Assembly: GCA_029781825.1 (NCBI GenBank)
Contig: JAKOVY010000078.1
Coordinates: 1 to 35,817, forward strand
Source: Bacillota bacterium
GTDB taxonomy: Bacteria; Bacillota; Syntrophomonadia; Syntrophomonadales; DTU052
Direction of reading: 5' to 3'
Length of the DNA: 35,817 bases
A model generated the notes under the pieces. It was not told where the DNA came from, searched no databases, and saw nothing but the letters and a program-made list of their open reading frames with translations. A program made the translations under genes and the position numbers. This document shows, in pieces, positions 1 through 35,817 of this stretch (its first letter is position 1; every line of letters begins with the position of its first letter).

Positions 1-96
1 AGTGAGTTAAGCCTATTAAAACCAGATGATCCCAGTTATCCCGCCCTTGATCAGGAGTACCAAACGCTTCTGCGTATCAAAAGGGATCTATTGTAA
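1..96 (+). CDS. 3' end of an unrecognised plus-strand gene (partial)
   Basis: Frame 1 is open from the first base and closes with TAA at 94-96, giving 31 residues that end in EYQTLLRIKRDLL. The composition (charged, a PDDPSYPALDQEY stretch followed by a basic helix) looks like a genuine protein C-terminus rather than noise. Only the tail is inside the window, so no family can be named. It converges on the minus-strand exonuclease gene, with the tandem terminators at 108-171 between them. Coding status is an inference from composition and frame. Confidence 0.4.
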   Translation, partial: SELSLLKPDDPSYPALDQEYQTLLRIKRDLL

Positions 97-107
97 GCAT
101 TGTAAGC

Positions 108-141
108 AAAAAAAGTGTCAGAAGTACCATCCCCCTGACAC
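108..141 (-). terminator. Distal intrinsic terminator of the exonuclease gene
   Basis: On the minus strand the arms GTGTCAG (135-141) and CTGACAC (115-121) form a 7-bp stem followed directly by seven T residues (108-114). It is the second of two tandem terminators after the exonuclease stop codon at 187-189. Confidence 0.65.
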
Positions 142-151
142 CACTGACACC

Positions 152-171
152 AAAAAAGGCTCACGAGAGCC
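152..171 (-). terminator. Proximal intrinsic terminator of the exonuclease gene
   Basis: On the minus strand GGCTC-TCGT-GAGCC (158-171) is followed by TTTTTT (152-157), a compact tetraloop hairpin with a U tract 16 nt after the stop codon. This is the first terminator met by a transcript of the exonuclease gene. Confidence 0.75.
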
Positions 172-186
172 GCCCCCTTGACACCT

Positions 187-729
187 TTACATGGTGATTA
201 GTTTCTCATAACAGGCTCTGATAACCAGGGCATCATATAAAGCGTTATGCTTGTTTTCAACTCCGGAAAATCCTGCAAGTTCCTCACGGTTGGTTTTCAT
301 GGGTTCAAAGCCTTTCATCTTGAGCAGGGTACAGAGGTCATAGCCGATGAAGGACAGGTTGGGTGGGAATTGAAAAATTCCCCCCAGGAGATCACAAAGC
401 AGCACCCAGTCAAAAGGAATAATGTCCGCCCACATCTCAACCCAGTCCCACTGGGAGAGCCACTGCCGCAGGGCCTGACGGATCTGCTCGGTGTCGCCCA
501 GGCAGGTTACCAGCTTGCCTTCCCCTATGTAAGCAGGCCGCTCCTTTTCAGGGTTTGACAGCCACAGGTTGTTGATTACATTCTCCTGCAGCCAATCGAA
601 AACCTGGCTCCGGTCATAATCGGTAAACTCGGCATAAAACATGTTGCCATCCTCGGCTACCAGCCCAATGCTTATCAGAGTAGTATCCCTGCGGAGTCCG
701 GTAAACTCACTATCGAAAAAAACCCTCAT
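187..729 (-). CDS. DEDDh-type 3'-5' exonuclease, Rv2179c-like
   Basis: A 180-residue protein of the RNase T/DEDD superfamily, closest in appearance to the single-domain Rv2179c-like exoribonucleases. What is seen: the Exo I motif VFFDSEFTG at the N-terminus supplies the first Asp/Glu metal ligands, and the C-terminal HNALYDALVIRACY supplies the H-x4-D of a DEDDh Exo III motif. The middle (DIIPFDWVLLCDLLGG) could carry the Exo II Asp. The ATG at 729 is preferred because GAGGG lies six bases upstream; an in-frame ATG at 735 is alternative. Family members trim RNA or small nucleic acid 3' ends with divalent metals; the actual substrate here is unknown. The gene stands alone, followed by two terminators. 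Confidence 0.75.
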   Translation of the reverse strand: MRVFFDSEFTGLRRDTTLISIGLVAEDGNMFYAEFTDYDRSQVFDWLQENVINNLWLSNPEKERPAYIGEGKLVTCLGDTEQIRQALRQWLSQWDWVEMWADIIPFDWVLLCDLLGGIFQFPPNLSFIGYDLCTLLKMKGFEPMKTNREELAGFSGVENKHNALYDALVIRACYEKLITM

Positions 730-792
730 AATCATCCCTCACACTGTTTTATAAACTGCTTCTCACCGTCGGGGATACGGCGAGACGGTACG

Positions 793-2721
793 TCACTTGT
801 TGCCTTCCGCAGCATTCGGTCCTTCCTGGCTTGCGCGGTCACTCCCTCGAAAACGGACCCAGAATGTGGTTCCCTGAGGGCCGGTATCTACCGTAATCTG
901 GGCGTTATGGCGGGAAGCAATTCCGTAGCAGACCGCCAAACCCAAACCGGTACCATCTTCCTTGGTGGTGAGGAAGGGAGTCCCCAGCCTTTTTAACACC
1001 TGCGGGTTAATTCCCGGACCTTCATCCTTGATAAACAGCATGGCATCGCCGTCCTCGGCACGCGTACCGATAACCAGGACTCCTCCCGGCTTCATGGATT
1101 CCAGCCCGTTACGGCTCATGTTGAGGATGAGCTGCCGAATCTCTTTTTCATCGATGTATACCTTGGGGGTCTCATTCAGGTCGATTACCACTTGCTTGTC
1201 CTTGTAACTGGCATCTGCCTGGATCATGGGATAGAGCTGCTCAATAATCTCATTAAGATTTACCAGCACCAGTTCCAGGGGTTTGGTCTTGGCCATGGTC
1301 AGGTAATTTGAAATGATGGTATTGGCTCGATCCAGTTCCTCAATCATCAAGTCGTAATACTCATGATAGGGACGGCAGTCTTCCCTAGCTTTCAGCATCT
1401 GCAGGAAACCCCTTACAGAAGTCATGGGGTTTCTTATCTCGTGACCGATGGAAGCCGCCAGTTCCCCTACAATGTTCAGCCTGTCAAGACGAGCCAGCTC
1501 CTGTTCAAAGTGTTCGGCTTCTTTGCGCTGAGTAATATCCTTCATGGTCCCCTCATAATAAAGGAGCTTGCCCCGGTCGTCATACACCGCCCGTACATCT
1601 TCGGAAACCCAGATCGTAGTGCCGTCCCGGCGGGATATCTGGCGTTCTATTCCGGTCTTGACCGCCAGCCCGTTCAACAACTCTTTATAATCAATCCCTG
1701 CAGCCGTGGAGATCAGCTCCTCCGGGTTATCGTATCCGAGTATCCTTGCAAAGGCCGGGTTGACCAGTGCATAGTGACCATCAGTGGTAATGAGATAGAT
1801 CCCCTCGGTAGCATTTTCAAATATAGCACGGTACTTCTGCTCGGATTTTCGTATTTTACTGCAGAGTCCTATGTTCTCCAGAGCCACGGCAACCATGCCG
1901 GCCAGGATCTTCAAGGCCTTAACCTTCCCCAAAGGAAAGGAAGAGCTGCTTTTTAAGGTCACATTAATCATTCCCACCGACCTGCCGCCGGCCATAAGCG
2001 GTATGGTAATGGTTGATCCCTCGTCCAGATAAGGGCCGCCCGACTTCAAAAAAACGTCAGTTCCCTTCTCCTGAGCTGTTTGTCCGTTCGTAAATCCGGC
2101 ATCATTGATTGGATACGAATATACTTTTCCCCTGCGGTCGGATAGCTGAGAACTCCGCACCAGTGCGGTATAAAATTCTCCGCTTTCGTCATCATGCAGG
2201 AGAATGGTTACGATATCCGCCCCACACTGTTCAATAACCACATCTGCTGTCTTGTTAAGGATAACGTTTTTATCAAAGGAAAAAGAAACTGCCAGCAAAA
2301 GATCGTCCAAGGCCTTTGATTCCTGCAGTTGAAGTTTCTCCCTGTGCAATCGCTTCATCTTCATGGCCCGAGACAATACCGGCAGTACTGCGTTAACATC
2401 ATAAGGTTTTAAGATTATATCAAATGCGCCCGCCCTCAACGCTTTAACTGCGGTTTCGACTGTACTGTAATCGGTCATAACAATACAATATACACCGGGA
2501 TCCAATTCCAGAACCTTGTTAAGGAATTCAATCCCATCAATATCAGGCATATCCAGGTCCAGCAGCAAAACATCACATCTTTGTTCCTTTAGCGCTTCCA
2601 AAGCGTCGGCACCTGATTTAAAAGCGGTAACCACATATCCCCGCTCATCTATCGATTTCCACAGGGTGGGTACATGTTCTTCTTTTCCGTCAACTACCAC
2701 GACCCGAGCCAAATCGTCCAT
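793..2721 (-). CDS. Hybrid sensor: receiver-GAF-PAS-histidine kinase
   Basis: A 642-residue soluble histidine kinase with no membrane segment. Domains in order: receiver (about 5-120; phospho-acceptor Asp in LLLDLDMPD, conserved Lys in LKPYD, but the usual N-terminal acidic pair is reduced to VVVVDGKE), GAF (about 140-290), PAS (about 300-425, ending DITQRKEAEH), HisKA dimerisation domain (GHEIRNPMTSVRGF, His is the phosphorylation site) and HATPase_c (N box NMSRNGLESM, G1 DEGPGI, F/G2 boxes FLTTKEDGTGLGL). The last part resembles sporulation or NtrB-type kinases. The ATG at 2721 is chosen because GGAGGT sits seven bases before it; the frame is open back to an ATG at 2829 that has no ribosome site. 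No response-regulator gene is adjacent, so the partner is unknown. It may take its input from the receiver domain of another phosphorelay. Confidence 0.85.
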   Translation of the reverse strand: MDDLARVVVVDGKEEHVPTLWKSIDERGYVVTAFKSGADALEALKEQRCDVLLLDLDMPDIDGIEFLNKVLELDPGVYCIVMTDYSTVETAVKALRAGAFDIILKPYDVNAVLPVLSRAMKMKRLHREKLQLQESKALDDLLLAVSFSFDKNVILNKTADVVIEQCGADIVTILLHDDESGEFYTALVRSSQLSDRRGKVYSYPINDAGFTNGQTAQEKGTDVFLKSGGPYLDEGSTITIPLMAGGRSVGMINVTLKSSSSFPLGKVKALKILAGMVAVALENIGLCSKIRKSEQKYRAIFENATEGIYLITTDGHYALVNPAFARILGYDNPEELISTAAGIDYKELLNGLAVKTGIERQISRRDGTTIWVSEDVRAVYDDRGKLLYYEGTMKDITQRKEAEHFEQELARLDRLNIVGELAASIGHEIRNPMTSVRGFLQMLKAREDCRPYHEYYDLMIEELDRANTIISNYLTMAKTKPLELVLVNLNEIIEQLYPMIQADASYKDKQVVIDLNETPKVYIDEKEIRQLILNMSRNGLESMKPGGVLVIGTRAEDGDAMLFIKDEGPGINPQVLKRLGTPFLTTKEDGTGLGLAVCYGIASRHNAQITVDTGPQGTTFWVRFRGSDRASQEGPNAAEGNK

Positions 2722-3219
2722 GCTGTTGACCTCCAATATACCAGCCCTCCGTTCAAGTCCGCTTTTGTTTTTTTGCAATCCTACCCTATGGTGGAAAACA
2801 GCTCCGATTACTAACTGCGGTGTCTTCATTAAACCATGTCTTCAAATTTTCCCTTGCGTACTCCCGCAATGCTGTACCTCCTATGCATACTTAACCCGGT
2901 CTGCTTGGGGCTAAACTCTTTTGTCTATTGCTGGAAGAATCGCACTCACGAACGGGATGATAAGGCTTGATTTAATGACACCTGCAGCTAGACGGTATAG
3001 TGTAAAAGATCCAGTATGGCATAAAGACAGGTATCCACGCCCCTGTGTATACTTCTGACTAATCCAAGGTCCCGCATTATCATTCTATTAATAATTCTCC
3101 AAAAGTTTCTAATATCCCTTTTTGGCCAGAATCTAAGAATTTATCGAAGATTAGGGGATTTAAACCGTTTATATCCGTTGTTATCTGTCCAGGGAGCGCT
3201 AATTCCGACATGACCCGCC
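2722..3219. other. Intergenic region between hbd and the hybrid kinase gene
   Basis: About 500 bases without a convincing long gene, AT-rich at 3070-3180. On the minus strand a 27-codon frame starts with TTG at 2869 behind GGAGGT (six bases) and ends at 2786, just before the kinase start; it may be a leader peptide or a chance frame. The kinase promoter must lie here but I found no convincing -35/-10 pair. The hbd terminator occupies 3220-3245. Confidence 0.4.
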
Positions 3220-3245
3220 AAAATAAAAGAGGGGTACGCCCCCTC
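3220..3245 (-). terminator. Intrinsic terminator of hbd
   Basis: On the minus strand GAGGGG-GCGTA-CCCCTC (3229-3245) is followed by TTTTATTTT. It lies 28 bases after the hbd stop codon. Confidence 0.75.
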
Positions 3246-3273
3246 CCCAATGACACCGTTCATCATCGGATTT

Positions 3274-4125
3274 TTATTTGGTATAGTCATAGAATCCCTT
3301 TCCGGACTTCCTTCCCAGGTGCCCGGCACGGACCTTGTTTCTCAAGGCCAGGGAAGCCCGGTATTTCGAATCGCCAAACTCTCTCCAATAGTAATCGCAG
3401 ATCATTAGTAGGGTATCAAGACCCACCAGATCCGCCAGAGCCAGGGGACCCATAGGCATATTGGCTCCCAGTTTCATAGCCTTGTCGATCTCCTCCGCCG
3501 GAACCCCTTCCTGATACAGCATTGCCGCTTCATTCATATAAGGGACCAACAGACGGTTGACAATAAAGCCCGGGGTTTCTTTCGCTCTAACCGGCTCCTT
3601 GCCAATTTTTACAGACAGTTCGGTGATGATGTCGACCGCGGCTTCACTGGTTTCAGCTCCCGGTATCACTTCTACCAGCTTCATTACCGGTACCGGGTTA
3701 AAGAAGTGCATGCCCACTACCGACTGAGGACGACCGCTGGCGGCACCTATTTCCGTGATGCTGAGGGCTGAAGTATTGGTGGCCAGGACGGCGGAATCCT
3801 TGCAGATTTCCCCCAGTTCCTTAAATACCTTCTTCTTGACATCGATGTTCTCGACTATGGCCTCAATTACGACATCACAGTCTTTAAAATCCTTGTTGTC
3901 CACGCTGGTGGTTATCAAGGCCTTAAATTTCTCCACCTCTTCAGCAGACGTCTTTCCTTTTTCCACCGCCCGGGTCCAGTTCTTAACTATGGTCTGGTAA
4001 CCTTTATTGACGAGCTCCTCGGTCAGATCAACCAGGATCACCTCAAATCCGGCCTCGGCACAAATCTGGGCAATACCCGATCCCATGATCCCTGCTCCCA
4101 AGATTCCGATCTTTTTTACCTCCAT
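3274..4125 (-). CDS. hbd: 3-hydroxybutyryl-CoA dehydrogenase
   Basis: A 283-residue cytoplasmic enzyme of the usual family length that interconverts (S)-3-hydroxybutyryl-CoA and acetoacetyl-CoA with NAD(P)H, in butyrate formation or, in syntrophs, butyrate oxidation. Seen: an N-terminal Rossmann fold with GILGAGIMGSGIAQ; the catalytic segment ATNTSALSITEI and HFFNPVPVMKLVEVI with the general-base His; the C-terminal helical domain with GFIVNRLLVPYMNEA and the closing LGRKSGKGFYDY signature. The start follows GGAGGGGG at a normal distance. The gene is monocistronic, with its own terminator, and its upstream region carries three CCGGTT palindromes around a candidate promoter. A second, broken gene of the same family lies at 35464-35619. 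Confidence 0.93.
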   Translation of the reverse strand: MEVKKIGILGAGIMGSGIAQICAEAGFEVILVDLTEELVNKGYQTIVKNWTRAVEKGKTSAEEVEKFKALITTSVDNKDFKDCDVVIEAIVENIDVKKKVFKELGEICKDSAVLATNTSALSITEIGAASGRPQSVVGMHFFNPVPVMKLVEVIPGAETSEAAVDIITELSVKIGKEPVRAKETPGFIVNRLLVPYMNEAAMLYQEGVPAEEIDKAMKLGANMPMGPLALADLVGLDTLLMICDYYWREFGDSKYRASLALRNKVRAGHLGRKSGKGFYDYTK

Positions 4126-4150
4126 TAAAAAACCCCCTCCTGTAATTGGT

Positions 4151-4160
4151 TAACCGGTTA
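4151..4160. promoter_or_regulatory. Candidate operator TAACCGGTTA, hbd-proximal
   Basis: A perfect 10-bp palindrome, 25 bases before the hbd start and downstream of the candidate promoter. The same 10-mer recurs exactly 110 bp upstream. TTAA-N4-TTA spacing resembles a Rex half-site arrangement, but the match to published Rex sites is partial. Confidence 0.4.
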
Positions 4161-4192
4161 TTATCTCCTGGAAATAATTATTCTTCCATCTT

Positions 4193-4221
4193 TATCTAAT
4201 TCCTTCCTGTTCAATCTACAA
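4193..4221 (-). promoter_or_regulatory. Candidate hbd promoter
   Basis: Minus strand: TTGTAG (4216-4221), 17-bp spacer, TAGATA (4193-4198). Each hexamer matches consensus at only half its positions; support comes mainly from the spacing and from the flanking palindromes. Confidence 0.3.
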
Positions 4222-4236
4222 AAACGATAAGAATAC

Positions 4237-4270
4237 CCGGTTAAAGGAACCGGAACTCAGTAACCGGTTA
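4237..4270. promoter_or_regulatory. Candidate upstream hbd operators (two CCGGTT palindromes)
   Basis: CCGGTT-AAAGG-AACCGG at 4237-4253 and the perfect palindrome TAACCGGTTA at 4261-4270 lie upstream of the candidate -35 box. Together with 4151-4160 they bracket the promoter. Confidence 0.4.
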
Positions 4271-4428
4271 TGAGTTTTGACCAATCCGCAGGTCAAGATT
4301 CGGCCGTGCGAACGGAGAAAGGATTATACTGAGCCCAGCAGCAGATGCAGGACTCCTCCGGGGCAGAACAATTATTAGATGTGAGAATAACAGGATATGT
4401 TGAATTATTCCTTATGCATACGGGGTCC

Positions 4429-4458
4429 GGGAGGCGAGGAAATTTCTCCCCGCCTCCC
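4429..4458 (-). terminator. Hairpin after the beta-propeller gene
   Basis: GGGAGGCG (4429-4436) and CGCCTCCC (4451-4458) form an 8-bp GC-rich stem just after the beta-propeller stop codon. The minus-strand U tract is absent, so it may act as a 3'-end stabiliser or a weak terminator rather than a standard one. Confidence 0.45.
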
Positions 4459-4464
4459 GTATTC

Positions 4465-6711
4465 TTAAAGCCACAGACTGCCGATTTCCTCAAAAGTCAA
4501 AAGGTCATGAACCCGGATCCTTTCCCGGGACAGGGTGTACAGACCGTTATTGATATATAAGATGCGTTCCACATTTCTATCGCTGTTGTACCAGTAATTA
4601 CCGGCTTTTAAAAGGTCCTCGTCAGTTAGATGGGTAATACGGGCCTGGAGTTGAAAACCCTTCTTCAGGTCCACCCGGTAAACATAAGCCCCCTGAAACT
4701 CAAACTCACCCGTACCGGGTATACCGTTTGCAGACTCCTTACCAGCTTTCATCACCGTCACCGGAAAAGCCAGGAGGTTATGCGAGCGGGAAAACAGGAG
4801 CGCTTTGTGGTTGCGCAGGAGTTCCGATTCCGTTCCCCGACCCCCGATTATTTCCTTGAACATCTCTTTGGGTCTGGTGACATCCGTAATGTCAAACATT
4901 GCGATCTTCATCCCGGTGTAAAAGCTCTGCGAGCCATCCCCAAACTTGACTTCCACGGTGTCCTTGCCGAAGCCTATTATGTGGTTGTCATCGTAGGGAT
5001 GGAGGTAATCGCTGTAACCCGGTATTTTCAAAGCACCCAGTATAACTGGTTTCTTCGGGTCTTTGGCATCGATGACAAAGAGGGGATCAACGTTCCTGAA
5101 AGTCACCATGTAAACCCGGTTGCCCATAAACCTCGTGGAATAGATCTGCTCCCCGGGGGCGATGCCCTCAAGCCTGCCGATGATGGACATCTTGCCGTCC
5201 AAGACATACAGGTTATTCCGCGATATGTCTTCTCCGCTCCTTCCAATGCCGCCGGTAGTCGTTGCTATTCGGAAGTAACCGTTATGCTCATCCATGGAAA
5301 ACTGGTTGAGGATTGTTCCCGGGACCTCGCCCTTCCCGTTGTATTCGGGACGCCCGTTGTTTAAAGCCAGGCGGTATACTATGGTCTTAACCTCCCGGGG
5401 AACAACCATATCGGGCATGATTGCTTTACCCTCCGGCATTACACGGGGGACATCCTGCCACTGGCTGACGGCCACATAGAGATTCTTTTCTGAACAGAAG
5501 ATGTTTTCCCCGGCTCCCAAGTAAGTGGAGATAACGGCGGGTTCGTTCTTCTCCAGGTTGATTCCGGCTACCAGCAGGTAATTCGGTTCAATATAATCCG
5601 GGAAATACCTTATTGCCGAATAGTCTACCGCCAGCCTCTTATTGCCGGCTGCACTGTCACGGTAGCCGGGTCTGAGATCCAAATCCTTCCCCGTCTCCGC
5701 CCACGGGTAGTATATCCACCGGTTGGCAACGAGGTACAGCTGGTTCCCAACTTTGCGCGATGAAAGATAATTGCCCTCGAGTTCAACCTCCCTAATCTTT
5801 TTGGGCTGGGTGCGGTCGGTTATATCGTAAACCAGAACCCTTGCCAGCTGCTGGGTCGGCGGATAAATGTATGGACGCCTTATCTCTTCCATGCGGTAGA
5901 CAGGAGCAGTATAAGAATCCCCTATTACCACCAGCCGGTTCACATCCACATACAAGTCCCGGGGAGTAAACCCGGCATCGTTAAAACTTATGGTTGCTGC
6001 CACTGAAAGATCCTTAACCGGGTAAGCCCTGATTATCTTAATGTTCTGCTTGTTCACGTGGTAGATGAAATTGCCGTCGGTCTTGACCACATCCGCCTCA
6101 TCCACCCCGGCTATCTGCACATTGGTTCCGGAATAATCCAGGGCTTTTTTCTCGTACTCGACGCGGCCGGTGCCGGCGGCGGTATCGGTCACTACGGCCG
6201 CTTCCATTGCGTAACGCGTAAAGCCCCAGTGGTATTCCCTGACCGATTCCAGGAGTTTTTTCAGGTTATCAAGCGTTCCTACCGTGGGCAGGGGTTCCAG
6301 CCCGACGGGCTGTTTTGCAGACTCCATGTTTTTCTTGATCAGTTCCACCCGGGCTGGACTGGTGCCGCCGGGTAAAGCGGCTTCCGCTTCCGGATATGTA
6401 AGAGCCTGAGTCACCATATCGCCCGGTGAGGGAGACTGTAAAGAGTAGGTAACCTTGAGGGTATCCCCCTCCATCTCCAGTTGATCGATGGTTATGGAAT
6501 ATCCGCCGGTTGGTTTCTCACCCCAGGACAGGACTATCTTGCCCCCTTCAATTCGGTACGACACTCCATCGGGATTGGCCACCCCCGGTGCCGTCCAAGC
6601 CGGCCGGGTGTTGGCAATAAAAATGAGAACCCCAACAAAAACAATTAATGTGACCAGCACAAATGTCATCTGGGCTCTCCCATTGTTGATGAGGTTATCC
6701 CGGTTTTCCAT
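4465..6711 (-). CDS. Secreted, membrane-anchored beta-propeller domain protein (Beta_propel family)
   Basis: A 748-residue protein with an N-terminal hydrophobic anchor (MTFVLVTLIVFVGVLIFIA, about residues 15-33), then an exported region of repeated beta-strand blocks. It matches the general pattern of PF09826 proteins of Clostridia and archaea: the segment VQIAGVDEADVVKTDGNFIY, the DITDRTQPKKIREVELEG and DAKDPKKPVILGALKIPG blades, and SDYLHPYDDNHIIGFGKD are characteristic of this family. About 150 residues before the propeller look like a copper-amine-oxidase-like or linker segment but I cannot assign them. No catalytic motif is visible and function is unknown; a surface binding or scaffold role is plausible. 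The ATG at 6711 follows GGGGAGGAG closely; an upstream GTG at 6726 has poorer support. Monocistronic. Confidence 0.75.
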   Translation of the reverse strand: MENRDNLINNGRAQMTFVLVTLIVFVGVLIFIANTRPAWTAPGVANPDGVSYRIEGGKIVLSWGEKPTGGYSITIDQLEMEGDTLKVTYSLQSPSPGDMVTQALTYPEAEAALPGGTSPARVELIKKNMESAKQPVGLEPLPTVGTLDNLKKLLESVREYHWGFTRYAMEAAVVTDTAAGTGRVEYEKKALDYSGTNVQIAGVDEADVVKTDGNFIYHVNKQNIKIIRAYPVKDLSVAATISFNDAGFTPRDLYVDVNRLVVIGDSYTAPVYRMEEIRRPYIYPPTQQLARVLVYDITDRTQPKKIREVELEGNYLSSRKVGNQLYLVANRWIYYPWAETGKDLDLRPGYRDSAAGNKRLAVDYSAIRYFPDYIEPNYLLVAGINLEKNEPAVISTYLGAGENIFCSEKNLYVAVSQWQDVPRVMPEGKAIMPDMVVPREVKTIVYRLALNNGRPEYNGKGEVPGTILNQFSMDEHNGYFRIATTTGGIGRSGEDISRNNLYVLDGKMSIIGRLEGIAPGEQIYSTRFMGNRVYMVTFRNVDPLFVIDAKDPKKPVILGALKIPGYSDYLHPYDDNHIIGFGKDTVEVKFGDGSQSFYTGMKIAMFDITDVTRPKEMFKEIIGGRGTESELLRNHKALLFSRSHNLLAFPVTVMKAGKESANGIPGTGEFEFQGAYVYRVDLKKGFQLQARITHLTDEDLLKAGNYWYNSDRNVERILYINNGLYTLSRERIRVHDLLTFEEIGSLWL

Positions 6712-7089
6712 TGTTCTCCTCCCCACGTAATGACGGTAAACCAGCCAATGAAACCTTTACCCGTATTACGCCATACTCAATTTTAACCTTGCATATATGA
6801 CCGCAATTAACATGGAACCCTGTGAGCATCAAATCATTCCGCATCCACTGCTTCCTTGGATGCGGTAGGACCGGGAATGGTACTATACACCGGAGCCGGA
6901 AGTGATACACAGGTCATCGTTCTGCTTAATCGGTACCGTCATTGCACTCACCCGGGATTACGGCAAAGCAACCGACACCGAACCGAATGATTTACGGGTT
7001 ATGTCAGGCGGGACGACCGGCAGGCGTGGACAGCGGGAGGAACTCCGGTAAGCATTAAAAAGAAAGCAAGGGGACTCCCGGATGACGTG
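6712..7089. other. Intergenic region between RNase G and the beta-propeller gene
   Basis: No supported gene. It holds a perfect 9-bp hairpin, CCGCATCCA / TGGATGCGG (6839-6865), with no U tract on either strand, so it is not a terminator. rplU, which follows this cluster in many Firmicutes, is not here; nothing in the region resembles a ribosomal protein gene or an L21 leader. Confidence 0.4.
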
Positions 7090-7130
7090 AAAACCGGCTT
7101 GATTGCATATTATGCTCTTCGCCCGGTTTT
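7090..7130 (-). terminator. Probable terminator after RNase G
   Basis: AAAACCGG (7090-7097) pairs with CCGGTTTT (7123-7130) around a 25-nt loop containing the small palindrome GCATATTATGC. On the minus strand the stem ends in TTTT. The long loop makes it a weak call. Confidence 0.4.
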
Positions 7131-7164
7131 GACGCCGCCTTTCCTCCCCTTGCTGCGCTGTTTC

Positions 7165-8574
7165 CTATGATCGTACCTGGTAATAATCTTCCAGATCGGG
7201 GTTGGGTGAAAACACAATGTCCTTGCCCAGATGTTCCTTGATCTGATTGATATATCTGGATTCCTCTTCCAGGTGAGGAAGAATTTCAGGACGGACATCC
7301 ACATAAATGATTGGGGACGAACGATGCCCCAGGTTGTAAACCCGGCGCATTATCTCGTGACATATAACCTTATGGCTGGGCATCCGGCCCTTACCCTCAC
7401 ATACCTGACACTCCTCGGCCAGCACCGTTCCCAGACTGGCCCTGGTTTTCTTGCGGGTCATCTCTACCAGGCCCAGCTTGGTTATACCCAGCACCCTGCT
7501 GTGGGCTTTGTCCTTGTACAGTTCCTGCTCCAGGGCGTGTAAAACCTCAGCCTGGTGGCCCTTGTCTTTCATGTCAATGAAATCGATGAGGATGATGCCG
7601 CCGATACCTCTTAATCGCAGTTGTCGGGGGATTTCATGAGCGGCTTCCAGGTTGGTTTTCAGGATGGTCTCGTTAAACTGACGCTTGCCGGTATACTTGC
7701 CGCTGTTTACATCAATGACCGTCATCGCTTCGGTCTCCTCAATTATTATAAATCCCCCACTCTTGAGCCAGACGCGCGATTTCATAAGGCGTTTAATCTC
7801 CCGCTCCAGGCCGAGTTTCTCCAGGGGAGCATCTTCCACCTTGATCCTGATTCCCTGCGCCGCCGCATCCTGGCTCAGCAGTTCTTTAATTAAGACTGCG
7901 TCCTCCTGTTTATTGAGCACGATACTGGTTGTATTTCCGTCAATATAATCACGCAGGACCTTCTGGACCACGTCCAGATCCTTGTACAACAGGGCGGGGG
8001 CCGCCACATGCCTCTCCAGTTCGCATATCTGCTGCCACTTGGCATAAAGGGAATCAAGCTCTGCCGCCAGATCCTGCAACGGGGCCAGGGCTCCGGCCGT
8101 TCTGACGATAACCCCTGAATTCTTGGGTTTCAGTGCCTTTAGATAGTTGCGCAATTCTTCTCTTAGCTCGGGATCTTTAACCTTGCGGGATATGTTGACA
8201 TCATTCTGATAAGGCAGAAAAACCAGATAGTGTCCCGGCAAGGTCAGATAGGTGGTAACCCGGGCTCCCTTTCCGGAGACCTCCTCTTTCTTAACCTGCA
8301 CCAGTATTTCGTTATCCCGCTTGAGAACATCGCTGATGGAGGCATTATTCTTGATTCCTCTCAGGTCACCCTGATAAAGAAAGGCATTTTTTTCATAACC
8401 CAGATCAACAAAAGCACATGAGAGACCGGGCAGAACATTCATAACCCGGGCTTTGTATATATTGCCCACCCGGTCGTCATCCTCCTCATAATGCAGTTCG
8501 ACCAGTCGGCCGTCCTCAACAATCGCCAGACGGGTCTCCCATGGATATTTTTCTATAATCAGCTGTCTTTGCAT
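7165..8574 (-). CDS. rng: Ribonuclease G/E family endoribonuclease
   Basis: A 469-residue RNase G-type enzyme, lacking the long C-terminal scaffold of RNase E. Seen in order: an S1 RNA-binding domain (about 35-115; RVGNIYKARVMNVLPGLSCAFVDLGYEKNAFL), the catalytic core with the metal-binding Asp in MTVIDVNSGKYTGKR and in GIIIDFIDM-like GGIILIDFIDM, and the zinc-link CQVCEGKGRM (CxxC). Such enzymes cut single-stranded AU-rich RNA and mature rRNA 5' ends. The gene is the last of the long minus-strand run, 16 nt after the TIGR03936-type gene, and ends near a probable terminator. Its ribosome site (AGAGG) is close to the ATG. Confidence 0.93.
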   Translation of the reverse strand: MQRQLIIEKYPWETRLAIVEDGRLVELHYEEDDDRVGNIYKARVMNVLPGLSCAFVDLGYEKNAFLYQGDLRGIKNNASISDVLKRDNEILVQVKKEEVSGKGARVTTYLTLPGHYLVFLPYQNDVNISRKVKDPELREELRNYLKALKPKNSGVIVRTAGALAPLQDLAAELDSLYAKWQQICELERHVAAPALLYKDLDVVQKVLRDYIDGNTTSIVLNKQEDAVLIKELLSQDAAAQGIRIKVEDAPLEKLGLEREIKRLMKSRVWLKSGGFIIIEETEAMTVIDVNSGKYTGKRQFNETILKTNLEAAHEIPRQLRLRGIGGIILIDFIDMKDKGHQAEVLHALEQELYKDKAHSRVLGITKLGLVEMTRKKTRASLGTVLAEECQVCEGKGRMPSHKVICHEIMRRVYNLGHRSSPIIYVDVRPEILPHLEEESRYINQIKEHLGKDIVFSPNPDLEDYYQVRS

Positions 8575-8590
8575 TACCTCTTACATCCTT

Positions 8591-9265
8591 TTAATCAAGC
8601 TCCATAGGGTCTATCAGTTGATCGTTAATTCTTACATAATTTCCTTCTCTCCAGTAATCATCGATCTTTTCCCGCGGCAGCCCCATTTCATCCAGGGCCA
8701 GCAGGAGTTCGGAGAACCGAACTGCGTCCCGGCCAGCGCTAAGAACCGTAAACTCGAGCATGAATTCATCCGGAGAAGGGATGCAGTTAATTCGTAAAAT
8801 TCCGGGTTTGATGTTCACCTCCTTACGATCTTTGGGACGGATTACCCGGATCTCGGAAGCTCCCTCCATCTTCTGAGCCGCATCTCTCGCCGCTGTTTCC
8901 ATATGGGGGGGATATTTTATTCTATATGCTGAAGCGTTGATTACGGCCATCAAGGACGGTAATTCCCGCGCCAGCCTCCTCACCCGGCGGATCTCAATCC
9001 CCGGCGGAGCAACCGCCATCAGCCGCAAACACAATTCATCCGGCTCGAATTCCCCTCCCAGCTTGACATCGAGATATTCCCTCCTGCCCCATAAACCTAC
9101 CGGCAGGACTGTACCCAGGGAGATTTTTAGATGCGGGTTGAATCCCTGAGTGAGCTGCAGTGGAAGGTCGCTGCGGCGGAACAATCTCTCCCAAAGCCTC
9201 ACCATATCCAGGTGCGACAAGTACCTTATTGCCTGCCCCTTTTCATACTCTATCCACCAGCGCAT
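8591..9265 (-). CDS. TIGR03936-type radical-SAM-linked protein (DUF2344)
   Basis: A 224-residue soluble protein recognised by its N-terminus (RWWIEYEKGQAIRYLSHLDMVRLWERLFRRSDLPL), the FNPHLKISLGTVLPVG motif and the Tyr/Asp-rich C-terminal DYWREGNYVRIN segment. This family is encoded next to, or fused with, TIGR03960 radical SAM proteins in many anaerobes; function unknown. It begins 16 bases inside the end of the radical SAM gene (ATG at 9265 behind GGCGGGG), implying translational coupling and a joint role, possibly RNA or tRNA related given the adjacent RNase G. That last point is inference only. Confidence 0.85.
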   Translation of the reverse strand: MRWWIEYEKGQAIRYLSHLDMVRLWERLFRRSDLPLQLTQGFNPHLKISLGTVLPVGLWGRREYLDVKLGGEFEPDELCLRLMAVAPPGIEIRRVRRLARELPSLMAVINASAYRIKYPPHMETAARDAAQKMEGASEIRVIRPKDRKEVNIKPGILRINCIPSPDEFMLEFTVLSAGRDAVRFSELLLALDEMGLPREKIDDYWREGNYVRINDQLIDPMELD

Positions 9266-11103
9266 GGTTCCCCGCCTTTCACCTGCAGATCCACGCCCAA
9301 AACCGGACAGACTCCGCAGTCCTGACAGCCTTCTTCCCGGCAGTCCAGGGTCGGCTCACCTCTGTAAGCCCGTTCTCTCTCCGCCAGAAGAAACTCGGCA
9401 GTCACTCCGGTATCGATGATGTCCCACGGCAGTATCTCGTTTAAATCCCGCGGCCGGTTGGCGTAGAATTCCGGTTCAAGTCCGGCCTCTTCCATAGCCT
9501 GGAGGTAATTCTCAAGATTGAAATACTCTCTCCATCCGTCAAAGCGAGCTCCTCGCTGCCAGGCACCCAAAAGAACCCTGCCCAGACGCCGGTCTCCGCG
9601 GGAGATCAACCCCTCAAGGTAGCTGGTGTCGGGGTCGTGAAAATCATATTTTACCCCCTTAATCCGACCCTTTTCCAGTATATATTGGCGTTTCCTCATC
9701 ATCTCTTCGGTGGATATCTGTGGTTCCCACTGGAACGGAGTATGGGGCTTGGGTACAAAAAAGGCCAACCCGACATGAATCTTTGGAGCCCTTCGCGAAC
9801 GCTCTGCGGCCAAACGCTTGATCTTGCGCACCAGATCAATAATCCCATCCAGGTCTTCATCTGTCTCGGTGGGCAGGCCCAGCATGAAATACAGTTTTAT
9901 TCCCAACCAGCCGGCATCGAAAGCCGCTTTACAGGCGGTTAATATGTCATCCTCAGTTACGTTTTTGTTGATGACATCCCGCAGCCTCTGGGTTCCGGCC
10001 TCGGGTGCAAAGGTCAGCGTAGTTTTACGAACTCTCTGAACCTCTTGAGCCAGTCCCACCGAAAAGGCGTCCGCCCGCAGAGAAGGCAGGGCTACCCCGG
10101 TTCCCTGCGGTCCGTGTTCATCGATGAGGGCACGGGTCAATTCCTGAATTCCCGAATAATCGGCGCTGCTGAGACTGGCCAAGGATATCTCATCGAAACC
10201 GGTGGACTTGATGGTCTGCCGAGCAATCTCCCTTAACCGGTCGACCGTCCGCTCCCTGGCTGGACGGTATATGATTCCCGCCTGACAGAAACGGCAACCG
10301 CGCTGGCAGCCCCGCATAACCTCCAGAGCCGCCCGGTCATGAATGATTCCCAGATATGGCACGATCGGATCAACCGGGAAGTATGCGTGGTCCAGGTCCG
10401 GTATCACCGCCTTTTTAACCCGGTTCGGTATCCCTGGTATTCGGGGCTTCATCTCGGCGATGGTTCCGTCACGATTATATTTTACTTCGTAGAAGGCGGG
10501 AACATAAACCCCTTGAATTGCAGCCAATTCCTCTAACATTTGGTGTCGGGGCACCCCGCCAGTGGTCTTGACTGCATTCAAGACCTGCAGCACTGCTTCC
10601 TCACCGTCTCCGATGACAAAAGCGTCGATAAAATCGGCCAGGGGTTCAGGATTAAAGGCACTCGGCCCTCCGGCAATCACCAGCGGATGCGAATCATCAC
10701 GTTCCCGCGACAGCAGGGGGATTCCGGCCAAATCCAGCATATTCAGCACATTGCTGTAAGAGAGTTCATACTGCAGCGAGAACCCTACCACATCGAAATC
10801 ACTCACCGGCCGAAAAGATTCCAGGCTGAAAAGGGGGATCTCGTTCTCCCGCATCTTTTCTTCCATATCCGGCCAGGGGGCGAAGGTCCTTTCCATTAGG
10901 AAATCCGCGTGATTGTTGACCAGACCATACAGTATTTTCCCCCCCAGATGGGACATACCCACCTCGTAGACATCGGGGAAAGCGAATACCATTCTAACCT
11001 GAACCTCATCCCAGTTTTTGCGGACCGCGTTCAGTTCATTACCAGTATAACGGGCAGGTTTATTGACTTCAGGCAAAATTTTCCGTAGTTTCTCCCTTAT
11101 CAT
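9250..11103 (-). CDS. TIGR03960-type B12-binding/radical SAM protein
   Basis: A 617-residue cytoplasmic enzyme. The N-terminal third resembles a B12-binding-like Rossmann domain (VRMVFAFPDVYEVGMSHLGG is typical); the radical SAM core carries the 4Fe-4S motif CQRGCRFC (CxxxCxxC) and TLTFAPEAGTQRLRDVINK, followed by a C-terminal extension with CREEGCQDCGVCP, a second cysteine cluster. The substrate is unknown for the family. The ATG at 11103 (MIREKLRKILPEV) is chosen because family members start at this motif; an in-frame ATG lies at 11115. It overlaps the TIGR03936 gene by 16 bases. The 150-base stretch upstream holds a diverged direct repeat. Confidence 0.88.
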   Translation of the reverse strand: MIREKLRKILPEVNKPARYTGNELNAVRKNWDEVQVRMVFAFPDVYEVGMSHLGGKILYGLVNNHADFLMERTFAPWPDMEEKMRENEIPLFSLESFRPVSDFDVVGFSLQYELSYSNVLNMLDLAGIPLLSRERDDSHPLVIAGGPSAFNPEPLADFIDAFVIGDGEEAVLQVLNAVKTTGGVPRHQMLEELAAIQGVYVPAFYEVKYNRDGTIAEMKPRIPGIPNRVKKAVIPDLDHAYFPVDPIVPYLGIIHDRAALEVMRGCQRGCRFCQAGIIYRPARERTVDRLREIARQTIKSTGFDEISLASLSSADYSGIQELTRALIDEHGPQGTGVALPSLRADAFSVGLAQEVQRVRKTTLTFAPEAGTQRLRDVINKNVTEDDILTACKAAFDAGWLGIKLYFMLGLPTETDEDLDGIIDLVRKIKRLAAERSRRAPKIHVGLAFFVPKPHTPFQWEPQISTEEMMRKRQYILEKGRIKGVKYDFHDPDTSYLEGLISRGDRRLGRVLLGAWQRGARFDGWREYFNLENYLQAMEEAGLEPEFYANRPRDLNEILPWDIIDTGVTAEFLLAERERAYRGEPTLDCREEGCQDCGVCPVLGVDLQVKGGEPCAGG

Positions 11104-11122
11104 GACACCTTGCATCCTGTTA

Positions 11123-11224
11123 GCAGAGTACCTCCATAGTCTCGAAGCTTTTCATCCCGGTTTCCTTCGCGATGAAATACCGGGGTTGCGGAATACCTTC
11201 GCAGTCTCAAAGCCTCGCCCCGGT
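11123..11224. repeat. Direct repeat pair upstream of the TIGR03960 gene
   Basis: Two copies, 11123-11161 (39 nt) and 11188-11224 (37 nt), align over their full length. Apart from one 2-nt gap, every difference is a transition. The second copy is also bracketed by ATACCGGGG (11177-11185) and CCCCGGTAT (11218-11226), which could form a stem. Both copies lie between spoIVFB and the radical SAM gene. Confidence 0.6.
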
Positions 11225-11253
11225 ATGCCTCCGGGAACCAATGCCGGACCGAC

Positions 11254-12171
11254 CTAAGTTTCCTCGTCCTCTTCCTCGTATTCTCTCTCGTTTTCGCACG
11301 CTTTGGCAGACTCCAGCAGTTCTCCTACTGTCATCGAAGAATCCCCGGCAAGCATGGCCTCAATCAGAACTCTTTCGGTCACGACCCCGAGAACCTTGCC
11401 TTGAGCGTCGATAACCAGAATTACAGAAATAGTATCGGGCAGGATGCGGTTTAAAATCCGGCTGATCCTGACACCGCTGTGGGCTACGGTCACCTGACCG
11501 CCGGCCATATCATTCTCCGCCGGCAGAAGCCGCTTGTGCAGCAGATAGCGGGTATATCCATAAGGCAGCATCTGCAGTTCTTCTCTGGCCTTATAACCAA
11601 GAAAACCTGCTATCAAGAGCAGGTTAAACGCGCGGGGATCCTGAAGTCCCAAGTAAACACCTGCAACGGCCAGGACCAGAGCCAGAATCTGTCCCGACCA
11701 GGAGCCAATCGCCGTTGCCTTCCGCAGCCCAACTCTGACGGACAAAAGGGCCTTGAGAATTCTCCCTCCGTCCAACGGCAGTGCGGGCAGGAGGTTGAAC
11801 AACCCCAGCAACAAGCTAAACTCCATAAAAAAAGAAAAATCCACTAAGCTTAGATTTCTCTCCATTATATAGGTTAATCCGGACGAAAACAAGCTCGCTG
11901 CCGGGCCCGCCGATGCCACAAGTATATCGCTTTTCCAGTTGACACCGACCAACCCGTCGGTAAGTATTTGCCCTCCAAAAGGGAAAAGCTCCACCCTCAG
12001 CAGTTTCAAACCGCAGGCTAGAGCCATTATCACGTGTCCGGCCTCATGCAGGAGAAGGGCCAGGATAACCCACAGGATGTCGACAAACCCGGTTGACAAG
12101 CATATCAGACAAATCAGCACGACTACGGGGTTGACCGCCAGATCAACTCCCTTTACCGAGCCCAATCTCAT
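11254..12171 (-). CDS. spoIVFB: Site-2 (M50) intramembrane metalloprotease with CBS domain, SpoIVFB-like
   Basis: A 305-residue polytopic membrane protein. Zinc site: HEAGH (His42, Glu43, His46) in the second hydrophobic segment and the third ligand in LPLDGGRILKALL. The C-terminal part (about 225-290) is a CBS-type domain (SVILVIDAQGKVLGVVTERVLIEAML), as in SpoIVFB of Bacillus, where ATP binding tunes cleavage of pro-sigma-K in the mother cell. An acidic tail (EREYEEEDEET) ends the protein. The start codon overlaps the spoIVFA stop by four bases (ATGA). Position after the min genes matches Bacillus spoIVFB; it could instead be a housekeeping M50 peptidase, but the pairing argues for SpoIVFB. 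Confidence 0.85.
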   Translation of the reverse strand: MRLGSVKGVDLAVNPVVVLICLICLSTGFVDILWVILALLLHEAGHVIMALACGLKLLRVELFPFGGQILTDGLVGVNWKSDILVASAGPAASLFSSGLTYIMERNLSLVDFSFFMEFSLLLGLFNLLPALPLDGGRILKALLSVRVGLRKATAIGSWSGQILALVLAVAGVYLGLQDPRAFNLLLIAGFLGYKAREELQMLPYGYTRYLLHKRLLPAENDMAGGQVTVAHSGVRISRILNRILPDTISVILVIDAQGKVLGVVTERVLIEAMLAGDSSMTVGELLESAKACENEREYEEEDEET

Positions 12172-12740
12172 ACCGGGTTTTCGGAAGCGAGAAAGCCCTC
12201 TGGATTAATAGGCCCATCCTGGTTTTTCAGTTCCAGATAGAGGAGTTCGCCTCCCCTGCCCAGCGGGGTAGATTCATCCACCGTCTCCCCCTCTTCCACC
12301 CTGACCTCTCGCAACCCACGAACCACTGAGGTCAGGTCCTCACTGTGCTCCAAAACCACCTGATAACCGTTTTCCTGCAGGCTTACGGAGACAACCTCCC
12401 CGCTGAGAACCGGATACACCGGGGTACCGGATTTAATTCTCAATACCACTCCCGGATTAAAAGCCTGATCTCCGGTTCGAGCATTGTAATACCATCCGAA
12501 ATGACGAACCACCTCGATATAGTCACAGGGCAAGCGCAGGGCTGAAGTAGATGCTGCCGGTGATAATACCTGATCCTCCCATATAGATTTAAGCCACCCG
12601 CTTACATCGTAGTCCGTGCTGGTGGTATAGCTCAGCAATGAGCCGATCAGGCCGTCCTGCTGACCGGTCACAGGGTAAGCCCAGGTTACGGCGATTATCA
12701 GGATCAACGCTATAACCAGCCTAGTCTTAAAACTGCTCAT
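12168..12740 (-). CDS. spoIVFA: Degenerate M23/LytM-domain membrane protein, SpoIVFA-like
   Basis: A 190-residue protein with one N-terminal membrane segment (LVIALILIIAVTWAYPV) and an extracytoplasmic LytM-fold domain (about 75-190). The zinc ligands of active M23 peptidases are gone: the usual HxGxD position reads FNPGVVLRI and the usual HxH position reads LLYLELK. This is what is known for SpoIVFA, which holds SpoIVFB inactive until SpoIVB cleaves it. It sits immediately before spoIVFB with a 4-base overlap. The ATG at 12740 follows GGAGGG with six-base spacing; a GTG at 12743 is adjacent. Similarity to SpoIVFA rests on position and degenerate fold, so it is an inference. Confidence 0.75.
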   Translation of the reverse strand: MSSFKTRLVIALILIIAVTWAYPVTGQQDGLIGSLLSYTTSTDYDVSGWLKSIWEDQVLSPAASTSALRLPCDYIEVVRHFGWYYNARTGDQAFNPGVVLRIKSGTPVYPVLSGEVVSVSLQENGYQVVLEHSEDLTSVVRGLREVRVEEGETVDESTPLGRGGELLYLELKNQDGPINPEGFLASENPV

Positions 12741-12858
12741 CACAGACCCTCCTCGTCCTCTTAAAAATATATTGGAGGAAGGCCCTAATATACCATTTAA
12801 GTGGTTTTATTTCCCATATGAATTGGATCTTGTTCGTCGAGGACTGCAGGCGGGAGGT

Positions 12859-13995
12859 TCAGAAAACGATCTTTTTGCCTTTGATATTGATGTCCAGAAT
12901 AATGCCGACCGCAATCATATTGGCCATCATAAAACTGCCCCCGTAGCTTACAAAGGGCAAGGGGACTCCGGTAATCGGCATAAGTCCGATAGACATTCCG
13001 ACGTTTTCAAAAATATGAAAAAGCCACATGGAGATTATTCCGATCACCGCCAGGGTGCTGAAGAAGTCCTTCGCATTATAGGCTATAAACAGAGCCCGCA
13101 TAAGGATTACCGCAAACAGGAGCAGCAGCAGCGCAGCACCGATGAAACCGAATTCTTCACCAACGACGGCAAATATGAAATCCGTATGGTGTTCGGGCAG
13201 GAAGTTTAACTGGGCCTGGGTTCCATGAAAAAGGCCTTTGCCGATTAAGCCCCCGGAGCCAATGGCCACCAGAGACTGTATTATATTCCAGCCTGCACCC
13301 CGGCCGCCCTGTCCATCATTATATGGATCCAGGAACACGGTAAGGCGTTTAACCTGATATTCTTCCAGGGGCAGCCACATCCCAAACTGGATGTGAAGAA
13401 ACAATGCGAGTATAACCAGTGCCAGAGCTCCGGCTATGATCCCTGTCAGAATTCGAGGGTTGGCTCCCGCCACAAACATCATGCCGAAGGCTATGGCAAT
13501 AAACACCAGAGCAGTCCCCAGATCGGGCTGCGCGGTAACGAGCAGAACCGGGAGTCCCAGATAGATGAAACAGGGAAACATATCCCGCAGCGTGTGGAGC
13601 ATTCCCTGGCGTTTGGCCAGGAAATCCGCAAAGCAGAGAATAAACAGTATTTTGGCAAATTCCGCCACCTGGATGTTAAAGCCTCCGATTGACAACCACC
13701 CCTGCAGACCTCGTTGTTCGGTTCCTAAAACCAGAACCACGATGAGCAGGATATTGGTCCCCACATATATTAGACCGTTATAGCGGCTCACCAGACTGTA
13801 ATCCACATTAAGCATTATCAGCACCAGAACGATGCCGATGCCCAGGGATATCAACTGTTTTTGCAGATAATAAAATGGGGCATCCGCCTTGATGCCGCTG
13901 CTGGCACTGGTGAGTATTACCAGGCCAAAAACAATAAGCACTGCAAGTGCCATAACAAACGGTTTATCGATCACCTTTAACGCCCGGCGATTCAT
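12859..13995 (-). CDS. rodA: RodA peptidoglycan glycosyltransferase (SEDS family)
   Basis: A 378-residue polytopic protein of normal SEDS length with about ten membrane helices. It polymerises lipid II into glycan strands along the lateral wall with PBP2 (mrdA, also in this cluster). Seen: the conserved HTDFIFAVVGEEFGFIG loop and the C-terminal GVPLPFVSYGGSFMMANMIAVG motif typical of RodA/FtsW. RodA rather than FtsW is inferred from the company of mreBCD and mrdA. The ATG at 13995 has GGGAGGG seven bases upstream; an open frame extends back to 14058. That ribosome site lies inside a long inverted repeat and behind its own strong promoter. Confidence 0.92.
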   Translation of the reverse strand: MNRRALKVIDKPFVMALAVLIVFGLVILTSASSGIKADAPFYYLQKQLISLGIGIVLVLIMLNVDYSLVSRYNGLIYVGTNILLIVVLVLGTEQRGLQGWLSIGGFNIQVAEFAKILFILCFADFLAKRQGMLHTLRDMFPCFIYLGLPVLLVTAQPDLGTALVFIAIAFGMMFVAGANPRILTGIIAGALALVILALFLHIQFGMWLPLEEYQVKRLTVFLDPYNDGQGGRGAGWNIIQSLVAIGSGGLIGKGLFHGTQAQLNFLPEHHTDFIFAVVGEEFGFIGAALLLLLFAVILMRALFIAYNAKDFFSTLAVIGIISMWLFHIFENVGMSIGLMPITGVPLPFVSYGGSFMMANMIAVGIILDINIKGKKIVF

Positions 13996-13996
13996 A

Positions 13997-14071
13997 ATAA
14001 CCCTCCCGCTATGGACGGAGTCAAATTGATTATAAACCTGCCATCCGTCTCTGTCCATCCGGGAGGGTTAT
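13997..14071 (-). repeat. Inverted repeat covering the rodA ribosome binding site
   Basis: Left arm 13997-14020 and right arm 14049-14071 pair as 12 perfect bp (ATAACCCTCCCG / CGGGAGGGTTAT), a small bulge, ATGGAC / GTCCAT, one mismatch, and GAG / CTC, around a 28-nt loop. In a minus-strand RNA the rodA Shine-Dalgarno GGGAGGG is wholly inside the 12-bp helix. No U tract follows, so it is not a terminator. Confidence 0.8.
14029..14057 (-). promoter_or_regulatory. Strong sigma-A-type promoter for rodA
   Basis: Minus strand: TGGACA (14052-14057, 5/6), 17-bp spacer, TATAAT (14029-14034, 6/6). The expected start is near 14021-14022, inside the loop of the inverted repeat, giving a leader of about 27 nt that keeps the Shine-Dalgarno but lacks the pairing arm. 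Confidence 0.75.
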
Positions 14072-14124
14072 CCAAACTGTGCGGCACAGAAGATGCAAGT
14101 GCGCACCAGTTATTATTCGCCTGT

Positions 14125-14400
14125 TTAGATTACGCCTTTTTTGATTCTCAGGACCGGAATATTGGCTACCAGGGCTACCGTATTGTCCATGCTGTCAAAG
14201 CTGATATCGAGTGCGTCCTCGTCAATTTCGATGTACTCACGAATAACCCGGATCAGGTCCTCCTTTAATGCCTCCAGCAATTGGGGGCATGAATTGACGC
14301 GGTCATGAACCAATACCAGTCTGAGCCGTTCCTTGGCTACATGCTTGCTGCCGACTTTATCCCTGTCCCTCCAGAAAAGCCTGCTTAAGAATTGTAACAA
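14125..14400 (-). CDS. minE: Cell division topological specificity factor MinE
   Basis: About 91 residues when started at TTG 14400 (LLQFLSRLFWRDRDK...), the normal MinE length. The N-terminal amphipathic helix binds membrane; ERLRLVLVHDR is the MinD-activating beta strand/helix; the C-terminal half forms the dimer domain. MinE drives MinD oscillation and clears MinCD from midcell. The TTG start is preferred because it follows GGGGGG and falls 13 bases after the minD stop; the frame is open further upstream into minD, which is unlikely to be used. Presence of MinE marks a Clostridia-type Min system, unlike the DivIVA-only system of Bacillus. Confidence 0.88.
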   Translation of the reverse strand: MLQFLSRLFWRDRDKVGSKHVAKERLRLVLVHDRVNSCPQLLEALKEDLIRVIREYIEIDEDALDISFDSMDNTVALVANIPVLRIKKGVI

Positions 14401-14413
14401 ATCCTCGCCCCCC

Positions 14414-15217
14414 TTATCTGGATGCCAGTTTGAACATTCTTCGGAATCGGTCCACCAAACCTTCCGAGTGGTCAAGAGGCAACAGGGATACCTCCTCGCC
14501 GTTTAATCTCCTGGCGATTCTGCGATAAGCTTCACCCGCACGGGAACCCGGAATTATAACCACCGGCTCCCCTTTATTGGTAGATACAATTACGTTCTCA
14601 TCTTCCGGAACCACTCCCAGCAGTTCCACCGACAATATATCTATCATGTCTTCGATATCCATCATGTCGCCCCGTTTGACCATACGGGGGCGTATCCGGT
14701 TAATGATCAGCTGGTTTTTCCTCAATCCGGCGGCTTCGAGAAGCCCCACAATTCGGTCTGCATCTCGAACTGAGGAAACCTCGGGCACAGCTACAACGAT
14801 GGCTTCATCGGCACCGGCGATGGCATTCTTGAAGCCCTGCTCGATCCCCGCCGGGCAGTCCACAAGAACAAAATCAAACTCTTTTTTCAACTCATAGCAG
14901 AGTGTCTTCATTTGATGGGCTGACACTGCAGTCTTTTCCTTGGTTTGGGCCGCCGGCAAAAGGTATAAGCCTTCAAACCGCTTGTCTTTAATCAATGCCT
15001 GTTTCAATTTGACTCCGCCTGCAACCACATCAACAATATCAAACACAATCCTGTTCTCAAGACCCATCACCACATCCAGGTTTCGAAGACCGATATCAGT
15101 GTCGACCATGACCACACGTCTTCCCAACATGGTCAGCGCGGTTCCCAGATTAGCGGTAGTAGTAGTCTTACCCACGCCCCCTTTACCTGAAGTAATAACT
15201 ATAACCTTGCCCTTCAT
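14414..15217 (-). CDS. minD: Septum-site ATPase MinD
   Basis: A 267-residue ParA/MinD-family ATPase, standard length. Seen: deviant Walker A SGKGGVGKTT near residue 10 with the signature Lys12, switch segments VDTDIGLRNLDVVMG and FVLVDCPAGIEQG, and a C-terminal amphipathic membrane-targeting helix (LVDRFRRMFKLA). It carries MinC to the membrane and is released by MinE-stimulated hydrolysis. The ATG at 15217 follows GGGAGG with seven-base spacing and is preferred over a start at 15232. It lies 21 bases after minC. Confidence 0.96.
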   Translation of the reverse strand: MKGKVIVITSGKGGVGKTTTTANLGTALTMLGRRVVMVDTDIGLRNLDVVMGLENRIVFDIVDVVAGGVKLKQALIKDKRFEGLYLLPAAQTKEKTAVSAHQMKTLCYELKKEFDFVLVDCPAGIEQGFKNAIAGADEAIVVAVPEVSSVRDADRIVGLLEAAGLRKNQLIINRIRPRMVKRGDMMDIEDMIDILSVELLGVVPEDENVIVSTNKGEPVVIIPGSRAGEAYRRIARRLNGEEVSLLPLDHSEGLVDRFRRMFKLASR

Positions 15218-15238
15218 TCCGTTTCCTCCCATTCCAAA

Positions 15239-15919
15239 TCAGAGTTTGAGATCCTCAATTATCACCTTGCCGCTTTTAATAGAGGCTACCTCCGGTTCTT
15301 TGCCTTTGGATGCCTGACCTTCTGGAGGGCGAGTAATGTGGTTGGCAATACGCAGCTGGGTGGGATTAAGGCGAAAAGCGGCTACCACGGCGTCTTCTGA
15401 ACCCAAGGCACCTGCATGAGCCATCCCGCGCATGGATCCCATTATCAGCACGTTTCCTCCGGCAATAACCTCAGCTCCTGGATTAACGTCACCTAGCACC
15501 ACGACATTTCCGGGGAAGAATATCTTTTGACCTGATCTCAGTGTCCGTTTCACCAGTATGGTCTCCTCTACGGACCCTATGTCTTGGCTGCTCAATGTGG
15601 TGGTGGGTGTACTGATGGCCTCAACCTGTCCCTCTTTATCGGTGAGGTCCACGCTCTTTCCTCTGCTGATCAGTTTTTTCAGATGAAGTCCCTGCTCCAA
15701 CAGCAAAACTTTTAATTCCTCGATTTCCGTCTTTTTAAGCTTGCGCTGTCCTACGTCGAGCACCACCTGGACTCCAATCAGCCAGTCGTCAAAGGCCTTC
15801 AATTTATCTGATAATTTCTGTTTGAGGTCCGGGAATGAATCTTTAGAGTTTAAACATATAATAATTCCGCCTTGGGATTCCCTTATCACGACATCCTCAG
15901 TTATTACAATCACCCCCAT
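15239..15919 (-). CDS. minC: Septum-site inhibitor MinC
   Basis: A 226-residue FtsZ assembly inhibitor. The N-terminal domain (about 10-105) meets FtsZ; a linker rich in Ser/Thr follows; the C-terminal right-handed beta-helix (about 120-210) has the typical LRSGQKIFFPGNVVVLGDVNPGAEV and AGGNVLIMGSMRGMAHAG repeats and binds MinD. The ATG at 15919 touches the GGGAG site; the GTG at 15913 has better spacing and may be the true start. First gene of minCDE, separated from mrdA by 450 noncoding bases, so it probably has its own promoter. Confidence 0.93.
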   Translation of the reverse strand: MGVIVITEDVVIRESQGGIIICLNSKDSFPDLKQKLSDKLKAFDDWLIGVQVVLDVGQRKLKKTEIEELKVLLLEQGLHLKKLISRGKSVDLTDKEGQVEAISTPTTTLSSQDIGSVEETILVKRTLRSGQKIFFPGNVVVLGDVNPGAEVIAGGNVLIMGSMRGMAHAGALGSEDAVVAAFRLNPTQLRIANHITRPPEGQASKGKEPEVASIKSGKVIIEDLKL

Positions 15920-16371
15920 CTCCCTTTTTACTCTAGTTTCTATGTTTGTTATTTTTTTCCTCTAAATAATCCCTTCAAAAATTGAGGCAAATTGGGATTT
16001 ATTCAGCAAAAAGATGTTTCATATCAGCATAGATCTACAAGCCGGCGGGCTATGAGGAGGAGAAAAAACGAAAGGTGAAAACCGAGATGAACCACATGAA
16101 TCGAACCGGAATTAAACGTCAGCAGTAAACGGAGGGCTCTTCTTTTCACTGGCTTTTCATGCTGAGGGCCGATAATTGCGGAAATAGCGGCCAAGCTTCG
16201 CCTTTCCATGGCATAAAAACATAATTCGGATGGCTTCAGGCAGCTCTCGGGGACTGCTTGCCATCACCATCCGATGACAGGATTCTCTGAGAGTGATTGT
16301 CGACTGGCCGGTGTCGACGCTCACCGGAAAACCGAATTACACCCGAAACCGTTTACGAAAAATGCTATCAA
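15920..16371. other. Long gap between mrdA and minC
   Basis: About 450 bases with no supported gene inside a cluster that is otherwise tightly packed. It holds a large hairpin (16226-16274), a second one CCGGTG / CACCGG at 16308-16327, and an AT-rich stretch before minC (15920-16020) that would suit a promoter, though no clear -35/-10 pair was found. A 61-codon minus-strand frame at 16024-16209 lacks a ribosome site. Confidence 0.45.
16213..16274 (-). terminator. Hairpin with T run after mrdA (possible terminator)
   Basis: On the minus strand TCGGATGG and CCATCCGA (16226-16274) close an 8-bp stem with an inner GC-rich stem (GGC/AGC with GCT/GCC); five T residues follow after six bases. It could end the mre transcript about 100 bases after mrdA. 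Confidence 0.4.
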
Positions 16372-18441
16372 TCAATCTACGGGAGCGGCATTATCTTCCT
16401 CAGCCGGGATACGCTCATCGGCCAGGTAATCCTTGACCCCGAAGTAGTGCTCAAATATGGCCTTGGCCACCAGACCGGCCGATGTGCTGCCGTGATAGCC
16501 GTATTCGACTACACCGGCAAAGGCGATCTCCGGGTTGTCATAAGGAGCAAATGCGATAAAGACCCCGTGATAGTCCTGGTTCTTATTGTCAGAAGCCCGC
16601 CCCGTCTGGGCAGTACCGGTTTTTGCACCTCCGGAAAGCTCCGGCGGAAGGTTGCGGAAGATTGAGTAGCCGGTCCCTCCGGGCAGTACCACATGATGCA
16701 TGGCTTCCCGGGTGATGGCCAGGGTCTCCGGGTCCAGGTCAACCTTTTTAATCAGTTCCGGTTTAAACTCCTTTATAACTTCACCGCTCGGGGATATAAT
16801 TTTCTGAACCAGATACGGCTGGTACCTGTACCCACCGTTGGCCAGGGTTGCCACGTAGTTGGCAAGCTGTAAAACCGTGTAGTTGTTGCTTCCCTGACCG
16901 ATTGACATATTGAAAGTGTCAAACTGCTGCCAGGTGGTTTCGAACTTGTAGTCAATGCGGTATTGAGACTCAATTTTATTAAGAGCTTTTTCCTTTTCTG
17001 CTCTCAATTTCTTCTTTTCATCCTCGGTGGCTGCCGCCGCGATAAGTTCATCATAATGCTTGGACGTTTCCTCACGTTTCTTTTGATAACGGCGATCGAT
17101 GATAACGCCGTTGACTTCTTTTTTCCAGGAAGGGTCGGGAACGAGTCCGCTCTTCTCATAGGGCAGGTCGATGCCCGTTTTGCTTCCCAGGCCGAACTCA
17201 CGGGCTACCCTGGCCATTTGATTAACTCCGGCTCTGTTGCCCGCCTCCTGAAAGAAGACGTTGCACGAAGTAGCCATCCCCTGGAAGTAGTTGACCCAGC
17301 CGTGGACTCCCCAACAACGGATGTGAGGTTTGATCCAATATGCACCGGTACATCTTACCTTGTCATTATCGGGATCAATGGCACCGGACTCCAGAACTGC
17401 CATGCCTGTTATCGGTTTAAAGGTTGACCCCGGCGGATACAAGGTCTGAATAGCCCGGTTGGTTGCAGCCCCGGGATTCAGGGGATTGTAACTACCCTGG
17501 GGGAAGTAATAATTCAGGGTTTCCTCATCCATTCTCCCTGTAAAATCATTGGGATCCATGCTGGGTCTGCTGGTCATAGCCAGAATCCCGCCGGTTTTAA
17601 CATCAATCAGAACTGCCGAAGCGGCTTTGGCCTTGGGACGAGTCTTCTGCAGCTGTGCCAATACCTCATCCATTGCCAGCTCCATTACCCGCTGCAGGTC
17701 GCGGTCCAGGGTCAGCTGAAGGTTGTTGCCCGCTTTCCGCTCCAGGGTTACCAGTTCTCTAATGGGACGGCCGCGGGCATCAACCTCAACCCGACGCGCG
17801 CCGTCGGTTCCTCTCAGGTATTCCTCATAAACCTTCTCCAATCCGCCCTTCCCAACCAGGTCTCCGACCCGGTACTTCAGGGGGTCATAATTCTTCTCCA
17901 GCTCTTCGCGATTATAAATGGGGTGTACATAGCCCAGGAGATGACCGGCCAGGCTTTTTTCGGGATAATACCGTAACGGTTCTACACTCACCTCAACCCC
18001 GGGCAATTCGGCACCGTATTCCTCCAGTTTAACCACCATGTCCCAATCAATGTCCCGCATGACGGTTATGGGCTCAAACAGCCTGTACTTCTGGTCTTCG
18101 ATCAACTGGTATATATAATCTTCGGTAATTTCAGGGTAGCGTGGATTCATCAGCTCCACCAGGCGGCGGATCACCTTCTCCTGGTCGGTGAGCTGAAGAT
18201 AAGTAAGGGAGACTGTATACACCGGGCGATTGTTGGCCAGAATTTTGCCGTTGCGATCATATATCTCTCCCCGGGGAGCTCTGAGGGTAACCATGCGAAC
18301 ACTGTTCTCCTGAGCCTTGGTCACATACTTTTCGCTCTGGACGAACTGCACAAAGGCCAGTTTTATAATCAGCAGGGCCATTAATCCTACTATTACATAC
18401 CAGCAAACTTTCAGCTTCGCTTGGAGCTCTTTGGGATGCAT
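16372..18441 (-). CDS. mrdA: Penicillin-binding protein 2 (elongasome transpeptidase)
   Basis: A 689-residue class B PBP with a single N-terminal membrane anchor (about 10-30), a PBP dimer/pedestal domain (RAPRGEIYDRNGKILA at its start) and a C-terminal transpeptidase domain. Active-site motifs: SxxK in PGSTFKPITG, SxN in ATSCNVFFQ, KTG in GGAKTGTAQTG. A charged helical insert of about 45 residues (KKREETSKHYDELIA...KIESQYRID) sits in the transpeptidase domain; similar inserts occur in Clostridia. It cross-links side-wall peptidoglycan with RodA and MreC. The ATG at 18441 is five bases after the mreD stop; a TTG at 18450 overlapping that stop is the alternative. Confidence 0.93.
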   Translation of the reverse strand: MHPKELQAKLKVCWYVIVGLMALLIIKLAFVQFVQSEKYVTKAQENSVRMVTLRAPRGEIYDRNGKILANNRPVYTVSLTYLQLTDQEKVIRRLVELMNPRYPEITEDYIYQLIEDQKYRLFEPITVMRDIDWDMVVKLEEYGAELPGVEVSVEPLRYYPEKSLAGHLLGYVHPIYNREELEKNYDPLKYRVGDLVGKGGLEKVYEEYLRGTDGARRVEVDARGRPIRELVTLERKAGNNLQLTLDRDLQRVMELAMDEVLAQLQKTRPKAKAASAVLIDVKTGGILAMTSRPSMDPNDFTGRMDEETLNYYFPQGSYNPLNPGAATNRAIQTLYPPGSTFKPITGMAVLESGAIDPDNDKVRCTGAYWIKPHIRCWGVHGWVNYFQGMATSCNVFFQEAGNRAGVNQMARVAREFGLGSKTGIDLPYEKSGLVPDPSWKKEVNGVIIDRRYQKKREETSKHYDELIAAAATEDEKKKLRAEKEKALNKIESQYRIDYKFETTWQQFDTFNMSIGQGSNNYTVLQLANYVATLANGGYRYQPYLVQKIISPSGEVIKEFKPELIKKVDLDPETLAITREAMHHVVLPGGTGYSIFRNLPPELSGGAKTGTAQTGRASDNKNQDYHGVFIAFAPYDNPEIAFAGVVEYGYHGSTSAGLVAKAIFEHYFGVKDYLADERIPAEEDNAAPVD

Positions 18442-18446
18442 ACTCC

Positions 18447-18956
18447 TCAACCCCTGTATCTCTGCTCTCTTAATACTCCGCTTCTGGAAGACCGGTAGTA
18501 CCAGATATAGAATGGTATCGACAAGAGACCATTATAAACAAGCTCTCCGCTGAGGTCAACCAGCATATACTTGTCGATAACCAGATGAGGCATACTGATC
18601 AGCCCTATCGTCAGCAGCAGCAGGAAATTCAGGATGGTAGCCACCACCACCCCGATGAAACCAACCATGAAATTATCCTTGAACACGTTATCCTCAAACT
18701 TGCCGATAACAAAAGCGGTAAGAGCTTTGGAGAGGGCATTCATACCGATAAACCTGCCAAAATACAAATCCTCCAAAAGGCCGCAGAATAACCCGTAACC
18801 GAATCCCCTCCGGGACCCGTTAATGATGGCGTAAAAAACAACAAATATCAGCATGAGATCGGGCCCAACCCCGCGCAGGGTAAACCGGCCAAAGAGGGTG
18901 CTCTCAAGAAAAATGGAGAGGAAAGGTATAACTACGAATAATACCGGGTACCGCAA
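18447..18956 (-). CDS. mreD: Rod shape-determining protein MreD
   Basis: A 169-residue integral membrane protein with about five helices and no soluble domain, the expected size for MreD. Seen: LESTLFGRFTLRGVGPDLMLIFVVFYAI and GFGYGLFCGLLEDLYFGRFIGMNALSKAL, both typical of the family (the GLLeD motif). It bridges MreC and RodA/PBP2 in the elongasome. It starts at TTG 18956 behind GGGGAG (six bases) and is followed by mrdA after at most a few bases. Confidence 0.92.
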   Translation of the reverse strand: MRYPVLFVVIPFLSIFLESTLFGRFTLRGVGPDLMLIFVVFYAIINGSRRGFGYGLFCGLLEDLYFGRFIGMNALSKALTAFVIGKFEDNVFKDNFMVGFIGVVVATILNFLLLLTIGLISMPHLVIDKYMLVDLSGELVYNGLLSIPFYIWYYRSSRSGVLREQRYRG

Positions 18957-19010
18957 AGACTTCTCCCCTTACTTTGCCCCTGTAAAATAACCAGGATTGC
19001 ATCCTGCATC

Positions 19011-19904
19011 TTAAGGAATCGCAGCTTCGTTCTCGCTTTCCTGTTCAGCGGAATCCAGGGTTCCCCATTCGGAGGCCGGATTTATATAATTGGTGACCAC
19101 CAGGACCTCCTCAATCTGGTCGAGATCAACGGCCGGTATGACTGTGGCCGTCTTCGTTAACGCCTCCGCCTCCGCAGAAATCTCATCGATGGTGCCAATC
19201 AAAATACCCGCGGGGTACAACTCGCTGAACCTGGAGGTAACCACCCGGTTACCCTCATGCACTTCCGAATAAAATGGGATTTGGCTGAGCTTCAAATGTT
19301 TCCCGTTCACTGTTCCCACGATGATACCCGGGACCCGGGTTTCCTGCACCATTGCTCCCACCGCCGCCTCCCTGTCGGTTATCAGCGTAACCACTGCGTG
19401 ATTCGCCGAAACCGAACTGACTCGGCCCACCAGACCTCTGGGTGTTATCACCGGCATGTTGCGGGTTATTCCCTTGTTGCTTCCCTGATCAATGGTGATG
19501 GTGCTGTACCAGGTGTTCGGGTTGCGAGCGATTACCTGAGCCGGAATCATTTTCATGTTGGTCAGATTGTGGTCTCGAAACTCCAGCAATTCTTTAAGCC
19601 GGCGGGATTCGTACCTGTACTCTCTCAGCCCCTGGTTCTCCAACTGCAGGGCTGCGAGTTCCTCCTCCAACTGTTTAATATCGGCGATCAACCTTTGTTT
19701 GCTGACAAAGAATATTTCCAAATTTTCTATATGCTCGCGAAATATACTTACCCCGCGTTGCAGCGGGGTATAGGCCTTGCGCACCATATCTTCAGCTATG
19801 GTCAAGTTGTCCCTCTCGGCGGCTGTCTGATTGACGGCAATAAGGCAAATAACAATGACGGCAAATATTATCCAGAAATAACGGCTCTTCAAGAAACGAA
19901 ACAC
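19011..19904 (-). CDS. mreC: Rod shape-determining protein MreC
   Basis: A 297-residue protein with one N-terminal membrane segment (YFWIIFAVIVICLIAVN), a coiled coil (about 65-105; IADIKQLEEELAALQLENQGLREYR) and a beta-rich periplasmic-side domain (VIARNPNTWYSTITIDQGSNKGI ... MPVITPRGLVGRV). It links MreB to the external synthesis enzymes. The GTG at 19904 is chosen: GGAG lies just upstream and it gives a normal short cytoplasmic tail, whereas the frame open to 19979 has no ribosome site. A candidate promoter lies in the 154-base gap after mreB. Confidence 0.92.
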   Translation of the reverse strand: MFRFLKSRYFWIIFAVIVICLIAVNQTAAERDNLTIAEDMVRKAYTPLQRGVSIFREHIENLEIFFVSKQRLIADIKQLEEELAALQLENQGLREYRYESRRLKELLEFRDHNLTNMKMIPAQVIARNPNTWYSTITIDQGSNKGITRNMPVITPRGLVGRVSSVSANHAVVTLITDREAAVGAMVQETRVPGIIVGTVNGKHLKLSQIPFYSEVHEGNRVVTSRFSELYPAGILIGTIDEISAEAEALTKTATVIPAVDLDQIEEVLVVTNYINPASEWGTLDSAEQESENEAAIP

Positions 19905-19996
19905 TTTACTCCATCCCCCGCATACCGGCTGCTGTTTCCATAGGAGGACAGCAGGTTTGGCCGAGGTTGTCTCCCGCAATCCCCGGCCGGATCAAG

Positions 19997-20024
19997 TTTA
20001 TATGCCAAAACCAGCCGAAATCAA
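19997..20024 (-). promoter_or_regulatory. Candidate internal promoter before mreC
   Basis: Minus strand: TTGATT (20019-20024), 16-bp spacer, TATAAA (19997-20002, 5/6), in the mreB-mreC gap. A 7-bp hairpin (CTGCTGT / ACAGCAG, 19929-19954) lies between it and the mreC start. Confidence 0.4.
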
Positions 20025-20058
20025 TTTCAACCCAAGCGCACAACCTGCATGTTTTTCT

Positions 20059-21081
20059 TTAGTAATTTTTTCGAGGGTTCCGTAAAACCCGCTTTAGGAT
20101 GTCGATGTTTTCCAAGACCTTGCCGGTTCCGAGAGCCACCGCCGACAGCGGTTCCTCACACACATAGACGGGCATATTGGTCTCCATGCTAATCAGCTGA
20201 TCAAGTCCCCGTAAGAGCGAGCCTCCACCGGCCAGTACAATTCCCTTGTCCATAATATCGGAAGCCAATTCAGGCGGCGTCCGCTCCAGGCACACCTTAA
20301 TTGCGTCAATAATGGCGGCTACCACCTCGGAGAGAGCCTTGTTGACTTCGCTGGCGGTAATCGGCTGGGTCTTGGGGAGACCGGTTATCAGATCCCGTCC
20401 CCGGACTTCGTAGTAGGTTTCGGGCCCCTCCCAGAGGGCGGATCCGATGTTGATCTTGATTTCCTCAGCCGTCCGTTCTCCGATCAACAGGCTGTACTTT
20501 TTTTTCAGATGCTGCACAATGGCCTCGTCCATTTCGTCTCCTGCAACCCGTACCGACTTGGAAGTAACTATACCACCCAGGGATACCACGGCCACCTCAG
20601 TGGTTCCTCCTCCAATGTCAACGATGAGGTTTCCGGTAGGCTCATGAACCGGAAGCCCGGCGCCCACGGCGGCTGCCATGGGTTCCTCGATCAGGAAGGC
20701 TTCTTTGGCACCCGCCTGCAATGCAGCCTCGCGCACCGCACGCTCTTCAACTGCGGTGACTCCAGTCGGCACACTAATTACTACGCGTGGCTTTATAAAA
20801 GGATTACGCTGGCCGCTGGCTCTCTCAATAAAATAGCTTAACATGGCCTGGGTGATGTCAAAATCCGCAATGACCCCACCCTTCATCGGCCTGATTGCGA
20901 TTATGTTGCCGGGAGTTCTCCCGATCATTCGCTTGGCCTCTTCACCTACGGCCAGAACCTTGTTGGAACCGGTCTGGATAGCTACTACCGAGGGTTCTCT
21001 CAGAACAACGCCCTTACCCTTCAAGTAAACAAGAGTATTGGCAGTACCCAGATCAATGCCCATATCTCGAACCAAGAACAT
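20059..21081 (-). CDS. mreB: Actin-like cell shape protein MreB
   Basis: A 340-residue bacterial actin of standard length. Seen: phosphate-1 loop [14 protein letters not shown] (about 6-19), [14 protein letters not shown], phosphate-2 loop [19 protein letters not shown] and the adenosine motif [15 protein letters not shown]. It forms membrane-bound filaments that orient side-wall synthesis. Start ATG behind GGGAG (seven bases). Follows radC after 17 bases, as in Bacillus. Confidence 0.97.
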
Positions 21082-21098
21082 TTCTTATCTCCCTTCAG

Positions 21099-21788
21099 CT
21101 AAATGACATTGCTAGCTTTTAAGCTGACATACCTGCCATCACCTATTATTACGTGATCCAGTACTTCAATTCCGAGTAATTTCCCTGACTCAATCAGTCT
21201 TTTGGTTATGTTAATATCCTCTTTGCTGGGAGTAGGGTCTCCACTGGGGTGGTTATGTATCAGGATAACCGCCGCCGCGCTGCGTTTAACCGCCGGTTTA
21301 AAAACCTCACGGGGGTGTACCAGGGAGTTCGCCAGCCCTCCAATAGAAATAGTCTCCAAGCTGATAACCTGGTTCTTGCGATTGAGGTAGAGACACTTAA
21401 AATGCTCGCGGTCGTAGTATCTCATGTCCTCCATTACATAGTTTTTTACATCTTCGGGAGACTTTATTTGCTGCTGTTGATTTGACATCAGGGCGAGTCG
21501 ACGTCCCAGCTCTGCGGCTGCTCTGATGCGGGCGGCTTTGGCAAGACCAATCCCTTCATGCTCCAACATTTCCTGTATGGTCAGAGTCTTAAACAAACGG
21601 AGTCCATCGTATTTCTGCAAGAGGTGCTGCGCCAACTCGATGGCGGACAGCTTACTGGTACCGCTTCCCAAGAGGATGGCCAGCAATTCTGCTTCGGTCA
21701 GATACTCCTCGCCTTTGGCCAGCATTTTCTCCCGGGGACGCATATCCACCGGCAATTCTTTGATAGAAGTATGATATTCTCCCGCCAT
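21099..21788 (-). CDS. radC: JAB/MPN-domain protein RadC
   Basis: A 229-residue RadC family protein: an N-terminal helix-hairpin-helix region (EAELLAILLGSGT ... LEHEGIGLAKAARIRAAAELGRR) and a C-terminal JAB metalloprotease-like domain with HNHPSGDPTPSKEDINIT, the HxHPSGxxxPSxxD zinc site. The historical DNA-repair role is doubtful; the biochemical function is unsettled. It lies between maf and mreB, a position conserved in Firmicutes, ten bases after maf. Confidence 0.95.
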   Translation of the reverse strand: MAGEYHTSIKELPVDMRPREKMLAKGEEYLTEAELLAILLGSGTSKLSAIELAQHLLQKYDGLRLFKTLTIQEMLEHEGIGLAKAARIRAAAELGRRLALMSNQQQQIKSPEDVKNYVMEDMRYYDREHFKCLYLNRKNQVISLETISIGGLANSLVHPREVFKPAVKRSAAAVILIHNHPSGDPTPSKEDINITKRLIESGKLLGIEVLDHVIIGDGRYVSLKASNVI

Positions 21789-21798
21789 GATTCCACCC

Positions 21799-22365
21799 CT
21801 ACAGCAGGCTTAAACCCAGACTTTGAAACATTTCCTGCAGCTTGGACAGTGGCAGGCCCACTACATTGTAGAAACAACCTTCTATCCTTGATACGAGAAC
21901 GCCGCCCAAACCCTGTATTCCATAACCTCCCGCCTTATCAAACGGCTCGCCGCTGTCAACATACCGGCTGATTTCCAGTTCGGAAAGCTGCCGGAAATAG
22001 ACCGTCGTAACTTCGGAATCCACCAGTTCCCGACGGCCTGCCATATCGATAAGACAGACCCCGGTAATAACCTGGTGTTCTCCGCCACTCAGCCGCCGCA
22101 GCATCTCAACTGCATCCTCGCGGTCACAGGGCTTGCCCATAATTTCGCCATCCTTGACCACGATGGTATCAGCAGCCAAAATGAGGGCAGGAGGCACTAA
22201 CTCACTCACTCTTCGGGCTTTTTGAATAGCCAGGCTTTCCGCGACCCGGCGCGGATCATCCCCCGTTACTATCCTTTCTTCGTCGGGCGGGGGAATTACC
22301 TCAAATTTCAACCCCAGGCTTTCCAGCAGCATGCGTCGCCGAGGGGAACCTGATGCCAGAATCAA
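21799..22365 (-). CDS. maf: Maf family nucleotide pyrophosphatase
   Basis: A nucleoside triphosphate pyrophosphatase (dTTP/UTP type in related proteins) that clears modified nucleotides and affects septation in Bacillus. Seen: LILASGSPRRRMLLESLGL at the N-terminus, the LILAADTIVV and GKPCDREDAVEML motifs, GYGIQGLGG near the end. The start is ambiguous: a strong GGAGG lies five bases before a non-canonical ATC (22374), the first canonical codon after it is TTG at 22365 (used here), and an in-frame TTG at 22416 overlaps the preceding gene. The protein is about 188 residues from 22365. Confidence 0.92.
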   Translation of the reverse strand: MILASGSPRRRMLLESLGLKFEVIPPPDEERIVTGDDPRRVAESLAIQKARRVSELVPPALILAADTIVVKDGEIMGKPCDREDAVEMLRRLSGGEHQVITGVCLIDMAGRRELVDSEVTTVYFRQLSELEISRYVDSGEPFDKAGGYGIQGLGGVLVSRIEGCFYNVVGLPLSKLQEMFQSLGLSLL

Positions 22366-22384
22366 CGAGACGATAAAGACCTCC

Positions 22385-22657
22385 TTACATCCTACGGTAT
22401 ACAATAAAGGCTGCAATCATTCCCAAAATACCGAAAAGACCTATTCTTAGTGTGAGGCCAAAGGAGAGGGTTAATACCTCCAAATCCAAGGTGAAACGGG
22501 GTATACCCATGGTATATACCCGTCCCATCTCCTTCAATGCGGGAATCAGCCCGGTCAGGAGCTCCCCCAGCCAACCGCCGATTATGGCTCCCAATACCAG
22601 GATTACCAGGAGTATCGGCCACCCCGGGTATGCATGATAGCTGCTGCGAGAACTCAA
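22385..22657 (-). CDS. Small two-helix membrane protein, DUF4321 type
   Basis: A 90-residue protein with two hydrophobic segments (PILLVILVLGAIIGGWLGELL and LGLTLRIGLFGILGMIAAFIV-like) and a short polar linker, matching the small DUF4321 membrane proteins found before maf in Clostridia. Function unknown; the position suggests a link to envelope growth. TTG at 22657 is chosen because GGGAGG lies eight bases upstream; a TTG at 22663 touches that site. First gene of the mre run, with a candidate promoter upstream. Confidence 0.75.
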   Translation of the reverse strand: MSSRSSYHAYPGWPILLVILVLGAIIGGWLGELLTGLIPALKEMGRVYTMGIPRFTLDLEVLTLSFGLTLRIGLFGILGMIAAFIVYRRM

Positions 22658-22684
22658 AATCAAACCCTCCCCAACGTTTGTTTA

Positions 22685-22713
22685 AGTTTATCATTCGTTA
22701 ATTGCATTTACAA
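22685..22713 (-). promoter_or_regulatory. Candidate promoter of the DUF4321-maf-radC-mre run
   Basis: Minus strand: TTGTAA (22708-22713, 4/6), 17-bp spacer, TAAACT (22685-22690, 4/6), directly after the rex terminator and about 28 bases before the DUF4321 start. Confidence 0.45.
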
Positions 22714-22714
22714 G

Positions 22715-22745
22715 AAAGGTACCCTTCAAGCTGAAGGGTACCTTT
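22715..22745 (-). terminator. Intrinsic terminator of rex
   Basis: AAAGGTACCCTTCA (22715-22728) and TGAAGGGTACCTTT (22732-22745) form a 14-bp perfect stem with a 3-nt loop. U-rich flanks are present on both strands, so it may also stop plus-strand transcripts. Confidence 0.8.
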
Positions 22746-22770
22746 TTCCAAATCGAATGATTTTCTTGTT

Positions 22771-23409
22771 TTATTGCCGGCGGTCAAAAAATGAGAGGTT
22801 AAAACTCAAGACCTCCAGGTTGACTGACAGGTCGACATTCCTGAGGATCACATTATCAGGCACCTTCAATACCCGGGGAGAAAAGTTGAGTAACGACCTG
22901 ACACCGGCTCTAACCATAATGTCGGCAACTTCCTGAGCGGCAGCCGCAGGTACGGTTACTATTCCAATTTCAACGTTCTTTTCATGGATCCGTTGTTCCA
23001 GATTTTCCATAGGCTCGACTACCAAGTCACCCAGTGGTTGTCCAATCCTGTCAGCGCTGATATCCATAATTCCAACCACGTTGAATCCCCGATCTTCAAA
23101 ACCCTTATACACTGCCAATGCCGAACCGAGCTTTCCGGCACCGACTATTACCACATTCCAGGTCCTGTTCAGCCCCAATATCCTCATTATGTGGCTGTAA
23201 AGATCCTGTACGTTATAGCCTACTCCCCTGGTACCAAACTCCCCGAAGTAAGCCAAATCCTTTCTTACCTGAGCTGAACTAACTCCCACTCCCATAGCAA
23301 TTTCACCGGAGGAAACTGTGAGAATCCCATCCTTAATCAGTTGTGCGAGATGTCTTGAATAAACAGATAACCTTGTCACGGTGGCTTCTGGGATTTTAAG
23401 AGCTTTCAT
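22771..23409 (-). CDS. rex: Redox-sensing transcriptional repressor Rex
   Basis: A 212-residue Rex protein. The N-terminal winged helix (KIPEATVTRLSVYSRHLAQL ... ISSAQVRKDLAYFGEFGTRGVGY-like region) binds DNA and the C-terminal Rossmann domain with VIVGAGKLGSALAVY binds NADH or NAD+; a rising NADH/NAD+ ratio releases it from DNA. In Clostridia it controls fermentation and butyryl-CoA genes. ATG at 23409 is preferred (GGAGG nine bases upstream) over GTG at 23415. Monocistronic. No perfect Rex operator was found in its own promoter region. Confidence 0.96.
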   Translation of the reverse strand: MKALKIPEATVTRLSVYSRHLAQLIKDGILTVSSGEIAMGVGVSSAQVRKDLAYFGEFGTRGVGYNVQDLYSHIMRILGLNRTWNVVIVGAGKLGSALAVYKGFEDRGFNVVGIMDISADRIGQPLGDLVVEPMENLEQRIHEKNVEIGIVTVPAAAAQEVADIMVRAGVRSLLNFSPRVLKVPDNVILRNVDLSVNLEVLSFNLSFFDRRQ

Positions 23410-23482
23410 ACTCACATCCCTCCTTTTACTGGCATTGCAAGTACTTCTATTTAACCTTTGTGAAATCCTTCTTTATGTAAAT

Positions 23483-23488
23483 ATTATA
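23483..23488 (-). promoter_or_regulatory. Candidate -10 element of rex
   Basis: A perfect TATAAT on the minus strand about 75 bases before the rex start. The matching -35 position (GGGTAA) is poor, so activation or an alternative -35 is possible. Confidence 0.35.
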
Positions 23489-23545
23489 CGAAAAACCCAG
23501 GAACTTTACCCGGACATCTTTAAACACTACCCCGGTCATCCGGGA

Positions 23546-24547
23546 TTAAAGATGCGACCCGAGGCAGAGTTCAAGGAGCTTGCAAAAGATAAGGGATATG
23601 AAAGCGGTCGAAGGTATGGTGATCAGCCAGGCGGTCACCAAGCGGCGGGCGGTTTCCCAGCGGACGGCCGCCATCTGTTTGGCACACCCCACCCCGATAA
23701 TCGAGGATGACACTACATGAGTGGTGCTTACCGGATAACCCAGTACCGAAGCGGTATAGATAACCATCGAAGAACTGAAATCAGCGGCAAAGCCGTTTAT
23801 CGGTTCAATACGAAATATCTTGCTGCCCAGGGTAGCGATTATCCGCCAACCGCCGGCCGCCGTACCCAGGCCCATGGCCGCGGCACAGGACAGCATAACC
23901 CAGAAAGGAACATGAAATGTTGAAATATAACCGGCACTAAGCAGTGCCATGGTGATTATCCCCATGGACTTTTGAGCATCATTGGATCCATGAGAAAAAG
24001 ACATCATGCAGGCCGACAGCACCTGAAGGCGGCGAAAAATCTTGTTCATCCGATTCTGCGAGGCCCCGTAGAAAACCCGGGATAGAACCGTCATAACCAG
24101 TGCACCGACCATGAGCCCCACCACAGTTGAGGCGATCAAGAAGAAAATAATTACACCCAGTCCCGGCCAATTAACACTGTCAACCCCGAACACCGCCACC
24201 GAAGCCCCGGTTAATCCGCCAATAAGCGCGTGGGACGAACTGCTGGGTATACCGAAAAACCAGGTAAAAAGATTCCAGGAAATGGCTCCTACCAGAGCCA
24301 GGATCAGCACCTTCTCGTCAACCATCCCCGGTTTGATTATGCTGCTGCCAATAGTCTTGGCAACGGCGGTTCCGCTCAAGGCCCCCAGAAAATTCAAGCC
24401 GGCGGCAAGAATAATCGCACTGCGCGGTGACAGTGCCCTGGTGGTCACCGAGGTAGCAATGGCATTGGCGGTATCGTGAAATCCATTAACATAATCAAAG
24501 ACCAGCGCCAGGATGACCACTAAGACTAAAAGCAAGAGCTCAAACAT
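23546..24547 (-). CDS. pit: PiT-family inorganic phosphate permease
   Basis: A 333-residue membrane transporter with about ten helices and the duplicated PiT signatures: GFHDTANAIATSVTTRAL near residue 25 and SFSHGSNDAQKSMGIITMAL near residue 190. It imports phosphate with H+ or Na+. The usual PhoU-like (DUF47) partner is not adjacent. The start is uncertain: ATG 24547 is 12 bases after GGAG, TTG 24556 is three bases after it. It is preceded by a long structured leader with a terminator, so expression may be controlled by attenuation. Confidence 0.92.
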   Translation of the reverse strand: MFELLLLVLVVILALVFDYVNGFHDTANAIATSVTTRALSPRSAIILAAGLNFLGALSGTAVAKTIGSSIIKPGMVDEKVLILALVGAISWNLFTWFFGIPSSSSHALIGGLTGASVAVFGVDSVNWPGLGVIIFFLIASTVVGLMVGALVMTVLSRVFYGASQNRMNKIFRRLQVLSACMMSFSHGSNDAQKSMGIITMALLSAGYISTFHVPFWVMLSCAAAMGLGTAAGGWRIIATLGSKIFRIEPINGFAADFSSSMVIYTASVLGYPVSTTHVVSSSIIGVGCAKQMAAVRWETARRLVTAWLITIPSTAFISLIFCKLLELCLGSHL

Positions 24548-25103
24548 CTTTAACAATAACTCCTTTACCCCCGACCGGTTATCAATTCCGTTCGTTGTAA
24601 TTAAGACGTTTATTGCCTCGTTGGGTCGGGCACCTGGTGAAGGTGCCGAATGGACGTTATCGCCAAAAAAGAAAGAGCGATTCCCTGCGTTAACTTGAAT
24701 CGCTCATTTCGCCGTTTGCTATTTGGTTGTGGTAATATTTGACCGTTACTCCGCAAATCCACGCGGATAACCATCTATCTGCGGCGGCCAATGCCTCCGC
24801 TGCTGCAGATCGCTGCCGCCGGTTACTACTCTTTAGGCAGTATAGCATCTTCGATAATACCTCATCATCCGGTACCCTTTTTTATTGAGCGGCGCCCTCT
24901 TCGGTGACGGGCATCTGCGGTCCAATTACCTTCAATACATCTGTCGGTACCGGTCCACTCTTGACGGCATCCAGGATAACCCCTGCCAGGGTTATCCTGA
25001 TAGAAATCTCTGTCACATACTACGTTTAAAGCCTGATTAAAATACTCAAAAAGCTTTACCCCGAGACCCCCCCAAACACCAAACCGGGTCCCAGGACATT
25101 GTA
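24548..25103 (-). ncRNA. Candidate structured leader RNA upstream of the PiT gene
   Basis: About 550 bases with no supported gene. Reading the minus strand: an extended -10 (TGCTACAAT, 25098-25106); a perfect 10-bp hairpin (24973-24998); GGCGGC (24815-24820) and ATCTGC (24805-24810) that pair with GCCGCC (24783-24788) and GCAGAT (24777-24782) in a mutually exclusive manner; a hairpin GTTATCCGC / GCGGAGTAAC (24745-24771); an intrinsic terminator (24665-24705); and a 7-bp hairpin (24629-24647) shortly before the permease. No known riboswitch consensus was recognised. It could also be a free small RNA. Confidence 0.4.
24665..24705 (-). terminator. Intrinsic terminator in the PiT leader
   Basis: GAGCGATTC (minus strand, 24697-24705) and GAATCGCTC (24675-24683) form a 9-bp perfect stem with a 13-nt loop followed by TTTCTTTTTT. 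It lies 118 bases upstream of the permease start and 440 bases after folC. Confidence 0.85.
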
Positions 25104-25147
25104 GCACAGCTCTTCCCCCATTTGTGTTAAGTTAGTGTTAACTCATG

Positions 25148-26404
25148 CTAAGTTTGGGTTAAGAAACGGCGGGCTCGGTCAAGAGTCATGAAAGAACCGG
25201 TAATCAGAATGTATTCCTGGTCCCGGACCTCCTCCAGGGCCTTCCGGACTCCGTATTCAATCTCTTCGGCCAGGAATACCTGCGGGAAAATACGGTCGGC
25301 TTCTTCGTATCTCAGCATCCAATTGCGGGCTCGATCCCCCTCGGGCCGCGTAAGGATGCACAAACGCGTATTAGCGGCCAGACTTTTAAATATAGCGGGG
25401 CCGTCTTTGTCATCGAGAATGCCTATTACCAGGACCCGGCTGCGGTCGGGGTAAATTTCCGCCAATGCCCGAGCCAGAGCCTGCGCTCCGTGCTGGTTGT
25501 GAGCCGCATCCAGGATTATTTCCGGATGCCGCCTGACCCTTTCCATTCTCCCCGGCCATCTGACTGCCGACAACGATTCTCCCAGGTCCTTATTGACGGG
25601 GAAACCGCGCTCGGCGAGTTCATCAAGGATGGCAAGGGCGGTCGCCAGGTTGTCCAACTGGTAGCTCCCGGGCAGGGAAAAACAAACCTCACCGGCCGAG
25701 AACCTCCGGGTGTTGATATCCAGGATAAATCCCGCCATGCCCCGGTTTTTTACCCGGGCAAACCGGACATGGTTTCCGGCCAAACGAAGGCTTGCTCCCT
25801 TGCTCCGGCATTCAGCTTCCAGGATTTTGAGCACTACAGGATCGTTATCCCCATAAATCATGGGGACACCCGGTTTAATTATGCCGGCTTTGTTGCAAGC
25901 AACATCCTCTATCCCCGGTCCCAGGTACTGGAGATGATCGAGGCCCACATTGGTGATGGCGGTGACCAGTGGTTGCACAACATTGGTTGCATCGTAGATC
26001 CCCCCCATACCCGTTTCGATGAGGGCAATATCCACCCTCTGCTGTTCGAAATATGCAAAAGCCAGGGCGGTCAGGATCTCAAACTCGGTGGGCGTGCCAA
26101 AACCGAGACGCTCACATTCCGGTATCGCCGGTTTTAACTGATTGATCAGGTCCCACAGGTCTTCACCGCTGATCAAATCATGATTGATCCGGATGCGTTC
26201 GCAGTATGAGTGCAGGTGGGGAGAAGTAAAAACCCCCACCCGGTAACCCTCCGTACTCAAGACCTGGTTGAGGATGGCAACCACCGATCCTTTACCATTG
26301 GTCCCGGCTACATGGAGCGTGGCATACTGCTGGTGGGGATTTCCGAGATAGGCCAGCAGGGTCTCTATCCTCTGAAGACCGGGCTTGATGCCGAAGCGAG
26401 TCAA
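25148..26404 (-). CDS. folC: Folylpolyglutamate synthase / dihydrofolate synthase
   Basis: A Mur-ligase family enzyme that adds glutamate to folates (and often makes dihydrofolate). Seen: LHVAGTNGKGSVVAILNQVL (P-loop), FTSPHLHSYCERIRIN, ETGMGGIYDATNVV and ILDAAHNQHGAQALARAL. The TTG at 26404 is the first canonical start codon, giving 418 residues, but the same frame is open upstream and encodes [10 protein letters not shown] directly before LTRFGIKPGL, which looks like conserved family N-terminus; the true start may therefore be an unusual codon inside the end of valS. Follows valS by 17 bases on this reading, so coupling is likely. Confidence 0.93.
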   Translation of the reverse strand: MTRFGIKPGLQRIETLLAYLGNPHQQYATLHVAGTNGKGSVVAILNQVLSTEGYRVGVFTSPHLHSYCERIRINHDLISGEDLWDLINQLKPAIPECERLGFGTPTEFEILTALAFAYFEQQRVDIALIETGMGGIYDATNVVQPLVTAITNVGLDHLQYLGPGIEDVACNKAGIIKPGVPMIYGDNDPVVLKILEAECRSKGASLRLAGNHVRFARVKNRGMAGFILDINTRRFSAGEVCFSLPGSYQLDNLATALAILDELAERGFPVNKDLGESLSAVRWPGRMERVRRHPEIILDAAHNQHGAQALARALAEIYPDRSRVLVIGILDDKDGPAIFKSLAANTRLCILTRPEGDRARNWMLRYEEADRIFPQVFLAEEIEYGVRKALEEVRDQEYILITGSFMTLDRARRFLTQT

Positions 26405-26421
26405 AGCCTTGAAATAGTTTT

Positions 26422-29067
26422 CTATCCGTTCAAGGTTTGGAGACGTTTTAAAATGCCCTCCCTCTTCTCCAGGTTTTCCTTCTGGCGCGTTCTCTCCTTC
26501 TCAACCACTTCCGGCGGCGCTTTGCTTATGAACCCCTGATTGTTCAGCTTGCTTTCGAGCCGTTTTATGTCCTGTTCGGTGGCTTGCAGTTCCTTCCTGA
26601 GTCGTGCTATCTCCTTCTCGACATCGATTACCCCTTCCACGGGCACCAGGATCTCAATGTCCACCAGGTAGGCGGAAAGGGCTTGAAGCGGTCTTGTATC
26701 CTGGGAATCGGAGACGGTTATTTCCCTGAGATTGGCCATGTTTTCGGCATAGCCCCGGTTCTTGATTATTTTGGCTGCCTTTTCCCTGTCCGCAGTCACG
26801 ATCTGAACCGGGATCTTCATTCCCGGAGGTATGTTGAATTCGTTCCTTATATTTCTGATGGCCCGGATAACCTGAATCAGCAGGCGCATATCTTCCTCCG
26901 CCTGCGGTTGGTAGAACCTCTCATTGTCCGGCCAGGGCTCTATCATTATGCTTTCCGTCGCTTCCGGCAGGTGCTGGAAAATCTCCTCGGTTATAAAGGG
27001 CATAAACGGGTGCAGCATTTTCAGTGTGTCCTTCAGGACCAAAACCAGAATGTTCTGCGCAACCTTGCGCTCCCGAGGCTTTTCGGGCCGGTACAAACGG
27101 GACTTGGCCAGCTCAACGTACCAGTCGCAGAAGTCATCCCAGATAAAATCGTACAGGGTGCGTGCGGCTTCCCCGATCTCATACTGTTCCAGGAACCTGG
27201 TTACCTCGCGGTTGGTGACACATAAACGATGCAGTATCCATCTGTCGGCGAGTTCGAAATCACTGTCCAGCAGCTCGATTCGCTCGTAGTCATCCACATT
27301 CATGATCACAAACCGGCTGGCATTCCATACCTTGTTGGCAAAGTTTCGTGTGTTCTCCACCTTGTCCATATAGAAACGCACATCATTACCGGGGGTAGTC
27401 CCGGTTATCAGAGAAAAGCGCAGGGTATCGGCTCCGTACTGTTCAATAACCTCAATGGGGTCGATGCCGTTCCCCAGGCTCTTGCTCATCTTGCGCCCCT
27501 GTGCGTCGAGAATCAAGCCGTGAATCATCACATCATAAAAGGGAACCTCTTTCATGAACTCCAAACCGGAGAAAATCATGCGTGCGACCCAAAAGAATAT
27601 GATGTCACGGCCGGTAACCAAAACCGATGTTGGGTAGAACCTCGCCAGATCGCGGGTATCCTCAGGCCAGCCCATGGTGGAGAACGGCCATAAAGCCGAA
27701 CTAAACCAGGTGTCAAGCACATCCGGGTCCTGAGTCAGAGCCGAGGAATTGCAATGCGGACAGACCTCGGGGTCTTCCCGGCTGCAGAGCATCTCCCCGC
27801 ATTCACAGTACCAAACCGGAATCCGGTGTCCCCACCACAGCTGCCGGGAAATGCACCAATCCCGGATGTTCTCCAGCCAATTGATATATATCTTGGTGAA
27901 CCGGCCGGGTACAAAAACGGTGTCTCCTTCCAGAACCCGCTCGATAGCCGGTTCGGCCAGGGGTTTCATCTTCACAAACCACTGTTTGCTGATCATGGGT
28001 TCAATGACCGTGTTACACCGGTAACAGTGTCCGACCGCGTGGGAGTGGTTCTCAACCTTCAACAGGTATCCCTGCTCCCTTAGGTCCTCCACAATCCGGC
28101 GCCGGCACTCGTAGCGGTCCAGGCCCCGGTAAGGACCGGCCTCGTCACTCATGGTGCCGTCCGGATTGATGACTACAACCGGTGGCAGATTATGGCGCAT
28201 GCTCATCTCAAAATCGTTGGGATCATGAGCCGGGGTTACTTTTAGCGCACCGGTTCCGAACTCCACATCCACATAGTCATCGGCGATCACGGGTATCACC
28301 CGTCCCAGGATAGGAAGGACCACGTTTTTCCCTATATGCTCGCGATAGCGTTCGTCGGCAGGATTAACCGCAACCCCGGTATCCCCCAGCATGGTTTCCG
28401 GGCGGGTTGTTGCTACCGTAAGATAACCCTCTCCGTCCTGGAACGGATACTTTATGTAGTAAAGGTTCCCCTCGGATTCAATGTGTTCAACCTCAATATC
28501 GCTGATGGTCGTATGGCAGCGGGGGCACCAGTTGATGATATAGTCTCCCCGGTAAATAAGCCCTTTCTCGAAAAGCCTGACGAAAACCTCACGCACCGCC
28601 CGGGAACACCCCTCATCCATGGTAAACCGCTCCCGGCTCCAGTCGCATGAAGCGCCCAGCATCTTGAGCTGGTTGGTTATGGTGCTGCCATAGAGGTTCT
28701 TCCATTCCCATACCTTTTCCAGGAAGGCTTCCCGGCCCAGGTCGTGACGGGAGATACCCTGTTGTGCCAAGCTCTCCTCAACCCTGGCTTGGGTTGCAAT
28801 ACCGGCGTGGTCGGTACCGGGCAGCCACAAAACACTGTAACCCTGCATACGGCGCCACCTGATCAGAATATCCTGCAGGGTATTGTTCAGGGCATGTCCC
28901 AGATGCAGCGAACCGGTTACATTGGGAGGTGGCATAACGATTGAGAAGGGTTCGCGGGTAAGTTCCTCCGCCGGGGCAAAGTAACCCTTTTCAAGCCAAT
29001 AGTCATACCATCTCTTTTCCACTGTCTTGGGGTTGTACGTTTTGGGCAGGTTGTTCAGGTCATCCAA
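26422..29067 (-). CDS. valS: Valyl-tRNA synthetase
   Basis: An 881-residue class Ia synthetase, normal length. Seen: the HIGH-type motif [15 protein letters not shown] (HLGH at 55-58), the editing domain ([17 protein letters not shown]), the KMSKS loop [10 protein letters not shown] near residue 525, a zinc-like [19 protein letters not shown] insertion, the anticodon-binding domain, and a C-terminal coiled coil ([23 protein letters not shown]) that holds tRNA. It charges tRNA-Val and edits threonine. The TTG start at 29067 follows GGAGGG with good spacing. I saw no T-box leader upstream, which is notable because many Firmicute valS genes have one. Confidence 0.97.
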
Positions 29068-29421
29068 AGTAATACCCTCCTCATCAGGTGTAGAAAGACT
29101 ACATATAACATTTTATCAGACTCGATTGGACTATTCAGCTAGAGGATAACGTTTATGGTTTATGCCGAAGCTCAAATCCCCGGTGCTATCCACCGGCTCC
29201 TTAGGTCACAAACGCTTTCCGCTTAATCCCACGTTATGCGTTAATCACATATCAAATGGGAAATCTAAAAACAAGCAACGGTTTATTTAAGCGGAGCTAA
29301 GGCGGCAATCTCAGCGTCCCCATAAACATCCAGGTAACTCCGTTCTTTTATTATAATCAAATAATCCTTCGAGGTTGCCGGAATATCCTCCGGACCATAA
29401 ACCAACAGTAGGAGCAGGAAG
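29068..29421. other. Divergent intergenic region between valS and the EamA gene
   Basis: About 350 bases carrying the promoters of two divergent genes. For valS the best candidate is TAAAAT near 29115 (minus strand) with a weak -35. For the EamA gene there is a perfect TATAAT at 29352-29357 (plus strand) without a good -35. A 6-bp hairpin CCGGTG / CACCGG is present near 29180-29200. No T-box motif (GGUACC-GCG type) and no terminator were seen. Confidence 0.4.
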
Positions 29422-30312
29422 ATGAAAAAAATGCCCATGCGCTGGAGAGCGGAAATATACCTGCTGCTGATCGCATTCGTCTGGGGCACGACCTTTATTC
29501 TGGTTAAAGGTGCTCTGGGGTTCATCGGTCCCTATACCTTCCTGGCCCTCAGGTTTATCCTGGCTTTCATCCTCCTGGCCTGTGTTTCCCATCAACATCT
29601 GTACCGGATCTCATGGCCTGAAATCAGGGCCGGCATGGCACTCGGCCTTTTTCTGATCGTCGGATTTGTTTTTCAAACGATCGGCCTTCAGTATACATCG
29701 GCTTCCAACACTGCCTTCATTACCGGATTGTCAGTAGTAATCGTTCCTATTATAATTTCCATTTATACTTCCAGTTTACCCTCCTGGGGTACAACCTGCG
29801 GTATCGTCCTGGCAACAACCGGCCTTTTTCTCCTCTCGGTAACCGATGCCTTTTACATCTCATATGGGGATATACTGGTTCTTGGTGCAGCCTTCGGATT
29901 TGCCTCTCATATAGTTGTAGTCGACCGCTTTTCCTATCGTTATAATACGGTGAACCTGGCGATAGTTCAGGTTTTGGTGGTGGGGTTGTTCTGCATGTTG
30001 GTCGCCGTAGCGCAGGAGCCATGGCCTCCGGTGATCAACGCCCCGGTAATCGAGGCCCTGGTAATAACTTCGGTGTTTGGCACCGCACTGGCCTTTCTGG
30101 TACAGAACACCCTGCAGAAATACACCACCCCCACCCGTACGGCGATCATCTTCATCACCGAGCCGATCTTTGGTGCCGCCTTCGCCCATTTCTGGGCGGG
30201 AGAGGTCCTCTCCTCCCGAGCCCTGCTCGGCTGTGCCCTTATTATCAGCGGCATGCTCCTGACCGAACTCGACTTCGCCAGGTTAAAGCTCACCCGGCTC
30301 CGCCAGACCTAG
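29422..30312 (+). CDS. EamA/DMT-family transporter
   Basis: A 296-residue membrane protein with ten predicted helices arranged as two EamA repeats (first repeat from LLIAFVWGTTFILVKGAL, second from GDILVLGAAFGFASHIVVV; the second ends ITEPIFGAAFAHFWAGEVLSSRALLGCALIISGMLLTEL). Drug/metabolite transporters export amino acids, nucleotides or drugs; the substrate cannot be predicted. It is the only complete plus-strand gene of the window, between valS and ysxC, and ends in a strong terminator. Ribosome site AGGAG at normal distance. Confidence 0.9.
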   Translation: MKKMPMRWRAEIYLLLIAFVWGTTFILVKGALGFIGPYTFLALRFILAFILLACVSHQHLYRISWPEIRAGMALGLFLIVGFVFQTIGLQYTSASNTAFITGLSVVIVPIIISIYTSSLPSWGTTCGIVLATTGLFLLSVTDAFYISYGDILVLGAAFGFASHIVVVDRFSYRYNTVNLAIVQVLVVGLFCMLVAVAQEPWPPVINAPVIEALVITSVFGTALAFLVQNTLQKYTTPTRTAIIFITEPIFGAAFAHFWAGEVLSSRALLGCALIISGMLLTELDFARLKLTRLRQT

Positions 30313-30319
30313 AAAGTAT

Positions 30320-30356
30320 CAAGGGGACGGTTTGTTGAACCGTCCCCTTGTTTCTT
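30320..30356. terminator. Strong, probably bidirectional terminator between EamA and ysxC
   Basis: CAAGGGGACGGTT (30320-30332) and AACCGTCCCCTTG (30338-30350) form a 13-bp perfect stem with a 5-nt loop, followed on the plus strand by TTTCTT. It separates the convergent EamA and ysxC genes; the minus-strand U tract is poor. Confidence 0.75.
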
Positions 30357-30358
30357 AT

Positions 30359-30937
30359 CTATTCCAACCACAATGACAGAGCATCGGTCAGCTCGGTTAA
30401 ACCTTCACCGGTGACTGCAGAAAAGGGTATCGCCGGGTTGGTTAGTCCCAGCCCGGCGTTTACGGCCTTCAAGTGCTGCATTCTCCTGCCCCGGGAGATC
30501 TTGTCCAGCTTGGTCGCCACCACCAGCGCCGGGATTCCCAGTGAACGGATCCAGTCCTGCATCACCAGATCGCTCTCCATGGGCGGGTGGCGAATATCCA
30601 CCAGGTGTACCAGGCCCCGGAGGGTTGGCCTGCCGGTCAGATAGCCCTCGATCAACCTGTTCCACGACGCTTTTTCCTTTTTGGAAACCTGGGCGTAACC
30701 GTAGCCGGGGAGATCTACCAGGTACCAAGCTTCGTTGACGAGATAAAAATTGATGCTCTGTGTTTTCCCGGGAGTGGAACTGGTACGGGCCAGTCCTTTT
30801 CTCCCGGTCAAACAATTGATGAGCGAAGACTTTCCCACATTGGACCTGCCTACCATGGCTATCTCCGGCAGGGCAGGTTTGGGCAGCTGTGTGCTGTTGA
30901 ATACGGATGCTTTAAGAACCGCTGTTTTGATTTGCAT
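30359..30937 (-). CDS. ysxC: Ribosome biogenesis GTPase YsxC/EngB
   Basis: A 192-residue TRAFAC GTPase, standard length. Seen: G1 [11 protein letters not shown] (about 30-40), G3 DLPGYGYA, G4 TKLD, G5-like SAVTGEG. It assists late assembly of the 50S subunit. The start lies 26 bases inside the end of lonA, so translation is coupled; lonA-ysxC is a conserved Firmicute pair. Near the 3' end it meets the shared terminator with EamA. Confidence 0.96.
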
Positions 30938-33272
30938 GGTTTTCTTTTACGAAAGCATGCTCCAGGACCTGGTCCATGTGGTCCACCAGAACAAACTCGA
31001 TCTTGCGCTTTACGTTCTGCGGCACCTCTTCCAGATCCTTTTGGTTCTCGGACGGGAGTATTACGGTCTTGATCCCCGCTCGGTGAGCCGCCAGGACCTT
31101 TTCCTTTATTCCTCCCACCGGAAGCACTCGTCCGCGCAGAGTTATCTCGCCGGTCATGGCCACGTCATTGCGAACCGGTCGGTTGGCGAACGCCGAGGCC
31201 AGAGCGGTGGCAATAGTAATCCCGGCTGACGGACCGTCTTTGGGTATGGCTCCCTCGGGAACGTGAAGGTGAATGTCTATTTTTTCATGAGCATCCGGTT
31301 CTATGCTCAGGTAATCCTGGCGTGACCTGATGTAAGACAGTCCCGCCTGGGCTGATTCCTTCATCACGTCTCCCAACTGACCGGTCAGGATCAGCCTGCC
31401 TTTGCCCTGCATCAAAGCAACTTCCACCGACAGGATATCTCCTCCGGACTCGGTCCAGGCCAATCCAGTCGACAACCCTACCTGGCTCTCCTTCTCCGCC
31501 GTTCCGTAGCGATAACGCGGCGGCCCCAGGAAAGTGGCCAGATTATTCTTTCCTACCTTTACGGATTTGTTGCGATCCTTGACCACTTCACGGGCTGTTT
31601 TCCGGCAGATTGTAGCGATCTCCCGCTCCAGATTTCTGACTCCGGCTTCTCGGGTGTACTCCCGGATTATTCTTCTGACTGCGCCTTCCGATATCGATAA
31701 ATTTTGAGGTCTCAATCCATGCTCTTTGAGCTGTTTTGGAAAGAGGAAGTCAAGAGCGATATGGACTTTCTCCTCCTCGGTGTACCCGCTTAAGTTGATA
31801 ACCTCCATCCTGTCCAGGAGTGGTTTGGGTATATTGTGCGCTGAGTTCGCGGTGGTAATAAACATCACCTTGGACAAGTCGAAAGGAACCTCCACATAGT
31901 GATCGCTGAACATATAGTTCTGTTCCGGATCCAGTACCTCCAGCAGAGCAGACGACGGATCACCCCTGAAATCGGACGTCATCTTGTCTATCTCATCCAG
32001 CAGAAAGACCGGATTCTTTGAACCCGCCTGCTTCATACCTTGCAGTATCCGGCCGGGCATAGAACCGACATACGTGCGCCGGTGCCCGCGTATTTCAGCT
32101 TCATCCCGGATGCCGCCCAGCGATATCCGTACGAACTTGCGGTTAAGGGCTCGAGCCACCGATTTGCCCAGACTGGTTTTCCCCACTCCAGGCGGTCCCA
32201 CGAAACAGAGTATCGGCCCTTTCATCTTTTTGGCCAGTTTTCTGATAGCCAGGTATTCAAGGATACGCTCTTTTGGTTTTTCCAACCCGTAGTGATCCTC
32301 GTTCAAGATCTTTTCCGCCACCGAAAGGTCAAGGCGGTCCTTGGTCTCATGACTCCAGGGAAGTGACAGGATCCAGTCCAGGTAGTTGCGAACAACCACG
32401 GCTTCCGCCACCATCGGCGGCATCTTTTCCAGCCTCTCCACTTCTTTTAAAGCCTTCTCTTCTACCTCTTGCGGCAGGTTGATCTGGGCGATCTTCTCCC
32501 TCAGTTCCTCAACCTCGCCTGCACGGTCGTCCTTGTCTCCCAGTTCTTTCTGGATCGCCTTCATCTGCTCCCGCAGGTAATACTCTTTCTGGGTCTTTTC
32601 CATGGCCTTGCGGACCCGGATATTGATCTTCCTCTCCAGCTCCAGCACTTCCATTTCCTTGCCCAGAAGTTCACAGAGGAGCTCCAGCCTCCGCTTTACA
32701 TTTATCGCTTCCAGAATGGCCTGTTTTTCGTGAATTCTCAGTGACAGGTGTGAACCGATAACATCTGCCAACCTTCCCGGTTCCGTAATAGAAACCACGG
32801 AAACCACCGTTTCGGGTGGGATCTTTTTGCTCATGCGCACATACTGTTCGAACTGATATATCAGAGTCCGGGTCAGGGCCTCGATCTCTGAATTCTTCTG
32901 CACCGGATCTTCCCATATCTCTCTTACCCGTACCCGGAAGAGGAAATCGTTTTCCAGGTACGTTTCGATCTTGGCGCGGCGCAGCCCTTCCACCAGGACC
33001 CTCATGGTCCCACCCGGCATTTTCAAAACCTGCTTGATTTCAGCTATAGTTCCTATTTCATATATATCCTGCTCTCCGGGATCATCGGTCTGAGCCTCTT
33101 TCTGTGTCGCCAGGAACAATTCCTTATCGGTTATCATAGCTTCTTCAATAGCATTGATCGATTTCTCCCGCCCTACATCAAGGTGAATTACCATGTAGGG
33201 AAAGACCAGAAGTCCTCTAAGCGGTAGGAGAGGAATATCTCTAACTTGTTCGGTTATTTGATTGCTTAACAT
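30912..33272 (-). CDS. lonA: ATP-dependent protease LonA
   Basis: A 786-residue cytoplasmic Lon protease, standard length. Domains: LAN substrate-binding N-domain ([20 protein letters not shown], about 15-200), coiled coil, AAA+ module with Walker [16 protein letters not shown] and Walker [10 protein letters not shown], and a C-terminal Ser-Lys protease (catalytic Ser in [12 protein letters not shown], Lys in [14 protein letters not shown]). It degrades misfolded and regulatory proteins. ATG behind GGAGGTG with eight bases. A clear promoter and the upstream lonB terminator show that it starts its own transcript with ysxC. No CIRCE or CtsR site was seen. Confidence 0.97.
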
Positions 33273-33307
33273 TGTTACAACACCTCCACCGTTTCAGGCG
33301 CAAGTAT

Positions 33308-33336
33308 ATTCTACTATATGTGGTAGGGGGTCGCAA
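33308..33336 (-). promoter_or_regulatory. Sigma-A-type promoter of lonA-ysxC
   Basis: Minus strand: TTGCGA (33331-33336, 4/6), 17-bp spacer, TAGAAT (33308-33313, 5/6). The predicted start near 33301 gives a leader of about 30 nt containing GGAGGTG. Confidence 0.65.
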
Positions 33337-33340
33337 CTCG

Positions 33341-33372
33341 ACAAAATAAGGGCAGAATAGTAAGTCTGCCCT
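33341..33372 (-). terminator. Intrinsic terminator of lonB
   Basis: AGGGCAGA (33349-33356) and TCTGCCCT (33365-33372) form an 8-bp stem; the minus strand continues TATTTTGT. It lies 65 bases after the lonB stop, just upstream of the lonA promoter. Confidence 0.7.
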
Positions 33373-33436
33373 TTTTCCGTTCGTAAACGCTGTGTTATTC
33401 CTTTATCTGCCAGAAAGGTTCGCAGGAACTCTCATC

Positions 33437-35140
33437 CTAAAAAGTGCTGATTTCGCCGGCCGGCACGAAGTCGTTAACAATAATGGGAAACCGGTTGGAT
33501 TTCTTGTTGAAACAACCGGGCATCGCCAGGTCCAGCACTTCCTCCAAAGTACTTACCGGGATAACCTCAATACTCGTCATGTCCTCAAATATTTTCAGCC
33601 AATTATCCCGGGGAATTATTACCCTTTTGATGCCGTTCTTGCGCGCCGCCTCAATCTTTGCTATCACTCCGCCTACCGGCTTAATCCGTCCTCTGACCGA
33701 TACCTCCCCGGTCATGGCCAGTAGGTTGTCCACTGCGTAATTCTCCATGGCGGAAAGAACTGCAACCGCCATGGCTATGCCGGCCGACGGTCCGTCTACC
33801 GGAGTTCCGCCCGGAAAGTTAATATGGACATCGTATTCCCGCATATCGATACCGCATACCCATCGGATTGCCGTCATTACTGTTTCGACCGAACCCCGGG
33901 CTGCACTCTTGCGGCGCATGGTGCGGCTGTGCGAGCCAAGTTCCTCCTCATCGATAACCCCCGTGGCGTTCCACCTGCCGCGCCCTTTCTCCACCTTAAT
34001 CGTGACTGCCTCCACCTCGATCACCACTCCCTGGTTCGGTCCATAGACCGCCAGGCCGTGAACCAGTCCCACACCCGGAGACTCAAGTCTCTTCCTTTCA
34101 CTGCGCGGCGAATACTGCCCGCTCTGTACCACCTTCTCCACTATCGGCAGGGTGACCCGGTTGCTGTTGCGGCTCCGGGCCATTCCCGTCGCGAGCTGCA
34201 CCATGTTGACTGCCTCCCGCCCATTGGTGGCGTAACGGGACAGCTCAGCCAGGGCCTCTTCCTCGATCTCAAAACCGACCTTGTCCAGGGCTTTCCTTGC
34301 GATGGTGACGATCTCGTGTTCTTCTAGGGGCCGGAAAAATATTTCCAGGCACCTTGAACGCAAAGCCGGAGAGATCTCCTGGGGCATTCTGGTGGTTGCT
34401 CCCACCAGCCTGAAGTCGGCCGGAAGACCGTTCTGAAACATGTCGTGTATGTGAGCCGGTATGTTGGGGTCATCTTTGTTGTAATAGGCACTCTCCAGTA
34501 TAACCTTACGGTCCTCAAGGACCTTGAGCAGTTTATTCATCTGCACCGAATGCAGCTCACCAATCTCGTCGATAAACAGTATTCCGCCGTGGGCCCTGGT
34601 GACGGCTCCCGGCTTGGGTTGGGGGATTCCGGCCGAGCCCATAGGACCTGCTCCTTGATAAATAGGGTCATGCACGGACCCAATTAACGGGTCGGCAATT
34701 CCCCGTTCATCAAATCGCGCTGTTGTCGCATCTATCTCAACAAACTGGGAACTCTCATTAAAAGGGGAAAGCGGGTTTTTCTTGGCATCTTCAAGAACCA
34801 ACCGGGCAGCAGCCGTCTTCCCGACCCCCGGAGGACCGTATATTATCACATGCTGGGGATTGGGACCGCACAATGCTGCCCGCAGGGCCTCAATTCCGTC
34901 CTCCTGTCCGATCACCTCATCAAAGCTCGCGGGGCGGGTTAAGCTCGACAGCGGTTCGGTAAGCGTAAAATTTCTCATTTTCTTCAGTTTGTCTTTCTCC
35001 TTGTAGGACTCCTTGACTACGGCATTCCTGCTTCCCTGCTGGTTCTGCAGCATGTTCCAGAAGTACAGCCCTATGACTATGGCGAAAAACAACTGGATTA
35101 CTGCCACAACGCCACTTAAACCACCAAAAGGTTCAATCAT
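33437..35140 (-). CDS. lonB: Membrane-anchored ATP-dependent protease LonB
   Basis: A 567-residue protease without the LonA N-domain. An N-terminal hydrophobic segment (VVAVIQLFFAIVIGLYFWNML, about 12-32) anchors it; the AAA+ module has Walker [15 protein letters not shown] and Walker B GGILFIDEIGELH; the Lon protease domain has the catalytic Ser in VDGPSAGIAMAVAVL and Lys in GGVIAKIEAARKNG. In Bacillus LonB acts in the forespore under sigma-F. ATG 35140 is chosen (GGGTGG five bases upstream); the frame also opens at GTG 35149. It directly precedes lonA, as in Bacillus, but is separately terminated. Confidence 0.95.
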   Translation of the reverse strand: MIEPFGGLSGVVAVIQLFFAIVIGLYFWNMLQNQQGSRNAVVKESYKEKDKLKKMRNFTLTEPLSSLTRPASFDEVIGQEDGIEALRAALCGPNPQHVIIYGPPGVGKTAAARLVLEDAKKNPLSPFNESSQFVEIDATTARFDERGIADPLIGSVHDPIYQGAGPMGSAGIPQPKPGAVTRAHGGILFIDEIGELHSVQMNKLLKVLEDRKVILESAYYNKDDPNIPAHIHDMFQNGLPADFRLVGATTRMPQEISPALRSRCLEIFFRPLEEHEIVTIARKALDKVGFEIEEEALAELSRYATNGREAVNMVQLATGMARSRNSNRVTLPIVEKVVQSGQYSPRSERKRLESPGVGLVHGLAVYGPNQGVVIEVEAVTIKVEKGRGRWNATGVIDEEELGSHSRTMRRKSAARGSVETVMTAIRWVCGIDMREYDVHINFPGGTPVDGPSAGIAMAVAVLSAMENYAVDNLLAMTGEVSVRGRIKPVGGVIAKIEAARKNGIKRVIIPRDNWLKIFEDMTSIEVIPVSTLEEVLDLAMPGCFNKKSNRFPIIVNDFVPAGEISTF

Positions 35141-35385
35141 ACTGTCCACCCTTTCAACGAGGTTGTGGTGATAGTATTGCCTATTATGCGACGATTAAGT
35201 GCTAATCAGTAAAGTAAAATTAGGCAGCCTGCGTTGCCGGCTGCGGATTGGCGGAATTTATCGCTGCAAGTGATCCTAATGGCCTGCGAGAAGGACAACC
35301 AGGTTTGCACTCCAACCGGTTGGGAGGCCCATTACCTCAAAGCCCAGACGCCCCTTCTATCCAGGTTCTTTGGGTGGGCCGGGCA
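35141..35385. other. Intergenic region upstream of lonB
   Basis: About 245 bases without a supported gene. It contains a near-perfect palindrome centred on CCAACCGGTTGG (35312-35323), sharing the AACCGGTT core with the hbd upstream sites, and a half CIRCE-like AAGTGCTAA near 35200. No clear sigma-A or sigma-F promoter was found for lonB. Confidence 0.35.
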
Positions 35386-35430
35386 GAAAAAACAACAGCC
35401 GGATATTCAAAGTATGAATAACCGGCTGTT
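35386..35430 (-). terminator. Intrinsic terminator after the 3-hydroxyacyl-CoA dehydrogenase remnant
   Basis: AACAGCCGG (35394-35402) and CCGGCTGTT (35422-35430) form a 9-bp stem extended by ATATTC / GAATA; the minus strand continues GTTTTTTC. It lies 34 bases after the remnant's stop codon. Confidence 0.75.
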
Positions 35431-35463
35431 TTTGCAATCGCCCTGCTCGGTTGGCAAACGTAA

Positions 35464-35619
35464 CTATTTCTTGTACTTGGGCAGAACCCTTTTTACAAAA
35501 TCCGGCTGCTCATAGGCGGGATTGGGATAGCTGTAAAAGCCCTTCCCAGTTTTCCGGCCCAGTTCATTGGCATCAACTTTTTCCTTCAAGAATTGCACGA
35601 TCTCTTTGAGGTAGGGAGG
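35464..35619 (-). pseudogene. 3' remnant of a 3-hydroxyacyl-CoA dehydrogenase gene, cut by an insertion sequence
   Basis: The minus-strand frame ending at TAG 35464-35466 encodes PPYLKEIVQFLKEK, then NELGRKTGKGFYSYPNPAYEQPDF and a basic tail. The LGRKTGKGFY signature is the C-terminal hallmark of 3-hydroxyacyl-CoA dehydrogenases (compare LGRKSGKGFYDY in hbd at 3274-4125). About 51 residues remain. Upstream of 35619 the sequence changes character and the frame hits TGA at 35650-35652, so the rest of the enzyme is absent at this side. The terminator at 35386-35430 shows that this was the end of a transcription unit. A paralogue of hbd, not identical to it. Confidence 0.75.
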
Positions 35620-35817
35620 TACTGTAAAGTTTAAGTAGGTAAAAAGGGGTCAAGAAGAGAAATGAGACCTCAACAAGGATGTTCCGAAGAACGTCCAACT
35701 CCCGCCCAAAGGAGGATGAGGTCTCGTGTTTAAGATTCAACAATTGGTATCGGTATTCCTTCAACTTGTCACAGGAATAATGAATGTATTGGCATCAGCA
35801 AAAAGTTTGGAAGAGTT
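35620..35817 (+). mobile_element. Left end of an insertion sequence (partial, runs off the window)
   Basis: The sequence from about 35620 (TACTGTAAAGTTTAAG...) interrupts the dehydrogenase gene and contains a new plus-strand frame behind AAAGGAGGATGA. About 100 noncoding bases precede that frame, as expected between a terminal repeat and a transposase start. The exact end and target duplication cannot be fixed from one side. An ISLre2-like family is possible but I cannot confirm it. Confidence 0.55.
35726..35817 (+). CDS. N-terminus of a probable transposase (partial)
   Basis: A GTG start at 35726, five bases after a strong AAAGGAGGATGA-type ribosome site, opens a frame that continues to the window edge (VFKIQQLVSVFLQLV..., ending ASAKSLEE). 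Thirty residues are visible, hydrophobic then charged. Calling it a transposase rests on its position inside the sequence that breaks the dehydrogenase gene; the family is not recognisable with certainty. Confidence 0.5.
   Translation, partial: MFKIQQLVSVFLQLVTGIMNVLASAKSLEE

Follow-up and report, generated by a model that had tools for sequence, protein, structure and literature searches.

The rodA gene of this Syntrophomonadales genome lies behind minCDE, and a promoter is embedded in a long inverted repeat ahead of it. Does this leader distinguish RNA begun at the local promoter from RNA arriving through the upstream genes? An earlier note had proposed so, with the ribosome site buried in read-through RNA only. 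Within the window (the whole stretch of DNA analysed, 35,817 nt), all elements claimed there were found in place on the minus strand, which carries the whole element and the gene order minC-minD-minE-rodA. The minE and rodA genes are co-directional and 129 nt apart, and the 75-nt element lies in the gap between the minE stop codon (14125) and the rodA ATG (13995-13993). The features are as follows:

14125-14400, minus strand: minE open reading frame, with its stop codon 53 nt upstream of the hairpin
14060-14071, minus strand: 5' outer arm ATAACCCTCCCG, upstream of the -35 element and complementary to the 3' outer arm at 12 of 12 positions
14049-14058, minus strand: 5' inner arm ATGGAC-A-GAG, overlapping the -35 element (from the sequence and the minus-strand fold)
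14052-14057, minus strand: -35 element TGGACA (promoter scan, 11/12), conserved across the order
14029-14034, minus strand: -10 element TATAAT, in the loop (promoter scan), conserved across the order
14021-14022, minus strand: predicted transcription start, placed 7-8 nt after the -10 element from the position of the latter
14011-14020, minus strand: 3' inner arm CTC-C-GTCCAT (from the sequence and the minus-strand fold)
13997-14008, minus strand: 3' outer arm CGGGAGGGTTAT, containing the Shine-Dalgarno (SD) sequence GGGAGGG at 14007-14001
12859-13995, minus strand: rodA open reading frame, 378 aa, with its ATG at 13995-13993

The stem is long and interrupted. In the minus-strand fold its inner pairs were ATGGAC/GTCCAT (14058-14053 with 14016-14011) and GAG/CTC (14051-14049 with 14020-14018). 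The promoter TGGACA-17-TATAAT lies between the outer arms, with the -35 element within the inner arm, and its 11/12 match was the top one in the 4 kb scanned. A tblastn search with minE placed it directly 5' of rodA in 87 of the 109 leaders; at 1e-30, 79 of 81 genomes had relatives of rodA itself, FtsW/SpoVE-type paralogues among them. Downstream of rodA (11254-12743 of the window) we observed M23-peptidase-like and M50-protease-like genes whose order and length resemble spoIVFA/spoIVFB. Further strong inverted repeats occur in the window at 30314-30356 (19-nt arms, 89% complementary) and 22715-22745 (14-nt perfect arms).

Folding of positions 13980-14080 returned the stem as it had been described, at -38.1 kcal/mol compared with -22.9 +/- 3.3 for shuffled sequences (z -4.6; 0 of 200 shuffles as good); this value was computed on the plus strand, which forms the mirror stem, and the minus strand folds likewise. 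The idea that access to the SD depends on the transcript agreed with computed opening costs of 18.0 kcal/mol in read-through RNA versus 4.6 kcal/mol in promoter RNA. It has to be qualified in that the short promoter RNA is partly self-paired, its own CUCC/CCGU being able to pair with the SD region. As a genome background, 390 kb out of 2.4 Mb were sampled. Ranked by the energy of the duplex between upstream sequence and SD, rodA was first of 338 genes (-36.1; mean -16.4, sd 5.2), and no second SD-start site in the sampled 390 kb combined a promoter of at least 10/12 with a perfect SD-covering arm of 9 bp or more. The paired arms occur a single time in the genome, which rules out a repetitive element. 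A riboswitch or other known RNA family was likewise ruled out by the absence of any Rfam match at gathering score within the window.

Located between minE and rodA, a stem of this kind could also act mainly by stopping or cutting read-through RNA, either as a terminator-like structure or as a target of RNase III. Insulation would then be achieved to much the same effect but not at the level of translation, and cleavage by RNase III could even free the SD. The stem is indeed long and GC-rich, the sequence following the SD (TTATTATG) appears moderately T-rich by eye, and terminator-like hairpins follow minE in genome G001, where no rodA is found at that place, and in leaders L224-L226. On the other hand, a scan restricted to loops of 3-8 nt called no terminator in the minE-rodA gap, most leaders of the second order described below have no T run after the stem, and the coevolution seen there centres on the SD arm. 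We therefore regard termination or cleavage as the main function of the hairpin as quite unlikely.

Three genomes of the genus carry rodA at this place (G000, G002 and G003), and each of them has the hairpin and retains the computed burial of the SD. Opening costs computed for read-through and promoter RNA were 18.0/4.6, 17.5/2.7 and 12.4/8.1 kcal/mol, and with shuffled upstream sequence the genus leaders required 4.7-6.9 kcal/mol. The highest promoter-RNA value belongs to G003, which re-registers the inner helix and whose short RNA still partly hides the SD. Among these three genomes the core of the 5' arm varied at 1 of 10 positions, compared with 24 of 53 in the adjoining upstream spacer (Fisher P 0.036); if the two outermost bases are counted, the arm varied at 3 of 12 (P 0.17). 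The changes within the arms comprised one that keeps a wobble pair, one pair lost at the helix end (G003) and one bulged pair (G002). The folding and the comparison with close relatives that the earlier note had suggested came out mostly in its favour: the genus keeps the promoter and the SD-burying outer stem next to a diverged spacer, but two-sided covariation of the arms was absent among its three genomes. In another genome placed in the same genus (G001, leader L067), minCDE is present without rodA after minE, and a terminator-like hairpin with a T run is found there.

Beyond the genus, the promoter and the hairpin part ways. A promoter match of at least 10/12 stands ahead of the SD in 45 of 56 Syntrophomonadales rodA leaders. 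The distance from the -10 element to the SD is 17-21 nt in the family of the source genome and 4-9 nt in most leaders of the order; with the latter spacing, seen in leaders L006-L063, the predicted rodA leader is close to minimum length. The hairpin is absent from the sister genus (G004) and from most of the order. Its order-wide conservation was rejected, since Syntrophomonadales leaders outside the genus keep the promoter and show no excess burial of the SD. When promoter-bearing leaders of the order without the genus, plus two from elsewhere in the phylum, were compared with swapped pairings, the difference was small (-13.3 native versus -12.6 swapped, permutation P 0.03). G033, also outside the genus, may be a further instance, its duplex of -27.1 ranking first of 41.

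Because the sister genus has no such arm, the hairpin may be young, and one could ask whether it is a recent, neutral product of template switching beside the conserved promoter, not yet put to regulatory use. The conservation comes from three genomes and carries a modest P value, as such an origin would allow. However, the adjoining spacer has already changed at nearly half of its positions while the arm core was kept, rodA stands out as the most extreme of the 338 genes sampled, and the same layout with coevolving arms recurs in another order. A neutral origin without function accordingly appears improbable to us.

This second order (Syntrophaceticus/Thermacetogenium type) was represented by 20 genomes, including Syntrophaceticus schinkii and Thermacetogenium-like ones, with 18 readable rodA leaders. 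In 15 of the 18, a TGGACx/TAGACx-17-TATAAT-like promoter was enclosed by a long stem whose 3' arm holds the SD. As in the window, the 5' arm of most leaders stopped just short of the -35 element, 41-55 nt ahead of the predicted start. The arms of the two clades are dissimilar in sequence, and those of the second order vary among its genomes with complementarity kept. Column-by-column covariation on MAFFT alignments was set aside because purine/pyrimidine arms slip in register, and a swap test was used instead; a first version, which scored opening energies, suffered from imprecise placement of the SD and was noisier. Among 12 representatives, native pairs reached -27.8 kcal/mol versus -22.5 kcal/mol for swapped pairs, and 0 of 2000 permutations attained the native sum. 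Each 5' arm fitted its own SD arm better than the SD arms of other genomes. Base composition does not explain this result, since the native-swapped difference was -0.70 +/- 1.00 in a control with shuffled upstream sequence compared with the real -5.34. The arms of the second order thus coevolve, and the arm coevolution looked for in relatives was found here, in leaders of the same layout. That this layout is present at rodA in the second order suggests real regulation. In G101, a complete genome of this order (2,939,057 bp), rodA pairing was the strongest of 8 promoter-bearing genes sampled and not the strongest among all 381 genes. A different SD hairpin is present in the leaders of G095, G096 and G097 (L220, L218 and L217, respectively); there the 5' arm sets in directly behind the -10 element, so that the predicted start falls within that arm.

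The comparison also bears on the possibility that the dyad acts as DNA, its inverted half-sites around the promoter binding a repressor or looping the DNA, with RNA pairing being incidental. Regulators often bind just upstream of -35 elements, where the 5' arm is located, and the arms flank the promoter exactly, with centres 63 bp or about six helical turns apart. Such a site would, however, have the SD itself as one of its half-sites, it would have to tolerate arms that differ between the clades and among second-order genomes as long as complementarity is preserved, and its paired arrangement would be present only once in the genome. We consider a protein-binding dyad very unlikely.

How far the layout extends was assessed with 55 leaders from 42 further families. 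Three of the 46 testable leaders gave P < 0.05, about what chance would yield, and generality across the phylum was rejected in the absence of any general trend in this sample. In the order of G085, leaders L224, L225 and L226 display, by eye, a terminator-like hairpin upstream followed by an SD hairpin with TATAAT in its loop; leaders of the same family from G130 and G167 were not significant in the phylum-wide sample. As anecdotes, the terminator-like hairpins of G001 and L224-L226 fit a need to keep minE transcription from expressing the downstream gene. L078, G033, G157, G222 and L224-L226 look right by eye and are mentioned as leads, not as claims.

Taken from sequence comparison and modelled folds, the data support the earlier interpretation of the leader, and we think it fairly likely that it serves as a cis-acting translational insulator, keeping mre/min read-through RNA from being translated into RodA. 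A sigma-A-type promoter would be placed between the arms of a long hairpin such that RNA begun there starts past the 5' arm, leaves the SD accessible and allows RodA to be made. Any RNA entering from mre/mrdA/minCDE would carry both arms, fold and hide the SD, and translation of minE would end 53 nt upstream, too far away to melt the stem. Because read-through RNA is predicted to hide the SD and promoter RNA to expose it, RodA output would track the rodA promoter rather than transcription of the neighbours. Within this cluster of shape and division genes, the hairpin probably serves to set the dosage of rodA separately. A more far-reaching reading holds that silencing of rodA read-through had more than one origin in Bacillota and renders the expression of RodA (elongation) and Min (division) mutually exclusive. 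Transcription of mre/min through rodA would then occlude the rodA promoter and yield an untranslatable rodA message, as a bacterial counterpart to the long undecoded transcripts of yeast. We offer this speculatively and consider it rather unlikely.

The principle of silencing through a promoter inside a hairpin is already known. In IS10-type fold-back inhibition, transcripts begun outside the element include an inverted repeat in which the translation start is buried, and the mobile element is thereby protected from activation by its surroundings. The earlier note had drawn this parallel, and it is apt insofar as RNA from outside is predicted to bury the start of rodA in the same manner. An IS-type element was nonetheless rejected here: no element ends, transposase gene, genomic copies or other mobile-element feature were seen, the gene is rodA and its paired arms are unique in the genome. 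T4 gene e, together with I-TevI, and sigG of B. subtilis are closer precedents, those of T4 having been studied experimentally. For T4 gene e, late promoters are located where the 5' strand of an SD-burying structure is encoded; translation of the long RNA is lowered about 100-fold, while the promoter-proximal RNA is translated well, and T4 soc, 49, I-TevI and segB as well as mobE of phage Aeh1 are of the same type (PMC3014915, PMC2988022). The rodA promoter similarly sits immediately upstream of the ribosome site, between the arms of an SD-burying helix. Gene e, however, belongs to a phage and is timed by a late sigma factor, whereas rodA resides on the chromosome, serves the cell wall and is preceded by a housekeeping-type promoter, with no temporal switch apparent. 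For sigG, a hairpin of 20+ bp was proposed to block translation of spoIIG-operon read-through RNA, and it cannot form in RNA from sigG's own promoter (PMC5942855). Like rodA, sigG is a chromosomal gene of the same phylum-level group, and for rodA, too, the hairpin is predicted in read-through RNA only; it differs in encoding a sporulation sigma factor behind a forespore promoter, while rodA follows minCDE and has a sigma-A-type promoter.

What is new, then, is the recurrence of this principle at a housekeeping cell-wall gene, with comparative support. Documented examples of such read-through silencing come mainly from late genes of phages, and a single sporulation gene has been proposed as another. 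Its apparent occurrence at a core cell-wall gene, where the layout is kept within one genus and recurs with coevolving arms across a second order, suggests that it is used by bacteria to provide one gene of a shape and division cluster with a dosage of its own. The layout also constitutes a simple sequence signature with which other operons containing internal promoters may be scanned.
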